Shown here: positions 1 through 61,056 of the stretch, one piece after another | How positions within the stretch are numbered: position 1 is the stretch's first letter | How the letters are laid out: each line of letters begins with the position of its first letter | Virus record (IMG/VR): IMGVR_UViG_3300043256_000368 | Location: 1-61,056 of that record | Length of the DNA stretch: 61,056 nucleotides | Origin: a virus | Reading direction: 5' to 3' (one strand) | The notes under the pieces: model-generated | The model's input: only the letters and a program-made list of their open reading frames with translations | Told to the model about the DNA's origin: nothing | Databases searched by the model: none | Made by a program: the position numbers and the translations under genes

Positions 1-75
1 ACCCTGCGCGCGCGGGGACCAAATTAGGAGTTTTCAGTTACCCACCTTTTTCAGATGCCAGAAATCGCGCGATTA

Positions 76-465
76 TTACGTTTTTTCGTCCATTTGCGCG
101 CGATTGTGTGCCATTTGCGCGCGATCTTGCGCTGTTTTGAGATCGTGATGATGCCAGCACAGGGATTGGAGATTATCGAGCGAATTTGCGCCTCCGAGCC
201 CGAGCGCGAGGATGTGGTCCACGGATTCGGCTGGCCGGCCACACGTTTCGTGCTGACATATAGGGTTTCGCTGGAGCCTGATGCTCCGGAGTCTCTCGTA
301 GGCTCGGGTGTAGCCGCGGGCGCGCGAGTGGGGTCGTTGGCGAGAAAAGTCGGGTTTCTCGGGGGTCGTTTTCTTGGCGCCGGCGTGTTTTGCGCAGAAT
401 TGACCGACGATGGCTGGTTCGGAGCACCTCGAGTAGGCACACAGGCTTTGTGTTCGCCTCTTCAC
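76..465 (-). CDS. HNH endonuclease
   Basis: This 129-residue protein is read from a GTG start. It is probably a small DNA endonuclease of the HNH type that tailed phages use in packaging or intron-like homing. The N-terminal part has a zinc-type cysteine pair (CAYSRC, then FCAKH), followed by the YTRAYERLR region. The catalytic core CQHETCGRPAESVDHILALG then N-SLDNLQSLCWHHHDLKT holds the two zinc cysteine pairs, the DH pair and the final HH of the beta-beta-alpha metal fold. In HK97-like phages the HNH gene normally sits beside the terminase genes. Here it lies alone on the opposite strand at the left edge, about 27 kb away. An in-frame TTG at 630 would add 55 residues, but that part resembles no HNH N-terminus. 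The C-terminus is encoded by a short tandem DNA repeat near 91-125. No clear Shine-Dalgarno sequence precedes the start. Confidence 0.75.
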   Translation of the reverse strand: MKRRTQSLCAYSRCSEPAIVGQFCAKHAGAKKTTPEKPDFSRQRPHSRARGYTRAYERLRSIRLQRNPICQHETCGRPAESVDHILALGLGGANSLDNLQSLCWHHHDLKTAQDRAQMAHNRAQMDEKT

Positions 466-1078
466 GTTGGTATTGTAGCAACAGGTTTGCGAGTCCCACC
501 TATAGGCCCCAGGGGGGAGGAATTGCCCTGGCGCTTCCCCCGGGGCGACGGTTATGTAAGCCAATTCCGATTCGTATGCACCTGCTTTACCGTAGTTCGA
601 AGCACAATTTCCGGAGACTATCCTGGGCAATCATCCCGTATAGTTGTCGCGGAGTGGGCTGAGGCGGACTGTAGCGAGCCGAGCTGGGCTGGGAAGGCCC
701 ATTCCTGCAAACATCCGGCGATCGTCGCCTACGCGTCGATTCTATGCGTCCTGGAGCATCCTGGCGCCGTTGGTGGCTGGCGATCAGTTCGATGTGTCGG
801 AGTCGTTTCTTTTCTTGTCTGCCTTTGTGTGCAAACACCATTCTGCACCATGGTGTTTTTATACCATAGATACCAACCAGGATGGTAGACTCCGATTTTC
901 GGAGTGTGCCCACTCCGATTTTCGGAGTGGGGGTACTCCGATTTTCGGAGTGGGGTTACATTGATCCTCTGGATATCACAGAAGAATTCACAGGACGAAC
1001 GTCGGAGCGGTTCAGATCGGTGTACGGGAGGACCCGATGCGGAGGCGATTCCCTCGTAAGAGGGCGCGTAAATGACGC
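466..1078. other. Non-coding segment holding a second repeat array
   Basis: About 600 bases lie between the stop of the reverse-strand secreted-protein gene and the start of the HNH gene. Open frames exist on both strands, but none looks like protein. The only structure I can support is the three-unit 23-bp repeat array at 889-951 and its flank at about 822-888, which resembles the repeat region inside the replication initiator gene in inverted orientation. Confidence 0.6.
889..951. repeat. Three-unit 23-bp iteron-like array (array B)
   Basis: Three 17-bp dyads of the form ACTCCGATTTTCGGAGT begin at 889, 912 and 935, giving an exact period of 23. Each is a 7-bp inverted repeat around a T-rich centre. 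The same dyad, read on the other strand, forms the five-unit array at 12252-12360. The 60 to 70 bases beside the array (about 822-888) also match the sequence after array A, with a few substitutions and small indels. The two loci therefore form an imperfect inverted duplication of about 125 bp, 11.3 kb apart. Array B lies outside any convincing gene, so it is probably a binding site for the initiator protein or a second origin. Confidence 0.85.
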
Positions 1079-2194
1079 TCACCGGAAGTTGTTTTGGATT
1101 GCGGCGTAGTCTCTGAGGTCCACGAACCCATCGAGGTGCCGATCGAAGGCTTCGCAATCTTCGCTGGCATCTATATCGGGGCCGGCCACGCACGGCGCGA
1201 AAAACTCGAAGGCGAGGATGCTCTCGATGCGGAGGAGGAGGCAGATTATCAGATCGTATGGTGGCGATGGTTGACGACGGGCCTCGCCTGTGGCAACAAT
1301 GTGCCCGTGTCGATTGATTCCCCAGGCAATAGAAAGACTGACATTACTAGGCTTCGCGGTCACCGTATTGAGGTTGTACGGCGATCCACTGATCCACACT
1401 ACGGGGTTCGTCTCTGTAGACTTCTCCAACTTCTCCACACAATAGCCGACTATTTCGTTCGCGGTGGTTAGATCGGTCAGATGAACGGTATCGCATCCGG
1501 GCAATCCCAAGAACTCGATCCGTTCGGTGCCTTTCCATCCAATTCCAAAAGGCCTACGCCACAGGTCGCCAATAACGAATCCATCTTCGCCGATTCCAAC
1601 TGCGAACTCGCTCGAATCGCCGAACAGGATGAGGTCATCGTCAGTCAACAGAAAATTGGTCGGAAGCCCCGACTCGGCAACGTGGCCAACGATCATTCCG
1701 TCATCGTTAATATCGACCGCTTTACCGCCATAAATGAAAGATCTGGAATCGACCGTCCAGCGGACCGAGACTTGGTTGCAATCTCCAACGGCAATGCGAG
1801 CGTTGTTCATAGCGTTAACGTTCTGCGTCCACCAGCTTGGGGCAGGCGCTGGACATCCTAGGTCGATAAACTCAGTACCGTCGTAGATGAAGCCACTCCC
1901 AGAGATGTCTCCGCGATCATTCATGTCAGTGACGTGGTGATCGATTGGAGAGAATGGAAGCTGACGCGGATGCCAATCTTTCCAGAGAAGGTACGCGCTA
2001 CCGCGCTCATCGGTCGCACGAGCGATGACATCCCCGCGGGCGTTTACCGGTATAATTAGCCAAGACAAACGTATTAGCGGGTAGATGTATCCGCCGCCCG
2101 GGTTTGGCAATTCTCGGTAGAGGTAGTGGGGCGGTTCGGCCAATGCGGAAGATCCCCACACAGCTAGCCCCAGGCAGGGACCGATCAACCGCAT
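1079..2194 (-). CDS. Secreted beta-repeat protein with dockerin-like C-terminus
   Basis: The 371-residue protein starts at an ATG preceded by AAGGAA and begins with a signal peptide (MRLIGPCLGLAVWGSSALA). The body has repeated short units of the kind IND-GMIVGH, GIGEDGFVIGD and GINRHGHIVATG, typical of HAF-type extracellular repeat proteins. The C-terminus (DRHLDGFVDLRDYAAIQNNF) matches the calcium-loop half of a type I dockerin: acidic loop residues, then a hydrophobic helix. That arrangement is very common in exported Planctomycetota proteins. The gene overlaps the 3' end of the small upstream gene by ten bases, so the two are probably cotranscribed from the divergent promoter region near 2550. 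It is most likely a host-derived cargo gene exported by the infected cell. Its target is unknown. Confidence 0.8.
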   Translation of the reverse strand: MRLIGPCLGLAVWGSSALAEPPHYLYRELPNPGGGYIYPLIRLSWLIIPVNARGDVIARATDERGSAYLLWKDWHPRQLPFSPIDHHVTDMNDRGDISGSGFIYDGTEFIDLGCPAPAPSWWTQNVNAMNNARIAVGDCNQVSVRWTVDSRSFIYGGKAVDINDDGMIVGHVAESGLPTNFLLTDDDLILFGDSSEFAVGIGEDGFVIGDLWRRPFGIGWKGTERIEFLGLPGCDTVHLTDLTTANEIVGYCVEKLEKSTETNPVVWISGSPYNLNTVTAKPSNVSLSIAWGINRHGHIVATGEARRQPSPPYDLIICLLLRIESILAFEFFAPCVAGPDIDASEDCEAFDRHLDGFVDLRDYAAIQNNFR

Positions 2195-2427
2195 CTCACC
2201 GATTCCTTCAAGTTCGATCCCGCCGGCGTGATCTCGAGCACGGCCGAGACCGGATCCGAGAGCCTGCCCCCTTCTTGGACCCAGCAACCCATTAAGTCAA
2301 CTGTGTGGGGATCCAGGTCCCGTCCGTCATAGGCGACCAGGACGCGGCCGTCCTCGATCGAGACGATCAGGATCGGGTAGGTTGCAGTGCCGGCGAAGTC
2401 GATGTCCTTGACGGCGTTGCGATTCAC
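2185..2427 (-). CDS. Small hypothetical protein upstream of the dockerin-like gene
   Basis: This 80-residue protein has a GTG start preceded by a good CTGGAGG ribosome binding site. It contains a beta-rich stretch (YPILIVSIEDGRVLVAYDGRDLDP) and one glycine-cysteine pair, without a signal peptide or membrane segment. I recognise no family. Its end overlaps the start region of the secreted dockerin-like protein, so the two probably form a two-gene reverse-strand operon. It may be a small regulator or chaperone for the exported product, but nothing in the sequence shows this. Confidence 0.6.
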   Translation of the reverse strand: MNRNAVKDIDFAGTATYPILIVSIEDGRVLVAYDGRDLDPHTVDLMGCWVQEGGRLSDPVSAVLEITPAGSNLKESVRCG

Positions 2428-2528
2428 TCTTGACCTCCAGCGTGATCTTCACGTAGGGACCGGACGCCCCAGAACCGTCCTGGAGGGATGGTAGCGAGCC
2501 GGACGGAGGGCTGCAACGACAATCACAC

Positions 2529-2558
2529 ATAATAGCGATTTTTATCGTGATTTGTCTT
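2529..2558 (-). promoter_or_regulatory. Candidate sigma-70-type promoter for the reverse operon
   Basis: On the reverse strand AAGACA (2558-2553) and TATTAT (2534-2529) are separated by 18 bases. The -35 overlaps that of the forward promoter. A CGAT-TTTT-ATCG dyad at 2536-2547 lies within the spacer and could be an operator. Confidence 0.4.
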
Positions 2559-2585
2559 GACGGCCCGGCCGGGCTGGCCTAACTT
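2557..2585 (+). promoter_or_regulatory. Candidate sigma-70-type promoter, possibly giving a leaderless mRNA
   Basis: TTGACG (2557-2562) and TAACTT (2580-2585) are separated by 17 bases. Transcription would start about seven bases later, at or next to the ATG at 2592, so the first forward gene would be translated from a message with almost no leader. Confidence 0.4.
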
Positions 2586-2591
2586 GCGGGC

Positions 2592-2828
2592 ATGGCAACG
2601 GACCCAACGGCTCCGATAACGCTCAAAGCTACGGTCGCAGACGGGAAATACGTCGACGTGATGCGGAGGGCGACGGAGCTGGCCGACGATGACCTGGGGA
2701 CGCGGGCGAACGCCCTATACGTGATGGCGCGTGCTGGCATGGAAACCCCGAGGTTCAAAAAGGCCAAAAAGGTCAAAAAAACCAGGCTAGGGAACATCCC
2801 TAGCCGAAACGGGAAACCCTCTAGGTAG
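2592..2828 (+). CDS. Small basic-tailed hypothetical protein
   Basis: The 78-residue protein has an acidic or neutral N-terminal two-thirds (helical, RRATELADDDLGTRANALYVMA) and a very basic C-terminus (FKKAKKVKKTRLG). It is the first forward-strand gene and sits directly after the candidate promoter, without space for a Shine-Dalgarno sequence. A perfect 9-bp inverted repeat (GGCTAGGGA/TCCCTAGCC around ACA, near 2785-2805) lies inside the last codons. No family is recognised. A DNA- or RNA-binding early protein would fit, but that is inference. Confidence 0.45.
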   Translation: MATDPTAPITLKATVADGKYVDVMRRATELADDDLGTRANALYVMARAGMETPRFKKAKKVKKTRLGNIPSRNGKPSR

Positions 2829-3682
2829 TCCTATAAAATGGAGGTTTTCGGAGCGCGGAATATGTCCGATAAGGGAGTACTACGTAACATATATTATGCG
2901 ATAAAATGTGCCACAACGTGGCACTTTGTTGCGTGACACTCTCTGGCACTACCGAACGTGGCGCGATTCGGAAATGAGAAATCATTATACATCACTCGCA
3001 AAACGCGGCCTCCCTATTTTTGAGGGGACAGACGTTTGTGCGTCCTACGGGGATGAACGACGTTTGAGTCGAGAGCGCTCGGAAAACCTGAAATGTGACG
3101 ACGGGTGTCACCAGAACAGGTGACAGCGCAAGGGACGGAGCCTTGAAGTGTTAGTGATTTCTATCCGGTCGTGTCTGCGTATCCGCAGTGTAGCAGATGG
3201 CAGCGCGGCACACTCTGGATGATTGCCGTGTTTAAGGAAGATGTCTTGAGGGCGCGGGAGACAGACCAACAACCGAGTATCCTGGTCGTCCGACCCCTGG
3301 CGAGTCGCCATGGGACGTTCCAAAGTCCTCGGCTTCTTTCCCCTCCGACCCGGGTGTGTTCCCCTTCGGGGGGGCCGCCCGGGCTTGATTTGAACCTACC
3401 GGCGGGTCCGACGTTCGTTTCCTCGTCTCCATGCGAAATGGCCCATACCGCGCCCCGAGGGTACGTCAAACTGTCGTGTACGCGGGTCGGCTCGACCATG
3501 GCCCCCGGATGTCGTCGGGCCCGTCGTTCATTTTCGGCAAACCTTTCGTTTTGGGTTCGGGGCGAGTCGGCTTCACGAAATCTAAACCCCCTCGTGGGAC
3601 GGCTCTCCCGAACACTTTGAAGATGGCCCCGTGGGGACGTTCCCTTCGGGGATGGAATATTCAGGAAAAACGGAGTGATACG
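2829..3682 (+). other. Long leader or untranslated region with strong secondary structure
   Basis: About 850 bases hold no convincing gene. Open frames here are composition-driven and lack ribosome binding sites. The first third is AT-richer and has TATAAAAT at about 2832 and a perfect GTGCCAC-AAC-GTGGCAC palindrome. The last 400 bases are GC-rich and contain two hairpins with TTCG tetraloops, CCCC-TTCG-GGGG near 3362-3373 and CCC-TTCG-GGG near 3641-3650, plus a CCCGGG pair flanking the first. The region ends just upstream of the lipoprotein gene. It could be a long structured leader, a non-coding RNA, or a relic of lost genes. Confidence 0.4.
2908..2924. promoter_or_regulatory. Perfect operator-like palindrome
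   Basis: GTGCCAC and GTGGCAC are exact reverse complements around AAC, flanked by A- and T-runs. This is the size and symmetry expected of a repressor site in an early phage region. No repressor gene is identified in this window. Confidence 0.4.
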
Positions 3683-4054
3683 ATGAAAAAGATCATGGCG
3701 GCGATGTTGGCTTTGAATACGTTGGGCATCGGACTCTGTACCGGAGCGGGGTTGATGGCCGTGGCGGGATGTTCGTACTCCCACAAGGTGACGGGAGGTA
3801 CGAAAATCCATGCCGAAGTTGCAGGAACGGAGGACGATAAGGCGGCGTTAAGCGCGAAGTTGGAGATGACTGATTACAGCTTGGTTCTCAAGGGAGATCC
3901 ATTGGCCTTCTTCAATCGGGTCGTCCAAGACATCGGATCGTTCGTGGGCGGGATAATTTCCCAGTTCACGAAGCCGCGCACAACACCGGCACCGTCAAGT
4001 GCGCCGGTGTCAACAGACGCGACACAGCCGGATGGAGTGTCCGGAACGTCGTGA
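3683..4054 (+). CDS. Small lipoprotein
   Basis: This 123-residue protein starts at an ATG seven bases after GGAG. Its N-terminus is a lipoprotein signal: basic MKK, a hydrophobic run, then the lipobox AVAGC with the modified cysteine at residue 30. The mature part is mostly polar (THAEV-like strands, then SLVLKGDPLAFFNRVVQDIG) and ends in a proline/serine/threonine tail. After processing it would be anchored in a membrane facing the periplasm. Its last codons overlap the GTG start of the next gene, so the two are translationally coupled. Early phage lipoproteins of this size often block superinfection (T5 Llp, phage Cor proteins), but I see no sequence match to them. Confidence 0.75.
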   Translation: MKKIMAAMLALNTLGIGLCTGAGLMAVAGCSYSHKVTGGTKIHAEVAGTEDDKAALSAKLEMTDYSLVLKGDPLAFFNRVVQDIGSFVGGIISQFTKPRTTPAPSSAPVSTDATQPDGVSGTS

Positions 4055-5277
4055 ACTCCGACCTGGCCACAATCGAAGCCAAGCCCCCTCGTGCCGCGAA
4101 GGAATCGACGGTGAGACTCGTCGTAGTTCCCTCCGCACGAGAGGGGCAGCCAGCCAGCGTTGGTTTGGTGCGGCTCGGTCCGCGTGGACTGATTAGGTCA
4201 GTTCAAACGACCGTTCAACTCGATGATAAGCTAGGTCACCTTTATGACCTGGGCAGCCACGGCGGCATGAACATTTCGGCCCATGGTTGTAATCACATCA
4301 ACAAGGCGATGGGTGTGACTCGCTACATGCCACCGACGCTTATTGGAGACGATGGGAAAATCCACTCTAATCCTTGGGTCGTGCGTGACCGCGGGAATAC
4401 CATCAAGCGCATCAACGTTCGTATGTGCGGATTCGGTCGAAATGCAGTCGCCAGTTGGCAACTCGTCGTCACCACCCTCTACTACGATCTGGACCCGATG
4501 CTCGCCCAGGACGTGATGAATAAATGGCGCGTCTGGGACGGAAAGGACAAACCAAAGCTCAAACGTGATTGGGGCACGTTGCTGTCCTCGGAAAATGTGC
4601 CAGACGCGGACAAGCATGACAAGACGAAAAAGTGCATCGTGATCCCACCGGGATTCGTTCTCGTCGTTGACTTGTCTAATGATGAAGTCCTGGATCTCAT
4701 CGAAAATCACGTTCACAGGATCAGATTTTGTACCCGACTCGCCGAAACAATCGCTTGGCGTCGGATCCTAACCGTATTCATTGGGCAACAGAAGCTCGAC
4801 CCAAAGAACCCGAGTGTCGTGGTGACTTCGTGGCCGCAATCGGACCGCGAGGGCATGAGCGACATCGAGGAACTGGTCCGACAAGCCGCCAGCGGACAAG
4901 CCATGGTCGATGGTGAGCCAGTGCAATTTCAGGCAGAGACCGCGAAATTGGAGGATGTCGAAGAGGCCGACCTCGAATTGCACTCTGAGCGCGACGACGG
5001 CGGTGGTGGTGGCGCTTCCGCTTCTCCATCCGGCGCGCCCGGCCAGGCTGGGGACCGCGACCTTCCGCTTGCGAGGACTCAGATCAAAACGTACGCGAGC
5101 AAACTTCCGCCTGATGTCGTCGACCGCATTTTGGGAGAGGCCGGTTTGAGCGGCATCAACGAAGTGATGACGACGGGCGATATTGATCTGTTGCGCCAAG
5201 GTGGTGAAGCACTCAGGCAGGCGATCGATCGACGCGCTGGAAGCAAGTCGGGCGGGCAACAAGAATTCAGTCGGTAA
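4051..5277 (+). CDS. Unknown early protein, possible single-strand annealing or recombination protein
   Basis: The 408-residue protein starts at a GTG overlapping the lipoprotein stop. The folded region spans roughly residues 20-275, with conserved-looking segments such as NPWVVRD, RVNVRMCGFGRNA-like and LVVTTLYYDLDP. A helix near residue 240 (RLAETIAWRRILTVFIG) has the A-x-T-x-A-x-R-R-x-L pattern seen in RecT/Rad52/Erf annealing proteins. From about 275 onward come an acidic region, a glycine/serine linker and a C-terminal helical domain. It is followed by a small protein, an SMC-like ATPase and a UvrD helicase, a context that favours recombination or repair. The annealase idea is weak and rests on one helix and on neighbours. 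Confidence 0.55.
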   Translation: MNSDLATIEAKPPRAAKESTVRLVVVPSAREGQPASVGLVRLGPRGLIRSVQTTVQLDDKLGHLYDLGSHGGMNISAHGCNHINKAMGVTRYMPPTLIGDDGKIHSNPWVVRDRGNTIKRINVRMCGFGRNAVASWQLVVTTLYYDLDPMLAQDVMNKWRVWDGKDKPKLKRDWGTLLSSENVPDADKHDKTKKCIVIPPGFVLVVDLSNDEVLDLIENHVHRIRFCTRLAETIAWRRILTVFIGQQKLDPKNPSVVVTSWPQSDREGMSDIEELVRQAASGQAMVDGEPVQFQAETAKLEDVEEADLELHSERDDGGGGGASASPSGAPGQAGDRDLPLARTQIKTYASKLPPDVVDRILGEAGLSGINEVMTTGDIDLLRQGGEALRQAIDRRAGSKSGGQQEFSR

Positions 5278-5280
5278 TCC

Positions 5281-5541
5281 ATGACCGCAGAACTATCAGC
5301 CGAACAACGAGAACAACTTGCGTTGGCGCAGGGCAGAGCGCAAGAATTGCGGGTCGACGAAGATCCGCGAAAAACTGCGGCGAGGAAGGAAGCGCAAAAG
5401 GCAGCCGATCGCACCCGGAAATATCACTTCTTATGGGGCTGGGAGTACCTAGACGGCCAGCCAACCACTTACTGTTTCGATCTGAAACCTCCGACAACGG
5501 TTGGGTACGAGACCATCCGACCCGCCAAATTGGAGGGATGA
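5281..5541 (+). CDS. Small hypothetical protein
   Basis: An 86-residue protein starts three bases after the preceding stop. The N-terminal half is a charged helix (SAEQREQLALAQGRAQELR, then KTAARKEAQKAADRTRKY). The C-terminal half is a short aromatic segment (FLWGWEYLDGQPTTYCFDLK). No family is recognised. Its position between the possible recombination protein and the SMC-like ATPase suggests a subunit or accessory factor in the same module. Confidence 0.55.
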   Translation: MTAELSAEQREQLALAQGRAQELRVDEDPRKTAARKEAQKAADRTRKYHFLWGWEYLDGQPTTYCFDLKPPTTVGYETIRPAKLEG

Positions 5542-5563
5542 TTTTTCGTATTTGGTGAATTCC

Positions 5564-7816
5564 ATGCTGATAAAGACGCTCACGCTAACGCAGTTCAAGG
5601 GCATAACCGGTTCAAGGGCTTTTGGTCCCTTGAACATACTCGTCGGTCCCAATCGTTCCGGTAAGACGGCGCATGCACAAGCGATACAACTCGCGCTTAC
5701 CGGTGCGGTCGACGTCGGTGCAACGCTCGACGCCATTCAGCAGCTAGGGGGAGCGACCGGGTTGGGCGTACAGGTGCAATTGGATGACGGGTTTGGGTGG
5801 TCACGCGAGTTACGCAGGGACAATCTAGTGGGATCGCTTTCAAGGGGGGTGAAAGTCTTTGGCAGGGAGCAGCTCGGTCTCAAAGAGGCACAGGCAGCGG
5901 TAGTTGCTCACGTTGGCGACTTCGCCACGATTCTGGATGTGAGTGTATTTCTCGGTTTATCTGCTGATAGGCGCCGAGATTACGTGTTGGACCTTTGTTC
6001 TCGTGCTATGGGCGTTCCCATCGTGGCAACGGCAGTCTGGAATGATATCGCAATCGAATTCTGCCGCGAACGGGAAGGAATGTTGGGAATCGATGCGCTT
6101 AAGGATGCCGGATTGTCGGCCGCAGAAATCGTGCGGAAACTGCCCCCCGAAGTCCAGGTCGCCCTTGGCAAGATAGAAGTTCAAATCATACCCACCCTCC
6201 AGGGCGATTTGTCCATGTCGATCCAGGCGGCCCTTGTTCAGGCTAAGGAAATCACCTCGGCAAGTCGTCAAGCGGCTATCGGTGCGTCCGAGAGTGTCCG
6301 AACGATGACGGACCGACGGCAAGAACTCCAAACCGTTGCGGAATCCACGGAGGAAATGAGCGCTCGTATCGAGGCTCATCAAAAAACGAAGGATGGAATC
6401 GTTCATTCTCTAGGGGCCATCACGGGTATTAAGGCGAGCGAGGAGGATCTGCGAACGCGGATTCAACAGGCCGGAGAACGTGAGAGCAAATGGCAGATGA
6501 CTGTCGATGCGCTAGGGACTGATCCAGATAGCAAGATAGTCGAGAGCATCCGAGAAGCCGAACAAAAGGAACAGGCAAGTCGAGAGGTAGTCGGTTCGCT
6601 CGTTGACGTGACCCAGGAGACCGTCCATGCCAAGCAGCAAGAGGCGATCGGGAGTACACGCCTTGCAGATCAGGCGCGGCGCCTTGTAGTTGAACTCAAA
6701 GAATTTTCGTCGAATGCGTGGCGCAGGGTACACAGCCTGGCGGAGACCGTCCACGATGGTTGGGGTGGTGTATTAGACGACTGCCCGGAATGGGCGTCTC
6801 TGCGCGATCAGGTTCGCGGTAACGCCGAACGGCAGTGCCCATCAAATCTCCCCAGCGGCGCTTTGCTCAAAGTGAATGATCTCTCGCCCGAAGCCGAACG
6901 GCGCCTCACGGAGCTAGAGGCGGTTCAGCTTCAAACAGATCGAGATGCGACAAACGAACTGGCGCAACTGACCAAAAAACTAGAGGCGACGGAGCACCAA
7001 GGATCATTCCATCGTCGGGCGGGCGAGTTGAAGTTGACGCTCCAGCAGCAGTCCGAAGAACGGTTGACGGCTTCGGAACACGTCCAAACAGCCACAAAGG
7101 ACCGCACGGATTGCGAGCGTCAACTGGTCGAATTGACGGTGAAAGCCGAGACTGGTGTTGGCGAAGCCGCCCTCCAGGAGCAACTAGGGGCCGTCCACGC
7201 AGAAATTCTTGCTTTGGGCTCGCGAATTGACGCCAAACGCGCCGAGGTCGCGCTTGTGCGAGAGTTGACGGTGACGATTGCACGCGCGACGGCCGAGCGC
7301 GTTCTGAACGATGTTTCCAAGAAAATCGAGTCTGCGATCAAAATACTCCGCGAACGCCTCATGCTGGAGTTGATCAGTCCACTACTGGTTCGGATCAACC
7401 ATTTCTTGAAAACGGGTGAGCCCGGTTCACGCGCCTATTGCGAACTGGTGAATCTTCGCCAACGTCCTATTTTCGAATTGGGTTTGATCCAGGATGGCCG
7501 TTCACGAGTGTCCCTGCCCGCGATGAGTGGCGGTCAGTCGTGCGTTTTCTGTACTGCCCTTCTGTTCGCCCTGATGGACCTAGCGGACCCGCCCTTGAAG
7601 ATTGTCATCGTAGAGGTGGACCGCGCTGACGTTAAAACGTTTCCCGCCATCATTGGAGCCATAGAGGCTATGGCGAACCGCATGGTGGGCGGAGTGCAGG
7701 TTTTTGTCCTGACGCACCGGTTGCCGCAAGACATCTCACTGGAAGCGTGGGATGTGCACGTCCTCGGTGAGCCAATCAAAGACGACAGGGTGGTTCACGA
7801 AATAGAGACAACTTAA
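5564..7816 (+). CDS. SMC/RecF-like AAA ATPase
   Basis: This 750-residue protein has the split ATPase layout of RecF, RecN and Rad50 proteins. The Walker A motif GPNRSGKT is at residues 28-35, followed by long charged coiled-coil regions between about residues 220 and 600. The ABC-type signature MSGGQ is near residue 654, Walker B (KIVIVEVD) near 680, and a terminal FVLTHR. A cysteine pair (DCPEW and QCPS) lies in the middle near residues 410-430, but there is no CxxC zinc hook. I see no nuclease or TOPRIM domain. The gene sits six bases before a UvrD helicase, so the two probably act together on DNA ends or forks. The ATG has only a weak ribosome binding site. Confidence 0.85.
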   Translation: MLIKTLTLTQFKGITGSRAFGPLNILVGPNRSGKTAHAQAIQLALTGAVDVGATLDAIQQLGGATGLGVQVQLDDGFGWSRELRRDNLVGSLSRGVKVFGREQLGLKEAQAAVVAHVGDFATILDVSVFLGLSADRRRDYVLDLCSRAMGVPIVATAVWNDIAIEFCREREGMLGIDALKDAGLSAAEIVRKLPPEVQVALGKIEVQIIPTLQGDLSMSIQAALVQAKEITSASRQAAIGASESVRTMTDRRQELQTVAESTEEMSARIEAHQKTKDGIVHSLGAITGIKASEEDLRTRIQQAGERESKWQMTVDALGTDPDSKIVESIREAEQKEQASREVVGSLVDVTQETVHAKQQEAIGSTRLADQARRLVVELKEFSSNAWRRVHSLAETVHDGWGGVLDDCPEWASLRDQVRGNAERQCPSNLPSGALLKVNDLSPEAERRLTELEAVQLQTDRDATNELAQLTKKLEATEHQGSFHRRAGELKLTLQQQSEERLTASEHVQTATKDRTDCERQLVELTVKAETGVGEAALQEQLGAVHAEILALGSRIDAKRAEVALVRELTVTIARATAERVLNDVSKKIESAIKILRERLMLELISPLLVRINHFLKTGEPGSRAYCELVNLRQRPIFELGLIQDGRSRVSLPAMSGGQSCVFCTALLFALMDLADPPLKIVIVEVDRADVKTFPAIIGAIEAMANRMVGGVQVFVLTHRLPQDISLEAWDVHVLGEPIKDDRVVHEIETT

Positions 7817-7822
7817 ACAGCT

Positions 7823-9682
7823 ATGGAATTGACCAGAGAACAACGGGACGCGGTAAAGACGAACGCCTGGGAGGTCGTCGTGATCGCCGGTGCCGGTAGC
7901 GGTAAGACTCGTGTGATCACCGCACGCATTCGCCACCTACTCTCGAAAGGGGCCTCGCCCAGCGAGATTCTCGTGCTGACGTTTACCCGCAAGGCGGCTG
8001 GTGAGATGCGCGATCGCCTTGAACAATCGATAATGGCCGACGGTGGTGACGTCCGTCGCTCCACAAACGGGTTGCTGATGGGGACGTTCCACTCGATCGC
8101 CCTGCACATCCTCCGGCAAAGCGGGCACATGATTGGGTACACGACCGGCACCATCACCATGTTGGATCCGGCCGACGCCGACCTACTTCTGGAAGATTGC
8201 TGTCGGGACATCGGGCTCATTCAAACGGACATCGACGGAACCGATCATTGGTCATTCGGTCTCTCGTGGAAAGCTGTGCGAAATGCGCGCGAAAAGCTGT
8301 ATCAGACAGGCGATGAACCCGGCAATCGACACCTAGCGACCTTGATGCGTCGGTATCAGTCCGAGATGTTCGGCATGAACGTGGTCGACTTCGGGACTCT
8401 TTTGGTTCAATGCCACCGAGTTCTCGAAATTCCGAAGGTGCGCGCCGGCTGGCAGGCAAAGATCCGGCACGTACTCTTGGATGAGGCCCAGGATTGCGAC
8501 ACGATGCAATACCGGCTCCACAGATGTTTCGCACCGCCGGCGACGTTCTTCTCGGTCGGGGATACCCGTCAGTGCATCTACACGTGGCGAGGCGCTCGAC
8601 CCGACCTGATGGTCACGAAGGAGCACACGCGCACGACACCGTTAGCGATTCACTCCTTGACAACCTGTTTCCGATCCGGGACCGAGATCGTCCGGTGTGC
8701 AAACAATCTGATCGCCAACAACGTCGATCCCTTGGTTCATCCGATGGTCAGTGCCCACGACTGGCCGGGAGAGGTTTCGCTTCAAATCGGTCGATCGCAG
8801 GATGTGGCTGAACTTGTCAAGCGATCGCACGGCGGTGGGTGTGCCGTTGATAGGACAGTACCGTTCTTCGGCTGGAGTGACATAGCCGTCCTCTCCAGGA
8901 GGCACCTACCGCTCAAATCGCTAGGTCGGTGCTTGGACGAGATGGAGATCCCTTTTCAGCACGTCGGCCGAGGGTTCGAAGTCTGCCAAACGGAAGAATT
9001 TCGCCAGATGCACGCATGTTTGCGACTGGCAATCAACGACCGCGATGAGATGGCCTTTCGACGGGTGCTCGCCATCTATGACCCTAACTGTCATCCGGTA
9101 TACACACGAATTCGAGCACGCGCATCGGAATTGGGTATCCCGAGCGTACAGTTCTTATTATCAGAACGAGACACGTATACGGCGGATGTCCGCGCGTTGA
9201 TTGCGGCCGTTACCAAAGCTGCCCAGACGCAGACGATTGGCGAGTTGATGCCGGGGCTTCGCGCCCGTCTCCCGGACCACGGGGTTGCAAGCCAAAACGC
9301 CGAGTGGTTCTGGATGAACCACTGTTTCGAGTTGACGGTTGCGGACGCTCTGATGTGGTATGGCCTGTCCGACGCGCAAGATGACATCCGGGATGGAGAC
9401 CACGTCACCCTGTCAACGATCCACGCGGCGAAGGGACTCGAGTGGCCGTTAGTAATCGTGCTCGATCTCAACGAAGGAAATCTGCCGTCCTCGCAATCGG
9501 TCAAAGACGCCAGGCTGGTACCTGATGAACGCAGAGTGTGCTACGTGGCCATGACTCGTGCGAAAGAACGGCTGATCTTTCATTACCGCACACGGAACGA
9601 ACAGAAGGACCGAGTTCAACCGCCGTCTCGCTTTCTGGATGAGATCCGTTGTGACGAAGGGGCGCTGACCCCGGAGGTGTAG
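7823..9682 (+). CDS. UvrD/PcrA-type superfamily 1 DNA helicase
   Basis: The 619-residue protein shows all the SF1A helicase motifs in order. They are the Q motif LTREQRDAV, motif I AGAGSGKT (about residue 22), Ia TFTRKAAGEMRDRL, II LLDEAQDCD (about 217), III VGDTRQCIYTWRG (about 248), IV CFRSG, V STIHAAKGLEWPLVIVLDL, and VI VCYVAMTRAKERL (about 572). It would unwind DNA 3' to 5' using ATP. It is slightly shorter than cellular UvrD (about 720) and lacks the C-terminal extension. It follows the SMC-like ATPase by six bases, so a joint role in replication restart, recombination or end processing is likely. The motifs appear intact. Confidence 0.95.
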   Translation: MELTREQRDAVKTNAWEVVVIAGAGSGKTRVITARIRHLLSKGASPSEILVLTFTRKAAGEMRDRLEQSIMADGGDVRRSTNGLLMGTFHSIALHILRQSGHMIGYTTGTITMLDPADADLLLEDCCRDIGLIQTDIDGTDHWSFGLSWKAVRNAREKLYQTGDEPGNRHLATLMRRYQSEMFGMNVVDFGTLLVQCHRVLEIPKVRAGWQAKIRHVLLDEAQDCDTMQYRLHRCFAPPATFFSVGDTRQCIYTWRGARPDLMVTKEHTRTTPLAIHSLTTCFRSGTEIVRCANNLIANNVDPLVHPMVSAHDWPGEVSLQIGRSQDVAELVKRSHGGGCAVDRTVPFFGWSDIAVLSRRHLPLKSLGRCLDEMEIPFQHVGRGFEVCQTEEFRQMHACLRLAINDRDEMAFRRVLAIYDPNCHPVYTRIRARASELGIPSVQFLLSERDTYTADVRALIAAVTKAAQTQTIGELMPGLRARLPDHGVASQNAEWFWMNHCFELTVADALMWYGLSDAQDDIRDGDHVTLSTIHAAKGLEWPLVIVLDLNEGNLPSSQSVKDARLVPDERRVCYVAMTRAKERLIFHYRTRNEQKDRVQPPSRFLDEIRCDEGALTPEV

Positions 9683-9683
9683 G

Positions 9684-9956
9684 ATGATGGCACACATGAG
9701 CACTATGGATCGGGCCATTGGAGCCGCTATCCTTCTTGCCCTCCTCGCGTGGGTGTGCCTCGCTCCGCGGCGTGACGGCAAACCACCGCATTTTCGGATC
9801 GTCGATGATCCACGGTTAAAGGTCCAGGTTCAGTTCGAGTGGAAGGATTTGTGGGTCGGCGCCTTCGCGCGTAGATCGCAGGTCGGCCTCCACATCTACA
9901 TCTGCCTCATTCCCTGTTTCCCGATCCACGTCACGATTGCGAGGTTCCCGAAATGA
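9684..9956 (+). CDS. Small single-span membrane protein
   Basis: A 90-residue protein has a transmembrane helix at residues 11-27 (AIGAAILLALLAWVCLA). A basic segment follows, then a beta-rich region of about 50 residues with two cysteines (LHIYICLIPCFPIHVTIARF). The start follows the helicase stop by one base, with ATG at 9684 or 9687. No family is recognised. The stop overlaps the next gene in an ATGA arrangement, so it is cotranslated with a zinc-binding protein. Confidence 0.55.
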   Translation: MMAHMSTMDRAIGAAILLALLAWVCLAPRRDGKPPHFRIVDDPRLKVQVQFEWKDLWVGAFARRSQVGLHIYICLIPCFPIHVTIARFPK

Positions 9957-10138
9957 CCTCGCATAACAGTAGACGACGCCGTTCCCGGTTGCCGGATCAG
10001 GTGGTTGTGCACGCGGACGGCAGTTTTTCACCACTGCCGCCTTCGCTCAAGCGCTGTACGGAGTGCGGGGAAATGTGTTTGGTGGGTTGGGTTCACTGCT
10101 ATCCGTGTGGAGCACTATTGCCACGTAACAAACGATGA
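9953..10138 (+). CDS. Small zinc-ribbon protein
   Basis: A 61-residue protein has a basic N-terminus (SRRRRSRLP) and a compact zinc-ribbon pattern CTECGEMCLVGWVHCYPCG, in which two CxxC pairs could bind one zinc. It overlaps both neighbours through ATGA junctions. It may bind nucleic acid or protein. No specific family is recognised. Confidence 0.6.
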   Translation: MTSHNSRRRRSRLPDQVVVHADGSFSPLPPSLKRCTECGEMCLVGWVHCYPCGALLPRNKR

Positions 10139-10311
10139 AAAAGGGAGGGACGATCCACAAATGGCTGAGATGGGAAGAACTCCCTCTGGACGACCGTCGT
10201 GGTTGGGCGGCATGTGGTGTCAATCTACTGGCGCACGGAAGGTACAGAAAATCTTGGAAGGGCGTCAGGTGCAAGAACTGTCTCCGCCGTAAGACCACGA
10301 CAAGGACCTAG
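10135..10311 (+). CDS. Very small basic zinc-type protein
   Basis: A 58-residue frame starts at an ATG overlapping the preceding TGA. It contains HKWLRWEELPLDDRRGWAAC, then KSWKGVRCKNCLRRK, ending with a basic TTTRT tail. One CxxC pair plus an upstream cysteine and a histidine could hold a metal. The frame closes at a TAG and remains open beyond it to 10494, where the next stop overlaps the following start codon. That raises the question of whether the two halves were once, or still are, one protein. Confidence 0.5.
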   Translation: MKKGGTIHKWLRWEELPLDDRRGWAACGVNLLAHGRYRKSWKGVRCKNCLRRKTTTRT

Positions 10312-10326
10312 ACGGGAGCGGCGCGG

Positions 10327-10494
10327 ACGTCCAGCTTCGACAACGCGGCCAACTGGTCTCCTCGCGGTAAGCCGCAGCGTGGAGACATTTGCGTATTCCC
10401 GGCAAGCAGCGTGGTGGCCCAAGCAGTCGGTCAGGAACCGACCGTGTTGGAGCGAATCCACGTGGACCGGCACTGTGGGAGGATCGGTCGGTGA
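10327..10494 (+). CDS. Small frame with NWSPxGxP motif and no standard start codon
   Basis: The frame is open directly after the preceding TAG and ends in a TGA that overlaps the next gene's GTG, as a real translated gene in this operon would. No ATG, GTG or TTG is available near its beginning. The best ribosome binding site (GGGAG at 10314-10318) is eight bases before an ACG at 10327. The predicted product has SSFDNAANWSPRGKPQRGD followed by ICVFP. It resembles the N-termini of the two tail proteins at 50994 and 52272 (N-W-S/A-x-G-x-P-x-x-x-D). It may be a truncated copy, a readthrough extension of the preceding gene, or a gene with a rare start codon. Confidence 0.35.
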   Translation, partial: TSSFDNAANWSPRGKPQRGDICVFPASSVVAQAVGQEPTVLERIHVDRHCGRIGR

Positions 10495-10793
10495 AAACTA
10501 CCTTGAAGCAAATCGGGCAAACTGTGGAATGGCTGTCCGATGTTAAGGACTTCTTGGAGGCGATGCGCTTACTTGCAAACGTGACGCTCGGCCTGCCGGC
10601 ACGGTTGCGTTTCTTTCACCGGAGTTGGTACACCTGCACGTTTTGCGGTCACAGGTTCAACCGGGAACTTCATATTCCGAACAAGGCTGCGCGCCGGCAT
10701 CCGCGCACGGATGGCTCGCATAGGCGTTACGCTGGTTGGAATCCTCCGGATCAAGTTACGTGGTGGTGTCCTGTTTGTTTACCCATTGATTGA
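10491..10793 (+). CDS. Zinc-finger protein
   Basis: The 100-residue protein starts at a GTG eight bases after GGGAGG. The N-terminal half is helical (TLKQIGQTVEWLSDVKDFLE). The C-terminal half has CTFCGH and WWCPVC pairs about 45 residues apart, with a histidine-rich and basic loop between them, fitting a single zinc site. No known family is recognised. It belongs to the run of small metal-binding proteins between the helicase and the replication initiator. Confidence 0.65.
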   Translation: MKTTLKQIGQTVEWLSDVKDFLEAMRLLANVTLGLPARLRFFHRSWYTCTFCGHRFNRELHIPNKAARRHPRTDGSHRRYAGWNPPDQVTWWCPVCLPID

Positions 10794-10805
10794 GGAGCGG
10801 ATTTT

Positions 10806-11033
10806 ATGCTAAGAGAAGAACTGCATGTCGGGTTGCCCGTCAAGATTCGAATGAGAATAACGGGGCGATATGAGGTGGCGCGTGTCATCCATATTCCGAC
10901 GACCGCCGGTGAGCAAGTCAGGCTAAGTTGTGGGGATAGGATGATTCACCGACACGACGGTGACATCGAACCACGTGACTATGTTCCCCCGGATCGCGGT
11001 CCAAGAATCGATGTGCAACATGGTTGCCGGTAA
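10806..11033 (+). CDS. Small hypothetical protein
   Basis: A 75-residue protein has its ATG about ten bases after GAGGAG. It looks like a small beta-barrel (VGLPVKIRMRITGRYEVARVIHI, an SH3-like pattern) with one or two cysteines. The C-terminus is proline and aspartate rich. No family is recognised. It is the last protein gene before the tRNA. Confidence 0.55.
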   Translation: MLREELHVGLPVKIRMRITGRYEVARVIHIPTTAGEQVRLSCGDRMIHRHDGDIEPRDYVPPDRGPRIDVQHGCR

Positions 11034-11065
11034 GCCGGCGATCCAGATCGAGGAGTAACCCGTGG

Positions 11066-11138
11066 TGCGGGGTAGAGCAGTTGGTAGCTCGCTGGGCTCA
11101 TAACCCGGAGGTCGCAGGTTCGAGTCCTGCCCCCGCTA
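11066..11138 (+). tRNA. Initiator-type tRNA-Met (anticodon CAT)
   Basis: A complete 73-base cloverleaf is visible. Acceptor TGCGGGG (11066-11072) pairs with CCCCGCT (11131-11137) except at 1:72, which is T:T. The D stem is GAGC/GCTC, the anticodon stem CTGGG/CCCGG around CTCATAA, the T stem GCAGG/CCTGC around TTCGAGT, and the discriminator is A. It has the marks of bacterial initiator tRNA: an unpaired 1:72, A11:U24 in the D stem, and three stacked G:C pairs closing the anticodon loop. CCA is not encoded. Phage tRNAs are usually elongators, so an initiator type is notable. Confidence 0.92.
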
Positions 11139-11187
11139 TTTTGGTTTTTGGTGCACTGATGCTGTTGGAAAAAAAGGAGTTGAACTG

Positions 11188-11733
11188 ATGGCTACCGATC
11201 TCGGACCTTGTTGCGTGTGTGAATCCAACGTTGATGTCTACGTTGTCATGCTGCCCGTGAGGGGCTTGGTACCCGGCCATGGCTGGGGATGTGTCGTCTG
11301 CGGTTTACGTGCTGACGGAGCGTTGGCCGTGCTTTGTCGCATTTGCCTTGGCAGACAACCCGTCTACGCATGTCAGGGATTCCTGGGTACGGAGGCGCGG
11401 GTTTCTATTGAGGAACTCCGAAAGCCACACACGCACCGCGCATCGAGGCATCCTGAACTATGTGGACAAACAACTGCCCATCCGGGCGGGGAGGCGCCTC
11501 TAGGTGATGCGGAATTCGTCAGAGTCGCAACGGTGCGCTTCTTGGATCAGCGACTTGCGAGGGTCGAGGAAAGGATGCGGCGGTATGAGACCCACATCAC
11601 CGCCCTGGAAGATCGGTGTGCTAGTCTTGAGCAAGCTTTTCCGATCGAAGCCGGTATCGCCCAACGCAGATCACCGCCGGCGCCTCCCAATGAAACTACC
11701 ACCCAGCGTGCGCCGGAGTCACTATCACGATGA
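11188..11733 (+). CDS. Cysteine-rich protein with C-terminal coiled coil
   Basis: The 181-residue protein starts at an ATG nine bases after AAGGAG. The first 70 residues hold CCVC, CVVC and CRIC pairs, consistent with two zinc sites. Residues about 115-150 form a coiled coil (RFLDQRLARVEERMRRYETH). The tail is proline-rich. It overlaps the start of the replication initiator gene (ATGA), so a role in initiation, such as helping load the host helicase or oligomerising the initiator, is plausible. I recognise no family. Confidence 0.65.
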   Translation: MATDLGPCCVCESNVDVYVVMLPVRGLVPGHGWGCVVCGLRADGALAVLCRICLGRQPVYACQGFLGTEARVSIEELRKPHTHRASRHPELCGQTTAHPGGEAPLGDAEFVRVATVRFLDQRLARVEERMRRYETHITALEDRCASLEQAFPIEAGIAQRRSPPAPPNETTTQRAPESLSR

Positions 11734-12842
11734 ACCAACCGGCCCAGCGTCCAGCGAGCGCCACCCGCGGGCGTTGGCACAACCACCTTCCGGAGTGGGT
11801 TGAGGCGTCCGATCTCTACGCGCGGCTGCCGCAAACCGGCAAGAGGTTTCTCCAGGCGGTTGCCGATGCGTGTCAACCACCAGGCCCCGACGGATCCCTC
11901 GTGGGTGCGTTCGGTGGCCACCAGTTGATTACGAGCATCGGATGCCAGCCGTCGACGTTTTGGGCCTACGTCGAGCTATTGGAAGCGGTGGGACTGCTCG
12001 TGACGCTCAATCGTGGCGGCCGGTTGACGTTCAGGGTTGGCGGTGACACTCGCAACGTCGGCAACGTCTACGGGATTCCTGGCACGCGTGGAGCGCTGAA
12101 CGCGCGTCGTTGCCAGAGGGAAGTGTGTCGCATGGTTCGGACGGCCGACGGTGCTCTCCATCGACAAGTGCTGCAGCCGGGAACGCAGGCGACACTCTGG
12201 CATCCCGACGACCTGAAGCCCGAAGCGCCACCTGTGCATTGCTCTGTGAAGTCTCCCGAAATCGGAGTGGGGGTACTCCGAAAATCGGAGTGGGGGTACT
12301 CCGAAAATCGGAGTGGGGGTACTCCGAAAATCGGAGTGGGGGTACTCCGGGAATCGGAGTCTACCATCCTGTCTGGTATCCCTGGTAAAAAAACCATGGT
12401 GCGGAGAGATGGTGTTTGCACACAAACTCACAGAAAGAAAGTTCCCCTGGCCGATCTCGTGAAGGCGGATCTGACGAACACCGGCCGGCTAATGACGCTA
12501 TTTGCAGAGGCCGTGCAGAACGGGCTGATCGACGATACGGAGGCGCGCCAACTCGATTGGGTTGGGATGGCCGAACGTGCGATCCGGGTTGCTCGAAACC
12601 CCGTAAAGATGTTCGTTTCAAACATCAAGCACGGTGACCGTTGGCACTTTATCGCCATCGAAGATGAACAAGCCGCACAAGGACGACTCAAGCAATATCG
12701 CCATGACGACGGCCAGGCAGACGACATGGAGGGCGAAGACCCTCGACTTGTCGGCGGAGATTTTCGTCGTCTATTGATTGCCGAATTGGAGTTGGAACAA
12801 ACAGGAACAGTGAACGGCCGCCCCGGGGCCGCACCCCGATAA
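11730..12842 (+). CDS. Replication initiator protein with internal origin repeats
   Basis: The 370-residue protein starts at an ATG overlapping the upstream TGA. Residues about 45-110 look like a winged-helix DNA-binding domain (RFLQAVADAC, then STFWAYVELLEAVGLLVTLNRGGRLTFR). Residues about 175-215 are encoded by the five-unit 23-bp repeat array. The C-terminal half is helical, with an acidic stretch before the end. A DNA-binding N-terminus, an origin inside the middle of the gene and a helicase-recruiting C-terminus is the arrangement of lambda O and related initiators. No polymerase or primase is present, so it presumably recruits host machinery. Function is inferred from layout, not sequence identity. 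Confidence 0.7.
   Translation: MNQPAQRPASATRGRWHNHLPEWVEASDLYARLPQTGKRFLQAVADACQPPGPDGSLVGAFGGHQLITSIGCQPSTFWAYVELLEAVGLLVTLNRGGRLTFRVGGDTRNVGNVYGIPGTRGALNARRCQREVCRMVRTADGALHRQVLQPGTQATLWHPDDLKPEAPPVHCSVKSPEIGVGVLRKSEWGYSENRSGGTPKIGVGVLRESESTILSGIPGKKTMVRRDGVCTQTHRKKVPLADLVKADLTNTGRLMTLFAEAVQNGLIDDTEARQLDWVGMAERAIRVARNPVKMFVSNIKHGDRWHFIAIEDEQAAQGRLKQYRHDDGQADDMEGEDPRLVGGDFRRLLIAELELEQTGTVNGRPGAAPR
12252..12360 (+). repeat. Five-unit iteron array inside the initiator gene (array A, probable origin)
   Basis: Dyads begin at 12252, 12275, 12298, 12321 and 12344 with an exact 23-bp period. The three central copies are ACTCCGAAAATCGGAGT. The first (TCTCCCGAAATCGGAGT) and last (ACTCCGGGAATCGGAGT) are degenerate, as expected at array ends. 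The linker is GGGGGT. An A-run and a CACCATGGTG-type palindrome follow. The array is translated in frame as part of the initiator. Iterons inside the initiator gene are the classic lambdoid origin design. Confidence 0.85.
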
Positions 12843-12894
12843 TCCGCCCGCCGTGGGAGGAGACGTCCGCCAAATACCCAGAAAGGAAATACAT

Positions 12895-13419
12895 ATGCCA
12901 ACGGCAACGAAAAAGAGAGCCAAGAAAAAGACTGCGAAAAAGGCGCGAAAGCAATCCGGCTCACGGGCGGCCGGTAGACCGCGACACGAAGCCAATAAGA
13001 GTCTTGGCCGAGGTCTCGATGGGCCGCGCCTCGCGGCTCCGCCCGACAATGGAGGTTTTGATCATGGACTACTCGAGGATAATCCGGCTGATGATGTCAC
13101 TGTCGACACGAGTGACGCCATGGATGAGGGCGAACAGATCCCGCTATTTGAGTATGAGGAGGCGGACGCGAAAGAGATTGCCAAGATGGCCCGTCAATAC
13201 TCTCGAGCGATGAAAGCACGCGTAAAGCTGCTCGAGGAAGAGAAGAGATTTAAGGTGGCGCTCAGCGAGAAGATCAAGGGTTCCGGCGCAAAACCCACCA
13301 AGGAAGGGAAATACAAGGTGCACGCAGGCGACTTGACAATCACGATCACTCCGCAAGTGGTCAGCGAGTCGGTGCGAGTCGCGTTCGATAAGGATGCCAA
13401 GAGTAAAGACACCGACTGA
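12895..13419 (+). CDS. Protein with histone-like lysine/alanine N-terminus
   Basis: The 174-residue protein starts at an ATG preceded by AAAGGAA. Residues 5-20 (TKKRAKKKTAKKARKQ) form a lysine/alanine tract like the tails of bacterial H1-like histones. A linker with an acidic region follows, then a charged helix (IAKMARQYSRAMKARVKLLE) and a small beta C-terminus (KYKVHAGDLTITITPQ). It may bind DNA near the origin just upstream. No family is recognised beyond the basic tract. Confidence 0.6.
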   Translation: MPTATKKRAKKKTAKKARKQSGSRAAGRPRHEANKSLGRGLDGPRLAAPPDNGGFDHGLLEDNPADDVTVDTSDAMDEGEQIPLFEYEEADAKEIAKMARQYSRAMKARVKLLEEEKRFKVALSEKIKGSGAKPTKEGKYKVHAGDLTITITPQVVSESVRVAFDKDAKSKDTD

Positions 13420-13427
13420 TCCTAGCG

Positions 13428-13802
13428 ATGACCAATCGAATTGATTGCCAAACGGCGGAGGCGCGTGTCGAGTTCGTGGCGGCTATGCGGAAAGAATATC
13501 CGGCCGATCCTGAGATTGCCGAGTTGTGCCGGTTGTTGATGCGACTATCGGCGACACATCATCGTTTGCAAGTTGCGTATTGCAATCGAGGAGCGACCCT
13601 AGCGCGGCAACAGCAAGAGCATCGTTGCGAAAGGAAAATCGTCGAGTTGTGCAGCCGGTTCGGATGTGACGGCGCTCCAGTACCGTCATACCCGATGTTC
13701 ATTCGGAATCTTCGCGGTGCTACGGTCAAGCTGGTTGTGCCGAGTGGATCAACGAACGACTCCGCCCAAATCGGCATCGTCGTTCCTGCTGGCCGTTCCT
13801 GA
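13428..13802 (+). CDS. Hypothetical protein
   Basis: A 124-residue protein has a helical, cysteine-containing N-terminal region (ELCRLLMRLSATHHRLQVAY, then CERKIVELCSRFGC) and a beta-rich C-terminus (RGATVKLVVP). The spacing of the helices suggests a small helical-bundle protein. No family is recognised. It follows the histone-like-tail protein by eight bases in the same operon. Confidence 0.55.
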   Translation: MTNRIDCQTAEARVEFVAAMRKEYPADPEIAELCRLLMRLSATHHRLQVAYCNRGATLARQQQEHRCERKIVELCSRFGCDGAPVPSYPMFIRNLRGATVKLVVPSGSTNDSAQIGIVVPAGRS

Positions 13803-13821
13803 AAGGAGAGTGTGCGTAAGG

Positions 13822-14016
13822 ATGCCACAACTTCCATGGCAAGAGTTACAAGAGGCTGCCCGGTTGGCTGTGCGGAAATCATACTGCGAGGGCGACCCGA
13901 AATTCGAGAGCCTATACGCCAACGTTTGCAACGCCGAAAGGTTCATCTGCTACCTCTTGGCTGAGGTTGTAGAGTTAGGTAAGCGCAACCTGGTGATGGA
14001 ACGACGGAGATCCTGA
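13822..14016 (+). CDS. Small helical hypothetical protein
   Basis: A 64-residue, all-helical protein has its ATG after AAAGGAGAG. It contains WQELQEAARLAVRKSYC and a hydrophobic helix near the end (ERFICYLLAEVVELGKRNL). No family is recognised. Its stop is followed after one base by the likely start of the RuvC-like gene. Confidence 0.5.
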   Translation: MPQLPWQELQEAARLAVRKSYCEGDPKFESLYANVCNAERFICYLLAEVVELGKRNLVMERRRS

Positions 14017-14017
14017 G

Positions 14018-14512
14018 ATCAGCGCAAACGAAATAACGGTTCTGGGTATCGACCTCGGTCTCAATTGTGGATGGTGTTTCTACCGCGTAGGCAAAGGCAT
14101 GGTGAGCGGCGTATGGGACATCACGGGTTCAGCAGTGGAGCGCGATGGCGTGAGATACTGTCGGTTTCTCCGATGGCTCGACTGGATCTTGAAGGAGCAC
14201 GGCCTACCCAATGAGATCGTCTACGAAAAGGTGCGCTTCCACGGTAGGAACGCCGGCGTCGACGCCCCGCATTTGTACGGGGCGTTGAAGGGGCTGCTGT
14301 TGGTGTGGTGCGAGATCCACAAAGTACGGTACAGGGGTTTGTGGGTGGCTACGGTTAAGAAATTTGCTACTGGCAACGGAAATGCCAAGAAGGCGATCGT
14401 GCTAGAGGCAGCGCAGCGCCGGTGGCCACAGGCGTGTATCGAGGACGATAACGAAGCCGACGCGCGATGGGTCGCTGCAACTCACGCCGCCAAAATGGTG
14501 CAACGAACGTAG
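14018..14512 (+). CDS. RuvC-like Holliday junction endonuclease
   Basis: This protein has the RNase H fold of RuvC-type resolvases. The first strand holds the catalytic aspartate in VLGIDLGLNCGW, the second acidic residue is in IVYEKVRFHG, and the last acidic cluster is EDDNEADARWVA. This would cut branched DNA before packaging. The first strand lies upstream of the first ATG (14099), so that ATG is too late. The frame reaches back to an ATC at 14018, eight bases after GGAG, with no ATG, GTG or TTG available. The likely product starts (M)SANEITVLGIDLG. Either an AUC start is used or the first codons carry a mutation or error. Confidence 0.75.
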   Translation: MSANEITVLGIDLGLNCGWCFYRVGKGMVSGVWDITGSAVERDGVRYCRFLRWLDWILKEHGLPNEIVYEKVRFHGRNAGVDAPHLYGALKGLLLVWCEIHKVRYRGLWVATVKKFATGNGNAKKAIVLEAAQRRWPQACIEDDNEADARWVAATHAAKMVQRT

Positions 14513-14528
14513 GAAGGTGAAACGAACC

Positions 14529-15737
14529 ATGGACGACAAACCGAGGCCGACGACTCACGTTGACATATTCGGTCCCAAGTGCCTAGCAGAAATGTTCGAC
14601 GAATGGTGGTTGTCGGAGACCACCAATCATCCAAACAAGCAGTTTGGAAAGGGCTACGCCTATTGGTGTTGGTGCGCAGCCTTGGGATTTGATCTTCGGA
14701 AGGGTGGGGCGTTGGAAAAAAGGGAAGGGGATTCGCCGGTCACGGCCGACCCGGAGGCTGCCGCATTTGAGCGGTGGTGGCAGGAACGTACGCTGATCGA
14801 TTACGAAACCACGAAGCGATTGGTGTACCGTGCCTGGTGCGCGTCGGCCGCACAGCCGCCGCGCGTCGCCTTCCCGACGGAGTTCCCGTTAGGTTCGGAA
14901 GGCCCTTCATCGATGACACAGCCGGCGTCGGGATTGCCGGTGCAGCCTGAGCCGATCAATACGGCTAAAAACGATTTCGAAGAATGGTGGGATGAAGCAA
15001 CCCGGGGCTCCCCCGGAACCGTCGAACTTGTCGACCGTATGGCGTATCGGGCGTGGTGCGCAGCGTTAGGGTTCGACGTCGAGGGCGAAACCCTCGTCAA
15101 GCGCGGCGGCCGATCAACGTCTGGCTCTGACCCAGAGGCTCCCGATTTCGACCATTGGTGGACCCAAATGGCAGAACGTGATCCGCTGGGAGACAAGAAG
15201 AGCCTCGCGTACCGAGCTTGGTGCGCCGGCGCGGCCACGGGGACAGTAACGCCAAAACTAGATAATTTGGAAATGCTCTACCGCATTGCTCGTGAGCAGG
15301 GCTGGTGTGCGGAGGCGCCGGCGTCCGGATTGCCGGTGCAGCCTGAGTCGGTGCGTGAACGGATGAGCCTGCCACCCCTTGAGACCACGCGCCGATTCGA
15401 CGAATGGTGGGAAGCATTTCGGGAGAAAGAGGTGCGTCCAAATTTTACCTCGATGTATTTCGCTTGGTACGCATGGTGCGCCGCACACAAAAAGATGGGC
15501 GCCTCGATGGCGAATGACAACCTGCCGAGCAAGCCTGCCTGGCTGTGTCAGTGTGGAACTGCTTATGAAGGCGCTAGGTCGAAGGTGCGAATGGATCTTG
15601 CACCGGACAGGCTTGCCAAAAGCGGCATCGACGTCTGGATTTGTCAGTGTGGTCTTGTTTATGAGGGCGATAAGCCTCGGGTGTGTGATCCGGCCAGAAC
15701 CCGGTTTGAGGCCCAATCCCGGGGGTTGAACAGCTAA
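14529..15737 (+). CDS. Five-repeat WW/AWCA protein with two C-terminal zinc motifs
   Basis: The 402-residue protein is made of five divergent copies of one unit of 35 to 45 residues. Each begins with FDEWW-like residues and ends with YRAWCA-like residues, at about residues 17, 85, 150, 215 and 290. The last 60 residues hold a second repeat, WLCQCGTAYEG and WICQCGLVYEG, each with a CxC pair. Single copies of the F-x-x-WW...AW-x-A unit occur in many small phage proteins of unknown function, but five in a row is unusual. The stop overlaps the HerA-like gene (TAATG). It may be a scaffold or DNA-binding partner for the neighbouring nuclease and ATPase. I cannot assign an activity. Confidence 0.75.
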   Translation: MDDKPRPTTHVDIFGPKCLAEMFDEWWLSETTNHPNKQFGKGYAYWCWCAALGFDLRKGGALEKREGDSPVTADPEAAAFERWWQERTLIDYETTKRLVYRAWCASAAQPPRVAFPTEFPLGSEGPSSMTQPASGLPVQPEPINTAKNDFEEWWDEATRGSPGTVELVDRMAYRAWCAALGFDVEGETLVKRGGRSTSGSDPEAPDFDHWWTQMAERDPLGDKKSLAYRAWCAGAATGTVTPKLDNLEMLYRIAREQGWCAEAPASGLPVQPESVRERMSLPPLETTRRFDEWWEAFREKEVRPNFTSMYFAWYAWCAAHKKMGASMANDNLPSKPAWLCQCGTAYEGARSKVRMDLAPDRLAKSGIDVWICQCGLVYEGDKPRVCDPARTRFEAQSRGLNS

Positions 15738-17527
15738 TGGCCGCCACACTTTATCTTGGTAAGTCCGGCCGTTCCAGGTTCACCATCCCGGTAGGCGCAG
15801 CAACGGAAACAATCGCCATTCTTGCCAAGCGTGGTGCCGGCAAGACGTACCTCGCGTCGGTAATGGCTGAGGAGATGCTGAGGGCCGGGGTGCAGGTCGT
15901 CATCATCGACCCATTGGATGTCTGGTGGGGACTGCGATCGTCCGCAGACGGAAAGTCGGCCGGCATTCCGATCATTGTTTTCGGAGGTGATAAGGCGGAC
16001 ATCCCGATCGAGGGATCGGAAGGCGCCGCCACGGCGGACGCCATTGTCGACAACGGACTCTCCGCGATTCTGTCGATCCGCCACCTATCGAAGGGCAAGC
16101 AATTGGCTTTCGTCACCGCGTTTGCGACCCGGTTGTATGAGCGAAAAGGCCAACGTGGGAACCGTTCGGCGTTGCACCTGATGATCGATGAGGCGGATGC
16201 GTTCGCTCCACAACGACTTCGACCCGAAAGTGCTCGTTGTATGGGGGCCGTTGACGATCTCGTGCGCCGCGGTCGAGCGAGCGGTATCGGTGTCACACTC
16301 ATTACCCAACGGTCCGCTGCGCTGAATAAGGACCTGTTGACGCAAACCGAACTTCTGATCTGTATGCGGACCACCGGACCGCAAGACCGTAAGGCTGTAA
16401 AGGCATGGATCGATGAACATGATGTGGATGAGGACGCCAAACACCGCCAACGGATGTTCATGGGATCGTTGATTCGATTGGCCGTCGGTGAGGCTTGGTT
16501 CTGGTGTCCTGGGTGGCTCAGTATATTCGAGCGCGTCAAGGTGCGACGTCGTACGACGTTCGATTCGTCCGCAACGCCGAAGATGGGTGCCCGGACGCGT
16601 CAACCTAAGCGGATGGCCAGTGTCGATCTGGAGGTTCTTCGAAAGAGCCTCGCTGCGTCGATCGAGGCCGCCGAGAACACGGATCCATCGGCGCTCAGAA
16701 AAAAGCTGGCACTGCGGGACAAAGCCATTGCGCATTTGCAAAGCAAGTTGGACCAGGGTAACGGCTGCGCCGACCCGCGTGCGATCGCGCAAGCAGTCGA
16801 GAAAGAAGCAACCCGAATTCACGCTCAATGCCGAGACGATTTCTCCGCGTGGGTTGACCGGGCCCGCGCCCGTCTGCGCGACGCCTTTAACGCATCGGTG
16901 CTCGACGGATTGCAGGGAGATAGTCCCGTAGAGCCGGCATGCGCAAAAGGTCGGCAAATTATTCCAAATCCTATTCCTCCTCAACCCACGCAGAGGTCGA
17001 AGGTTACGACACCTCACAGGCAAAATGACCAAAGTTTCCCAGCAAATGCGCAACGGCCGCGTTCCGGAAAACTACGGATGTTGGTGGCCTGTGCACAGTT
17101 TCCTGATGGGATCCCGGATCGTAAGGTCGCAATGCTGGCCGGCTTGAGCAGCAAGTCAGGAACGTTCAGCACTTACCTAGGCAATCTGCGAACCCTCGGG
17201 TTTATCGAAGGGCCCAATATCTGCATACGTGTGACGCAGGCCGGAATCGATTCCGCCGGCGACTTCCAACGGTTACCAGTGGGAGACGCGTTGCGGGAAT
17301 TTTGGCGGACCAAGCTACCGGGTAGCGGGGTTATGCGACTGTTTGACGCCATCTGTAAAGCCTACCCAAAGGCGATTTCTAAAGAGGCTGCAGGAAGTGC
17401 CGCTGCTCTATCGTCTGTCAGTGGGACGTTCAGTACCTATCTGGGAAAACTGCGAACCTTGAACCTCCTCGATAGGGCAGATGGTGGTCCTGACTTTTTG
17501 CTCGCCAGCGGAGAACTGTTCGGATGA
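15737..17527 (+). CDS. HerA/FtsK-like ATPase with two winged-helix domains
   Basis: This 596-residue protein belongs to the HerA-type branch of the FtsK/HerA pump family. It has Walker A AKRGAGKTYL (about residues 30-39), Walker B LHLMIDEADAF (about 147) and a following LVRRGRASGIGVTLITQR segment with the sensor arginines. The middle is a coiled and charged linker. The C-terminus carries two copies of a winged-helix unit, each with SGTFSTYLGxLRTL, at about 471 and 560. HerA proteins form hexamers that move DNA and usually pair with a nuclease. Here the RuvC-like nuclease is one gene away. Phage copies are uncommon, and a role in DNA end processing or genome translocation is inferred. Confidence 0.85.
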   Translation: MAATLYLGKSGRSRFTIPVGAATETIAILAKRGAGKTYLASVMAEEMLRAGVQVVIIDPLDVWWGLRSSADGKSAGIPIIVFGGDKADIPIEGSEGAATADAIVDNGLSAILSIRHLSKGKQLAFVTAFATRLYERKGQRGNRSALHLMIDEADAFAPQRLRPESARCMGAVDDLVRRGRASGIGVTLITQRSAALNKDLLTQTELLICMRTTGPQDRKAVKAWIDEHDVDEDAKHRQRMFMGSLIRLAVGEAWFWCPGWLSIFERVKVRRRTTFDSSATPKMGARTRQPKRMASVDLEVLRKSLAASIEAAENTDPSALRKKLALRDKAIAHLQSKLDQGNGCADPRAIAQAVEKEATRIHAQCRDDFSAWVDRARARLRDAFNASVLDGLQGDSPVEPACAKGRQIIPNPIPPQPTQRSKVTTPHRQNDQSFPANAQRPRSGKLRMLVACAQFPDGIPDRKVAMLAGLSSKSGTFSTYLGNLRTLGFIEGPNICIRVTQAGIDSAGDFQRLPVGDALREFWRTKLPGSGVMRLFDAICKAYPKAISKEAAGSAAALSSVSGTFSTYLGKLRTLNLLDRADGGPDFLLASGELFG

Positions 17528-17709
17528 GGACCGGTCATGTGCACGCTGAGACGATGTTCGAAATCACGATGGTCGAACATCGTCAACCTCCTCTGCCAAT
17601 CTGTTGCCCGGAGGAAGGATGGTTGATGTTGTTCCGACGGAGCGTGTTCTTTGTAACGTTCAAAACAGTTTCGGAAACCTGTAAAGGAGAAAACCATGAC
17701 GGGTTGTGA
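17524..17709 (+). CDS. Possible small protein overlapping an inverted repeat
   Basis: A 61-residue frame begins at an ATGA overlap with the HerA-like gene and ends inside the next gene's start region. It has one cysteine pair and a hydrophobic C-terminal stretch (WLMLFRRSVFFVTF). The DNA also holds an 11-bp inverted repeat, so the segment may instead be an untranslated spacer. No family is recognised. Confidence 0.3.
   Translation: MRTGHVHAETMFEITMVEHRQPPLPICCPEEGWLMLFRRSVFFVTFKTVSETCKGENHDGL
17551..17583. repeat. 11-bp inverted repeat after the HerA-like gene
   Basis: ACGATGTTCGA and TCGAACATCGT are exact reverse complements around an 11-base loop. It begins 24 bases after the stop and lacks a T-run, so it is not a standard intrinsic terminator. 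An operator, an RNA processing site or a rho-dependent stop would fit. Confidence 0.5.
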
Positions 17710-18730
17710 TCAACACCGTTTCGGAACAATGTCGTTTTACAGAGCCAACAGGCGATTAGGAGGTCTGATCGCCTTGTCCCTGCTGACGTCGTACCTGTGC
17801 TGCACGACGCCAGTGTACCACGCTTGGGAGCCTACATTGCCTCAAGCGGCGAAGTCAGTACCAACACAAGCCCGTCTACGCGCACCGGTGGAGCCGAAGG
17901 GGGACGTACTGGCGGTCTACCTGTATCTCCAACTCACGGATAAGTCAGAGGAGAAAGATGTCGCAATCCTGCGGGCGCTACTCAAGGTTAAGCGCAACGC
18001 ATTTACTCATGCGGTCGTTGTCGTGCCGTCGTGGCAAAGGATGCCCTACGCGTTTCGCAATCCAATCGTGCGGCGCATCATCACCACCTGCCGTGCAAAA
18101 GGCATTGCGCTGGTCTGGGGGCGGTGGCTCTGGGTGGCGCGGCCTTCGGACAAGCTGGACGCACCGATGCCCAATTCCATAAGCCACCTTGACGCCAGCT
18201 ACTACGCAGCGGCTCTTGCGAACGTGCGTGCGGAGGCCCGTTTCCTCGGGGCGGTTGGCTCATTCCTCGACGCCGAGCCCTACGGAGATAGCGCTCAGAA
18301 GCCGACTCTCAAGTTCGTTGCCCTTAACGACGTTGAGCGAGTGCTGATCAGTCTGGCAATCGCGGAGGCTGTGGCCGCGGCGGGTCCGGTGGATTGGATC
18401 TATCCAACAAGTTCGGCGAGTCCAACACGCTATCCCTGGCCAATGGCGCGTTTGGGGCGTGTCCGGCTTGACGCCAGGCCATACTACACACGTGAATCAG
18501 ATGGGGAGGTCATTGCTAGGCCGCCGGCGGGCTACAAGCACCGGCTCCAGTTGTGGGGAGCATTCGTTCTGCCAAAGCGCACGGAGATAAGTCCCGGACT
18601 GTGGACGTTGAACATTAGTGATGCGAAACGGCTGGATCCTAATGTGATGCGACAAAAGCACGAGCATTGCATGGGTATTTGGCTCTACACCGGCAACGAA
18701 ACCGCAAAAGTCCTGGCCGCTTGGAACTAA
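17696..18730 (+). CDS. Exported protein, possible TIM-barrel hydrolase-like
   Basis: The 344-residue protein starts at an ATG preceded by AAAGGAG. A hydrophobic segment at residues about 22-40 (LGGLIALSLLTSYLCC) followed by a double cysteine suggests export, perhaps as a lipoprotein, after a long N-region. The rest has alternating strands and helices: LAVYLYLQLT, HAVVVVPSWQRMP, GIALVWGRWLWVARP, then FLGAVGSFLDAEPYG, VDWIYPTSSA and MGIWLYTGN. The LDAEPYG strand end has the acidic pair expected of a glycoside-hydrolase-like barrel, but no specific family is recognised. A phage enzyme acting on surface glycans, or a surface-blocking protein, would fit. Both are inference. Confidence 0.6.
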   Translation: MTGCDQHRFGTMSFYRANRRLGGLIALSLLTSYLCCTTPVYHAWEPTLPQAAKSVPTQARLRAPVEPKGDVLAVYLYLQLTDKSEEKDVAILRALLKVKRNAFTHAVVVVPSWQRMPYAFRNPIVRRIITTCRAKGIALVWGRWLWVARPSDKLDAPMPNSISHLDASYYAAALANVRAEARFLGAVGSFLDAEPYGDSAQKPTLKFVALNDVERVLISLAIAEAVAAAGPVDWIYPTSSASPTRYPWPMARLGRVRLDARPYYTRESDGEVIARPPAGYKHRLQLWGAFVLPKRTEISPGLWTLNISDAKRLDPNVMRQKHEHCMGIWLYTGNETAKVLAAWN

Positions 18731-18748
18731 CTCAAAGGAGGGCAACGT

Positions 18749-19474
18749 ATGAACCTTGCAGGAGTGACCTTGACTGGTGCTGACCAATCGATCGGCCCAT
18801 ACCGGCTGGTGCAAATCGCCGCCGAGTTTCCGTTCGTAGAGTGGGGGATCCTAGTCGGATCCTCAGTCGGCTATCGATTCCCCGCAACGACGTGGGTCTC
18901 GAACCTCGGTTTGGAGTCGTGCAACCGCCAGACGCCGCTAAGGTTGTCATTGCACCTGTGTGGTCGTCCGTTGCGTCACATACTAGATCATGGGGCCTTG
19001 ATGCTACCTGACAATTTCCCGGATCACCTTTTTCAAAGGGTCCAGTTGAATTTCCACGGGCGCCGTATTGGGCAAGCCGAGGTAGAGAGTTTGCTTGCCG
19101 CGCTTCTGGGGGCTTGGCCCTTTCAAGAAACCATTGTTCAGTTGGACGGGCAGAACGACTCCGTCCTAGACACCGTATTGCGGGTTGGGCTAGCCGCCAG
19201 CGGACTCTACGATCGCTCACATGGGGCAGGTGTCCTGCCGGGTGAGTGGCCGACCGCTAATCCTGATTGGGAGGTTGGCTATGCCGGCGGATTGAGCCCA
19301 GAGAACGTGGTGGTCGAACTGCCAAAGATTTCGAAGGCTGCTGGATCGCAACCTTTCTGGATTGACATGGAGACCCATCTGCGTAACGCAGCCAATCAGT
19401 TCGACGGCGGTAAGGTGCGTTCTGTGTTACGCGCTGCACGAGCTTATGCACAAGGGGACGACGTTGGATCCTGA
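18749..19474 (+). CDS. PRAI-like TIM-barrel protein
   Basis: The 241-residue protein has the look of a phage and proteobacterial family related to phosphoribosylanthranilate isomerase barrels. The N-terminal strand is GVTLTGADQSIGP, then FPFVEWGILVGSSVGYRFP, LSLHLCGRPLRHIL, VQLNFHGRR, and a C-terminal WIDMETHLRNAANQFDGGKV. The family has no proven activity in phages that I know of. The exported protein is just upstream and a MazG-like protein overlaps its 3' end. A role in nucleotide or sugar-phosphate metabolism during infection is possible. Confidence 0.65.
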   Translation: MNLAGVTLTGADQSIGPYRLVQIAAEFPFVEWGILVGSSVGYRFPATTWVSNLGLESCNRQTPLRLSLHLCGRPLRHILDHGALMLPDNFPDHLFQRVQLNFHGRRIGQAEVESLLAALLGAWPFQETIVQLDGQNDSVLDTVLRVGLAASGLYDRSHGAGVLPGEWPTANPDWEVGYAGGLSPENVVVELPKISKAAGSQPFWIDMETHLRNAANQFDGGKVRSVLRAARAYAQGDDVGS

Positions 19475-19760
19475 TACGGCTGGCGACTTGGGTCGCTTCA
19501 TGGCACTCATGGGCGACAAGCTCGCAGAGAACGATCATAAATTGGGCTGGGACAGTGTGACGTTGACGTACCACCTGCGACGAATGTATCAGGAGGTGGT
19601 GGAGCTTCACGGGACGCTCACGAACCTCAAGGTCAATCTGAATAAGTCGGGGCACCACCCTCTAAATGCTACCGACGCGAAGTCGGTTGCGCGCCAGTGT
19701 GCGGATATAGCCAATTTCGCAATGTTCATCGCAGACCTGACCGGAGGTTTGGCCCACTGA
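19446..19760 (+). CDS. MazG-like nucleotide pyrophosphohydrolase-type protein
   Basis: A 104-residue helical protein starts at an ATG inside the end of the preceding gene. The pattern MALMGDKLAENDHKLGW, then YQEVVELHGTL, then a C-terminal CADIANFAMFIADLTGG is the layout of small phage MazG-like proteins, in which acidic residues of the EVxEL helix and the final D bind magnesium. Such enzymes hydrolyse (d)NTPs to monophosphates and pyrophosphate. The usual ExxE pair is only partly visible, so activity is uncertain. A TTG at about 19462 is an alternative start. Confidence 0.65.
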   Translation: MHKGTTLDPDTAGDLGRFMALMGDKLAENDHKLGWDSVTLTYHLRRMYQEVVELHGTLTNLKVNLNKSGHHPLNATDAKSVARQCADIANFAMFIADLTGGLAH

Positions 19761-19813
19761 AAGCGTGTGCGTGAGGTGGAAAGAGAAGTGTAAGGATTGA
19801 AGGAGCATATTAA

Positions 19814-20329
19814 GTGGCAGCACTAGGCAGTACGCAGACACAATGGAACCGATCGGCGATGTTCAGCGATGACCGGAGGTACCGCTACTGCCTTCGGAGG
19901 TGGAGCCACTCAGGAAATCCGAGGAGTTTGGCAATCGTCATGCTCAATCCATCGACGGCGGATGACAAAGTCGATGATCCGACAACCAGTCGTATGCTGA
20001 GATTCTGTGAGCGCGACGGATTCAACGACTACACCGCTGTAAACCTTTTCGCTCTCGTATCGCCGCATCCCCGCGATTTGCGCAGGGCTCCTGATCCGGT
20101 TGGTCCGGACAACGATCGTTGGGTACGCACCTGCACGGCGCAATATGACGTTGTGGTTGTGGCGTGGGGGACAAACGGAGAACTGATGGGTCGGGCGCGG
20201 TGTATCCTCGAGACGCTCACGCGAGAATTATGGTGCTTCGGGCAAACGCAAGACGGGCACCCGAAGTTTCCGCTGTACATTCCTTCGGGAACACCGCTGG
20301 AGAGGTTCAGATCACCATACGGCGCTTAA
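19814..20329 (+). CDS. DUF1643 family protein
   Basis: The 171-residue protein starts at a GTG nine bases after AAGGAG. It carries the hallmarks of DUF1643: an R-Y-x-L-RRW-like start, LAIVMLNPSTADDKVDDPTT, a central VNLFALVSPHPRDL, then VVVVAWGTNGELMGRA and a C-terminal HPKFPLYIPSGTPLERF. The family is common in phages and in restriction or nucleotide-metabolism contexts, and its biochemical role is not established. It precedes the cytosine methyltransferase and overlaps that gene's presumed beginning. Confidence 0.85.
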   Translation: MAALGSTQTQWNRSAMFSDDRRYRYCLRRWSHSGNPRSLAIVMLNPSTADDKVDDPTTSRMLRFCERDGFNDYTAVNLFALVSPHPRDLRRAPDPVGPDNDRWVRTCTAQYDVVVVAWGTNGELMGRARCILETLTRELWCFGQTQDGHPKFPLYIPSGTPLERFRSPYGA

Positions 20330-21488
20330 CGATTGGCAGTGTGTTCAGCGGCATAGGTGGATTCGACGAAGGGTTCCGTCGCGCGGGTGGTTTTGAACTG
20401 ATATGGCAGGTGGAAACGGACAAGTTCTGTCGGGAAGTGCTGAGGCGGCGGTTCCGGCCTTGCACGCGGACATCCGAGACGTCGGACGGCACAACCTGCA
20501 ACTGTGCGACGTGCTTGTCGGCGGATTCCCATGCCAAGACCTGTCCGTCGCCGGGAAGCGTGCAGGTCTATCAGGAAAGCGGAGCGTGCTGTTCTGGGAG
20601 TTTGTTCGAGTTGCACGCGAGCTCCGTCCCACCTGGCTGGTTATCGAAAACGTACCCGGACTACTCTCGTCGAATGGCGGACGGGATATGGGCGCCGTCA
20701 TCGGTGGGCTGGAAGACGCAGGGTATTGCTGTGCGTGGCGAGTGCTGGACTCGCAGTGGTTCGGAGTCGCCCAACGACGTCGTCGTGTGTTCATTGTCGG
20801 ACACGCTGACGCCCGATGTGCCGGAGCGGTTCTATTTGAGCCGGAAGGCGGCGCGGGGCATCCTGCGACGGTGCGAAAAGCGGGGACGGACATTACCCAC
20901 GCACTTGATGCTGTCACTGGAGGAGTTAGCGCAAAGGAAAACCAACAGACCATCATCCCCTACACAATCCACGGAACCCGGAGCGGTGAAAGCAGAGATC
21001 CGCAACGCACCGAGCGGCACGAACCGCTTTGCGCTCGATCACCCTCTCCTTCCCGGCAGGGAAACCAATCCGCCACCGTTATCGCCTACAACGTCGTCGG
21101 GACGGGTCAGGAGGGAGCAAACCACGCCTACGCAACAGACCGAACCGGCGCCTTGCAACACAAGGGGAACGCGGCAAGCGGGAACGAAGCAGGAACCGTC
21201 ATCGCCTACACCTTGCGAGAGAACGACCGGAACAAGAGCCAAGGGCCGGCGAACCTTGTTGGGTACGCCCTTAACGCCCACGGCGGAAGCCACGAACGGA
21301 TCGACGGAGAAAGCGAGACCTTTGTTGGTGCGCCGCCTCACGCCCATCGAGTGCGAGAAGCTACAGGGCTTCCCCCTGGGATGGACGGCAAGCGGTATCG
21401 GGCACTCGGCAACGCGGTGACGGTGCCGGTGATCGAGTGGTTAGCGCGGAGGATAATGGCCGTACAGATGATGGAAGATTCCGGATGA
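20311..21488 (+). pseudogene. C5-cytosine DNA methyltransferase interrupted by three frame changes
   Basis: The conserved C5-methyltransferase motifs are present in order but in two frames. Motif I (FSGIGGFDEGFRRAG) reads in the frame starting near 20311. Motif IV (GGFPCQDLSVAG, with the catalytic cysteine), VI (ENVPGLLSSNGG) and VIII (AQRRRRVFIVG) read in the -1 frame. The recognition-side segment RRLTPIECEKLQGFPLGW returns to the first frame, and motif X (RYRALGNAVTVPVIEWLARR) is again in the second. Changes map to about 20454 (one base lost), 21327 (one base gained) and 21384 (one base lost). No ATG, GTG or TTG suits the beginning; an ATC at 20311 follows GGAGAGG by five bases. The gene is either inactive or mis-sequenced. 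Confidence 0.85.
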
Positions 21489-22447
21489 GCAATATCGCAT
21501 GGACAAATAGGACCTGGAACCCGGTCACGGGATGCAGTGCGGTGTCTGAGGGGTGTACGTATTGCTACGCGGCAAAGATGACCAAGCGGCTCGCGTCGAT
21601 GGGAACTCCCGAATACCAGGACCTGCTGCACGAGCACCACTTCAACGGCAAGGTGAAGTGCCACGAGCACAAGCTGGAAATCCCGCTGCGTTGGGAAAAG
21701 TCGCGCATGGTTTTCGTCAACTCGATGAGCGACCTGTTTCACGAAGCGGTGCCATTCGGGTTCATCGACAAGGTGTTCGCGGTGATGGCGTTGCGTCCGC
21801 AGCACACGTTCCAAATTCTCACGAAGCGCCCGGAGCGGATGGCGGAGTATTTGTGCTCCCGATCACATCCAGAACACGGCCAAGACGATCTTATTCACGG
21901 TGATTATGTGCCAGTGGCGATGGAGAAGCTGGGAGAAGATTACTCGTTTGCTGCGGAAATGATTTGGCCGCTCCCCAATGTCTGGCTCGGCACGTCGTGC
22001 GAGGATCCGAAGACGCTCCATGAACGAGTGCCACACTTGCTCAACTGTCCTGCAGCTGTGCGGTTCCTGAGCCTCGAGCCGTTGCTTGGGGAGACCATTC
22101 TGCATAAGCATCTCGCCGAGTGTGGATGTGGCCACGGGCATGGGTTTACGGCCTGCCCCAACACTGGCGGCGTCGCCAAGACCTGCCATCGTTGCGACTG
22201 CATGAACGTGAATCCGAAGATCCAATGGGTCATCGTCGGTTGCGAGTCGGGTGCGAAGCGTCGGCCATGTCGCTGGGAGTGGATCGATTCAATCGTCGGT
22301 CAGTGCCGGGATGCGGGCGTGTCGGTGTTCGTGAAGCAGCTTGCGACACAATCGGATGGGTCTGGCACGGTCTACAAGCACAAGCCGGGCGACGACTGGC
22401 CAGCGTGGGTGGCACCTAGCCTAAGGGTTCAGGAGTTTCCGAAGTGA
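21485..22447 (+). CDS. Phage Gp37/Gp68 family (DUF5131) protein
   Basis: The 320-residue protein starts at an ATG overlapping the methyltransferase stop. The N-terminus IAWTNRTWNPVTGCS...GCTYCYA, the region VFVNSMSDLFHEAVPF, FQILTKRPERM, NVWLGTSCED and the WVIVGCESG segment are typical of the Gp37/Gp68 family. These proteins resemble radical SAM enzymes through the clustered cysteines near the N-terminus. A CGCGHGH...CHRCDC insertion near residues 215-250 adds another metal-like site. The exact reaction is not established. They are often found beside phage methyltransferases and ASCH proteins, as here. Confidence 0.9.
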   Translation: MSNIAWTNRTWNPVTGCSAVSEGCTYCYAAKMTKRLASMGTPEYQDLLHEHHFNGKVKCHEHKLEIPLRWEKSRMVFVNSMSDLFHEAVPFGFIDKVFAVMALRPQHTFQILTKRPERMAEYLCSRSHPEHGQDDLIHGDYVPVAMEKLGEDYSFAAEMIWPLPNVWLGTSCEDPKTLHERVPHLLNCPAAVRFLSLEPLLGETILHKHLAECGCGHGHGFTACPNTGGVAKTCHRCDCMNVNPKIQWVIVGCESGAKRRPCRWEWIDSIVGQCRDAGVSVFVKQLATQSDGSGTVYKHKPGDDWPAWVAPSLRVQEFPK

Positions 22448-22611
22448 CCGATCAGCACCGCAACATGCTGAACGAGCTACTGGCCGACGACAGCGACACG
22501 ATGACCGAGTGGGAGATCGGATTCATCGAGAGGATTGACGAGTGGAGGGGTGACCTGCGGGTTGCGCAGGTCAAGAGCCTCGAAAAGATTTGGGCTAAGG
22601 TGTTTGGATGA
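22444..22611 (+). CDS. Small phage protein, helical
   Basis: A 55-residue frame begins at a GTGA overlap and ends at an ATGA overlap, so both ends are fixed by the neighbours. The product is helical and acidic (MTEWEIGFIERIDEWRGDL, then SLEKIWAKVFG). Similar tiny proteins accompany DNA-metabolism genes in many phages. No function is known to me. Confidence 0.7.
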   Translation: MTDQHRNMLNELLADDSDTMTEWEIGFIERIDEWRGDLRVAQVKSLEKIWAKVFG

Positions 22612-22979
22612 AAGCCTTAACGATCTGCCAACCGTACGCGCACATGATCGCCATTGGTGTCAAGGGGATTGAGAATCGAACGTGGTGGACGGCTTATCGT
22701 GGGTTGCTCGCAATGCATGCCGGCAAGTCCAAGAAGATGATTGAGGCTAGCGATCTCGCACAATGGCCGGAGATGTCCTTTGGGTCAATCGTCGCAGTCG
22801 CGTCTCTTGGATGCTGTATTCGTGTAGAGCACCTTAATCCCGGATTGCCGCACGCCGAAGGCCCTTGGTGTTGGCTGTTAGAGGGGGTAAGGCGACTGGA
22901 ACGTGCCATTCCGTGTACGGGCCATCTTGGGTTGTGGAATTTGCCGGCGGATGTCGCGGCTAAGGTGATTGGAGGTTGA
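22608..22979 (+). CDS. ASCH-domain protein
   Basis: The 123-residue protein has the ASCH (activating signal cointegrator homology) fold. MKALTICQPYAHMIAIGVKGIENRTWWTAYRG is broken by the usual loop, followed by LLAMHAGKSKK, SIVAVASLGCCIR, and GPWCWLLEGVRRLERAIPCTGHLGLW. The QP near the start, the ENRTW motif and the C-terminal GxLGLW are typical of the phage branch, which is thought to bind RNA or modified nucleotides. It overlaps the upstream small gene (ATGA). Confidence 0.9.
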   Translation: MKALTICQPYAHMIAIGVKGIENRTWWTAYRGLLAMHAGKSKKMIEASDLAQWPEMSFGSIVAVASLGCCIRVEHLNPGLPHAEGPWCWLLEGVRRLERAIPCTGHLGLWNLPADVAAKVIGG

Positions 22980-22983
22980 CGAA

Positions 22984-23124
22984 GTGAACAGTTCGACCTT
23001 GGTGATGTGGATTCTGATCGCTTTCTATGCTGTCGTCATGGGCTTGGCCGCGTGGGAGCGGAACTGGTATCGGTCGCTCTACTACTTCGCGGCGATCCTT
23101 ATCAGCCTGGCGGTGATGGCATGA
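22984..23124 (+). CDS. Small two-helix membrane protein
   Basis: A 46-residue frame starts at GTG. Two hydrophobic helices (LVMWILIAFYAVVMGLAAW and YYFAAILISLAVMA) are separated by a short polar turn, ERNWYRS. It would be a double-span inner-membrane protein. The following membrane protein starts shortly after its stop. No family is recognised. Confidence 0.55.
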   Translation: MNSSTLVMWILIAFYAVVMGLAAWERNWYRSLYYFAAILISLAVMA

Positions 23125-23140
23125 CGGCGGAGCACCGGGC

Positions 23141-23428
23141 GTGATCGCTTCAAACGCCAAATGTATGCCCGCCTGGATCCGCTTCGGTCTCATTCTCGCC
23201 GTGTGGGCTCGGGGCGCGGCATGGGGTCTTTGGGAATTGCATGACAAGGATGCGGTCAAGTTTGCGTCCGCGATGGATGAGGCACCGATCAGGATGGTCT
23301 TGATGGCAGCCGTCTGGTCGGGTTGGGTGCTAACAACCTTGTGGTGCATATTCCTGGGACCGTTTCTCGACCCTGTTGTCGGCCCGTATTTTTCCTCGGA
23401 CCGGCGCTACGGAGGATGGGAGTCATAA
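23141..23428 (+). CDS. Small membrane protein
   Basis: A 95-residue protein starts at a GTG after GGAG. Two hydrophobic segments are visible (IRFGLILAVWARGAAWGLW and MVLMAAVWSGWVLTTLWCIF). The C-terminus is polar and aromatic (FSSDRRYGGWES). It is probably coexpressed with the neighbouring small membrane proteins. Nothing identifies its role. Confidence 0.55.
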   Translation: MIASNAKCMPAWIRFGLILAVWARGAAWGLWELHDKDAVKFASAMDEAPIRMVLMAAVWSGWVLTTLWCIFLGPFLDPVVGPYFSSDRRYGGWES

Positions 23429-23432
23429 CAAC

Positions 23433-23972
23433 ATGGGTACGGTAGCGTGGATAGGACCGCTCGATCGATATGTCCGTGCGTTCGGCGAAAACCGTGATGC
23501 GCCTCCAGGGCCTCCGCCGGATCCACCGCCCGCGCCGCCCGAACCTCCCGGAGTGAAAGAAGTGTGCCGGGCGGAGGCCAAAGCGGCCGAGCGTACGTGG
23601 GCCCTACACAAGGCTGGCTTTATGAGCGTCGACGACGTGCGCGCAGCGGAAGGTTTGCCTCCCGTAAGACCGCCGAGGGTCGAGCCGCTGAGAATTAAGT
23701 CGCTGAGTTGCGACCAAGGTGGCCAGGTCGAGGTCACCATGGTGTGGGGGCCGGCGCCAATCAAGACTCAGGTGGATGGGCTTACGCCTCACTTTCGTTT
23801 GGGCTCTTCCGGTCGTTGTTTCTGCGGGGATTCCAACTGTGCGTACGGAAAGGTCGTCCCTACCGCGAAGGTCCCCCAAGCAATCCCGTGGTGGTCCTAT
23901 CTCGTGATGCTTTTCGTACTCGCCGCAGATGTCGTCACGTTTTATGCGTTTTTGCAATTGCTAAAACCCTGA
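23433..23972 (+). CDS. Membrane-anchored proline-rich protein with cysteine motif
   Basis: The 179-residue protein starts at an ATG about ten bases after GGGAG. The N-terminal part has a proline-rich tract (PPGPPPDPPPAPPEPPG), then a helical, charged middle. A small cysteine cluster follows (SSGRCFCGDSNCAYG), and the C-terminal transmembrane helix is WWSYLVMLFVLAADVVTFYA. Its last codons are duplicated 0.9 kb downstream as a gene relic. No family is recognised. Confidence 0.55.
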   Translation: MGTVAWIGPLDRYVRAFGENRDAPPGPPPDPPPAPPEPPGVKEVCRAEAKAAERTWALHKAGFMSVDDVRAAEGLPPVRPPRVEPLRIKSLSCDQGGQVEVTMVWGPAPIKTQVDGLTPHFRLGSSGRCFCGDSNCAYGKVVPTAKVPQAIPWWSYLVMLFVLAADVVTFYAFLQLLKP

Positions 23973-23988
23973 GAGAGAGCACCCGTGG
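23943..23988 (+). repeat. Direct repeat, copy 1 (gene end plus leader)
   Basis: About 42-46 bases covering the last codons of the membrane protein and the sequence up to a GTG recur at 24844-24884. They share GCAATTG, GAGAGAGC and CACCCGTGGA with a small length difference. The tiny 22-codon frame that follows (23985-24054) is probably not a gene. Confidence 0.7.
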
Positions 23989-24043
23989 AGTATGCCTGGC
24001 TAAGACTCGATCTGCCTATTCGTTTTGAGGAGACGGTGGCGTC

Positions 24044-24496
24044 ATGGAACTGAATGAGACAATACTTACTCGCGCTAATCAAGTTTTAGAGACATTTATT
24101 GGCCGTACGCCACGTTTGCGGGTGAGCGGCTTTGGCCGCTTAGAGGTGCGATCAGCCTGGGGAAGCATGAGTGCTCGCGTCTCTCCGAACAATGGAAGCC
24201 TGGCGGGCCGTTATGGGAATCACGGGATGGGCGGAACCAGCGCGATGGCCGTTGGACAGCTCATACGGTGGTATCGAAACCAGTCGCGCCTCCCGATTGA
24301 CAGTTGGCGATATTGGGCAAGCGACACGATAAAGCTCTGTTCGCTGGACACCGTGGCATTGCTTGAGGATTCGACGTACAGCGATCCCAAGAAGGTGTGC
24401 TGTGTGTTGTGCGGATCGAGCAAGGTGGGGGATTGGTGGAACTTGAACGGGAAAACTGGGCCATGTTGTCACATGGGTAGGTGTCGGAAGGATTGA
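24044..24496 (+). CDS. Hypothetical protein with C-terminal cysteine-rich motif
   Basis: A 150-residue protein has its ATG downstream of TGAGGAGA. The N-terminal 110 residues are mixed alpha/beta (TRANQVLETFIGRTPRLRVSG). The C-terminus holds VCCVLCG...GPCCHMGRC, five or six cysteines and a histidine that could form a zinc site. It contains WYRNQSRLPIDSWRYWASD, aromatic and basic. No family is recognised. Confidence 0.55.
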   Translation: MELNETILTRANQVLETFIGRTPRLRVSGFGRLEVRSAWGSMSARVSPNNGSLAGRYGNHGMGGTSAMAVGQLIRWYRNQSRLPIDSWRYWASDTIKLCSLDTVALLEDSTYSDPKKVCCVLCGSSKVGDWWNLNGKTGPCCHMGRCRKD

Positions 24497-24554
24497 GACC
24501 CACGGCGCGGTGCCGGCGGGTGTCAAGTTCCAGCAGTTTGGAAGGAGGTTCGTT

Positions 24555-24821
24555 TTGAAGTTCATCACGCGATTGTTCAATAGGAGGGCACCTAATTTCT
24601 GCCGTGATTGCCGTTGGATGCAAGAGCAACGCAACACGGCAAACGGGCTTGCGCCACCGATCTGTACGCACCCGAACACGCAACCGTCGCCCGACTCGGT
24701 GACAGCTAAAATCGATACTCGTCTTTGCGAGCACGTCCGCCATTCGAATACGTTAAATAGTTTGGTGTATTGCAAGCACTGGGAGCCGAGGGCGGGAAAG
24801 GTTGCCGGCCGTAGCCTGTAG
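24555..24821 (+). CDS. Small zinc-type protein with TTG start
   Basis: The 88-residue protein is placed at a TTG that follows GGAAGGAGG by six bases, a very strong ribosome binding site. The product starts with a short basic, hydrophobic helix (KFITRLFNRR). The cysteine pattern CRDCRW, CTHP, LCEH and YCKHWEP resembles small phage metal-binding proteins of unknown role. A longer frame reaches 24510 without a good site. Confidence 0.65.
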   Translation: MKFITRLFNRRAPNFCRDCRWMQEQRNTANGLAPPICTHPNTQPSPDSVTAKIDTRLCEHVRHSNTLNSLVYCKHWEPRAGKVAGRSL

Positions 24822-24843
24822 CCCGGCTTCGGCGGTTGCACTG

Positions 24844-24884
24844 TATTCGTTTCTGCAATTGATAAACTGAGAGAGCACCCGTGG
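24844..24884 (+). repeat. Direct repeat, copy 2 (relic of a gene end)
   Basis: This copy of the 23943-23988 repeat has no complete gene in front of it but still encodes YSFLQLIN and a stop, matching the YAFLQLLKP end of the membrane protein. It is probably what remains of a duplicated membrane-protein gene. The adenine methyltransferase starts at its GTG. Confidence 0.6.
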
Positions 24885-25834
24885 AAGTCGTTCCCCCAAT
24901 GAAACTAAAGGCGATCGTGCCCTACTTTGGGGGCAAGAGAAAGCTCGCAGAGAAGATCGTGGCGGAATTAGGTCCGCACAATTCTTACTTTGAACCCTTC
25001 TGTGGGTCGCTCGCCGTTCTCCTGGATAAGCCTGTGGTACCGATTGAAACCGTCAACGACTGTCACGGTGATCTGATCAATCTAGCAATGGTGTTAGCTT
25101 CCGACCATTGGGAGGATCTTTATCAGGCCGTCGACCGAACATTGATTTCGGAGGAGTTGACTCGTTCGACTCAGAGAGAATGCTCCGTTGACTTTACACC
25201 TGCCGAGAGCCCCAGCGCGGTGACAGAAATCCATTGGAAGCGGGCGGCGCTCTACATGGCCCTATCATGGCTTTCCCGTAACGGTGCAGCCGGGACGGCT
25301 CGCATCAACTATCAAATCGCCGTTCGTTGGACTCAGGGCGGCGGCAGCCCGGGAATTCGCTGGAGATCCGCCGTCGACAGTGTCCCGGCGTGGCACGACC
25401 GACTCAAGGGCGTCGTGATCATGCGACGTGATGCCTTCACAATTCTGGAAAGGATCGCTGACGAAGAGGGGGTGGCTATTTACGTCGACCCGCCCTACTT
25501 CACATCGACTCGCGGAACGGGTGGGGGTAGCAAATATCTCTACGATTTCGGGCAGAATGACAATCCTCTTCCCGGGGGAACCGACGATCACGATCGTCTT
25601 GCGAACATCCTAGTCAATCGCTTTAAGGGGGCTGGGGCTAGGGTCGTCGTTTCGTATTACGCACACCCTCGGCTTAAAGCGCTCTACGTCGACAGAGGTT
25701 GGACCTTACGGTCGGTGGAAACCAACAAGAATTTGGCGGCGCAAAACAAGCGAGGTCGCCCGGCGCAGACCAAGGCGCCCGAGGTGCTACTGATGAACGG
25801 ACCGAGTGTCTGCGCAGATGGGAGCTTGTTCTGA
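24881..25834 (+). CDS. dam: DNA adenine methyltransferase (D12 class)
   Basis: The 317-residue protein is a D12-class (Dam-like) N6-adenine methyltransferase that would transfer methyl groups from AdoMet to adenine in DNA. It has the AdoMet-binding start AIVPYFGGKRKLAEKIV with EPFCGSLAVLL, and the catalytic DPPYF near residue 203, followed by YLYDFGQND. VVVSYYAHPRLKALY and a C-terminal PEVLLMNG complete the fold. Dam usually has 270 to 280 residues, and the extra length lies in the target-recognition region. GTG at 24881 is in the repeated leader, and ATG at 24899 is an alternative. It presumably protects phage DNA. Confidence 0.92.
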   Translation: MEVVPPMKLKAIVPYFGGKRKLAEKIVAELGPHNSYFEPFCGSLAVLLDKPVVPIETVNDCHGDLINLAMVLASDHWEDLYQAVDRTLISEELTRSTQRECSVDFTPAESPSAVTEIHWKRAALYMALSWLSRNGAAGTARINYQIAVRWTQGGGSPGIRWRSAVDSVPAWHDRLKGVVIMRRDAFTILERIADEEGVAIYVDPPYFTSTRGTGGGSKYLYDFGQNDNPLPGGTDDHDRLANILVNRFKGAGARVVVSYYAHPRLKALYVDRGWTLRSVETNKNLAAQNKRGRPAQTKAPEVLLMNGPSVCADGSLF

Positions 25835-26157
25835 TGTTGGACGATGATGCACTCCGGGATGTGTTCTCACGCGCCGTGAAAGAGCTTGGACCGCCGACGT
25901 TTGAGGGCGTGGTCCTCCAGGAACGACTTGCAATCCAAGAACGTCATGGAAAGAATTGGGGGTACCCCGATTTCTTTTACAAATGTAGGACGAACGGAAC
26001 GGGCGTCAAATATATTGCTGTATGTTGGGTCCCGGCGATCAGGGTGTGGTTTGAGCGTCCGCGGTTTCCGCGCGGTTTGTACTGGTTAAGGAAGCACGCG
26101 TTTACCTTTCTTAGTGATTTTGTCGAGGCGGAAGGGTTGAGGATCGTGTCATGCTAA
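25834..26157 (+). CDS. Hypothetical protein, paralogue 1
   Basis: A 107-residue protein starts at an ATG overlapping the methyltransferase stop. Its pattern (DDALRDVFSRAVKELGPPTFEG ... FYKCRTNGTG ... FTFLSDFVEAEGLRIVS) is repeated in the next gene. The two are tandem duplicates, and similar small genes beside phage methyltransferases have no known role. Confidence 0.6.
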   Translation: MLDDDALRDVFSRAVKELGPPTFEGVVLQERLAIQERHGKNWGYPDFFYKCRTNGTGVKYIAVCWVPAIRVWFERPRFPRGLYWLRKHAFTFLSDFVEAEGLRIVSC

Positions 26158-26501
26158 CCGATGTTGACCTCCGGGATATATTCGCGCGCGCCGCGAAGGC
26201 GCTTGGGGTTGCGATGGTGGACGGATTCGAAGTCGACGAATCCTTCAAATTTCTAGCCGGGCATGACAAGGACAAGGGGCCTGCCGTCGTCATCTATACC
26301 TGTGCGACCAACGGGGTGGGAGCAGAACGTTTTGGACAGACTGAGATGTCGCTATTACGGGGGCACTTCGATGGTTCCGACGTTGGGAGTTTTTTGTACG
26401 AACTCCGTCGCGGTGCCGCCTTTATTCTCAATGGGTTCGTCGAAGGGCGAGGGCTCAAGATTGTTGCTCCCCCGGTAAGCAAGAGAAGGCCGGGCGGCTA
26501 A
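26151..26501 (+). CDS. Hypothetical protein, paralogue 2
   Basis: A 116-residue protein overlaps the end of its paralogue. Shared elements are DVDLRDIFARAAKALG, the TCATNGVG motif, and FILNGFVEGRGLKIV near the C-terminus, giving the two a common order of helix, cysteine-threonine-asparagine-glycine turn and final helix-strand. Sequence between these elements has diverged. No function is recognised. Confidence 0.6.
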   Translation: MLTDVDLRDIFARAAKALGVAMVDGFEVDESFKFLAGHDKDKGPAVVIYTCATNGVGAERFGQTEMSLLRGHFDGSDVGSFLYELRRGAAFILNGFVEGRGLKIVAPPVSKRRPGG

Positions 26502-26519
26502 AAACAACAGGGGATCGCA

Positions 26520-26678
26520 ATGAGGTGGTTGAGAAAAATATGGTTTAAGTTCTATATCTGCCCTTGTGGTAATTGGAGTCTGCCTGGGGTGGGCTATGAG
26601 ACTCAGGAAGGCATCCAGTGCGGTCGGTGCTTCCACCTACTCGTTACCTGGGAGGTCTACGATCGTCTAGTGGGTTGA
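26520..26678 (+). CDS. Small zinc-ribbon protein
   Basis: A 52-residue frame starts at an ATG preceded by AGGGGA. A short basic helix (RWLRKIWFKFY) leads into ICPCGNWSLPG and QCGRCFHLLV, a two-pair zinc ribbon. The size and pattern fit the many small metal-binding proteins of this phage. Confidence 0.65.
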   Translation: MRWLRKIWFKFYICPCGNWSLPGVGYETQEGIQCGRCFHLLVTWEVYDRLVG

Positions 26679-26702
26679 GGATCTCCCTAGGGGTCACAGG
26701 AT

Positions 26703-27029
26703 ATGTGCACGGACGCACCAAGAGATCGTACAGGTGAGGATCAGGCCATGGAGTTGTTGTGCCTATTGGGTCGTGAACCGCACTTTACTCCGATGACTAC
26801 TTTGGCGCGGGACTTGGATCTGCCCGTAAAGAGAGGACGCTATCACGGGGGGACGACCGTTGGCGATCTGGTTATTGAACTGAACCGGCGCGGGTTCGCG
26901 GTGGTCACCAAAAATGGTCACGGCGATGTCGGGATGGTAGCCTCCGTCACAAAGGAAGCGTGGGTCCGCGCTAAAATTGGAGCGTCAAACTATTGGGCGG
27001 CTGTGCATGGTAGCGATAACCAGGAGTAG
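26703..27029 (+). CDS. Winged-helix-like hypothetical protein
   Basis: The 108-residue protein has a helix-turn-helix-like layout: AMELLCLLG, then MTTLARDLDLP, VGDLVIELNRRGFAVVT and a C-terminal hydrophobic helix. This is compatible with a small winged-helix regulator. No family is recognised and no target site is obvious. Confidence 0.5.
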   Translation: MCTDAPRDRTGEDQAMELLCLLGREPHFTPMTTLARDLDLPVKRGRYHGGTTVGDLVIELNRRGFAVVTKNGHGDVGMVASVTKEAWVRAKIGASNYWAAVHGSDNQE

Positions 27030-27032
27030 CTA

Positions 27033-27572
27033 ATGAACAATTGGACGATCGAGATGACAAGCAAGGCAATCGAGCTAGAGCCCCCGTTGGTTGGTCCTGC
27101 CTATGCGGTTGCGAACCAGATTGTTGACGGTCCGGCGCTCTACCATCAATTGACACCGGGGTACCTGGTAACGTTGGTCTCTGCGGCCGGCGCCAGAATA
27201 CGCATCTCGGGGGACGTGGAGATTCAGCGAGCGTTCAGAGCAGTAGCTTCTAGGGATCAGGATCTCTTAGATCAAGTAATCGCATCGGGGACGCCCTTAT
27301 CGGAGAACGAGCCGGATAAAAAACCGACAATTGTGGGAGAACTAAATCGGTTGGAGTTTCACGAGTGTGTTGTGAGTGGTATCGATTATCGCACGCCGGG
27401 AGGTAGCCGGTTCGACGGTGGCGACTTCGCTATAACGTTGAACGTTGCGCTTGATCCGGGATGGAGTCAAGCCGATATCGATCGAATCGCCCACGTCATC
27501 CTTGGACATCGGGTGAAAATGACGTTGGACGTTATCGTGGAGACAGACGGTGGCGCGCGGTCGCAAGCCTAA
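27033..27572 (+). CDS. Hypothetical protein upstream of the terminase
   Basis: A 179-residue beta-rich protein (LVTLVSAAGARIRISGDVE, then FAITLNVALDPGW and KMTLDVIVE) follows the winged-helix-like gene by three bases. Its end overlaps the terminase small-subunit start by 23 bases. I recognise no family. Its position suggests it belongs to the late or packaging operon. Confidence 0.55.
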   Translation: MNNWTIEMTSKAIELEPPLVGPAYAVANQIVDGPALYHQLTPGYLVTLVSAAGARIRISGDVEIQRAFRAVASRDQDLLDQVIASGTPLSENEPDKKPTIVGELNRLEFHECVVSGIDYRTPGGSRFDGGDFAITLNVALDPGWSQADIDRIAHVILGHRVKMTLDVIVETDGGARSQA

Positions 27573-28050
27573 AACGGTTACGGGGCTGCAACTTGCCGGA
27601 AGCCGACGCGTTCCAAAGACGACTGCTACTCGGCCCGCCGACAGAAGGACTTCACCACCGGCCCGGGAACCGGAATGGCTGGATGCAACGGGCAAGAAGA
27701 AATGGAGAGAACTGCACAGGTTGCTGAGCTTGCACGGGGTCATCGACACGACCGATGCAGGCGTGTTGGCGCGATATTGTGACACGTATGCCCGATGGCG
27801 AGCCGCGCGACACCACACGCACGTTTACGGAGAATGCTACTCCGTCACCGATAAGAATGGGAACGTCCGGTGGATCCGGTACCACGAATCTCGCGTCTCG
27901 TCGGAGTTGCTGAGGGCGTTGTCGGATATGGAACAACAGATGGGTCTCACGCCGATGTCCCGACCACGGATTCAAACGAACCCGGGTGAGTCGCCGGCGG
28001 AAGAGGGCGACGGCAAAGGGAGGCCGACGGGGTTGGAGAAGTATTCCTGA
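27550..28050 (+). CDS. terS: Terminase small subunit (P27-like)
   Basis: The 166-residue protein starts at a GTG inside the preceding gene. It has the typical P27-family order: basic RGRKPKTVTGLQLAGS, a proline-rich link ending in EPEWLDATGKKKWRELHRLL, GVIDTTDAGVLARYCDTYARW, and a C-terminal region with HESRVSSELLRALSDMEQQMGLTPMSR. The small subunit binds the packaging site and gives the large subunit its DNA. It precedes the large subunit by 1.3 kb, with a structured RNA and five small genes between, which is unusual. Confidence 0.9.
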   Translation: MARGRKPKTVTGLQLAGSRRVPKTTATRPADRRTSPPAREPEWLDATGKKKWRELHRLLSLHGVIDTTDAGVLARYCDTYARWRAARHHTHVYGECYSVTDKNGNVRWIRYHESRVSSELLRALSDMEQQMGLTPMSRPRIQTNPGESPAEEGDGKGRPTGLEKYS

Positions 28051-28052
28051 CA

Positions 28053-28277
28053 ATGGGTAGGCTGCAAGACGTTCCGAAACAGACACCATCACCGAAGCCT
28101 GTCGCTTGCCCAAGGTGTAGACGGCGAGATGTGCCGATCGTGTGGGGCGTCAACCCTTACGTGCGTGTCGTGATGGGCCATATTACCTGGGACTGGCGGT
28201 GCAAGCCGTGCCGGGACAAAGCGGAAGATGAACTGGTCACAAGACCGGTGAAGTCTAACAACGAAAGAACAACGTGA
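28053..28277 (+). CDS. Small zinc-finger protein
   Basis: The 74-residue protein starts two bases after the small-subunit stop. It has CPRCRRRDVPIVWG and WRCKPCRDK, two CxxC pairs about 30 residues apart. Basic residues surround both. No family is recognised. The structured RNA begins directly after its TGA. Confidence 0.6.
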   Translation: MGRLQDVPKQTPSPKPVACPRCRRRDVPIVWGVNPYVRVVMGHITWDWRCKPCRDKAEDELVTRPVKSNNERTT

Positions 28278-28459
28278 GGTCTCGGGAGAAACGTGTCTGG
28301 TGAAACGTGGCGCAAGTAGGCGCGGCGGTCGATGCCTACGCGAAGAAATCAATGAGCGGTCGAACTTGGGAAATCTGCGTGGTTGGATGACCGCACAGGC
28401 AGCGCAGCCCAAGAGAACCCATTTCGATCCGGTCGGTTCGATTCCGACCTCCTGAGACC
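28278..28459 (+). ncRNA. Structured RNA with tRNA-like ends and a possible pseudoknot
   Basis: The whole gap between two genes folds. GGTCTCGGGAG (28278-28288) pairs with CTCCTGAGACC (28449-28459), eleven pairs with one G:U. Just inside the 3' strand is a perfect T-arm-like hairpin, GGTCGG-TTCGATT-CCGACC (28431-28449). Just inside the 5' strand is a D-arm-like ACGT-loop-ACGT with GG in the loop. Between them are a GTAGGC/GCCTAC hairpin (28316-28339, extended by CGC/GCG) and an 11-pair stem of CTTGGG/CCCAAG plus CTGCG/CGCAG (28365-28413) whose loop holds GACCGC, complementary to GCGGTC at 28356 and at 28325, giving a pseudoknot. No anticodon arm of normal geometry and no CCA are visible. It may be a tRNA-like regulatory RNA, an intron-bearing tRNA, or a leader of the next gene. 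Confidence 0.55.
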
Positions 28460-28462
28460 CCT

Positions 28463-28741
28463 ATGAAAGTCGAGTTACTCAGAACCGATTGGAACATGAA
28501 CCAACTCATCATTAAGGTTCTTGCAAGGATGCGCGTCCTAGACCCGGCGTTGCGTTACCCAAGCATAATGTTCATCGATTTGGTAATCAGCCACAATCTT
28601 CGGTGTGTCGACCTCGAGCTGCTTCTCGCTTCCGCAGACGCGAACTTCTGGGAGGATGTGGTGTTCATCGCTCAGAATTTGGACCGAAGGACCGGAACTC
28701 TAGGAGCCTGTCCACACTCGTGCCCCCGCGGTGCGCCATGA
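28463..28741 (+). CDS. Hypothetical protein after the structured RNA
   Basis: A 92-residue helical protein begins three bases after the structured RNA, with no good ribosome binding site between, so translation probably depends on that RNA. Visible parts are NQLIIKVLARMRVLDP, then IDLVISHNLRCVDLELLLASA and a C-terminal ACPHSCP. No family is recognised. Confidence 0.5.
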   Translation: MKVELLRTDWNMNQLIIKVLARMRVLDPALRYPSIMFIDLVISHNLRCVDLELLLASADANFWEDVVFIAQNLDRRTGTLGACPHSCPRGAP

Positions 28742-29001
28742 GGAGTGGCTACGAGCGCGCGGCGATTCTTCACTTGCGCACATCCGGTCCCTGTAGCATC
28801 CACACCCTCGCGCGACTTGCACAGATCGATTGTGAGCAGATGTACCGAGCGGTGTACCGTCTGCGTGCGAAGAACATCGCCTCCCGACTCGGCTCATCGA
28901 CCTATGATTTGACTCGAAGGGGGGAGCGGGTGTTCCGGGAAATGTTCGTGGAGCCGGCGGCCCTACCTCTTTGGCAAGGTGCATCTACGGGGGCGCCGTG
29001 A
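28738..29001 (+). CDS. Winged-helix DNA-binding protein
   Basis: The 87-residue protein overlaps the upstream stop (ATGA). It has a marR/wHTH-like core: AAILHLRTSGPCSIHTLARL, then MYRAVYRLRAKNIASRLGSST and YDLTRRGERVFREMF. Such single-domain proteins usually regulate transcription, and it may control the packaging operon. The target is unknown. Confidence 0.7.
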   Translation: MRSGYERAAILHLRTSGPCSIHTLARLAQIDCEQMYRAVYRLRAKNIASRLGSSTYDLTRRGERVFREMFVEPAALPLWQGASTGAP

Positions 29002-29216
29002 TGGACGAAGAAGCATTCCAGATTGCCGAGAGAGTTCTAGTGGCAGCGGACGGAGGCGACTCTCCCCACTGGTACTCAGGTACCATTCGTAAGGTTATCC
29101 AGTGCGAATCGGGCCTGAAAGCTTACGAGATTGTGGTCCACCGGAACAATGAAAGGGTTCGCGTTGGTTATCCCAGTATCCGTCGCTACAATCGGGACCA
29201 CTGTTCGGACTTGTAA
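29001..29216 (+). CDS. Small hypothetical protein with SH3/Tudor-like pattern
   Basis: A 71-residue protein starts at an ATG overlapping the upstream TGA. The strand pattern AERVLVAADGGDSPHWYSGTI, then AYEIVVHRNNERVRVGY, resembles Tudor or SH3-like barrels that bind proteins or nucleic acid. No specific family is recognised. A short gap with GACCTTG-type repeats and a weak hairpin (TATGCT/AGCATA) follows. Confidence 0.5.
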   Translation: MDEEAFQIAERVLVAADGGDSPHWYSGTIRKVIQCESGLKAYEIVVHRNNERVRVGYPSIRRYNRDHCSDL

Positions 29217-29337
29217 GCGGGCCAATATGCTTTTTAGTTATTAGCATAACTTCCCGGTACCGCTCGATCCGACCTTGGACCTTGGACCTTCCGACCTGCG
29301 ACCTCTGGACCCCGGCTGTATACAAATCCTGTGAGGT

Positions 29338-31083
29338 GTGCATCCTGGACCGTCGATGGTAGCCGCGAAAAGTCCGCGAAAACGTCGCACACCGGTCAAG
29401 AAGCCCCGTACTCCATCCAAACCAAGTCGTCTCGCCAAGGCGAAACTAGCATTCGTAGAGCAAGGCGCCGACTGGAAAACCTGGGTTCGCAACGGAAACG
29501 ATGAGCGGGCAGCGTTCGAGGGGTGTGTGCCCGACGTTCTCGAAGCAGATAAGAAAGTAGCCTTTTTCGAGGAAGTCCTTGTCCTGACCAAGGACGGTCC
29601 GGTTCGGCCTTTCAAACTCGCCCCGTTTCAGGAACACGCCATCATCCGCCCACTGTTTGGCTGGAAGCGAGCCGACGGCCGGCGACGTTTCACCCACGCC
29701 TCCATCTGGATGCCACAAGGCAACGGGAAAACGACGTTAGCCGCAGGCATCACCGCGGTGCTCCTGTTGGCCGACGGTCAACGACGGGCCAAAATCTATT
29801 CCGCCGCCAACGACCGGGACCAGGCCGCATACATTTTCGATGAGTTGGCGATGATGGCGACCTGCTCCCCGATTCTGAAAAACCGTCTGAGTATCTGGAA
29901 GTCCACCAAAACCATCGTCTACAACGAAGTCTTGAACAGGTACAAGGCGATTTCCGCTGACGCCGCCTCCGCGGAGGGCAAGGCGCCGCACGGTCTAGTG
30001 ATCGATGAGATTCACGCATTCAACGACGCGGGCCGACGTCTCTTCGAAGCCCTCAAGTTCACGATGACGAAGTGCTTCAACAGCTTATGGGTGACGATCT
30101 CCACCGCCGGCAGAGCAATGGAGGGGATCGGGTGGGAGGAATATCAAAAGGCCCGCTCCGTTTGGGCCGGCCAGAACGAAGAGTCTTGGTGGAAATTCGT
30201 CTTTATCGCGGAAGCCGCAGTCGAGGATGATTGGACGGATCCGAAGGTTTGGAAGTCATCGAACCCGGCCATGGGGGTCACAATCACCATGGATCGTATG
30301 AAAGAGGACTTCCTGGAGGCATCACAATCGCCTCACGATGAGCTTATCTTTCGGCAGCGAAGGCTAAATCAGTGGACCAGCATCTCGGAGGATTTCATTC
30401 CGGCGAAGGCCTGGGACAAGTGCGGACGTGATCTGACGTTGGACGATTTGAAGGGAAAACGTTGCTGGGCCGGGTTGGATCTGTCGAGCGTATCCGACAC
30501 CAGTTGCCTATGCCTGGTGTTCAAACTGGAGGCGGACCTTCCTTTTGTGTGGCCGTTCTTCTGGATCCCCAGGTACGACAAGGTGAATCGTCCGCGCTCG
30601 GATATTGCTGAATTCATCGCGTGGGGGCACGCGGGTCATATCGAAGTGGTCGAGTCAAATGTGATCGACTATGCCGCCATCCGGGCCAAGATCAACGTCC
30701 TGAGAACGGAGTTCGGAGTCGAGGGGGTGGCTGCGGATCCGATGTTCGCCGGCCAGCTTCTACAGGAGCTCGAGGACGACGACCGAATACCGTCCTATGA
30801 GCACAAACAGAATTTCACTCAGATGACGGAACCGTGCCTGGATTACCAGCGCCGGTGCGTTTCGCAGAGATTGGCCCATGGCCGACATCCGGTACTTGAT
30901 AACCAAATGAGTCATGTCACACTGAAGAACGGGCAGGGAGACACGGTGATGCCGAAACGCGACAAAAGCCGCTGGCGAATCGACGGGCCTGTGGCGGCCA
31001 TCATGGCTCTGAATATGTTTATCAAGTTCAAGGACAAGCCTAAACCCCGCGGCGGGATGACTCGAGGCGTCGTATGGGTCTAA
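29338..31083 (+). CDS. terL: Terminase large subunit (HK97-like)
   Basis: The 581-residue protein is the packaging motor ATPase and nuclease. The ATPase has Walker A MPQGNGKTTL (about residue 125) and Walker B GLVIDEIHAF. The C-terminal nuclease, with an RNase H-like fold, has GLDLSSVSDTSCLCLVF, VAADPMFAGQ and the final WRIDGPVAAIMALNM. The basic N-terminus (SPRKRRTPVKKPRTPSKPSR) is typical of TerL linkers. The GTG at 29338 and the ATG at 29356 are both possible starts, and neither has a clear ribosome binding site. It packages DNA into the prohead through the portal encoded downstream. Confidence 0.95.
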   Translation: MHPGPSMVAAKSPRKRRTPVKKPRTPSKPSRLAKAKLAFVEQGADWKTWVRNGNDERAAFEGCVPDVLEADKKVAFFEEVLVLTKDGPVRPFKLAPFQEHAIIRPLFGWKRADGRRRFTHASIWMPQGNGKTTLAAGITAVLLLADGQRRAKIYSAANDRDQAAYIFDELAMMATCSPILKNRLSIWKSTKTIVYNEVLNRYKAISADAASAEGKAPHGLVIDEIHAFNDAGRRLFEALKFTMTKCFNSLWVTISTAGRAMEGIGWEEYQKARSVWAGQNEESWWKFVFIAEAAVEDDWTDPKVWKSSNPAMGVTITMDRMKEDFLEASQSPHDELIFRQRRLNQWTSISEDFIPAKAWDKCGRDLTLDDLKGKRCWAGLDLSSVSDTSCLCLVFKLEADLPFVWPFFWIPRYDKVNRPRSDIAEFIAWGHAGHIEVVESNVIDYAAIRAKINVLRTEFGVEGVAADPMFAGQLLQELEDDDRIPSYEHKQNFTQMTEPCLDYQRRCVSQRLAHGRHPVLDNQMSHVTLKNGQGDTVMPKRDKSRWRIDGPVAAIMALNMFIKFKDKPKPRGGMTRGVVWV

Positions 31084-31262
31084 TTATCTCAGCCATCCGG
31101 AACCTGGCTTTTCTGGGGGGCTTGGGTCTACTGTATTGGGGCCTTTCCGGCATCGATCCTCGTTGGGCAAAGGTCGCCGTTGGAATCATCCTGCTCGTTC
31201 TGGGTGTCCTGTCGTCACGAGGACGCGCTCAGAAGCCCGTCGACCCGAGGAGTCATTTGTGA
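31074..31262 (+). CDS. Small membrane protein
   Basis: A 62-residue protein has two hydrophobic segments (ISAIRNLAFLGGLGLLYWGL and AKVAVGIILLVLGVLSS) and a basic tail. It overlaps the end of the terminase gene by ten bases. A small membrane protein here could be a holin-like or packaging accessory factor, but no family is recognised. Confidence 0.6.
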   Translation: MGLIISAIRNLAFLGGLGLLYWGLSGIDPRWAKVAVGIILLVLGVLSSRGRAQKPVDPRSHL

Positions 31263-31269
31263 GACTGCG

Positions 31270-33396
31270 ATGATTATCGAAGCCTTGGTCAGCGCGCGCT
31301 CAGCCGTTCCACGGGGTCGGCTCCGTAGCCCCGGCAGCACGTACTTCAATCAACTGCTGGAATTCATCGACCCGATGCAGCGCACCGTTGCCGGTGTCTC
31401 GGTTAGCGATGACCTGGCCTGGAACACATCCTGCTTCTATTGTGGTGTGAACGTAATAGCTAACGGCTTCGCCTCGGCGCCGCCGGTGCTCTATCGTAAG
31501 GAAGATAACGATGATCGGGTTCCGGCGACGGAACACCACCTATTCGACATGGTGCAATCCGCACCGAATCCCGAACAAACATCCTTTACGTGGCTGCACA
31601 CGGCGTTGGCACACGTCTTGAGTTGGGGAAACTTCTACGCGGAAATCGAACGTGATCGATCGAGGCGCACCGAGTCTCTGTGGCCGCTCAGTCCGGACAG
31701 AGTCAAACCGCGGCGTGTGCAACCCGGGGAAAAACTGCGGGTGCACGGTTGGGACAACCGACGGATGACCGCGGAGACGGGTCGGATCGTTTATGAAGTA
31801 AAGACCGATGATCACCGGCGCCCGATTTTCCTGGATCGTGACAAGATGTTCCATGTGCCTGGGTTGGGCTTTGACGGGATCCAAGGATTCTCCGTCCTGC
31901 AACGGGCGCGTGAAAGTCTTGGTCTTGACATAGCGGCACAGAAATTCCAGAGCGCGTTCTTCGGTAACCATGCCGTGCCGGCTGGCTTCCTTAATGTGCC
32001 CGAAGGAACGGATGTCACGGCGGAAGATAAACTGATCGCGTCTCTTGAGGAGCACCATGCGGCCGCCGAGCAATCTCATCGGCTTGGGATTCTACCGGCG
32101 GGCGTCACCTTTCAGAAACTCACGATCGATCCTGTTGACGCACTGCTCATGGACGTGCGGAGGTTCACTACCGAAGAGTGGGCCCGTTGGTTGAACATCC
32201 CGATCCACTTTCTGAAAGACCTGACCAATTCAGGGACTCGTGCAAACATCACGCAAGAGACGCTCAACCTTGCGACGCATACGATTCGTCCACACCATGT
32301 CCGTTTCGAACAGGAACTCGGCCGAAAGCTGCTCACGGTGGATGAGCGCAGGAATAGGCGCTATTATTTCGAAGCGCGGACAGATTCGATCGTACGAAAC
32401 GACCTGCTGACCCGCTACAAGGCGTTCTGGCAGGCGGTCCAGGGTGGGTGGATGAGTGTCAACCAGGTGCGCAAGATGGATAATCGTAACGGGATCGGTC
32501 CGCAGGGCGACTTGTACCGATGGCCCGTCAATTCCGTCCCAGCGGACAAGGTTGCATCGGGCGAATACATGCCCGGCGGTCGCGCCCAACAGCGCGGTGG
32601 AAAGACCGACGATGGTCGGGGCGGTGGCGGAAGCGACGGAGGTAAGGGCCGGCGCGCTTCGAGCGTCTTAGGTCGTGCAACCCCTGCGGAGCCAGCGACT
32701 CAGATTGAGATCGTTGCGAAACCCGCACCCGCCGCGGTCATGTTTTCGTTGGCCAAGAGACTTCGCTTGATCAACGATCAGTTACCGGCATTTGACTACG
32801 CCTTCACCAGGGTAGTTGCGAAGGAGGTCAAGATCCTGACCGGGTTGCACCGCCGACACCAAGATCCAACCGAATTTCAGGAGAAGGTGGCTGCGTTCTA
32901 TGACGACCACCGTAAGGGCGTGGCGTTGTACGTGAAGCCGCTCTCAGCGGGCATCCTGGGTATCGTCAGGGTGGCGTTGGGATGCAAGGAAGAAATCGTC
33001 TGGTCATCCCTCGACAGCATTGCTGAGTCCATTGCTTCGATGCACTGCGATCGAATGCAAAGAGACGTGACGAACGAATGGTGGACGCCGTGGGATGGAC
33101 AACCGTTCACAATGCGTGGGGTACCCTCTGCTGAGTACGCGCTTAGCCGGTTGCACAATTGCGCGGTTGTAGAAGTCTGCAGGAGCTTGAATCTCAAGAT
33201 TGCGTGGACGTGCCTTTGCCCGCAGAATGAATTGGTGCGCGTTTGCCATGACCTCCAGGGCAAGATTGTAGTCGCCGGTGAACGCTTCACGGATGATATG
33301 GTTCCGATGTGGATGACCCACGGACTGAGGAGTCCACCGGTCGATTTGGGATGCAAGTGCCAACTCGAAGTCTTGGATTTAGGAGAAATCGTATGA
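31270..33396 (+). CDS. Portal protein with MuF-like C-terminal extension
   Basis: The 708-residue protein has an HK97-type portal core over roughly residues 1-435: TYFNQLLEFIDP, ATEHHLFDMVQSAPNPEQTS, FHVPGLGFDGIQGFSVLQRA, TTEEWARWLNIPIHFLKD and IRPHHVRFEQELGRKLL. A glycine-rich linker (about 440-485) leads to an extra domain of about 220 residues. It ends in CLCPQNELVRVCHDLQG and RSPPVDLGCKC, the cysteine-turn pattern of phage Mu F-like minor head proteins. Portals form the dodecameric ring at one vertex. HK97 portal has about 420 residues, so the extension is a fusion or late addition. Confidence 0.9.
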   Translation: MIIEALVSARSAVPRGRLRSPGSTYFNQLLEFIDPMQRTVAGVSVSDDLAWNTSCFYCGVNVIANGFASAPPVLYRKEDNDDRVPATEHHLFDMVQSAPNPEQTSFTWLHTALAHVLSWGNFYAEIERDRSRRTESLWPLSPDRVKPRRVQPGEKLRVHGWDNRRMTAETGRIVYEVKTDDHRRPIFLDRDKMFHVPGLGFDGIQGFSVLQRARESLGLDIAAQKFQSAFFGNHAVPAGFLNVPEGTDVTAEDKLIASLEEHHAAAEQSHRLGILPAGVTFQKLTIDPVDALLMDVRRFTTEEWARWLNIPIHFLKDLTNSGTRANITQETLNLATHTIRPHHVRFEQELGRKLLTVDERRNRRYYFEARTDSIVRNDLLTRYKAFWQAVQGGWMSVNQVRKMDNRNGIGPQGDLYRWPVNSVPADKVASGEYMPGGRAQQRGGKTDDGRGGGGSDGGKGRRASSVLGRATPAEPATQIEIVAKPAPAAVMFSLAKRLRLINDQLPAFDYAFTRVVAKEVKILTGLHRRHQDPTEFQEKVAAFYDDHRKGVALYVKPLSAGILGIVRVALGCKEEIVWSSLDSIAESIASMHCDRMQRDVTNEWWTPWDGQPFTMRGVPSAEYALSRLHNCAVVEVCRSLNLKIAWTCLCPQNELVRVCHDLQGKIVVAGERFTDDMVPMWMTHGLRSPPVDLGCKCQLEVLDLGEIV

Positions 33397-34571
33397 CGAC
33401 CGACAACAACACCGCCAACAACACCGCAGCAAGGCCGACGCACAACGTAGATCCTCCGGTACCGGGGACTCTGGCAGGCGTCAATGATGTCGTTGAAATG
33501 CTTAATGATCGTCAGGATGACTCTGCGCCCGAGGCGGATACGACAGGACCGGACCGTTGTGTCAAGTTTCGTGCCGACCCGATCGCTGGATCATCGCTCA
33601 GCGCGTTGCGCGCGTTGGATCCGGTGTGGCAAATACAATATGCGGCTGTCCCTGATTTATGCGCAGCCTGGCACTGGATCAACGCGATGAGCCAAGGGGT
33701 TAGCGATGACACGATCAAAGAGGCGATTGCAAACAGTGCGGAGCCCGCGGTCATAGCCGCGCGCCACCGGCGGATGCGGTCGTTGGAGCGCGTTGAAGGT
33801 GCGGTAGCCGTCCTTCCTATTCGGGGCGTCATTTTCCACCGTCCCAATATGTTCACGCGATGGGGGTTTGGCGTCTCTTCCGAAGAGTTCGGGCGTGTGT
33901 TCGATGAGATGGCCGCCAACTCCGACGTGGGCGCCATCGTCCTCGACATCGATAGCCCTGGCGGGATGCACGCGGGAACGGAGGACCTGGCGAACAAAAT
34001 CTTCCTAGCTCGGAAGGCTGGCCGACCGATCATCGCCATCTCGAACGACATGATGGCGAGCGCCGCTTACTGGATAGCCAGTGCGGCGGACGAAATAGTC
34101 GCATCGCGTGGGAGCATCACGGGAAGCATCGGTACGATTTTGATCCACACCGAATACAGCAAGGCACTCTCCGATGCGGGGATCGTTGTCAACATCATTC
34201 ACGCTGGGCAGTTCAAAAAAGAGGGCAACCCCTATGAACCATTGACGGAGAGTGCACGGAAACACATGCAGTCCCTCGTGGACTCGGCGTATGCCGACCT
34301 TATCAAGAGCGTGGCCAAACATCGGGAAGTAGAATTAGAAGTCGTCACGACGAAATATGGCCAGGGGAGGGTATACGGCGAGGCACAAGCGGTTCAACGC
34401 GGGTTGGTCGACCGCGAAGCAACGCTGGATGCCGTCTTGATTCAGTTGGGCGTGAAAAGTCCAGGAAAAGGTCAATCAATCGGCGGTGGAGATCACGGAC
34501 ACGGCTACGATTCGGCCCGACGCAGGGCCGCGCTCGGACGTCCGTTGCACTCGCCGGCGAGCACGAAATAA
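33393..34571 (+). CDS. S49 family head maturation protease
   Basis: The 392-residue protein starts at an ATG overlapping the portal stop. It is a ClpP/SppA-fold serine peptidase: GAIVLDIDSPGGMHAG (about residues 178-193) forms the oxyanion loop, the nucleophile is in NDMMASAAYW (about 216-225), and the general-base lysine is in FKKEGNPYE (about 273). ITGSIGTILIH completes the core. It probably cleaves scaffold and capsid delta domains during prohead maturation. The N-terminal 120 residues are polar and poorly conserved, and the C-terminus is glycine and basic rich. A promoter or terminator is not visible at its end. Confidence 0.92.
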   Translation: MTTDNNTANNTAARPTHNVDPPVPGTLAGVNDVVEMLNDRQDDSAPEADTTGPDRCVKFRADPIAGSSLSALRALDPVWQIQYAAVPDLCAAWHWINAMSQGVSDDTIKEAIANSAEPAVIAARHRRMRSLERVEGAVAVLPIRGVIFHRPNMFTRWGFGVSSEEFGRVFDEMAANSDVGAIVLDIDSPGGMHAGTEDLANKIFLARKAGRPIIAISNDMMASAAYWIASAADEIVASRGSITGSIGTILIHTEYSKALSDAGIVVNIIHAGQFKKEGNPYEPLTESARKHMQSLVDSAYADLIKSVAKHREVELEVVTTKYGQGRVYGEAQAVQRGLVDREATLDAVLIQLGVKSPGKGQSIGGGDHGHGYDSARRRAALGRPLHSPASTK

Positions 34572-34638
34572 ATCCTCGGTAAAGGTGCCGGCCGCGGCGG
34601 GTGGTGATTCCCGCCCGGCCGGTTTGGGAGTTCCGAAC

Positions 34639-35193
34639 ATGATCACTGATTGGAATCAATTTCTACTGGACGGACCGATCGCGGGGTTAATCCTCTCGGG
34701 GGGTGCTGTGGTCGCCGCTGTCTATTGTGTGCTTTGGGACTGGTGGTACCGGGCTAGTAGGTCACGGCGCCTCCATTTCCTGGAGTTGCAACGCAAATGG
34801 TCAGGTTCGGGATTATCGGCGCTCCACCCCACCGCACGCGCGCTAGTGTCCCGCGACATCGCGGCTTGGCGACGTCGTCACCTGAGAATGGATAGAGGCG
34901 CGTTGTGCCTGGACTTTAGGTGCGGATGCGGGTACCAGCGGCAGGCCGGCGCCAAACGATGGATTCCGATCTCGTGTGCGCAGCACCTGTCCAAGGTTCC
35001 GGGAACCTTCGGGAACCTAGTTGGAACTCCGCGACGAATACCCCTACGGGCGGAGCCACTCAAGACTGATTCGGACGGTGGGATCCTTATTGACGCAGAT
35101 TGTGCGAGAGACATCCTGAAACGGGTGAAACTCCACGGGTGGGTTAGGTGGCGCACCTGGGCTCGGCGGCTATTCTCCCGGACGGCCCACTGA
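34639..35193 (+). CDS. Membrane protein with cytoplasmic zinc-like motif
   Basis: A 184-residue protein starts nine bases after GGGAG. A transmembrane helix (GPIAGLILSGGAVVAAVYCV) is near the N-terminus, followed by a basic, helical region and CLDFRCGCGY, a short cysteine cluster. The remainder has KRVKLHGWVRWRTWARR near the end. No family is recognised. It is unclear whether it is structural or a host-membrane modifier. Confidence 0.5.
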   Translation: MITDWNQFLLDGPIAGLILSGGAVVAAVYCVLWDWWYRASRSRRLHFLELQRKWSGSGLSALHPTARALVSRDIAAWRRRHLRMDRGALCLDFRCGCGYQRQAGAKRWIPISCAQHLSKVPGTFGNLVGTPRRIPLRAEPLKTDSDGGILIDADCARDILKRVKLHGWVRWRTWARRLFSRTAH

Positions 35194-35205
35194 GAGGGGC
35201 GATCG

Positions 35206-35445
35206 ATGTGGATACTCGGGTGGGTTGTGTTCTGTATGACGGGGCCGTGCGCTGAGTTAGGATACACGCCCGAATACTGTGAGAATCGATGCCTGGCGCG
35301 GTGTGCTCCTAGGTTGCCGGGAGACTATTGGGGTGCCTGTGGCCCGGGTGATCTCGATGGAGACTTCGACGTGGACTTGGCCGACTATGCAATCGCCCAG
35401 CGAATTGGGAAACCGGAAACCGGAAAGTGGCCTGACGGGCCCTAA
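35206..35445 (+). CDS. Small exported dockerin-like protein
   Basis: The 79-residue protein has a short hydrophobic N-terminus (WILGWVVFCMTG) with a cysteine at residue 15, a cysteine-rich middle, and CGPGDLDGDFDVDLADYAIA near residues 45-64. The D-x-D-G-D-x-D-V-D-L-A-D-Y series is the calcium loop of a type I dockerin half. It lies in the capsid operon, just before the major capsid region. Such modules occur in Planctomycetota exported proteins, so it is probably acquired from the host. Export or surface exposure is likely, and partner unknown. Confidence 0.65.
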   Translation: MWILGWVVFCMTGPCAELGYTPEYCENRCLARCAPRLPGDYWGACGPGDLDGDFDVDLADYAIAQRIGKPETGKWPDGP

Positions 35446-35457
35446 TCGCTCGCCGGT

Positions 35458-35499
35458 AACGAAACCGGAATAATTGCGACGCATCGAAATTGGAATAAT
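35458..35499. repeat. Two 16-bp direct repeats
   Basis: CGAAACCGGAATAATT and CGAAATTGGAATAATT are spaced about 25 bases apart in the AT-rich gap before the next gene. They may mark a regulatory site. No promoter elements are convincing. Confidence 0.45.
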
Positions 35500-35561
35500 T
35501 ACCACTTGTTTGCGCCGCGTCGGCGCCGGCGCGCCGTAGCATCTAAGAGAGGACTCAGCTT

Positions 35562-35939
35562 ATGGCACTTTCCCAACCGATCGTAGCGCCCGTAAGCAAT
35601 AGGCGCGTGAAGATGGTCTACATCGCTTCGGACCTAGTCGTAGCCATGATGTCCGGGATCAACTGTCGGCTCCCAGATGGCCGACGTTTGCGGACCTTGG
35701 GGACCGACGTACCTGAATTCTGCGACGTGGATAATGTGACCTGGGACCATTCGCGGGGCTGCTTCGCCGTTCTTATAAGGCACAAGAGCTTCCCGGAGAT
35801 CCCGCACGGCGACCGCGTAGGGCTTTTGCGTGGCCCGGTGATGCAGATCGAGGGCGCTCGGTGGCGATTCCTCCTGAGCGCCAGGGTTAAGATTCGCTCC
35901 TGGTTGCGCAGTTGGCGTTTCGCCAGAACTGCCGAATGA
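35562..35939 (+). CDS. Hypothetical protein upstream of the capsid gene
   Basis: The 125-residue protein starts at an ATG preceded by AGAGAGG. It is a mixed alpha/beta protein (VYIASDLVVAMMSGINCRLP, then FAVLIRHKSFPEIPHGD). The C-terminus is basic and aromatic. No family is recognised. A non-coding gap of about 500 bases follows. Confidence 0.55.
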   Translation: MALSQPIVAPVSNRRVKMVYIASDLVVAMMSGINCRLPDGRRLRTLGTDVPEFCDVDNVTWDHSRGCFAVLIRHKSFPEIPHGDRVGLLRGPVMQIEGARWRFLLSARVKIRSWLRSWRFARTAE

Positions 35940-36312
35940 CGGTGCGATCGATCGTTTGAGCGTTTGTCCCCCGCTGTGCCCCGTCTCGCCCCGTCCATGG
36001 CCCATAGCCGCTCGCGGGGTCATTTTTTATCCGACTTTTGGTTTGTCGTGTCCTGCTTTACTGTCAGTGGGCCGTTGGGGCGACGTATGCGCAACCGTTG
36101 CCGTTAGGCAAACACCTCTACGGCATTGCGTTCAACCTTTGAATCTGCCAACCTTCGAACCACGTGAATAGGAAATATGCTCTGCCGATTTGACAGGGCC
36201 CATCGGCGCAGTATACTTCCCTCAGTTTGAAGCTGTCCGAGACGTGTGGGTGTCAGCCCCGATCTTAGATGATCAAACGCGTAGCGGCGGCGGTGGAAAA
36301 CGATCCGATTAG
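35940..36312 (+). other. Non-coding gap before the capsid terminator
   Basis: About 370 bases without a supported gene. A 71-codon frame (35956-36171) lacks a good ribosome binding site. I see no tRNA or convincing promoter. The gap ends at the strong terminator. Confidence 0.5.
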
Positions 36313-36362
36313 ATTCGGCGCGGACTGCCATCATAGGTGATGGTCCGCGCCGAATTTCTTTT
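36313..36362 (+). terminator. Strong intrinsic terminator before the capsid gene
   Basis: ATTCGGCGCGGA pairs with TCCGCGCCGAAT (12 pairs), extended by CCATCA/TGATGG around a TAGG loop with a three-base bulge, followed by TTCTTTT. This is a textbook intrinsic terminator. It stands only about 80 bases before the capsid ATG, so the capsid operon probably has its own promoter in the intervening segment, or expression is controlled by antitermination. Confidence 0.85.
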
Positions 36363-36440
36363 GCGCAAATGCGGCGGCTCGGACCCTCAATTGAGGATCT
36401 GAGTCGTTTTTCTTTGCGCCAAAGCACGGAGAGGCACACG

Positions 36441-37829
36441 ATGGCAACAGCAGCCCCAGCACTCACAACGAAAACCGGTTCGAGGAGCGTAGCGGACGGC
36501 CTGCGGGCTGGTTGGGAGACCACCGAGCGTTGTCAAAACGCCATGGTCTCCATGCTCGACGTCGCGGAGACCGAAAGTCGCCCTCTGACCGATGATGAGA
36601 AACGCGGTTACGACGAATTACAGGCGAACCACCAACGGGCCGTGGACGACATCAGACGGCGCCAGGAAATCCTCGAGATGAGGTCTGCCGCCGGTCGCAA
36701 CTACGGCTCCCCCGAGGGTGCCGATGACGGCGGCGGTCGCGCCGTGCCGGCAGACGGAGTCGAGGACGTTGAAACCGAAGCCGAACTGCCGTTTGGCAAG
36801 TTCGGCGAACAGCTTTTGGCTGTCTGCGCCGCTTCCCATACGGGCACACTAACTGATCCGCGATTGGGACGACTTAGCGCTGCCGCCACCGGGTTGAGCG
36901 GTGGCGTCGACAGCGAAGGTGGTCACCTCGTCCAAAAGGACTTCGCGGAAGGGTTGGTGCAAAAGACCCACCAGACGGGAAGTCTTCTCTCATTCACTCC
37001 GGGCGTGCGGCGGATCCAAATCGGACCTGGAAAGAACGGACTCAAGATTCGCGCTATCGATGAATCGAGTCGGGTGGACGGGGCACGAGCCGGAGGTGTT
37101 CAGGCTTATTGGGAGGGTGAAGCCGACGCCGTTACGGCGACCAAACCAAAATTCCGCGTCCTGGAGTGGACGCTCAAAAAGCTCACCGCCATGGTGTACG
37201 TTACTGAGGAACTCTTGCAGGACGCGGTTGCTCTCGAACAGGTGATTCGGGAGACCTTCGCCCAGGAGTTCGCGTTCAAGATCGAGGACGCCATCATCAA
37301 CGGTGATGGTGCTGGAAAACCGTTGGGAATTCTGTCCAGCGGTGCTCTGGTCACGAACGCCAAGGAAGGTTCGCAGGTCGCGGCCACGATCGTCGTCGAA
37401 AACCTGGTCAAGATGTGGGCTCGCCAGCACTCGCGTTCGAAGCGCAACTCCGTGTGGATCCAGAACGGGGATCCGTTCCCGCAGCTTGCGGTGATGAAGC
37501 TCGGCGATCACGGGATTTTCCTGCCTGCCGGCAACATTTCGGGCACCCCCTTCAACATGCTCCTCGGTCGTCCGTTGCTCGAGGCTGAGTACCTGCCGAC
37601 CGTCGGCGCGAAGGGTGACCTCCTGCTCTGCGATCTCAGCGAATACTGGATGATCGAGAAGGAGGCGTTGCAATCGGCAAGTTCCATTCACGTGCGTTTT
37701 GTCGAGGGTGAGGTTGCGTTCCGATTCGTATGGCGATTGGACGGGATGCCGATGTGGGACAAGCCACTCACGCCATACAAGGGTACCAAAACCCGTTCTC
37801 CGTTTGTTGTGACCGACGTACGGGCCTAG
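36441..37829 (+). CDS. Major capsid protein (HK97 fold)
   Basis: The 462-residue protein starts at an ATG six bases after GGAGAGG. The N-terminal 130 residues (TDDEKRGYDELQANHQRAVD and following) form the charged delta or scaffold domain. The rest has the HK97-fold order: LVQKDFAEGLVQKTHQTGSLLSF, EGEADAVTATKPKF, LKKLTAMVYVTEELLQDA, then AFKIEDAIINGDGAGKPLGIL, and a C-terminal VAFRFVWRLDGMPMW. It would self-assemble into the head and be matured by the upstream protease. The domain sizes fit the family. Confidence 0.95.
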   Translation: MATAAPALTTKTGSRSVADGLRAGWETTERCQNAMVSMLDVAETESRPLTDDEKRGYDELQANHQRAVDDIRRRQEILEMRSAAGRNYGSPEGADDGGGRAVPADGVEDVETEAELPFGKFGEQLLAVCAASHTGTLTDPRLGRLSAAATGLSGGVDSEGGHLVQKDFAEGLVQKTHQTGSLLSFTPGVRRIQIGPGKNGLKIRAIDESSRVDGARAGGVQAYWEGEADAVTATKPKFRVLEWTLKKLTAMVYVTEELLQDAVALEQVIRETFAQEFAFKIEDAIINGDGAGKPLGILSSGALVTNAKEGSQVAATIVVENLVKMWARQHSRSKRNSVWIQNGDPFPQLAVMKLGDHGIFLPAGNISGTPFNMLLGRPLLEAEYLPTVGAKGDLLLCDLSEYWMIEKEALQSASSIHVRFVEGEVAFRFVWRLDGMPMWDKPLTPYKGTKTRSPFVVTDVRA

Positions 37830-37896
37830 GCGTTCCGGAGTTTTCCGAACTATGCCGGCGACCGGGTTGTCCGTGTCGCAATTTGGAGACAGCACC

Positions 37897-38391
37897 ATGA
37901 GTTTGGGTTTTTCACTCGCTGAAAACGGTCATATTGTCCAGTCGCACCAACCTCAGACCGTCGCACCGACTACGACGGTCAACGGCGACGTAATCTCGAT
38001 GAAGGACTACGTGCGGGCGGAGTTCCTGCTCAGCATCGGCGACATGGACGGCACGGTATCGGACGGTCTTATCACCGTCGAGGCTTGTGACGATTTCGTT
38101 CCCACGGCTGTCGAGGCCATTCCCTTCCGGATCTACAAGGAGGAGACCCCGGCCGGCGACACGCTCGACGGAGGTGCCGACGTGCTGGCCGCCGGGTACA
38201 CGGTTCCGTTCGCGGACAACATCCATTACCTGATCGAGGTGCTGGACGAGCATCTTCCCGAAGGAAAACCGAACGTACGCCTCGTGTTTCACTCGGTCTC
38301 CGGTGGTACCACGGGATCGCTGATGCACTGCGCTGCGCTCTTGACCGGCGCGCGCTCGGCGAGTCAGGCGTCACCGACGGTGATTGCCTAG
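37897..38391 (+). CDS. Possible head decoration or capsid-proximal protein
   Basis: A 164-residue protein starts at an ATG after GGAGA. The longer frame at 37852 has no better site. It has strand-rich segments (VISMKDYVRAEFLLSIGD, then GLITVEACDDF), a turn, and a C-terminal segment (NVRLVFHSVSGGT). Similar proteins sit just after the major capsid gene in many phages and are thought to be decoration or head-completion proteins. The match is by pattern only. Confidence 0.55.
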   Translation: MSLGFSLAENGHIVQSHQPQTVAPTTTVNGDVISMKDYVRAEFLLSIGDMDGTVSDGLITVEACDDFVPTAVEAIPFRIYKEETPAGDTLDGGADVLAAGYTVPFADNIHYLIEVLDEHLPEGKPNVRLVFHSVSGGTTGSLMHCAALLTGARSASQASPTVIA

Positions 38392-38425
38392 ATAGTCGTT
38401 CCGCCTAAGTGAACGGAGACGTCAG

Positions 38426-38752
38426 ATGATTGAGATCGTAGCGTCCATCCGCAAGATGGACATCGCCACTTGTGGTGGCATGAAGGGCTCCGTCAACCTC
38501 CGCAAGGTGACGGTTGGTGGACGGGAATTCGACGCGGGGAAACTTTGGTATGTCGGATTCGCCGGCGGTCTGGACGCCACGAGTGGACTGTATGTAGGTC
38601 ACAATCGCTTCACGGAGGTCAGGCGCAAGGATTTGCTGGGTGATCCCAAGACCGACTTCGAAATGATTCCGGGTGGATTGACAGGAGAAGTTGACGATGG
38701 CCTTCACGCACGAGACGGCGGCCCAGGTGACGGTTTCGGGTCGGACGGTTAA
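38426..38752 (+). CDS. Small hypothetical virion-region protein
   Basis: A 108-residue protein has its ATG six bases after GGAGA. It has a beta-rich N-terminus (RKVTVGGREFDAGKLWYVGF) and an acidic glycine-rich C-terminus. It overlaps the next gene by 56 bases, which is long for this phage. No family is recognised. Confidence 0.45.
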   Translation: MIEIVASIRKMDIATCGGMKGSVNLRKVTVGGREFDAGKLWYVGFAGGLDATSGLYVGHNRFTEVRRKDLLGDPKTDFEMIPGGLTGEVDDGLHARDGGPGDGFGSDG

Positions 38753-39104
38753 GGGAAACGTTGCCGTATCGTCCGGGAACAACCGAAGCATCGACGAATC
38801 AATTCCGGATTCGTCAACCGACCTGTTGGTGCTCGAAACGGTTGATGTGTCTCAACTTCGAGCGTTCATTATGGTCTCTGACCAGCCGGTCACCGTCGAG
38901 ACCAACGATGGCACCACACCGCAAGAAACGATCATCTTGAATGCCAACGACCCGCTGATTTTCCGAAAGGGAGGAAATCAGCGAGAGGGTGCGGACTACC
39001 CTGTGATTCCGTTCTCGGCCGACGTAACTGGTTTCTACATCACAAACGCGAGCGGTGCGGCTGCGCAGCTCAAGATGGAGATTCTGCAAGACCCGACAGT
39101 GTAA
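38697..39104 (+). CDS. Small beta-rich virion protein
   Basis: The 135-residue protein starts at an ATG after AGGAGAA. It is beta-rich, with strands such as HETAAQVTVSGRTVKGNVAV, LRAFIMVSDQPVTVETNDG and FYITNASGAAAQLKMEILQD. This resembles small spike or decoration proteins in phage heads. A family is not assigned. Confidence 0.5.
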   Translation: MAFTHETAAQVTVSGRTVKGNVAVSSGNNRSIDESIPDSSTDLLVLETVDVSQLRAFIMVSDQPVTVETNDGTTPQETIILNANDPLIFRKGGNQREGADYPVIPFSADVTGFYITNASGAAAQLKMEILQDPTV

Positions 39105-39128
39105 CGTGAAGGAGTGTGCGATGGCCGC

Positions 39129-39362
39129 ATGAAAACGCTGCCTCGAACCCATTGGCATGGCGGGTTGCCCAGGAGTGGAAAGCGGACCGCAATAATGACG
39201 TGCCCTGAGTGTGGGCAAGAGTATTCGCTGAGTGGGCACGAGATTGACGACAGCGGTGTCGTGACTCCGTCCGTCGTTTGTGTGACGCAAGGTTGCACTT
39301 ATCACGGGTACATAACTCTCGAAGGTTGGTCCGCCGTACCGCGTGTACCGCGACCACAGTGA
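39129..39362 (+). CDS. Small zinc-ribbon protein
   Basis: A 77-residue protein has CPECGQEYSLSGHEI and a later VVCVTQGCTYHGYI, two cysteine pairs about 30 residues apart. Starts at 39129 and 39195 are both possible, and neither has an ideal ribosome binding site. It probably binds zinc. No family is recognised. Confidence 0.5.
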   Translation: MKTLPRTHWHGGLPRSGKRTAIMTCPECGQEYSLSGHEIDDSGVVTPSVVCVTQGCTYHGYITLEGWSAVPRVPRPQ

Positions 39363-39377
39363 GGAAGGAAACGACAA

Positions 39378-39572
39378 ATGGCCGCAGAAAAGGAACACCA
39401 GTTCAAGGCGGGTGATATGGTCTTGGTGCCAGCCAAGCTGCTCGAGTTTACCCCGAAGGTGAAAGAGGGGCACGCCCGATTCCAGGTGATCGACGAACAT
39501 GCGGTAGGGGAGGCGCCCGAAATTATCTGCTCGACGCGAGCGGTGCGCCCGATGCGCGCCAGTAAATCGTAA
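39378..39572 (+). CDS. Small hypothetical virion-region protein
   Basis: A 64-residue protein has its ATG about seven bases after AAGGAAA. It is a beta-rich, charged protein (HQFKAGDMVLVPAKLLEFTP, then RFQVIDEHAVGEAPEII). No family is recognised. It lies in the head-completion gene group. Confidence 0.5.
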   Translation: MAAEKEHQFKAGDMVLVPAKLLEFTPKVKEGHARFQVIDEHAVGEAPEIICSTRAVRPMRASKS

Positions 39573-39625
39573 TCCCCTGGCCGGGATTGCAGGTGAGACA
39601 CTGGACTGAAAACTGAGCGACCTCC

Positions 39626-39886
39626 ATGAAGCGGCAAGTTGAAATCATCTGGAACATTGGGGTCTACGCTGGTGACCTACGGCGCGTCGACTTCGACGTC
39701 GCTGCTCGGATGATCGCCAACGGAACGGCCCTAGTGGTTGGCGCCGAACCGCGCCTGCACCGAACGGGACGGAAACCCCGTGCGAGCCGAGCGCGTCCAG
39801 CAATGACCCGTAGTAGTAAGGCGGGGAAAGCACCACAGCGCACAGAAGGTAACAGGGGGGCTCCTCAGGCGCGGAGTAAGCGATGA
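39626..39886 (+). CDS. Small basic-tailed protein
   Basis: An 86-residue protein has a mixed N-terminal 45 residues (VEIIWNIGVYAGDLRRVDFD) and a strongly basic C-terminus (GRKPRASRARPAMTRSSK and more), suggesting nucleic-acid binding. It overlaps the connector gene by four bases. No family is recognised. Confidence 0.45.
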   Translation: MKRQVEIIWNIGVYAGDLRRVDFDVAARMIANGTALVVGAEPRLHRTGRKPRASRARPAMTRSSKAGKAPQRTEGNRGAPQARSKR

Positions 39887-40485
39887 GCCATCACTCCATC
39901 GCGCATGAATCGCTAACGCGGCTCGACACGCCGGAGCCGGCCGTGACGATCGATGAAGGTCGCGCCTATTTGCGGCTTCGTCACAAGAGGGATGACCCAA
40001 TCATTCAACTCGGGTTGGCGGCCGCGATCGAGGACCATGAAGCGCAGACCGGTCGCCAGTTGATGGCCGCAACTTTCCGGCTCGACCTGGATGTGTTCCC
40101 GGCAGTCATCCGCCTTCGCAAGCCTCCGCTGATCTCAGTCACGAAACTCGAGTACCTCAATACCGGAGGTACGTTGACGCCGTTGGTGGTGGAGACGGAC
40201 TTTGTGGTTGACGCGGGGTCGCCCGACGACGTCGCCAGGATTACACCCGCTTACGGCAAGTGGTGGCCGACGACGCGCCGGCAAGTGAACGCGGTCCAGG
40301 TGACGTACAGTTGTGGGTTCGGTACGGACCCGGAAAAGATTCCCGCAGTAGATCGATTGAGGGTTCTGGCAGTGATGGAGTCATTGTTCACAAACTCCTC
40401 CGGGATGACGAACGCCCGTAGTCCCGTGACGCTGAAAATGGTCTTGCAACAACTCGCTTGGCAGAGGCGAGTGATTCGAACATGA
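39883..40485 (+). CDS. Head-tail connector protein (gp6-like)
   Basis: The 200-residue protein matches the gp6/YqbG-like connector pattern: RLDTPEPAVTIDEGRAYLRL, then DDPIIQLGLAAAIEDHEAQTG and LRKPPLISVTKLEYLNTGG. The C-terminal WWPTTRRQVNAVQVTYSCGF and MESLFTN fit the helical C-terminal ring element. It would form the ring between portal and tail. Confidence 0.8.
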   Translation: MSHHSIAHESLTRLDTPEPAVTIDEGRAYLRLRHKRDDPIIQLGLAAAIEDHEAQTGRQLMAATFRLDLDVFPAVIRLRKPPLISVTKLEYLNTGGTLTPLVVETDFVVDAGSPDDVARITPAYGKWWPTTRRQVNAVQVTYSCGFGTDPEKIPAVDRLRVLAVMESLFTNSSGMTNARSPVTLKMVLQQLAWQRRVIRT

Positions 40486-40817
40486 ACGCGGGCACCATGC
40501 GGGATGTGTTGTCGTTCCGTCGGCCCACGAATACGACCGATGCGATCGGCTCGCAAACTGTGGTCGATGACGAGACCACGCAGTACGTGGAGATCCGCGG
40601 GAAGATTGAGCCGCTTCGAGGGCGCGAACTAGAGCAAGCCCGCAAGGTCGACGCAGAGGCGACGTTCAAGATATTGACGGAGTGGGTCGAGGACGTGAAG
40701 CACGGCGATCTGATCGTGAGCGTTACGGACGGCCGTAAGTTTCAGATCGTCTGGATTGAGAACATCGATGAGATGGATCGGTTGCACAAGTTTCTCGTAA
40801 AGGTGCGGTTTAACTAA
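40482..40817 (+). CDS. Head-tail joining protein
   Basis: The 111-residue protein starts at an ATG overlapping the connector stop. Its MRDVLSFRRPTNTTDAIGSQ, VEIRGKIEPLRGRELEQARK and later KFQIVWIENIDEMDRLHKFL match the phage head-tail adaptor family (SPP1 gp16-like, PF05521). It seals the connector ring after packaging. All parts appear intact. Confidence 0.85.
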   Translation: MNAGTMRDVLSFRRPTNTTDAIGSQTVVDDETTQYVEIRGKIEPLRGRELEQARKVDAEATFKILTEWVEDVKHGDLIVSVTDGRKFQIVWIENIDEMDRLHKFLVKVRFN

Positions 40818-41398
40818 TGGCTGTGGGTTCCTCATTCGGATTGGTGCGTCGTAACATCGGCGGTCGGGGTTCGGGTGGAACCGGATTCACCGTATCGATG
40901 ACCGGGCAGGCGGCAATTCTGAGAATGCTCCGTCAGGTTTTGCCCGCAGAGGCCAATCGTGCGTTGCGCACCGCCCTGAACAAAGGTGCCACGATCACGT
41001 TGCAGCGCATGCGGGAGACAGTTCCGGTTCAAACGCCCCCGAAGCATGGGTGGAGATCGGGCACCAACCTCTCGAAGCCACGGCTGGACGCGCCCCGGGG
41101 CGGCCGCTTGAAACGATCGCTCGGTCGCAAGTACATCCATTACCGCAGTTCCGGAAACCATCTGGTGATGATTGGCCCTAGGGTGAACGAAGGACACAAA
41201 GGCCGGCACGGACATTTGGTCGAGGCCGGCACGGGACCTCGTGTTCAGCGAACCACCGGCAGGTCCACCGGCATCATGCCCGCCTTTCGTTTTATGGAGC
41301 GGGCGTTGGACTCGACGCGATTCAGGGTGGAGGGTGAGATTGCGAAAACCTTCCGAACGAAGTTGATGGACGCAGTCCGGAAACGTCGGAGGAGATAG
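40817..41398 (+). CDS. HK97 gp10-like tail completion protein
   Basis: The 193-residue protein starts at an ATG overlapping the upstream TAA. The pattern MTGQAAILRMLRQVLPAEAN, RALRTALNKGATITLQRMRE and TVPVQTPPKHG, then GRLKRSLGRKYIH and the HGHLVEAGTGPR motif, is typical of HK97 gp10-like proteins. It would fix the tail terminator to the head. The C-terminus ends in a basic run. Confidence 0.85.
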   Translation: MAVGSSFGLVRRNIGGRGSGGTGFTVSMTGQAAILRMLRQVLPAEANRALRTALNKGATITLQRMRETVPVQTPPKHGWRSGTNLSKPRLDAPRGGRLKRSLGRKYIHYRSSGNHLVMIGPRVNEGHKGRHGHLVEAGTGPRVQRTTGRSTGIMPAFRFMERALDSTRFRVEGEIAKTFRTKLMDAVRKRRRR

Positions 41399-41402
41399 CG
41401 GT

Positions 41403-41810
41403 GTGTCCGAAGAAGCCTTGCTCTCGCTCCTCAAAGACGATGTCAACATCGGAGTTGACGCCCGTGTGTATCTCGAGTTTGCGCCGACCCCGGCCGCTTT
41501 CCCGTACATCGTGTTCGACGTCGATGGGACCGATCCTGTCCTCGCCCACGATGGTGGTTCCAAGTTGGCGCGTCGTACCTTTAGGATCGAGTGCTGGGGT
41601 ACGACTGCAATACAAAGTAGGTCGGTCGCGGATGCGGTCCGCGCGAAAATACAAGGTTTCAAGGGGACGGCTGCCTCGGTGCGCGTTGATTCAATAATTG
41701 TGTTGGAGGGTGGACGGACCGAATCCACCATGCCCGACGACGGCGGTGACACGCCCTCATCGATGCGTCTCGTTTTGGTGGCGATGTGGTTTGAGGACGC
41801 CAATAACTGA
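41403..41810 (+). CDS. Tail terminator or completion protein (DUF3168-like)
   Basis: The 135-residue protein starts at a GTG after GGAGGAG. The order LLSLLKDDVNIGVDARVYLE, FPYIVFDVDG, FRIECWGTTAIQSRSVADAV and LVAMWFED fits the tail completion family around DUF3168/Gp17, which caps the tail tube. Family assignment is from pattern and position. Confidence 0.7.
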   Translation: MSEEALLSLLKDDVNIGVDARVYLEFAPTPAAFPYIVFDVDGTDPVLAHDGGSKLARRTFRIECWGTTAIQSRSVADAVRAKIQGFKGTAASVRVDSIIVLEGGRTESTMPDDGGDTPSSMRLVLVAMWFEDANN

Positions 41811-41822
41811 CGGAGCTTAATT

Positions 41823-42245
41823 ATGGCGACAGGTGCAATTTCGGCCTACGGGACACTCTTCAAGATGATCAATAGCCCCGGGACTCCGGTGTTGATTGCG
41901 GACATCACCAACCTGGACGGTCCGGCCTTGGAGGCGAATACGGCGGATGTGACTCCTCACGAAGCCGCCGGTTCAGGGTGGCGGCACAAGATCCCGTTGC
42001 TCAAGGACGGTGGACAGATCACCGGTACCATGAACTTCAAGCCGTCCCGAGATCGTGGTGTCGATCAGATGGCTGAGGCATTTGCCAGCGGCACCTTGAT
42101 GGACTGCGAGATGGCGTGGCCTGAAAGTGGCGAGAAGTGGACGTTCAAGGGTTACGTCGTTGGTTTCCAGCCACACGGGCCTACGGACGGCGCGCTGACC
42201 GCCGACTTCACAATCGAAGTGACGGAAACCGTTTCGTTCACGTAA
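41823..42245 (+). CDS. Major tail tube protein
   Basis: The 140-residue protein is the expected lambda V-like tail tube subunit: ISAYGTLFKMIN, then VLIADITNLDGPALEANTAD, a PHEAAGSGWRHKIP loop, GQITGTMNFKPSRDRG and TFKGYVVGFQPHGPTDGALT. The beta-sandwich would stack into hexameric rings forming the tail tube around the tape measure. It sits in the canonical position before the chaperones. Confidence 0.85.
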   Translation: MATGAISAYGTLFKMINSPGTPVLIADITNLDGPALEANTADVTPHEAAGSGWRHKIPLLKDGGQITGTMNFKPSRDRGVDQMAEAFASGTLMDCEMAWPESGEKWTFKGYVVGFQPHGPTDGALTADFTIEVTETVSFT

Positions 42246-42253
42246 GGGTTTGT

Positions 42254-42484
42254 ATGACCGTCGAGGAAATTGCAAATAGATGCAGTCAATACCTCTGGCT
42301 GCATGTTCTCGAGATTCAAGAGGAATCGCCAACGACCAAGGTGATCGTGTTAGCCACACCGTCCGGTGTGGCGTGTTTTTCAGTCACCGTCCAGAAGCAT
42401 GGGACGGATGACTGGAGGTTCATGGGTTTACGGTTTGATTTGGAGGACCACATGACCGAGTTACGTGAGGTGGCGGATGGGTAA
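42254..42484 (+). CDS. Small hypothetical tail-region protein
   Basis: A 76-residue protein starts at an ATG nine bases after the tail-tube stop. The pattern is TVEEIANRCSQYLWLHVLEI, then TKVIVLATPSGVACFSVT. No family is recognised. The stop overlaps the next start region. Confidence 0.5.
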   Translation: MTVEEIANRCSQYLWLHVLEIQEESPTTKVIVLATPSGVACFSVTVQKHGTDDWRFMGLRFDLEDHMTELREVADG

Positions 42485-42884
42485 ACCTGAACAGCAGGAT
42501 GGTTTCCTGAGCCATCAAGAAATCGTAGATATCGAAGATGATCGAACAATCGAGTACACGATGCAAACGCAAGGAGCCTGGAAGGGCAAGCGCGTTCGCC
42601 TTCGAAGCATCAAGGCGGATGAGCGAGACATTTTCGAATCGCGTTGCTTCCTGGCCAGTGAGAGGGGTGAGCCGTTTGGAATGCGGGCTGAGTTGGTCGG
42701 AAAGTGTCTCGTTGACGGCAACGGCGATCGTCTGTTCGCGGAGAACCAAATCCATCTACTCGGTGCCAAGAGTGGTGACGCATTAGATGAACTGTTCCAT
42801 GTGTGCAAGAAGCACAATGCAATGAACGTTGCCCAGATGGAGGCGTTGGCAAAAAAATCAGAGGGTCCGAGCGACTCCAATTAA
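42477..42884 (+). CDS. Tail assembly chaperone, short form (G-like)
   Basis: The 135-residue product is the unshifted form of the tail chaperone pair. It has a helical core (EYTMQTQGAWKGKRVRLRSI, then FESRCFLASERGEPFGMRAE). Just before its end is the slippery run A-AAA-AAA at 42851-42857, followed by TCAGAGGG. Upon shifting by -1 the ribosome enters the GT extension. Short and long forms help the tape measure and tail tube assemble. Confidence 0.8.
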   Translation: MGKPEQQDGFLSHQEIVDIEDDRTIEYTMQTQGAWKGKRVRLRSIKADERDIFESRCFLASERGEPFGMRAELVGKCLVDGNGDRLFAENQIHLLGAKSGDALDELFHVCKKHNAMNVAQMEALAKKSEGPSDSN

Positions 42885-43177
42885 TCGCGGAGTTGTGCTT
42901 GGCGTTCGGAGAACCCTCCCCGCAACGGTTCATGCGATCCATCGACAGCCAGGACCTTACGTTCTGGATCGCCTATTTCGGGGTGCGCCCGTTCGGTGGT
43001 ATCCGCGGCGATATGCAGATGGCTCGCATGTGTACTGTGTTGGCGAAATTGAAGGGCAACAAGACCGCAAAGGATGCCGACTTCATGCTCTTTAGGGGTA
43101 AGGGAGCGCAGTCGGGCCGCGAGATAAGGAACATCTGCCGACAGGTGCACCAAAACGTATTACAACGGAGAGCGTAA
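42477..43177 (+). CDS. Tail assembly chaperone, frameshifted long form (GT-like)
   Basis: Translation shifts -1 at A-AAA-AAA (42851-42857), where the upstream frame reads GCA AAA AAA. The -1 frame continues KKIRGSERLQLIAELCLAFG and carries FWIAYFGVRPFG near the middle, a motif typical of the T part of GT chaperones. The second frame has no start of its own that would produce a complete protein. This matches the lambda G/GT arrangement exactly, directly before the tape-measure gene. Confidence 0.82.
42851..42857 (+). promoter_or_regulatory. Programmed -1 ribosomal slippery heptamer
   Basis: Seven A bases are placed as X XXY YYZ relative to the upstream frame. This is a well-known high-efficiency slippery sequence. 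The following GAGGGTCCGAGCGAC region is a possible stimulatory element, though no strong hairpin is evident to me. Confidence 0.8.
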
Positions 43178-43180
43178 GCC

Positions 43181-45595
43181 GTGGCCCGCGAATCTATCGG
43201 TACGCTGCACCTGCAATTCAAGGCGAATACCAGGGGGTTCATCGGCCCTATGCGGGATGTCACCCGGGCGGTGCGCGCTGTTGACAGGCAAGTCGCGCGT
43301 TCGTCAGCGGGCTGGAAGTCTCTGGCCAAGTCGGTATTGACTGCCGTTGTCGCCTACAAGGCGCTCCGGTTGGCCTTTCGCGGTGTGGTCGGTTCGATCG
43401 AGGTCGCCGCAGAGTTTGAACGACAGGAGGCTGCCCTCGGGGCGCTTATCGGCAATGCGAAAATAGCTAAGGAACTGACCGACGATTTGATCGCATTTTC
43501 CTTGGCGACTCCGTTTACGTTCAAAGAACTTCTCGCTGGTTCAAAGCAACTGCTGGCATTCGGATTTGCGGCCAAGCAGATCCTACCGGTCTTGGCGGTG
43601 CTGGGTGAAGCGGCGGCGGCGACCGGTACCGCGCTTGCGGATGCGGTGTTCCCGTTCGCCCAGGCACGGACTGAGTCCAAACAGGTGTGGAAGGACATTC
43701 GGCAGTTCACCTCGAAGGGAATTCTGAGCCTCGAGGACCTTGCCGCGGAGATCGGAATAGCCACCGATGAAATACGGGCGTTCTCCGCAGCCGGCAAGCT
43801 GAACTTCACCCAAATTGCCTCAGCGATGAAAAAGAATGCGATCGAGGGGGGCCGCTTCTCAGGTCTCATGGGCACCATTGCGCAGACTACGTTCGGACTC
43901 ATCCAACGGTTTAAGGATTTGTGGCAGCTTATCCAAAAAGGCACCGGTGAAGCCATCATCGAGGTATTCAACCTGCGACAGAATATGCAAGACTTGTTTG
44001 CGACCGTTGGCTCATTGGTGACTTCCGGGAAATTCAAAGACGCGATGGTCGCGTGGATTTCGTTGCTGCGCGACGCGTTCGTTTGGTTCGTTGGACGCAT
44101 CGAACAGACTGTCAGAATTATGGCTCACTTGTTGGGGACGGCGTTTTCAGTGTTGGTGGGCCTCGCCGAGAAATTTGGGGACGTACTCGGTTTATCGAGC
44201 AAGAAGCAATTCATCCTTCGGCAGACGTTCGGTGAGAGCCGCGATGCCTTTATAGACAGGGCAGCGCTTAAGAAGTTTGAATTGGACCAAAGTGGCGAGA
44301 AGGTTCTGGAGTCGAAGATCCGGTTCGTCGATCCGCTTGCGGAAAGTTTGCACCCGGGGGGATCCCTACTTGACGTACTATTCACAGTCGATGCGCGGAG
44401 CGAGATCGGTAAGGTCATCGATCGGATGAAGGAGTTCGGAAAAGAGCTTCAAAATATGCCCACAACGCCTGATTGGGCGCGAAGTCTTGAGTTGATGCTC
44501 AATCCGGATGGGCAGTCAGTGGTTTTCAAGAATATCACTCAGATGTATCGTCATTTCATCGACAGTTCCACAAAGTTTTGGGACGACCTGAACCGAATAA
44601 CCGGCAGCGGTGTGATCGGGACCTCTATCGAGTTGTTGCGAGAGTTGTTGGCTTCAGCAAGGACGGTGCTCACGACCGGAATACCACTGATTGATAGTGC
44701 CGTCAGGCAAACTATTGAGCCCTATCGGGAAATATTGAAGATGGCCCAGGAATTAGCCGCCCAAAGCACATTCGCAAAGGTGCTGAACGCGCCGGTCAAA
44801 TTCATCCAAAATCTCGCTGCAAAGTTCGAGACCGGGTTCGATAAGACAGCACTTTTGTTCGATGAAGTCAGTAAAGTCCTGGAAAAGGCGGTTACGCAAA
44901 TACGCAACGTCGTCGGGCCGCGCGTGACGTTCCGCCAACAGGTTGACGAACTCATCGGCCAAAGCAAACTCGACCGCACGCCGGGGTTTGTATCGCAGGC
45001 ACAGGCCGCGCGGAAGTCTGCTGATATGCTCGACCGACAGCTTCTTCGTGTGCAGGAAATGAAGATGCTCTGGCAGCTATCCCAAAAGGTCATTGCCGAT
45101 ACGGTTGATCCGATGCAGCAACTCCACAGGTTTTCGCTCGATACTCTCATTGCCCAGCAAAAAGGTTTCCTCAACGACAAGCAACGGCTGGCGGGTATCA
45201 GGGCTATGGCTAAGGAGCTTTTCAAAATTGCGGACGCGAAGATCGATCCCTTCGAAGCCTTCGCCAAGCGAAAGGAGGAGCTAGAAACCTTACTCGCCGA
45301 TCAGAGGATCTCGTTGGGGCAATTCACGGCAACGCTGAAGCGCGATCGGGAGGCCATCCTTAACTTAGGTACCGGCAGTGAACTACGGCCGTCCAGTGGA
45401 TTCCGGTTCGCTCGAGCGGCCTTTTCGGGGAAAATTGCTGGAGGGGACACGGCGAGCCTGCTACGTCAACAGAATAAACAGCAAAACGTGCAGATTGTCC
45501 AGGCGCAACAAACCAATCGCACGCTGTCACGTATGGAACAACATTTCTTGCAGGCGTTCACCATCTACCAGCGAACCTTCCCGGGAGGGTTCTGA
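43181..45595 (+). CDS. Tail tape measure protein
   Basis: The 804-residue protein starts at a GTG after GGAGAG. The N-terminal 150 residues resemble tape-measure heads: LHLQFKANTRGFIGPMRDVT, LTAVVAYKALRLAFRGVVGS, FERQEAALGALIGN, FKELLAGSKQLLAFGFAAK and ATGTALADAVFPFAQARTE. Long helices and hydrophobic stretches follow. At about 1.5 A per residue the protein predicts a tail near 120 nm, a moderate siphovirus tail. It follows the chaperones by four bases. No lysozyme or peptidase domain is visible. Confidence 0.9.
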   Translation: MARESIGTLHLQFKANTRGFIGPMRDVTRAVRAVDRQVARSSAGWKSLAKSVLTAVVAYKALRLAFRGVVGSIEVAAEFERQEAALGALIGNAKIAKELTDDLIAFSLATPFTFKELLAGSKQLLAFGFAAKQILPVLAVLGEAAAATGTALADAVFPFAQARTESKQVWKDIRQFTSKGILSLEDLAAEIGIATDEIRAFSAAGKLNFTQIASAMKKNAIEGGRFSGLMGTIAQTTFGLIQRFKDLWQLIQKGTGEAIIEVFNLRQNMQDLFATVGSLVTSGKFKDAMVAWISLLRDAFVWFVGRIEQTVRIMAHLLGTAFSVLVGLAEKFGDVLGLSSKKQFILRQTFGESRDAFIDRAALKKFELDQSGEKVLESKIRFVDPLAESLHPGGSLLDVLFTVDARSEIGKVIDRMKEFGKELQNMPTTPDWARSLELMLNPDGQSVVFKNITQMYRHFIDSSTKFWDDLNRITGSGVIGTSIELLRELLASARTVLTTGIPLIDSAVRQTIEPYREILKMAQELAAQSTFAKVLNAPVKFIQNLAAKFETGFDKTALLFDEVSKVLEKAVTQIRNVVGPRVTFRQQVDELIGQSKLDRTPGFVSQAQAARKSADMLDRQLLRVQEMKMLWQLSQKVIADTVDPMQQLHRFSLDTLIAQQKGFLNDKQRLAGIRAMAKELFKIADAKIDPFEAFAKRKEELETLLADQRISLGQFTATLKRDREAILNLGTGSELRPSSGFRFARAAFSGKIAGGDTASLLRQQNKQQNVQIVQAQQTNRTLSRMEQHFLQAFTIYQRTFPGGF

Positions 45596-46539
45596 TGGCT
45601 ACCAAATGTATCGAGCTTATGGAAGGGCGTACTGATTACTCGCTGGGTATTGGTGGGTGGCAAGGGCTCAAACGGGTGTTCCACGTCAAAGTCAATAGCG
45701 TCAACGACTTTCCGGAAATCATCATGCAGGTGCCCGCCTTGGTGGATGAAGGCACCGCCGTACCATGGGGTTCAACCTACCCCAACGATAGCAGCGGTCT
45801 CGTGGTCGTCCAAATCGATCGTCTCGAACGACTGGACCATCTCAATTACAAGATGGGTGCGGTGTACGGGCCGCCGGTGGTCATCGAAACGTCGAGCAAC
45901 ATCATCGATCACTGGCAGTGGGACATCGAAGGTGGATTGACCTTCGAAAGGATATTCTTCGATCGCAACAGAGTGCCGATTGCTTCGCCACGTTATGAGG
46001 AAATTGGCAGAGACGAAGTAGGTGTTCCACCGGAAGAGACATTTTTCACGAACCACAACAATAAAACGCAACGCCTATTGCGAAAGCCCAACGAATTCGA
46101 GCCATTGCAGGGGGCCGACTTCCCCGCCAAACGGGCAACGCTAATCGGATTTCGGAAGGTCGCCCGGCTGACGGGTACGGTTCCGGGGAGCATCCTTAAC
46201 CATCTCGGTAGGGTCAACCTACGGCCGTTCCAGGGCGCTGAGGTCGCCGCGCTGAGATTCACTGCGCTGAGTGTCCATCCCGTTGGTGGCATCCTGACAC
46301 CATTCGGCGGGTTGGTCATCCGCCCGGATGATCTGCGCCACTTTGAGATTACCATTGTATTCGAGTGGAACCCCGACATTTGGGAGCCCTTTCGTCAGGT
46401 GCACGTGCGCACGTGGGACGATGGATCGTTCTCCGTGATCTATGACGCTGATAACCCAGAAGCCAACTTGGTCGAGAGCCGGCATAGCCTCCATGAATTC
46501 TCTGACTACCTCGTCACGATCCTGGAACCGTTCGAGTAA
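45595..46539 (+). CDS. Distal tail protein, unassigned
   Basis: The 314-residue protein starts at an ATG overlapping the tape-measure stop. It is beta-rich (LKRVFHVKVNSVNDFPEIIM, then GLVVVQIDRLERLDHLNYKM and FEITIVFEWNPDIWEPF). The position is that of the distal tail or baseplate hub protein, but I see no specific match to Dit. Cysteines are nearly absent. Confidence 0.6.
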   Translation: MATKCIELMEGRTDYSLGIGGWQGLKRVFHVKVNSVNDFPEIIMQVPALVDEGTAVPWGSTYPNDSSGLVVVQIDRLERLDHLNYKMGAVYGPPVVIETSSNIIDHWQWDIEGGLTFERIFFDRNRVPIASPRYEEIGRDEVGVPPEETFFTNHNNKTQRLLRKPNEFEPLQGADFPAKRATLIGFRKVARLTGTVPGSILNHLGRVNLRPFQGAEVAALRFTALSVHPVGGILTPFGGLVIRPDDLRHFEITIVFEWNPDIWEPFRQVHVRTWDDGSFSVIYDADNPEANLVESRHSLHEFSDYLVTILEPFE

Positions 46540-46544
46540 GCACG

Positions 46545-47510
46545 ATGACATTACATCTACCTCGCTTAAACGTGCCCGGCTATCAGTTGTTGGCCGATGC
46601 GTTCCGCGCACTCGAATCACGAATCGACGGTCTCGACAGTCGACGCGCCATCTCCGAAGGTCCGGCACGACAGCCCCTTATCATCCGACAGAAAACGGTT
46701 GTCGTTGTCGTGCGTCCGACGGCCGAGGACACACGTCTCGTTGTGAGAGAAGTTAGATACGGCACCCTGCCACCGGGCCCGCCGCCAGCGGCTAGCCAAC
46801 AAGAGGCTATTGCGGCCGCGATCGACACACAAATGGCTGAGACGATGCAAGACGCGCTTGGCGCAGAGCGGCGTGACCCGGTTGGGGCCGGGTCCAGAGA
46901 GCCGCCCGTTCGGCTAGTAGGTGATCCGTCTCCGCGTCCAGAGGATTCCGACGACGACGACATCGAAGAACTACCAGGACCGGTCGACCTCGACCCAGAG
47001 AATCCCCTGTACGAATGGGCGGGAAGTCCCTTTGGCGCTTTCCCAGACTACGGGCAAAACGCACTGGCGTACGAATTCGCCTTCTGGGATCCCGATGCGC
47101 AAGGCGTGCCAACGGCGGACACGGCATTTCTACGATGCCGGCGCGAACACGATGCTTGGATTACCGAACTACCTGGAGGTGGTACGGTCGGCTGGGCTGT
47201 GCTGCGGGGTTATCCGGATCCCGAGGGTCACGTCCTCTACGTTCAGCTACTACAAAAGCCGGCACCGTTCGTCGGGAAATGGGCCGTATCGCCTGGCGCT
47301 CCCCTCGTAGAGGTCTTTACCTACGGTGGGCTCAAGGCAATTGAATACGTCCAGCATCTTGTCGCGGTCGATGAGGTGCGACACTTCACTCCTGTACTCG
47401 TCATCGTAAACGACGGACAGCATCGGTTCGCTCTGCATCTGTTCAAGTTTCTGGTCGGGAGCTATCAACCTGCGATCGACGATTTCCGAGTGACGGATTG
47501 TGTGCCATGA
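46545..47510 (+). CDS. Tail protein, unassigned
   Basis: The 321-residue protein starts six bases after the previous stop. The N-terminal 100 residues are helical and proline-rich, with an acidic run near residues 132-145 (PEDSDDDDIEELPGPVD). The C-terminal part is beta-rich (EYVQHLVAVDEVRHFTPVLV). It probably belongs to the baseplate or tail tip. No family is recognised. Confidence 0.5.
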   Translation: MTLHLPRLNVPGYQLLADAFRALESRIDGLDSRRAISEGPARQPLIIRQKTVVVVVRPTAEDTRLVVREVRYGTLPPGPPPAASQQEAIAAAIDTQMAETMQDALGAERRDPVGAGSREPPVRLVGDPSPRPEDSDDDDIEELPGPVDLDPENPLYEWAGSPFGAFPDYGQNALAYEFAFWDPDAQGVPTADTAFLRCRREHDAWITELPGGGTVGWAVLRGYPDPEGHVLYVQLLQKPAPFVGKWAVSPGAPLVEVFTYGGLKAIEYVQHLVAVDEVRHFTPVLVIVNDGQHRFALHLFKFLVGSYQPAIDDFRVTDCVP

Positions 47511-47671
47511 TGTCCGATAACCACTACAAATGCGCCAATTCTATAGAATGCCTATTTTCAGGGCATTTTATACGAGTCAACGATAGCATCGGTGAAGCAT
47601 CGTTTTGTCAACGTAGGCATCGTAACGCTGGACCCTCGTCAACAGACGCAGATGGAGGCCCTAGCGGATGA
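47507..47671 (+). CDS. Small cysteine-containing protein
   Basis: A 54-residue frame begins and ends in ATGA overlaps. It has CANSIEC and a later cysteine (FCQRRHRNAG), which could bind metal or form a disulfide. No family is recognised. Confidence 0.55.
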   Translation: MMSDNHYKCANSIECLFSGHFIRVNDSIGEASFCQRRHRNAGPSSTDADGGPSG

Positions 47672-48708
47672 CCGAAGCCTGCTGCCAATTCCACTTCGAC
47701 GGTAGTTGGATCTGCGAGGATCTTGACCCGTGTGAATGCTTTGACCGTCCGCAGGGTGAGCCGAAGGGGCCGGGCACGACCTGCGCGCTGATGTGTCCGG
47801 AGCACCTGCAAATCGCGTGCGAGCGATGTGGCACCCAGGCGTGCTGCATCCCCGGTGGCGGTGACACGCATATTTGTTCCGACCTGACGGTTCGTGAGTG
47901 CATCGATCAGAATTTCGGTACGCCCGCGGGCCGCGGCTCAATCTGTAGAGAATTCCCGGACCGGATCGTTCCGGGAGACGGAGATTTTCTGTGCGATCCA
48001 CTGTTCACCTGTTGTTTGCCGGATGGGTCCTGTGTGCGCAGCAGCACGTCTTGTTTCAGCTTGGGTGGATTACCCATTCAAGGCGACTTCGTCAGTTGTA
48101 CGGGTATCGATTGCTTCGCGGAGCTTGAAATCAACGAAGCCTGTTGCTCTATGAGCGGCGAGTGCTCGGATGTTCCGTTTCGGGACTGTTGTGACGACGG
48201 CGGTCGACCGCAGGGAGCCGGTACTGATTGTGCCGCCGTTGGTCAGGACTGTGCACCGTTCGTGCCCATCGATTGCCGTGCGGCTCGCGCGGATGAGCGA
48301 GCGACGCACCCGGTAACCGGTGTGCCATACAGGGGGACCACGGCGGATTTATGCGCACTGGCGTTCCTGATTCCCTGGACGTTGGTCCTCACCCGTAGTT
48401 CCCGCATGGTGACCGCGCGCCCCGTTCGAACACACGCCCTTTCGTCCGGGCGCACCGACGACGGTGTCGAGCCGTGTCACTTGCAGGTCACGGACATAGT
48501 TGACAACGGTCAGCGATGGGAAGCGAGGATGTGCGGTGAGCGTATCGCAGGCAATTCACGATCCAAGTATCAAAGTCACGCCGGCGTTGTGTTCGTCCGG
48601 AATTCGGAACTGAACGGTCACTTCTTTGTCGGCGCGTATGAGACTCCGCCTTGGCAGGAGATACAGTTCCACAGCAAGCTCACATACTGCTTCGGAGATC
48701 CGAAATGA
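47668..48708 (+). CDS. Cysteine-rich tail protein with planctomycete-type repeats
   Basis: The 346-residue protein has about 30 cysteines in the first 210 residues. The repeating unit is ACC, then DGSC or similar, a later cysteine, GG and QG-GT-x-C: examples are CCIPGGGDTHIC, CCLPDGSCVRSSTSC and ACCSMSGECSDVPFRDCC. This repeat is common in exported Planctomycetota proteins. The C-terminal 130 residues are a beta domain (QRWEARMCGERIAGNSRSKY). Disulfide-stabilised repeats in a tail protein suggest an exposed host-binding role, probably with a module captured from a host. Confidence 0.7.
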   Translation: MTEACCQFHFDGSWICEDLDPCECFDRPQGEPKGPGTTCALMCPEHLQIACERCGTQACCIPGGGDTHICSDLTVRECIDQNFGTPAGRGSICREFPDRIVPGDGDFLCDPLFTCCLPDGSCVRSSTSCFSLGGLPIQGDFVSCTGIDCFAELEINEACCSMSGECSDVPFRDCCDDGGRPQGAGTDCAAVGQDCAPFVPIDCRAARADERATHPVTGVPYRGTTADLCALAFLIPWTLVLTRSSRMVTARPVRTHALSSGRTDDGVEPCHLQVTDIVDNGQRWEARMCGERIAGNSRSKYQSHAGVVFVRNSELNGHFFVGAYETPPWQEIQFHSKLTYCFGDPK

Positions 48709-50387
48709 GTCGTCCATGCCGGCAAGGCCCCAATCAAGACACTGGCCTCGGGTTCGAAGCCTGCGGCGGGCCTGCTTGGTGCGCGGAGATTACCGGAAAC
48801 TTCAATGAGTGCTGGTTTGGATTGGATTTCGAGCCCGAACATTTCGGGCAGGCATGCGCGGATGCCTACGGTGTCGGGTTGGGTTGCATCTCCTGTAATG
48901 ACGTTCCCGAGGCTTGGGTACGTGGCGCACGCACTGATGGTCGCCGGTTCCTCCTCCCGTACACGCGGTTCAGCCCGGAGGCTCCGCTCCACAGCGGTAA
49001 GGACGCCCATGGGGACATGCACGACCTGCGATCGAACGAACCGTGGCGGGTACCCCTGACGATCACCTTCATGCGTGGCAGCGTCTATAGCGACGATCGG
49101 GGGCTCGAGTGCGTGCTGGATGCGTGCGACTTCGCCAGGACGAAAGCCAATTTTTGCGTCGAGGGTCGGGCGGGGTTCGAGGTACCCGGGTTCCTTCCGG
49201 ACGAACGCGGGTTCAGCGGCCATCACATGCCCGATGCACACGGGAATATGTACGTCCGGCACGTGCTCAAGAGGTCCGAGCCCCATGTGCTCACGTTCGG
49301 ACAGAATTACCTATTCCTGCCCAACCTTCATCGAACCTGGGACTGTACGAGCAACCTGTTGCTCGGCTGTATCGCCGCCATACCGCCGGTCGACGGTTGC
49401 AACTGTCAGCGGAGCTACGCCCTCACGTTTGAAGGGCAGCCGTGTGAGTTCATCAATCCGGGCGGCAGTGTACGCCTTGACCCAGAATACTACGACGCCA
49501 ACGTCGCCAACCGGATGCTTTACAATTTCCTCCGCATCAAGAGTAATAACACCTATATCCGTGGAGCGCCACGCCGGATGTTCAACTCGGATGTCGCACC
49601 CACGATCGTTAAGGACGCCGCGCTCAAGATGATCGCCACACAAGAGCTACCAGGGTGGGTTCGAGAACAAGGCGGGCAGCAGCAACCGGTCCGCATGGAT
49701 CAGGTCCACCAAAATAGCCGTGGTACGGCAATCGCCCTGTACGAAGGATGGAGCCGCGACTGGAACCTGTTCGGGGATGGGAGCTTACTAGCACCGGCGG
49801 CGGCACTTCCGATGTTGCCGATCGCCGGCGGAGTGTCGGCGCGTTTGAGGCAGTCGAATGTGGCATTCTCGGTGGAACCGGTGTTGCTCCTTGCCACGAT
49901 CGAAGTTGCGATGATTGCGCACGCCTTGAGGGACATCAATCGACCGGGTCCTCCCTTTTCCCTACGTGTCCAGCCACAAACCCGGGTGCGGATCTCGGCA
50001 CGCTGGGGGCTAAGGTTGGTCGACGACGTTGATTTCACGACCCCCGACGGGCGCACGATAACTGTGACCCAGCCGAACATCTACGCTGACCCATGGCCGA
50101 CCGTCACAGGCGATCGAGCCGAGTATCGGATAGACGGTGCACCGTTGATCCGATTTGAGGATGTCCAGTGGGAGGGTGAGTTGTCCAGTTTCAGCGTGCC
50201 GCGTGTGCCCAACTTGTCGGTGGCCGAATCCGGCCTGTCCGTCACCTGCCGGTTTTTCCGGGAGGCGTTCGCGGCCGCAAACATTCGCGTCCCCGGGTCG
50301 CCGACCTATTCAGACTCGTGGCCCACGGATCCGGATCGGAATAGCATTTACGGTGGCGCTTTGGGATTGGAGTTTCCCCTGTCGTGA
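48705..50387 (+). CDS. Large tail or baseplate protein
   Basis: The 560-residue protein starts at an ATG overlapping the upstream stop. The first 260 residues contain many cysteines (CRQGPN, ACGGPAWCAEI, CWFGLDF, LGCISCND, CNCQRSYAL). The rest is beta- and loop-rich with FSLRVQPQTRVRISARWGL and VDDVDFTTPDGRTITVTQPN near the C-terminus. The size and place before the fibres suggest a baseplate hub or receptor-binding platform. No known family is recognised. Confidence 0.55.
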   Translation: MSRPCRQGPNQDTGLGFEACGGPAWCAEITGNFNECWFGLDFEPEHFGQACADAYGVGLGCISCNDVPEAWVRGARTDGRRFLLPYTRFSPEAPLHSGKDAHGDMHDLRSNEPWRVPLTITFMRGSVYSDDRGLECVLDACDFARTKANFCVEGRAGFEVPGFLPDERGFSGHHMPDAHGNMYVRHVLKRSEPHVLTFGQNYLFLPNLHRTWDCTSNLLLGCIAAIPPVDGCNCQRSYALTFEGQPCEFINPGGSVRLDPEYYDANVANRMLYNFLRIKSNNTYIRGAPRRMFNSDVAPTIVKDAALKMIATQELPGWVREQGGQQQPVRMDQVHQNSRGTAIALYEGWSRDWNLFGDGSLLAPAAALPMLPIAGGVSARLRQSNVAFSVEPVLLLATIEVAMIAHALRDINRPGPPFSLRVQPQTRVRISARWGLRLVDDVDFTTPDGRTITVTQPNIYADPWPTVTGDRAEYRIDGAPLIRFEDVQWEGELSSFSVPRVPNLSVAESGLSVTCRFFREAFAAANIRVPGSPTYSDSWPTDPDRNSIYGGALGLEFPLS

Positions 50388-51001
50388 GTCATTGGTCGGA
50401 ACAAATCAAGGATCTTGGTGGACAGGTGATGGACCCTGATGTGATGACACAGCGGGACGGTGTGCAACTTCCGCCGGCGAGAAAAGCTGATCCCGGATGT
50501 GGTTCCGGAAAACGCCGCGAAATCGCCGCGAAGATCGAAAGCGGTGGCACGCTGCCGTTCGATCTGAGGGCGGTGAATTGGGTTCGAGTCATGCACCTCC
50601 GCGTGACGTGGTGGGCTCTGTTGGTGTGGGCGGCTCGGCTCCCGTTACGGCTGCCGCTACGCATCGCCTTCTGGGCGGGTCGGTGGTGGATCAAATTCAA
50701 ACTGCGACGACATGCGGAGCGCGGACCGCGCGCGGACACGGCACTCGTCGATTCCAGAATTAAGGTTTGCGAGGCTTGCGAGAAACTTGAAGGGGTTGGT
50801 GTTGGATGGCAGCGCCATTGCGGCGCTTGTTCTTGCCCCAAGACACCGCGTAGCTCGCTCAATCAAACCTGGCATTTCAAAAACTACCGCTGCCCGCTCG
50901 GAAGATGGGATGAGTCCTATGCCAAATGGGTGGTTTTTTCCTTCACCGTGTTGAACGCAAGCTGCAAGACGTGTGGCACGAGGAGTACATCCAATGGCTG
51001 A
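50384..51001 (+). CDS. Membrane-associated protein with zinc motif in the tail operon
   Basis: A 205-residue protein starts at a GTG overlapping the upstream stop. It has a hydrophobic, basic middle segment (WWALLVWAARLPLRLPLRIA) and a C-terminal cysteine block: CEACEKLEG, then CGACSCP, NYRCPLGRW and CKTCG. The cysteine block resembles small zinc domains. Membrane contact and zinc binding are unusual within a tail operon. No family is recognised. Confidence 0.5.
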   Translation: MSHWSEQIKDLGGQVMDPDVMTQRDGVQLPPARKADPGCGSGKRREIAAKIESGGTLPFDLRAVNWVRVMHLRVTWWALLVWAARLPLRLPLRIAFWAGRWWIKFKLRRHAERGPRADTALVDSRIKVCEACEKLEGVGVGWQRHCGACSCPKTPRSSLNQTWHFKNYRCPLGRWDESYAKWVVFSFTVLNASCKTCGTRSTSNG

Positions 51002-51845
51002 CATCCTCACGACCTGGATATCCCTGAACGGAGACTGGACCGATACGGAATCGTGGAGCAATGGTCTGCCGAACACGGCGGATCACGTTGCGATCTTTCG
51101 GCGTGGCTCCGGCGTTGCTCCCTCAAGGAATCTAAGCACGACGGACACAATTAAAGAATTGCAGATCGGCGAAGGATTCGAGCACCCCATCGGGGCGCTA
51201 GGCAACCCGCTTGTGATCGAATTGACGCGACGGGTGTTCCATTTCGGCAATCGACGGCTCTACTGGACGGCTTCTCCATCAAGCTCTCCAATGCCGGATA
51301 TCTTCCTGGTCTCCCCGGACGGAGCCGATCTTGACTCGGACGACAACACTCTTTTCGTCACAACTCTCTTGGGCGTCTACGCCGGTAGGGTCAGGTTGGG
51401 ACCAAAGTTTCGTGTTGGGCTGGATGTCGGAGGTGTTCAGGGAGGTAATGGCCCTGGCCTCATTATTCGTGGATCTGGTATCCGAGGCGCAGTCGTCGAG
51501 TCACAAGCTCCCACGATTGATCGAGTGATTGTGGACGGTGGCAGATTCAGGATGACCGCGGGGACCGCACCTGCTCGCATAAACATCGTCCGTGGATCCG
51601 CTGACGTGCGCGGGTCACTAACCCTCAGCGAAATCGTGCAGAGTGGCGGACGGGTGAGATGGGACGCACCGCCTGCGGCAACACTACGAGTTTTGCATCT
51701 GTCAGGAGGCTTCTTTGACGGTCGGGTCGGTGCGCCGGATATCACCATTCAAAACGGCGCCGTTATCTCGCCCGGTCGGTTGCTGGTGTCTCAGCAAGCG
51801 GATATCAGCGGTCTGGTGGATTTGCGAAACTTGGGTATCGGGTAG
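50994..51845 (+). CDS. Beta-rich tail protein, NW/GD paralogue 1
   Basis: The 283-residue protein has its ATG about nine bases after GAGGAG. It begins with WISLNGDWTDTESWSNGLPN and a following DHVAIF strand, a motif shared with the protein at 52272. The rest is a repetitive beta structure (GLIIRGSGIRGAVVE, IVRGSADVRGSLTL, ITIQNGAVISPGRLL), probably a beta-helix or beta-roll. It may be a fibre or decoration. The first 60 residues are found again, shortened, near 10327. Confidence 0.6.
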   Translation: MADILTTWISLNGDWTDTESWSNGLPNTADHVAIFRRGSGVAPSRNLSTTDTIKELQIGEGFEHPIGALGNPLVIELTRRVFHFGNRRLYWTASPSSSPMPDIFLVSPDGADLDSDDNTLFVTTLLGVYAGRVRLGPKFRVGLDVGGVQGGNGPGLIIRGSGIRGAVVESQAPTIDRVIVDGGRFRMTAGTAPARINIVRGSADVRGSLTLSEIVQSGGRVRWDAPPAATLRVLHLSGGFFDGRVGAPDITIQNGAVISPGRLLVSQQADISGLVDLRNLGIG

Positions 51846-51857
51846 GAGAATTATCAA

Positions 51858-52259
51858 ATGACAATCAACAACACATTACGGGACGATCCAAAGCTATTCA
51901 CCACGCTTGGTCCTGCGGCTCGGACCGCGACGGCGAATGGCGCCACGGTGGATTTGGCCACGTTCAAATTCCCCTCGCTTCATGCAATCGTCGGGACGAT
52001 CACCGACGGAACGCATACTCTCGATCCGGAGGAAGCGGACGACGACGGGTCGGGCGTGCCGGACACGTGGTCCAACATCGCCGCCGCAGATTTGGAAGGC
52101 GGTGCGTTCGCGGTTCTAGCCTCCGATGTCAATCAGTCGAGGGTGTACCAAGGGACAAAGAGGTTTGTACGTGTCAGTGTGACTATTTCCGGCGCGTCGA
52201 CAGGAGGTGTCTACGCAGTGGGTGCTGAATTAGCTCGCGGGGCGTCGTCGGATCTATAA
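51858..52259 (+). CDS. Tail or fibre accessory protein
   Basis: A 133-residue beta-rich protein begins at an ATG nine bases after GGAGAA. Segments include PAARTATANGATVDLATFKF, HAIVGTITDGTHTLDPEEAD and KRFVRVSVTISGAST. It resembles small virion proteins with a single jelly-like domain. No family is assigned. Confidence 0.5.
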   Translation: MTINNTLRDDPKLFTTLGPAARTATANGATVDLATFKFPSLHAIVGTITDGTHTLDPEEADDDGSGVPDTWSNIAAADLEGGAFAVLASDVNQSRVYQGTKRFVRVSVTISGASTGGVYAVGAELARGASSDL

Positions 52260-52271
52260 GGAGACTCCGAA

Positions 52272-53114
52272 ATGGCTACTAAAACCTGGACAAATGGCGC
52301 GGCGAACGGGAACTTCAATACCGCCGGCAACTGGGCGCCGTCCGGAAAGCCCGTCAAAAACGACGACGTGTTTTTCGTGGCAAGCAATAACTCTCCTGTC
52401 ACGGCCGGTCTGGATCAAAGCGGTGGGGCCGGTCTGCATCTCAACCTGATCCAGACCGAGCGTGGATTCACGTCCAAAATCGGCGTGTCGGGTAGTCCGC
52501 TGATCATCACGGCCAATCGCGTGGTGCATCGTGGTGAGGGAGAGTTCTGGTACAAGGACGGTACCGGTACCGAACTACAATGGACCCGCGAAATTCTCAT
52601 CGCCTCGCCAACGGTCAGCGGCAACGCTGCGGTACTCGATGGCGCGGCGATCGAGAGGGTGTTGCTCCGACGGGGTCGGACGCAGATTGCCGGCTCGACT
52701 GGACCGATCGCACGCCTGGAGCTCGGGTTTCAGGGTAACCCGGCGTCCGATGTTATCTGCGACATCGCGTCCGGGGCGGGGGCCATCGGTCGTCTCATCT
52801 TGAATGCGGCGCAGGAATTGGTCACGGACTGTGCGATCGGGTTCGCCACGTGCAGGTCTGGCGAATGGCGTCACGAAGGTGGGACAATTGGGTTTTTGAT
52901 CAACGCCGGCGCGCTGATCATATTCAATCCCGACGAAACGCAGGGGAGGATCAGCACCGGTATTCTGATGGCTGGTACTCTGGATACGCTCCAAACCCAG
53001 CGTAAGAAGGACATTGGTGTTCTGCTACGGATGCCCGGGGCCACCTTCCTCCGGGATGAGGGCCTGGTCGTTCCGGATGAAACCGTTTACATCGGCGACC
53101 TCGTGGACAACTAA
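52272..53114 (+). CDS. Beta-rich tail protein, NW/GD paralogue 2
   Basis: The 280-residue protein starts after AGGAGA. The N-terminus WTNGAANGNFNTAGNWAPSG then KNDDVFFVAS matches the start of the 50994 protein. The later part is again repetitive beta (LRMPGATFLRDEGLVV, IVFNPDETQ-like). The pair likely arose by duplication and may form a stacked or heteromeric structure on the tail. Confidence 0.6.
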   Translation: MATKTWTNGAANGNFNTAGNWAPSGKPVKNDDVFFVASNNSPVTAGLDQSGGAGLHLNLIQTERGFTSKIGVSGSPLIITANRVVHRGEGEFWYKDGTGTELQWTREILIASPTVSGNAAVLDGAAIERVLLRRGRTQIAGSTGPIARLELGFQGNPASDVICDIASGAGAIGRLILNAAQELVTDCAIGFATCRSGEWRHEGGTIGFLINAGALIIFNPDETQGRISTGILMAGTLDTLQTQRKKDIGVLLRMPGATFLRDEGLVVPDETVYIGDLVDN

Positions 53115-53119
53115 GCGTC

Positions 53120-53404
53120 ATGGTGCACAACGCTCGAGTTACGATTGCGAAAGCGGGGCGTGCGGTTCCTCTTGGACCGGCGGGCGGTCCCCGAATGGTC
53201 CTTCTTTGGATCGAAGCACCCGAAGCCAACACGAGCCCGGTGTGCGTTGGCGGCGCATCGGTGGTTGCGCTAGTCGACTCGTACAACAGTCCGGAGCTTC
53301 AACCGGGCGATCGTATGTGGCTTAATAACGTCGACATCGGGGACGTGTGGGTCGATGCTCGGACCGACGATGACGTGGTCGTGTGGCGGGGAATGTCCGC
53401 ATGA
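53120..53404 (+). CDS. Small tail-region protein
   Basis: A 94-residue beta-rich protein (HNARVTIAKAGRAVPLGPAG, then VVALVDSYNSPELQPGD) begins five bases after the previous stop. It overlaps the next gene by an ATGA junction. No family is recognised. Confidence 0.5.
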   Translation: MVHNARVTIAKAGRAVPLGPAGGPRMVLLWIEAPEANTSPVCVGGASVVALVDSYNSPELQPGDRMWLNNVDIGDVWVDARTDDDVVVWRGMSA

Positions 53405-53823
53405 GGATGTTCGATAGGTTTGGTCAGCTGATCGGTGTGCCGGCAACGTTCCCATACTACTTCGGCGCCAAGACGGTCAGCGGGGCGCTGCGGGCGATCG
53501 GTGGAACGGTGTTCACCGGGACGCGCGGGTACCGTATGCCGGCACCCGGGTGGATTGTGGCGCACTCCTGCCAATACACGGTGGATGTGGCCACGTCCGG
53601 GTTCGGTGCGTTCGAGCTCCTCCTCAACGGCAACCCGCAAACGGTGGGTGTGCTCCGGGTTGAATCCTCAGACGGTACTGGAGACGACGGCAAACATGCG
53701 ATGCTCAAACGTAAGGCGCTCCGCTTCGACGCGGGTGACGTCATTGGCGCGTTTTGGTCTGAAAGTGGGACACTGGAATTGGATGCGATCACGGGATTGA
53801 TCACCGTGGTGTTGGCGCGGTGA
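53401..53823 (+). CDS. Small beta-rich tail protein
   Basis: The 140-residue protein starts at an ATG overlapping the upstream TGA. It is compact and beta-rich (WIVAHSCQYTVDVATSGFGA, then ALRFDAGDVIGAFWSESGT). It resembles small receptor-binding or decoration subunits. No assignment is possible. A 69-base gap follows. Confidence 0.5.
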   Translation: MRMFDRFGQLIGVPATFPYYFGAKTVSGALRAIGGTVFTGTRGYRMPAPGWIVAHSCQYTVDVATSGFGAFELLLNGNPQTVGVLRVESSDGTGDDGKHAMLKRKALRFDAGDVIGAFWSESGTLELDAITGLITVVLAR

Positions 53824-53892
53824 CCCTACGGCACGGTCTACACGGCGGCCAAGCTGCCGAGAGTAGGACCGAGGACGACGAAAGGGTGAGTC

Positions 53893-54384
53893 ATGGCTGA
53901 TATTATCCCCAACGCATTATTCAAATCGATGATCACCGCCTATTTAGCGGGCAAGACGATCAAGGCGACGTTGATCATGTCCAACAGCGATTGGCAAACC
54001 GCGCAAGCGGCCATGCGGGACAAGGTCTACGTCGGCGATATTTCGGCAGCGGCGCTGGACGAGTGCGACAGTAGCAACTTCACCTGGGGGCATGGCGGTA
54101 GCGGGCGAAAGACGATCACGTTTACCGGCAAAGTGGATCACACGGCCGATCACGCGACGATGGAGAGCGCGGTCGGTACTTACACCTGGGCAGTTTTGGA
54201 CGAAGACGCATCGCGTAGCATTACGGGCGTGTTGTTTCATGTGGAGGGGACCACTGACGATTCAGACGCCGAGGTACTTGGCTACCAGCAATTCGCGGCT
54301 CCGCGCCAGGCTGACAGCAACGATTTCCTAGTCAACCTGAACGTGGGCGACGGTAGGCTTTTTAAGATCAATCAGGGAGTGTAG
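53893..54384 (+). CDS. Virion protein, tail-fibre associated
   Basis: The 163-residue protein has its ATG after AAAGGGTGAG. It has an N-terminal helix (NALFKSMITAYLAGKTIKAT) and beta segments with GHGGSGRKTITFTGKVDHTA and SITGVLFHVEGTTDDSD. This pattern is seen in small phage structural proteins near the fibres. Function is unknown. Confidence 0.5.
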   Translation: MADIIPNALFKSMITAYLAGKTIKATLIMSNSDWQTAQAAMRDKVYVGDISAAALDECDSSNFTWGHGGSGRKTITFTGKVDHTADHATMESAVGTYTWAVLDEDASRSITGVLFHVEGTTDDSDAEVLGYQQFAAPRQADSNDFLVNLNVGDGRLFKINQGV

Positions 54385-54387
54385 GTG

Positions 54388-54855
54388 ATGGCAGCAGGTG
54401 ATACTCTAATTACGTTGACGGCGTCGCATTCGATCCCCGCGTCGACCGCCCCTTGGGGGGTTGTCAACAACAGTCCGGTTCGCGTCTACGCCGGCGGGTC
54501 GAACAAAACAACCGTCTACGAATTCATCATGCCGCAGCACTTCAATGCGGGCGGGATCAAGGTCATATCACACCTGGATAACCTGGGCACAACGGGCAAC
54601 GTCGATATTGACACAGAGCTCGCGAAGGTCACGGACGCCGTCGACTCTTACGCTGCGGCGCAAAGTACCGACGACACGGACGTGCCGGGCACCGCCAAAG
54701 ACACGTTCAAGGTGGAAACGGATCATACGTCGGCGCAGATCGATGGGATTATCAAGGGCGATCGGTGTCGCTTGCGGATCACGCGCGATGCCGTAAACGA
54801 CACCAATGGCGATGAAACGCGAATCTTCGCTGTTGAACTCAGGGAGACAGCATAA
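54388..54855 (+). CDS. Tail protein, unassigned
   Basis: The 155-residue protein follows the upstream stop. The pattern GDTLITLTASHSIPAS, then TVYEFIMPQHFNAGGIKVI and TRIFAVELRE is beta-rich. A GTG three bases upstream is an alternative. No family is recognised. Confidence 0.5.
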   Translation: MAAGDTLITLTASHSIPASTAPWGVVNNSPVRVYAGGSNKTTVYEFIMPQHFNAGGIKVISHLDNLGTTGNVDIDTELAKVTDAVDSYAAAQSTDDTDVPGTAKDTFKVETDHTSAQIDGIIKGDRCRLRITRDAVNDTNGDETRIFAVELRETA

Positions 54856-54857
54856 CC

Positions 54858-57386
54858 GTGTCGCGTAGCTTCGTAGCTGCATCCAGCCAATACCTCCAGA
54901 TCGAGGAGGCGCTTATTGCAGCGTACCCGTTTACGATGGCGTGTCGGTTCAAGTCGAACGATGCTACGGGTGCATACGCAACGATGTGGGTTGGTGACAA
55001 GGATGTTGCTGACTACTGGTCACTGCTCTACCTAAACGGCAGTACGGCAGGCGATCCCGTTTCAGCGTTCAACCATAGTTACGGAGGAGCGGGCAGCCAA
55101 AGGGCTGACACGAGCACGGGGTATTCTCCGAACACGTGGCACCATGCGTGTGGTGTATGGGCCGGGCCGAGCAGCCGCATTGCATATCTGGACGGGGTCG
55201 GGAAGGTCGAAGATACGGACACGGTTGGGTCAATGGCCAACCACGACCGCATGAGTATAGGGCGTTCCGGTGACTCAACGCCTGGCAACTATATGGACGG
55301 CCTGCTCGCCGAACTATGTGTGTGGAAGGATCTTGTACTTACGGATGAACAAGTGCTGGCGTTGGCGTTAGGCATACATCCTCGATTGATCCGACCAGAC
55401 AAGTTGGCGCACTACTGGGACCTCTTGGCATCTAGTCTGACGGACGCGATCGGCGGCAAGGTGTTGTCGAATACCGGTACGACGATGGACACCGACCACC
55501 CGCCACAAACCATATCATGGCCGCCTGCGCCGATTCATGTTCCCGCGATTGATTCCGGGTTCGGTCTGACGCCGGCCGTCGTGGACGTCGTGCCTATGCG
55601 GGCACGGGTTGAACCATACCCGATCGCACGATGGATCATCAACCCGTTTGATCGCATTCCAGACCCGTGGAAGCCGGGCGTGATCGCAATTCACAAAGAC
55701 GGCATTTCGAAAGTGGAATTCACCGTCGCCGGCCAAGGGTTTTCGGGGCCTACGCCGATCGTCGTGACCGACCCGACCTACAACGAGCAAACCGGTGTGT
55801 GGGACTTCCACCCCACGATCAGCCATTCGCAGTTCAGCAGCAACGGCGTGATCACGATCGAAGCTAAGGTGTTTCCCGACAACGCGTTTGGCATGAACCG
55901 CGACAAGAACACGGAGGGCGGTGGTCTTGGGTTGGATCAACTGAGTTTTGTGGTCAATCAAGACGGCACGTTGCGACAGACCGTCGCGTATGTGTCCACA
56001 ACCGGAAACGATGGTACGGGCGCTTTGAACGACCGGTCGAAACCCTATCTGAATCCGCACGCCGCGTTTACCGCCGCCAACACAGCCGATGGGGATTGCG
56101 ACGGTCTGCTCGTTCGTCTTGAGGCCGGCGATTACGATTTCGGAGGCGGCGTCACCGTCACAACGGCTAACGAATGGGCGACGCTCATGCCTGCGCCCGG
56201 GGTATCACAGGCCGACGTGCGGATTACTTCCGTGAACGCGTCACCCAATTCGCCAAAGACGTTGCGGCTGAAAGTGAAGGATCTGTTTGCCGTCGGCGAT
56301 CAACGGCTCAGACCGTGGACAGGGGCGGGTTATGCTTTTTGCGTAGAACGCTGCGTCCTCAACGGCGACAACCGCACCGGGGTTGTGCACCCCATCAAAA
56401 GCATCAGCAGCATTGACAAGGTCTATCTCATCGATACCGAAGTGTTCAACGTCGCCAATGGTGCTGCGGATGTTGATCTGCTTCGAGGGGTTGACATCCA
56501 CGGGTGCAACAATGACGCTACGCGCAACTGCTTTAACGTCGTCAATGCCAACATTGAAGATATCACGCCAGAGGGAACCGGCAACCATTGCGATGGGTTC
56601 CAGATCAACAGCAGCACGCCTTACAATATTATTTGGTACAACGTACGAATGACCCGAATGGAGCAGTCGTTTGTGCAAATGACGACGACTGTGCCTATAC
56701 GCGGGCTCGCGATGATCAATATGTACGGTGTTCAGATCCCGTCTCCGAACGTGACGGGGACCGTCGTATTTCAGCAGAGCGTCGATCATCTCTGCATGTG
56801 GAACTGCTCGTTCCGTACCGTCGCGGGTCAGAAGTCGCGGGCTGAAATGCGGGATGAGTCGGAAAACCCCGGCGCGCCGATCTACTTTTCGAACGTCTCC
56901 ATCAGAGCAAACCATTTTGCCCATTTCGTCTACCACTCGTCTCTGAGTGCTATTGCTACGAACGCGGATCGCAACTTTGAAGCGAAGACCGGGTACGACC
57001 GCAACAACATCTACGACAACATTGACGGGCCAATAGCTGGCGACTTGCTTTGGGGCACGAACCTGACCCAGGGCGACCCGAAACTGACAACAGACGGGTT
57101 CCCCGGTGTCGGTTCGTCGTTGCTGAACACCGTAGCGGCGAACCTTGTGCCCGAAGATGCCGGCGGAAACGAGCGTGCGACGCCGGGAGAAGCGGGCGCC
57201 TACGAACAGAGCCTCGAGGGCAATCTCAATATGGCGGTCGTGAATGTTACTCCGTTTCCCTTCAACGATTTCTTTGCGATGGTTGTGGATGTTACTCCCT
57301 ACGGGATTTCAGGGCCACCCGTTCCACCGCGCGATGAAGGCATGTTGGTGGGCGGGATGTTGCCGATGGCTGGAGGAGTGGGCTGA
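54858..57386 (+). CDS. Tail fibre or depolymerase with LamG and beta-helix domains
   Basis: The 842-residue protein is modular. Residues 1-170 form a LamG-like lectin domain (FVAASSQYLQIEE, MACRFKSND, WHHACGVWAGPSSRIAYLDG, MSIGRSGD, GLLAELCVWKDLVLTDEQV). A middle Ig-like domain follows (about 270-370). The C-terminal half is a right-handed beta-helix with the DUF1565 start YVSTTGNDGTGALNDRSKPY and the ending DAGGNERATPGEAGAYEQ, as in extracellular choice-of-anchor proteins. This suggests binding to, and perhaps cleavage of, surface polysaccharide. Catalytic residues cannot be assigned. Confidence 0.75.
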   Translation: MSRSFVAASSQYLQIEEALIAAYPFTMACRFKSNDATGAYATMWVGDKDVADYWSLLYLNGSTAGDPVSAFNHSYGGAGSQRADTSTGYSPNTWHHACGVWAGPSSRIAYLDGVGKVEDTDTVGSMANHDRMSIGRSGDSTPGNYMDGLLAELCVWKDLVLTDEQVLALALGIHPRLIRPDKLAHYWDLLASSLTDAIGGKVLSNTGTTMDTDHPPQTISWPPAPIHVPAIDSGFGLTPAVVDVVPMRARVEPYPIARWIINPFDRIPDPWKPGVIAIHKDGISKVEFTVAGQGFSGPTPIVVTDPTYNEQTGVWDFHPTISHSQFSSNGVITIEAKVFPDNAFGMNRDKNTEGGGLGLDQLSFVVNQDGTLRQTVAYVSTTGNDGTGALNDRSKPYLNPHAAFTAANTADGDCDGLLVRLEAGDYDFGGGVTVTTANEWATLMPAPGVSQADVRITSVNASPNSPKTLRLKVKDLFAVGDQRLRPWTGAGYAFCVERCVLNGDNRTGVVHPIKSISSIDKVYLIDTEVFNVANGAADVDLLRGVDIHGCNNDATRNCFNVVNANIEDITPEGTGNHCDGFQINSSTPYNIIWYNVRMTRMEQSFVQMTTTVPIRGLAMINMYGVQIPSPNVTGTVVFQQSVDHLCMWNCSFRTVAGQKSRAEMRDESENPGAPIYFSNVSIRANHFAHFVYHSSLSAIATNADRNFEAKTGYDRNNIYDNIDGPIAGDLLWGTNLTQGDPKLTTDGFPGVGSSLLNTVAANLVPEDAGGNERATPGEAGAYEQSLEGNLNMAVVNVTPFPFNDFFAMVVDVTPYGISGPPVPPRDEGMLVGGMLPMAGGVG

Positions 57387-59998
57387 TGGAGCCGATCAAG
57401 GCAGGCAGTACAAACCAGACCATTTATTTTCGGCTTCGGGACGCCACGTCGGGTCTGGCTAAGGTGGGCCTGGCCTGGAACTCGGCGGGTGCGTCCTGTT
57501 ATTACGTGCGAAACCGTGGCTTGGCCACAGCGATCACGTTGGCGACGCTCGCGGCCGCTGATTCGGCTCATACAGACGGCGGATTCAAGGAGGTTCACGG
57601 CACGAACATGAAAGGGCTCTATCGGCTCGATCTTCCTGACGCCGTTGTGGTGTCCGGGTCGCGCGGAGTCGAGGTCTCTATCGAATTCGACGGCGTCATC
57701 GAGGAAACCAAAGAGATCTCACTGACCGGGCAGGCGGACGGACTTCCCACCGTCGATACCAACAATCGAATCGTCGGCATTCAGGGAACCAAGAACAACC
57801 TCGATGCGCTGACTGACATCACGGCGGCGCAGGTCAATAACGAGCTCGACGGGGCGCTGAACACGGCGATCCCCGGCAGTCCCACGGCTGACTCGCTCAA
57901 TCAGCGCATCAAGGCTTTGGATGACTTGTTGCAGTCGGGCGGCACGGGCGATGCGGCGGCGATGAAGGCAAAGTTGGATACGCTCCACGACACACGCCTC
58001 ACGTCCGCGCGGGCGGGATACCTGGCCAAGCTGAACATCACCGGGAATGTGGCGGCTTCGGGTGAGGTCACGGCAATCCAAAACAACACACGGGTGCGGG
58101 TGATCATACCCGGGACACTCGAGCGCCCGGATTCCGGGTCGACGTTGTACCAACTCGATCTCTACATCTACGACACGGATGGAAACATGGAGGCGCCGGA
58201 CTCCTTGCCGACCATCACGGCTCAGAATGAGGCGGGCACGAGCAGGTCCTCGAATCTGGGCACGGTTACTCTCGTGGCGACCGGCGTCTATAAGGTCACG
58301 TACACGGTGGCCTCGAGCCACCTGATCGAACAGATCCGATTCGAGTGGAGTATTGTCGAGGGTGGCGTGACCAAGAAGCACGGGGCCGCATCGCAAATCG
58401 TGGACACAACGGCGGTCGACTTCACGGCTGCCGACCGCACGAAGCTCGACACGCTGCACGACACGCGGTGCACCGAGGTGCGAATGGCAGAACTGGACGC
58501 GGCTAATCTTCCTGCGGACGTGGACACGCTCAAATATGCCGGACCGCGGGGGCCGGGTGTTTACCTCGACGATGCTGCTGCCAACACCAATACCGTAGTT
58601 GGTGTCGATGGTATCGGGAGTAATCCGGTGTCCACGATCGCGGCGGCTACGACCATTGCCGGAAGCCTCGGCATCCAACGCATCTATCTCATCAACGATG
58701 CTGTCATCACCTTGGCACAAACGTACGAGGGTTGGGAGTTTGTTGGAATCGGCCTCGGCAATCAGATCACCCTTGGCAGCCAGGACGTAGACAACTCTAG
58801 CTTCTTCTTTATGACATTGACCGGGACACAGGGCGGCACGGGAATGTTGTGGTGTCAAGATTGCGGCCTCACCGGCCTTCTCGCGCTCGAATGCCTTGCT
58901 TATTTCTGTTACCTCACGGGCAACAACACCCTCAGGGCATCCACTCTAATTATCTTCGACCACTGCTCGAGCGCTGTTCCTGGTAATGCCACTCCCGAAC
59001 TGACCTTCTCAGGTGGTGCGACTGCGGTCAATTTCCGTCATGGTTCGTGCGGGTTGCAGATAAATGCAATGGGAGCTGGCGACGTTATGACTTATGAGGT
59101 AGTCGGCGGCCAGATCATTGTGGATGCAACCTGCACTGATGGGCTCCTTACCGTGCGGGGCGATTGCGACGTCACCGACAACTCCGGTGGGGCCGTCACA
59201 ATCACCCAATCTGCGGCGATCAACCAAGCGAATATCAACGCTGCGGCAGACACAGCGATCAGCGATGCGGCTCTGGCGACTGGGGCGAACCTTGCCACGG
59301 TTGACACCGTCGTCGATGCGATCAAGGCGGTCACCGATCTTCTGCCAAACGGTGGTGCTCTCAGTGACCTGGCGACGCTTGTGACCCGGCTGACGGATGC
59401 TCGTGCGGCGGTGCTTGACGATTTGATCAATGCGGGGCGGTTGGATGTTATTCTTGACGCGATCAACACTGCGACCGGCGGCCTGGCCGGCGCGGCGATG
59501 CGGGGCACGGATGCTGTCGATACGTCGCCGATGCGAGGCACGGACTCGGCGGGTACGGCCGCGAATCTTGCGACGGTTGACACCGTCGTCGACGCCATTA
59601 AGGCAGTGACGGACCTGCTACCGAACGCCGGTGCGCTCAGTGACCTGGCAACGCTGGTCAGTCGGCTGACGGCGGCGCGTGCGACGGCCATGGATGAATT
59701 GCTGGCCGCGAACCTGCCGGCGGACGTCGATACGTTGTTGACCCGGGTACCGGGTGTCGTCCTGATACGTTCAGAGACGATGGCGGAATTGCCCGTTGGT
59801 GTGCCACCGGTGAATCCGACGTTTGAAGAATGTCAGATGGCCTTTTACATGGCCCTACGCAACAGGATGGTGCTCGATACCAGCGGCGCCCCGGATCACA
59901 AATTCATACGGAACAGCGCTGGCGCGGTCATATTCAAGAAGGTCATCACGGACTCAGGCGGCGTCTATGATGAGGCAAAGGCGATCACGGGACCGTAA
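57386..59998 (+). CDS. Long tail fibre with internal repeats
   Basis: The 870-residue protein begins at an ATG overlapping the upstream stop. The N-terminal region is beta-rich (STNQTIYFRLRDATSGL, FKEVHGTNMKGLYRLDL). Two KLDTLHDTR turns (near residues 195 and 353) and two long helical repeats (VDTVVDAIKAVTDLLPN) mark fibre segments, the latter encoded by a DNA duplication. The final 60 residues (ECQMAFYMALRNRMVLDTSG, then FIRNSAGAVIFKKVITDSGG) may form a trimer or foldon. It is likely a trimeric receptor-binding fibre. Confidence 0.7.
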   Translation: MEPIKAGSTNQTIYFRLRDATSGLAKVGLAWNSAGASCYYVRNRGLATAITLATLAAADSAHTDGGFKEVHGTNMKGLYRLDLPDAVVVSGSRGVEVSIEFDGVIEETKEISLTGQADGLPTVDTNNRIVGIQGTKNNLDALTDITAAQVNNELDGALNTAIPGSPTADSLNQRIKALDDLLQSGGTGDAAAMKAKLDTLHDTRLTSARAGYLAKLNITGNVAASGEVTAIQNNTRVRVIIPGTLERPDSGSTLYQLDLYIYDTDGNMEAPDSLPTITAQNEAGTSRSSNLGTVTLVATGVYKVTYTVASSHLIEQIRFEWSIVEGGVTKKHGAASQIVDTTAVDFTAADRTKLDTLHDTRCTEVRMAELDAANLPADVDTLKYAGPRGPGVYLDDAAANTNTVVGVDGIGSNPVSTIAAATTIAGSLGIQRIYLINDAVITLAQTYEGWEFVGIGLGNQITLGSQDVDNSSFFFMTLTGTQGGTGMLWCQDCGLTGLLALECLAYFCYLTGNNTLRASTLIIFDHCSSAVPGNATPELTFSGGATAVNFRHGSCGLQINAMGAGDVMTYEVVGGQIIVDATCTDGLLTVRGDCDVTDNSGGAVTITQSAAINQANINAAADTAISDAALATGANLATVDTVVDAIKAVTDLLPNGGALSDLATLVTRLTDARAAVLDDLINAGRLDVILDAINTATGGLAGAAMRGTDAVDTSPMRGTDSAGTAANLATVDTVVDAIKAVTDLLPNAGALSDLATLVSRLTAARATAMDELLAANLPADVDTLLTRVPGVVLIRSETMAELPVGVPPVNPTFEECQMAFYMALRNRMVLDTSGAPDHKFIRNSAGAVIFKKVITDSGGVYDEAKAITGP
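59285..59420 (+). repeat. Fibre repeat, copy 1
   Basis: A 136-base segment is repeated at 59561-59696 with an exact offset of 276 bases and roughly 80 per cent identity by eye. Both copies encode NLATVDTVVDAIKAVTDLLP and the following GALSDLATLV. This looks like unequal recombination in a fibre gene. Confidence 0.75.
59561..59696 (+). repeat. Fibre repeat, copy 2
   Basis: Second copy of the 59285-59420 segment. The repeat has stayed in frame, and substitutions are mostly at third codon positions. Confidence 0.75.
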
Positions 59999-60001
59999 AC
60001 G

Positions 60002-60286
60002 ATGGCGATTGACACGAAAGCCAAGAGAGCGTCTTGTATCGCGGCAGGCATCCCGCTCTTACCGGCGTCGCCGATTCCCAACGGTTCGCTTGACGCATCC
60101 GTGCGAGCCGCGGCGTGTTGGTCCTACTCGGGTAACCTATTTGCAGCACCGCTGACGTTCGTTCCACTAACGTTTGCGCTCGAGGCGGGACTGAGTCGTC
60201 TCACGTCATTGGATGCCGGTCTCTCTCAGACGGTCGGTATGACGGCTGAACTCACGCGGACGTTGAGTTTGGAGGCCAAGAGATGA
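60002..60286 (+). CDS. Small hypothetical protein after the fibre
   Basis: A 94-residue protein starts three bases after the fibre stop. The N-terminal half is KRASCIAAGIPLLPASPIPN, common in small phage proteins near structural genes. The C-terminal half repeats short L-x-AGLS-type units (LEAGLSRLTSLDAGLSQTVG). It overlaps the next gene. No function is known to me. Confidence 0.55.
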   Translation: MAIDTKAKRASCIAAGIPLLPASPIPNGSLDASVRAAACWSYSGNLFAAPLTFVPLTFALEAGLSRLTSLDAGLSQTVGMTAELTRTLSLEAKR

Positions 60287-60675
60287 GTCTGTACTTCCGA
60301 TCATGGTTGTTGGGGGTGTTTGTTGGTGTCATCGGAGCGGGTCAGGTGTGTTGTCTGTCGGCGCGCGGCGCGCGGGCTTTCACGCGGGATCAGGACGTTC
60401 ACAACGAACTGGATGCGGATGATACGATCGCGGCCCAGGCCGGGTCCTCGATCGACGTGGATAAGATCGTCACGCAGGTTACAACGACGGTGAGTAATCA
60501 AATGTGGCCGATCATGGTCCTCTTGATCTGTTGGGTCGTGTTTGACGCGATCAAAACCTTGGGGCTCGGCTGGTTGATTACGCGTCTCCGGTACACGAAT
60601 GAAAAGCGGAAGTGGAATGCCATGTGTGGCAATGGCGGGGCGAATCCGCCCGGAAAGCCCGGGAGAACGCACTGA
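60283..60675 (+). CDS. Membrane protein, holin candidate
   Basis: The 130-residue protein overlaps the upstream gene (ATGA). It has an N-terminal hydrophobic segment (WLLGVFVGVIGAGQVCCL), a charged helix (NELDADDTIAAQAGSS) and a second hydrophobic segment (MWPIMVLLICWVVFDAIKTL), then a basic tail. Two spans near the fibres suggest a holin or other lysis membrane factor, but the first segment could equally be a signal peptide. No lysin is in this window. Confidence 0.45.
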   Translation: MSLYFRSWLLGVFVGVIGAGQVCCLSARGARAFTRDQDVHNELDADDTIAAQAGSSIDVDKIVTQVTTTVSNQMWPIMVLLICWVVFDAIKTLGLGWLITRLRYTNEKRKWNAMCGNGGANPPGKPGRTH

Positions 60676-61004
60676 TGTCGATCGACATTCAAGAAAAGGA
60701 CGTTGGTACCCAGGTCGAGATCACGCCGAAGAAACCGGATGGGTCCAACGATGACATTTCGGGTGGGACCAAATACGAAATCCACTTCCGGAAACCGGAC
60801 GCTTCCACGCTCGTGAAAACGGCGACGATCGAAGGAACGGGAAGCGCGAGTGATCCTTACCGTTGGCGGTACGTCGGTGTGGCCGACGTTTTCACGCCGG
60901 CTGGGATGTGGGGCGCTCAAGGGTACGTCGAATTTACGAGTGGCGCTACAAAGTACAAAACGAGAATCGTGCAGTTTCATGTTGGTCGAAACATAGTTGC
61001 TTAG
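60675..61004 (+). CDS. Baseplate or fibre protein, BppU N-terminus-like
   Basis: The 109-residue beta-rich protein starts at an ATG overlapping the upstream TGA. The pattern IDIQEKDVGTQVEITPKKPD, GGTKYEIHFRKPDASTLVK, DVFTPAGMWGAQGYVEF and KTRIVQFHVGRNI resembles BppU/DUF2479-type baseplate N-terminal domains. It probably attaches fibres or caps the baseplate. Confidence 0.6.
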   Translation: MSIDIQEKDVGTQVEITPKKPDGSNDDISGGTKYEIHFRKPDASTLVKTATIEGTGSASDPYRWRYVGVADVFTPAGMWGAQGYVEFTSGATKYKTRIVQFHVGRNIVA

Positions 61005-61026
61005 GTTCCGGGCAAGGACGTGGAAC

Positions 61027-61056
61027 ATGGCAAAGGCATTGTGGGCGATCTGGGAG
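61027..61056 (+). CDS. Partial gene at the right edge
   Basis: Ten codons (MAKALWAIWE) follow an ATG and run off the window. Nothing can be said about its function. Confidence 0.35.
   Translation, partial: MAKALWAIWE

Follow-up and report, generated by a model that had tools for sequence, protein, structure and literature searches.

Bacterial RNase P also cleaves RNAs such as pre-tmRNA, phage M3 RNA, the pre-C4 RNA of P1/P7 and polycistronic operon mRNAs (PMC11143913, PMC4919922), with M3 RNA being assigned to phi80 by a reference title in these sources (PMC11143913, PMC4919922). Cleavage sites inside polycistronic operon mRNAs act in cis within the coding transcript, at least as far as Li and Altman (2003) are cited in PMC11143913. 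The enzyme reads the stack formed by the T-stem-loop and the acceptor as a length ruler (PMC4919913). In the present study, we analysed one IMG/VR virus record of 61,056 bases (hereafter 'the window', meaning this whole stretch of DNA) that carries a 182-nt element at 28278-28459 on the + strand. Its tRNA-like shell and its position in the terminase operon invite comparison with these systems.

Locus and architecture of the element

The element sits in a co-directional series of genes, in the order TerS, zinc-ribbon-like ORF, RNA, DUF6874, small ORFs, TerL, portal, protease and capsid. The features referred to below are:

27550-28050, + strand: terminase small subunit gene, TerS (phrog_83, 6.9e-22; PF05119, 7.8e-16)
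28053-28277, + strand: 74-aa zinc-ribbon-like ORF (two CxxC pairs); its stop codon directly adjoins the RNA
28278-28288 with 28449-28459, + strand: closing (acceptor-like) helix, 11 bp, GGTCTCGGGAG with CTCCTGAGACC, one G-U pair (pair probability 0.68-1.0)
28291-28308, + strand: D-arm-like hairpin ACGT-GTCTGGTGAA-ACGT (from the sequence and the descriptor test; probability about 0.11)
28311-28342, + strand: anticodon-position hairpin CGC-AA-GTAGGC / GCCTAC-GCG, 12-nt loop (probability about 0.1-0.2)
28325-28330, + strand: GCGGTC copy 1, in the loop of that hairpin (from the sequence)
28356-28361, + strand: GCGGTC copy 2, overlapping the variable-arm helix (from the fold)
28357-28364, + strand: giant variable-arm helix, 5' strand CGGTCGAA (pair probability about 0.6-0.99)
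28365-28370 with 28408-28413, + strand: inner stem CTTGGG/CCCAAG (probability 0.31)
28375-28379 with 28403-28407, + strand: inner stem CTGCG/CGCAG (probability 0.06)
28389-28394, + strand: GACCGC, with two alternative perfect GCGGTC partners (from the sequence and the fold)
28423-28431, + strand: giant variable-arm helix, 3' strand TTCGA-T-CCG, abutting the T-arm (probability about 0.6-0.99)
28432-28448, + strand: T-arm GTCGG-TTCGATT-CCGAC (probability 0.82)
28463-28741, + strand: 92-aa DUF6874 ORF (PF21779, 2.4e-9)
29338-31083, + strand: terminase large subunit gene, TerL (phrog_9, 3e-130)

The borders of the RNA match the neighbouring genes as the preliminary description had placed them: the upstream TGA stop occupies 28275-28277, the RNA starts with the very next base, 28278, and only the three bases CCT separate the closing helix from the DUF6874 ATG at 28463. 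No Shine-Dalgarno-like stretch lies immediately 5' of this ATG in the sequence, nor was a promoter-like or terminator-like site found near the element, which matches the expectation for the inside of an operon. A search against phrog and Pfam profiles returned no family match for the 74-aa ORF. The host of this phage is probably a planctomycete, as suggested by dockerin-like C-termini (GDLDGDFDVDLADYA, read by eye and without a dockerin Pfam match) and by TerL relatives in planctomycete genomes. Elsewhere in the window, a tRNA-Met(cat) at 11066-11138 is the only canonical tRNA of the record according to both ARAGORN and Rfam, and a very stable, terminator-like hairpin at 36311-36360 (GATTCGGCGCGGAC...GTCCGCGCCGAAT, then TTTCTTTT), located just 5' of the major capsid gene (36369), has the lowest folding z-score among the sampled windows of the record.

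Both the 11-pair closing helix and the perfect T-arm with its TTCGATT loop, as described previously, were confirmed in the sequence, and the closing helix stacks on the T-arm without a gap. The T-arm stem may alternatively comprise 6 bp, with 28431 and 28449 paired instead. The D-arm-like hairpin has 4 bp and a 10-nt loop, starts two bases past the 5' closing strand (the tRNA spacing) and carries a GG four bases into the loop, i.e. at the place of G18G19; positions 8, 10, 14 and 15 in this region deviate from the tRNA consensus. Although present in the sequence, this hairpin is a minority state (P 0.11) in the nearest-neighbour fold, so its assignment as a D-arm rests on pattern rather than energy. 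D-arms are often minority states when tRNA-like RNAs are folded with plain energy models, which ignore tertiary contacts. The CCA is not encoded at the 3' end of the RNA.

The interior called for more revision. The preliminary description had found the anticodon arm missing, which holds in that there is no 7-nt anticodon-type loop, yet the hairpin at 28311-28342 occupies that very place. An A-rich linker leads from this hairpin to an 8-bp helix that had been overlooked, lies beside the T-arm in a position like that of the variable arm of class II tRNAs and encloses the CTTGGG/CCCAAG and CTGCG/CGCAG stems. Both enclosed stems are minority states (P 0.31 and 0.06). The pseudoknot suggested between GCGGTC at 28356-28361 and GACCGC is doubtful, since the competing variable-arm helix (P about 0.6-0.99) excludes it. 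GCGGTC copy 1 is a possible kissing partner of GACCGC instead: this loop-loop contact would be compatible with all other stems, and either GCGGTC/GACCGC duplex amounts to -9.6 kcal/mol. In the partition function, the closing helix, the T-arm and the variable-arm helix dominate and the remaining stems are in the minority. Overall, the structure given in the preliminary description is partly confirmed, in a corrected form with a giant variable arm beside the T-arm.

To gauge chance, we simulated sequence with the dinucleotide composition of the window. Among 600 such strands, a helix of 11 bp or more stacked directly on a T-arm, all within 260 nt, turned up 4 times (about 0.7%). When a D-arm with GG at tRNA spacing was included, closing helices of at least 9 bp were absent from all 250 simulated whole windows, and relaxing the helix to at least 7 bp gave four matches in the same number of windows. 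A similar descriptor had no match in 6.3 Mb of simulated control sequence matched to all loci studied. As the descriptor was written after the element had been seen, these figures favour the element somewhat. The description of the RNA as tRNA-like is supported by this chance test, and we regard the tRNA-like element as real and statistically well supported. Of 400 windows sampled along the record, five equalled or undercut the folding energy of the element (z -3.6), which makes it mildly unusual and weak evidence by itself.

The element does not belong to a known RNA family. A search against all Rfam families at gathering and E-value thresholds, a check that the preliminary description had recommended, yielded no match above threshold at 28278-28459 (the sole match of the record being the tRNA-Met at 11066), and sub-threshold matches to tRNA-Sec (14.8 bits against 47) and hya were taken as chance. 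Neither the RF00005 covariance model nor the packaging-RNA families of Rfam (phi29-type pRNA) matched. At default stringency, the tRNA, intron tRNA (introns of 0-300 nt) and tmRNA modes of ARAGORN were likewise empty at the element. The same run does find intron tRNAs in other phages, and the earlier suggestion of an intron-containing tRNA is not supported at this stringency. The judgement that the RNA is too small for tmRNA is supported by the lack of an RF00023 match and of tmRNA-mode calls, also among the relaxed-threshold output listed. Given its acceptor length (11 instead of 7 bp), its loop in the anticodon position (12 instead of 7 nt) and the failure to match RF00005, we did not file the RNA as a tRNA; it may work like one all the same. 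A coding reading was rejected: stops interrupt all three + frames, and the ORF on the reverse strand is of the kind that usually mirrors a T-arm. Besides, a reading as an integration site (a tRNA 3' half as attP) was discarded, since it leaves the 11-bp pairing with the 5' end unexplained.

Search for relatives and similar elements in other phages

Searches for relatives of the 182-nt RNA returned no homologue. The blastn search of phage records gave short matches of low coverage only, some at tRNA genes. Single-sequence covariance models (R1/R2) found none in sets of 298 and 392 Planctomycetota genomes, in 6 genomes with related proviruses or in 38 complete virus records, and scans of virus contigs were equally negative. 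Scanning TerL- or TerS-related loci with the covariance model revealed neither a homologue nor a related terminase locus with an element in the same place. Among individual candidates, a covariance match in L429 was rejected as lying antisense inside mutL, those in L267 and L268 were taken as chance on account of poor alignments, and a match in L269 reached 18.3 bits. Matches to a D-loop/T-loop pattern in virus contigs were mostly adjacent tRNA genes or intron tRNAs, and a 17-mer from the A-rich linker matched four loci, none of them with the RNA. No high-identity relatives of the phage were found via TerL or TerS, the nearest TerL being about 40% identical. Because the phage is so isolated, the failure to find homologues does not weigh heavily against a function.

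An element of similar plan was found in a distantly related IMG/VR phage (L349; TerL 34% identical). This 130-nt intergenic element (3189-3320) comprises an 8-bp acceptor, a D-arm (AACG-ATCAGG-CGTT), a hairpin in the anticodon place (GCGGG-TTCGAAT-CCCGGC), a giant variable arm and a T-arm, and ARAGORN calls no tRNA there. A descriptor of D-arm plus acceptor (at least 8 bp) matched once in 1000 simulated copies of the locus, and the fold of the element is unremarkable (z-score -1.56). About 150 bases beyond it, an acceptor/T-arm minihelix (3467-3510; AGCCGGC...GGGCGG-TTTGATT-CCGCCC-GCCGGCT) ends one base 5' of the ATG of a helicase-loader-like gene. The two elements have in common the acceptor, the D-arm with GG, the hairpin in the anticodon place, the giant variable arm, the T-arm and the intergenic location, whereas the L349 element is 130 nt long, occupies another genomic place and does not clearly resemble the window RNA in sequence. 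In light of the weak z-score and the lack of clear sequence similarity, L349 supports the plan rather than homology, and this similarity of plan lends the earlier idea of a new phage RNA class some weight. An involvement of the window RNA in translating the packaging genes, as the preliminary description proposed, is conceivable.

Other tRNA-like elements were observed in phages of different kinds. In lambdoid prophages (L106:2222-2394, from IMGVR_UViG_2671181027_000004; L146:1204-1379; L299), the early left leader contains an RNA of about 155 nt that is tRNA-like, with a long stem and a TTCGATT T-arm; at gathering thresholds, no Rfam family matched it. The L106 copy is flanked by nut-like boxA/boxB on one side and by an N-like gene on the other; L299 has the same RNA as L146 in different flanks, and the stems of L106 and L146 differ with compensation (e.g. 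T-stem TGTGG/CCACA versus TGGGG/CCTCA). Several lambdoid phages, namely L304 (phi80), L305 (CobraSix), L306 (HK639), L308 and L309, have much the same outer stem (GGAATGTTTTGG...CCAAAGCATTTCTCCCGCATCAGCGGG or a variant of it) around different inserts; these inserts resemble exchangeable cassettes, and that of HK639 is a tRNA-Ile(gat) according to ARAGORN. These outer-stem elements may be related to the old phi80 M3 RNA.

Besides, ARAGORN's intron mode calls tRNAs with anticodon-loop introns of about 60-70 nt in tRNA-rich phages (L162:726, L178:509 and L156), with L156 requiring relaxed stringency. In a phage of 436 kb, three tRNAs (L122:3107, 3265 and 3589) possess a common conserved insert of about 50 nt (CCCGGCATCGCACCTCGC...AAGCGGTTCCTACAAGC), apparently in the variable loop and not in the anticodon loop. 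Lastly, a tRNA-like match in L425 (about 18282-18361) has an 11-bp acceptor pairing (GTGTGTCCCAG/CTGGGACACAC), which exceeds 7 bp by four pairs, just like the closing helix of the window RNA.

Possible roles in the terminase operon

We tentatively read the window RNA as a cis-acting element that mimics a pre-tRNA and serves to process or insulate the terminase operon transcript, and would assign this reading a probability of roughly 0.35. In the nascent operon transcript, this segment would take on the shape of a tRNA, and RNase P, RNase Z or RNase III could recognise its elbow and its 16-bp stack. Cuts at or near both ends of the RNA would separate the TerS/zinc-ribbon message from the message running from DUF6874 to TerL, and the former would end in a stable 3' helix. 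The second message would have its 5' end no more than about 3 nt from the DUF6874 ATG and hence be near-leaderless, as suggested by the distance of that ATG and the lack of a Shine-Dalgarno-like sequence, and the excised RNA may persist. Several observations point to such processing, namely the absence of the full descriptor (closing helix of at least 9 bp) from the simulated windows, the exact filling of a gap between co-directional genes that has no promoter- or terminator-like site, the RNase P precedents, and the L349 element with its minihelix.

On the other hand, the lack of homologues and the minority status of the D-arm in the plain folding model speak against a processing element. The choice of nuclease is also affected by the structure itself. 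While the stack that RNase P recognises is present, the four extra pairs cover the site expected for a 7-bp stem (according to the ruler in PMC4919913). With this cut site buried in the 11-bp helix and no encoded CCA, RNase P might be an inefficient cutter here, in which case RNase III or RNase Z would be needed as the candidate cutter, or there would be no cutter.

As a doubtful extension of the processing reading, some phages may carry a distinct class of intergenic RNAs that imitate tRNA without an anticodon, have oversized variable arms and act as processing or insulator cassettes, relying on host tRNA-recognising enzymes to cut the operon mRNA of the phage. Two members would then be known in the window RNA and the L349 element, and the tRNA-like elements of the lambdoid N leader would form a parallel case.

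A stand-alone stable RNA, processed from the operon transcript to act in trans, whether on host ribosomes, on tRNA enzymes or in virion assembly (e.g. as a packaging RNA), appears unlikely. Its gene-like size, sharp borders with both neighbours, complex interior with an alternative GCGGTC/GACCGC pairing and location in the terminase operon would suit such an RNA, yet there is no promoter- or terminator-like site, no match to Rfam including its packaging-RNA families, and no counterpart at the same place in related terminase loci. Next in line, and quite unlikely, is translational or mRNA-stability control of the DUF6874 gene in cis, where the RNA would be a binding site or a barrier by virtue of its fold and not a nuclease substrate. 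The end of the helix three nt before an ATG that has no Shine-Dalgarno-like stretch just 5' of it would fit, and the two mutually exclusive partners of GACCGC could form a switch; however, this switch is based on one sequence, and a plain barrier would have no use for a T-loop or the GG of the D-loop.

It is distinctly improbable that the element is the functionless remnant of a decaying gene for tRNA or tmRNA that the phage captured and that has expanded since then. It did keep a T-arm, a D-arm and a stacked acceptor, phages commonly carry tRNA genes, and a normal tRNA-Met resides at 11066 in the window; but decay would not be expected to retain or gain a perfect 11-bp helix and a perfect T-stem while losing the anticodon, nor to produce borders that match the neighbouring genes exactly. 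Finally, a chance structure in an intergenic spacer is very unlikely: though the folding energy matched by 5 of 400 windows, the lack of a homologue, the 0.7% of simulated strands with T-arm and 11-bp helix alone and the selection of the element out of 61 kb by the preliminary description all make room for it, the full descriptor was absent from the 250 simulated windows and its similar counterpart from the control sequence.

Should the RNA be cut or bound as a tRNA, this would mean that a phage imitates tRNA within a structural operon so as to split up its mRNA or set its timing. The element would also offer a concrete substrate with which to probe the tolerance of RNase P, RNase Z and RNase III for lengthened acceptor stems. 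As anticodon-less tRNA mimics evade tRNA finders and Rfam, others may be overlooked. Were it merely a fossil or a spacer fold, it would be a curiosity.

Comparison with known RNAs

With tRNA (RF00005), the window RNA has in common the T-arm, the D-arm with GG, an acceptor-like helix stacked on the T-arm, the 2-nt linker and a long variable arm of class II type. It differs in its 11-bp (instead of 7-bp) acceptor and its 12-nt loop in place of the 7-nt anticodon loop, as well as in its length of 182 nt, the lack of CCA and the missing RF00005 match. The resemblance to tmRNA (RF00023) consists in tRNA-like ends around a large structured interior and in a helix abutting the T-arm, whereas the window RNA has half the length, a true D-stem, no resume or tag frame in ARAGORN and no RF00023 match. 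M3 RNA (phi80) and pre-C4 RNA (P1/P7) are non-tRNA phage RNAs cut by host RNase P (PMC11143913, PMC4919922). We found no sequence relation of the window RNA to either, and its own cleavage by RNase P is hypothetical. The RNase P sites in operon mRNAs are short and loosely tRNA-like; compared with these, the window RNA has a full T-arm and a D-arm.
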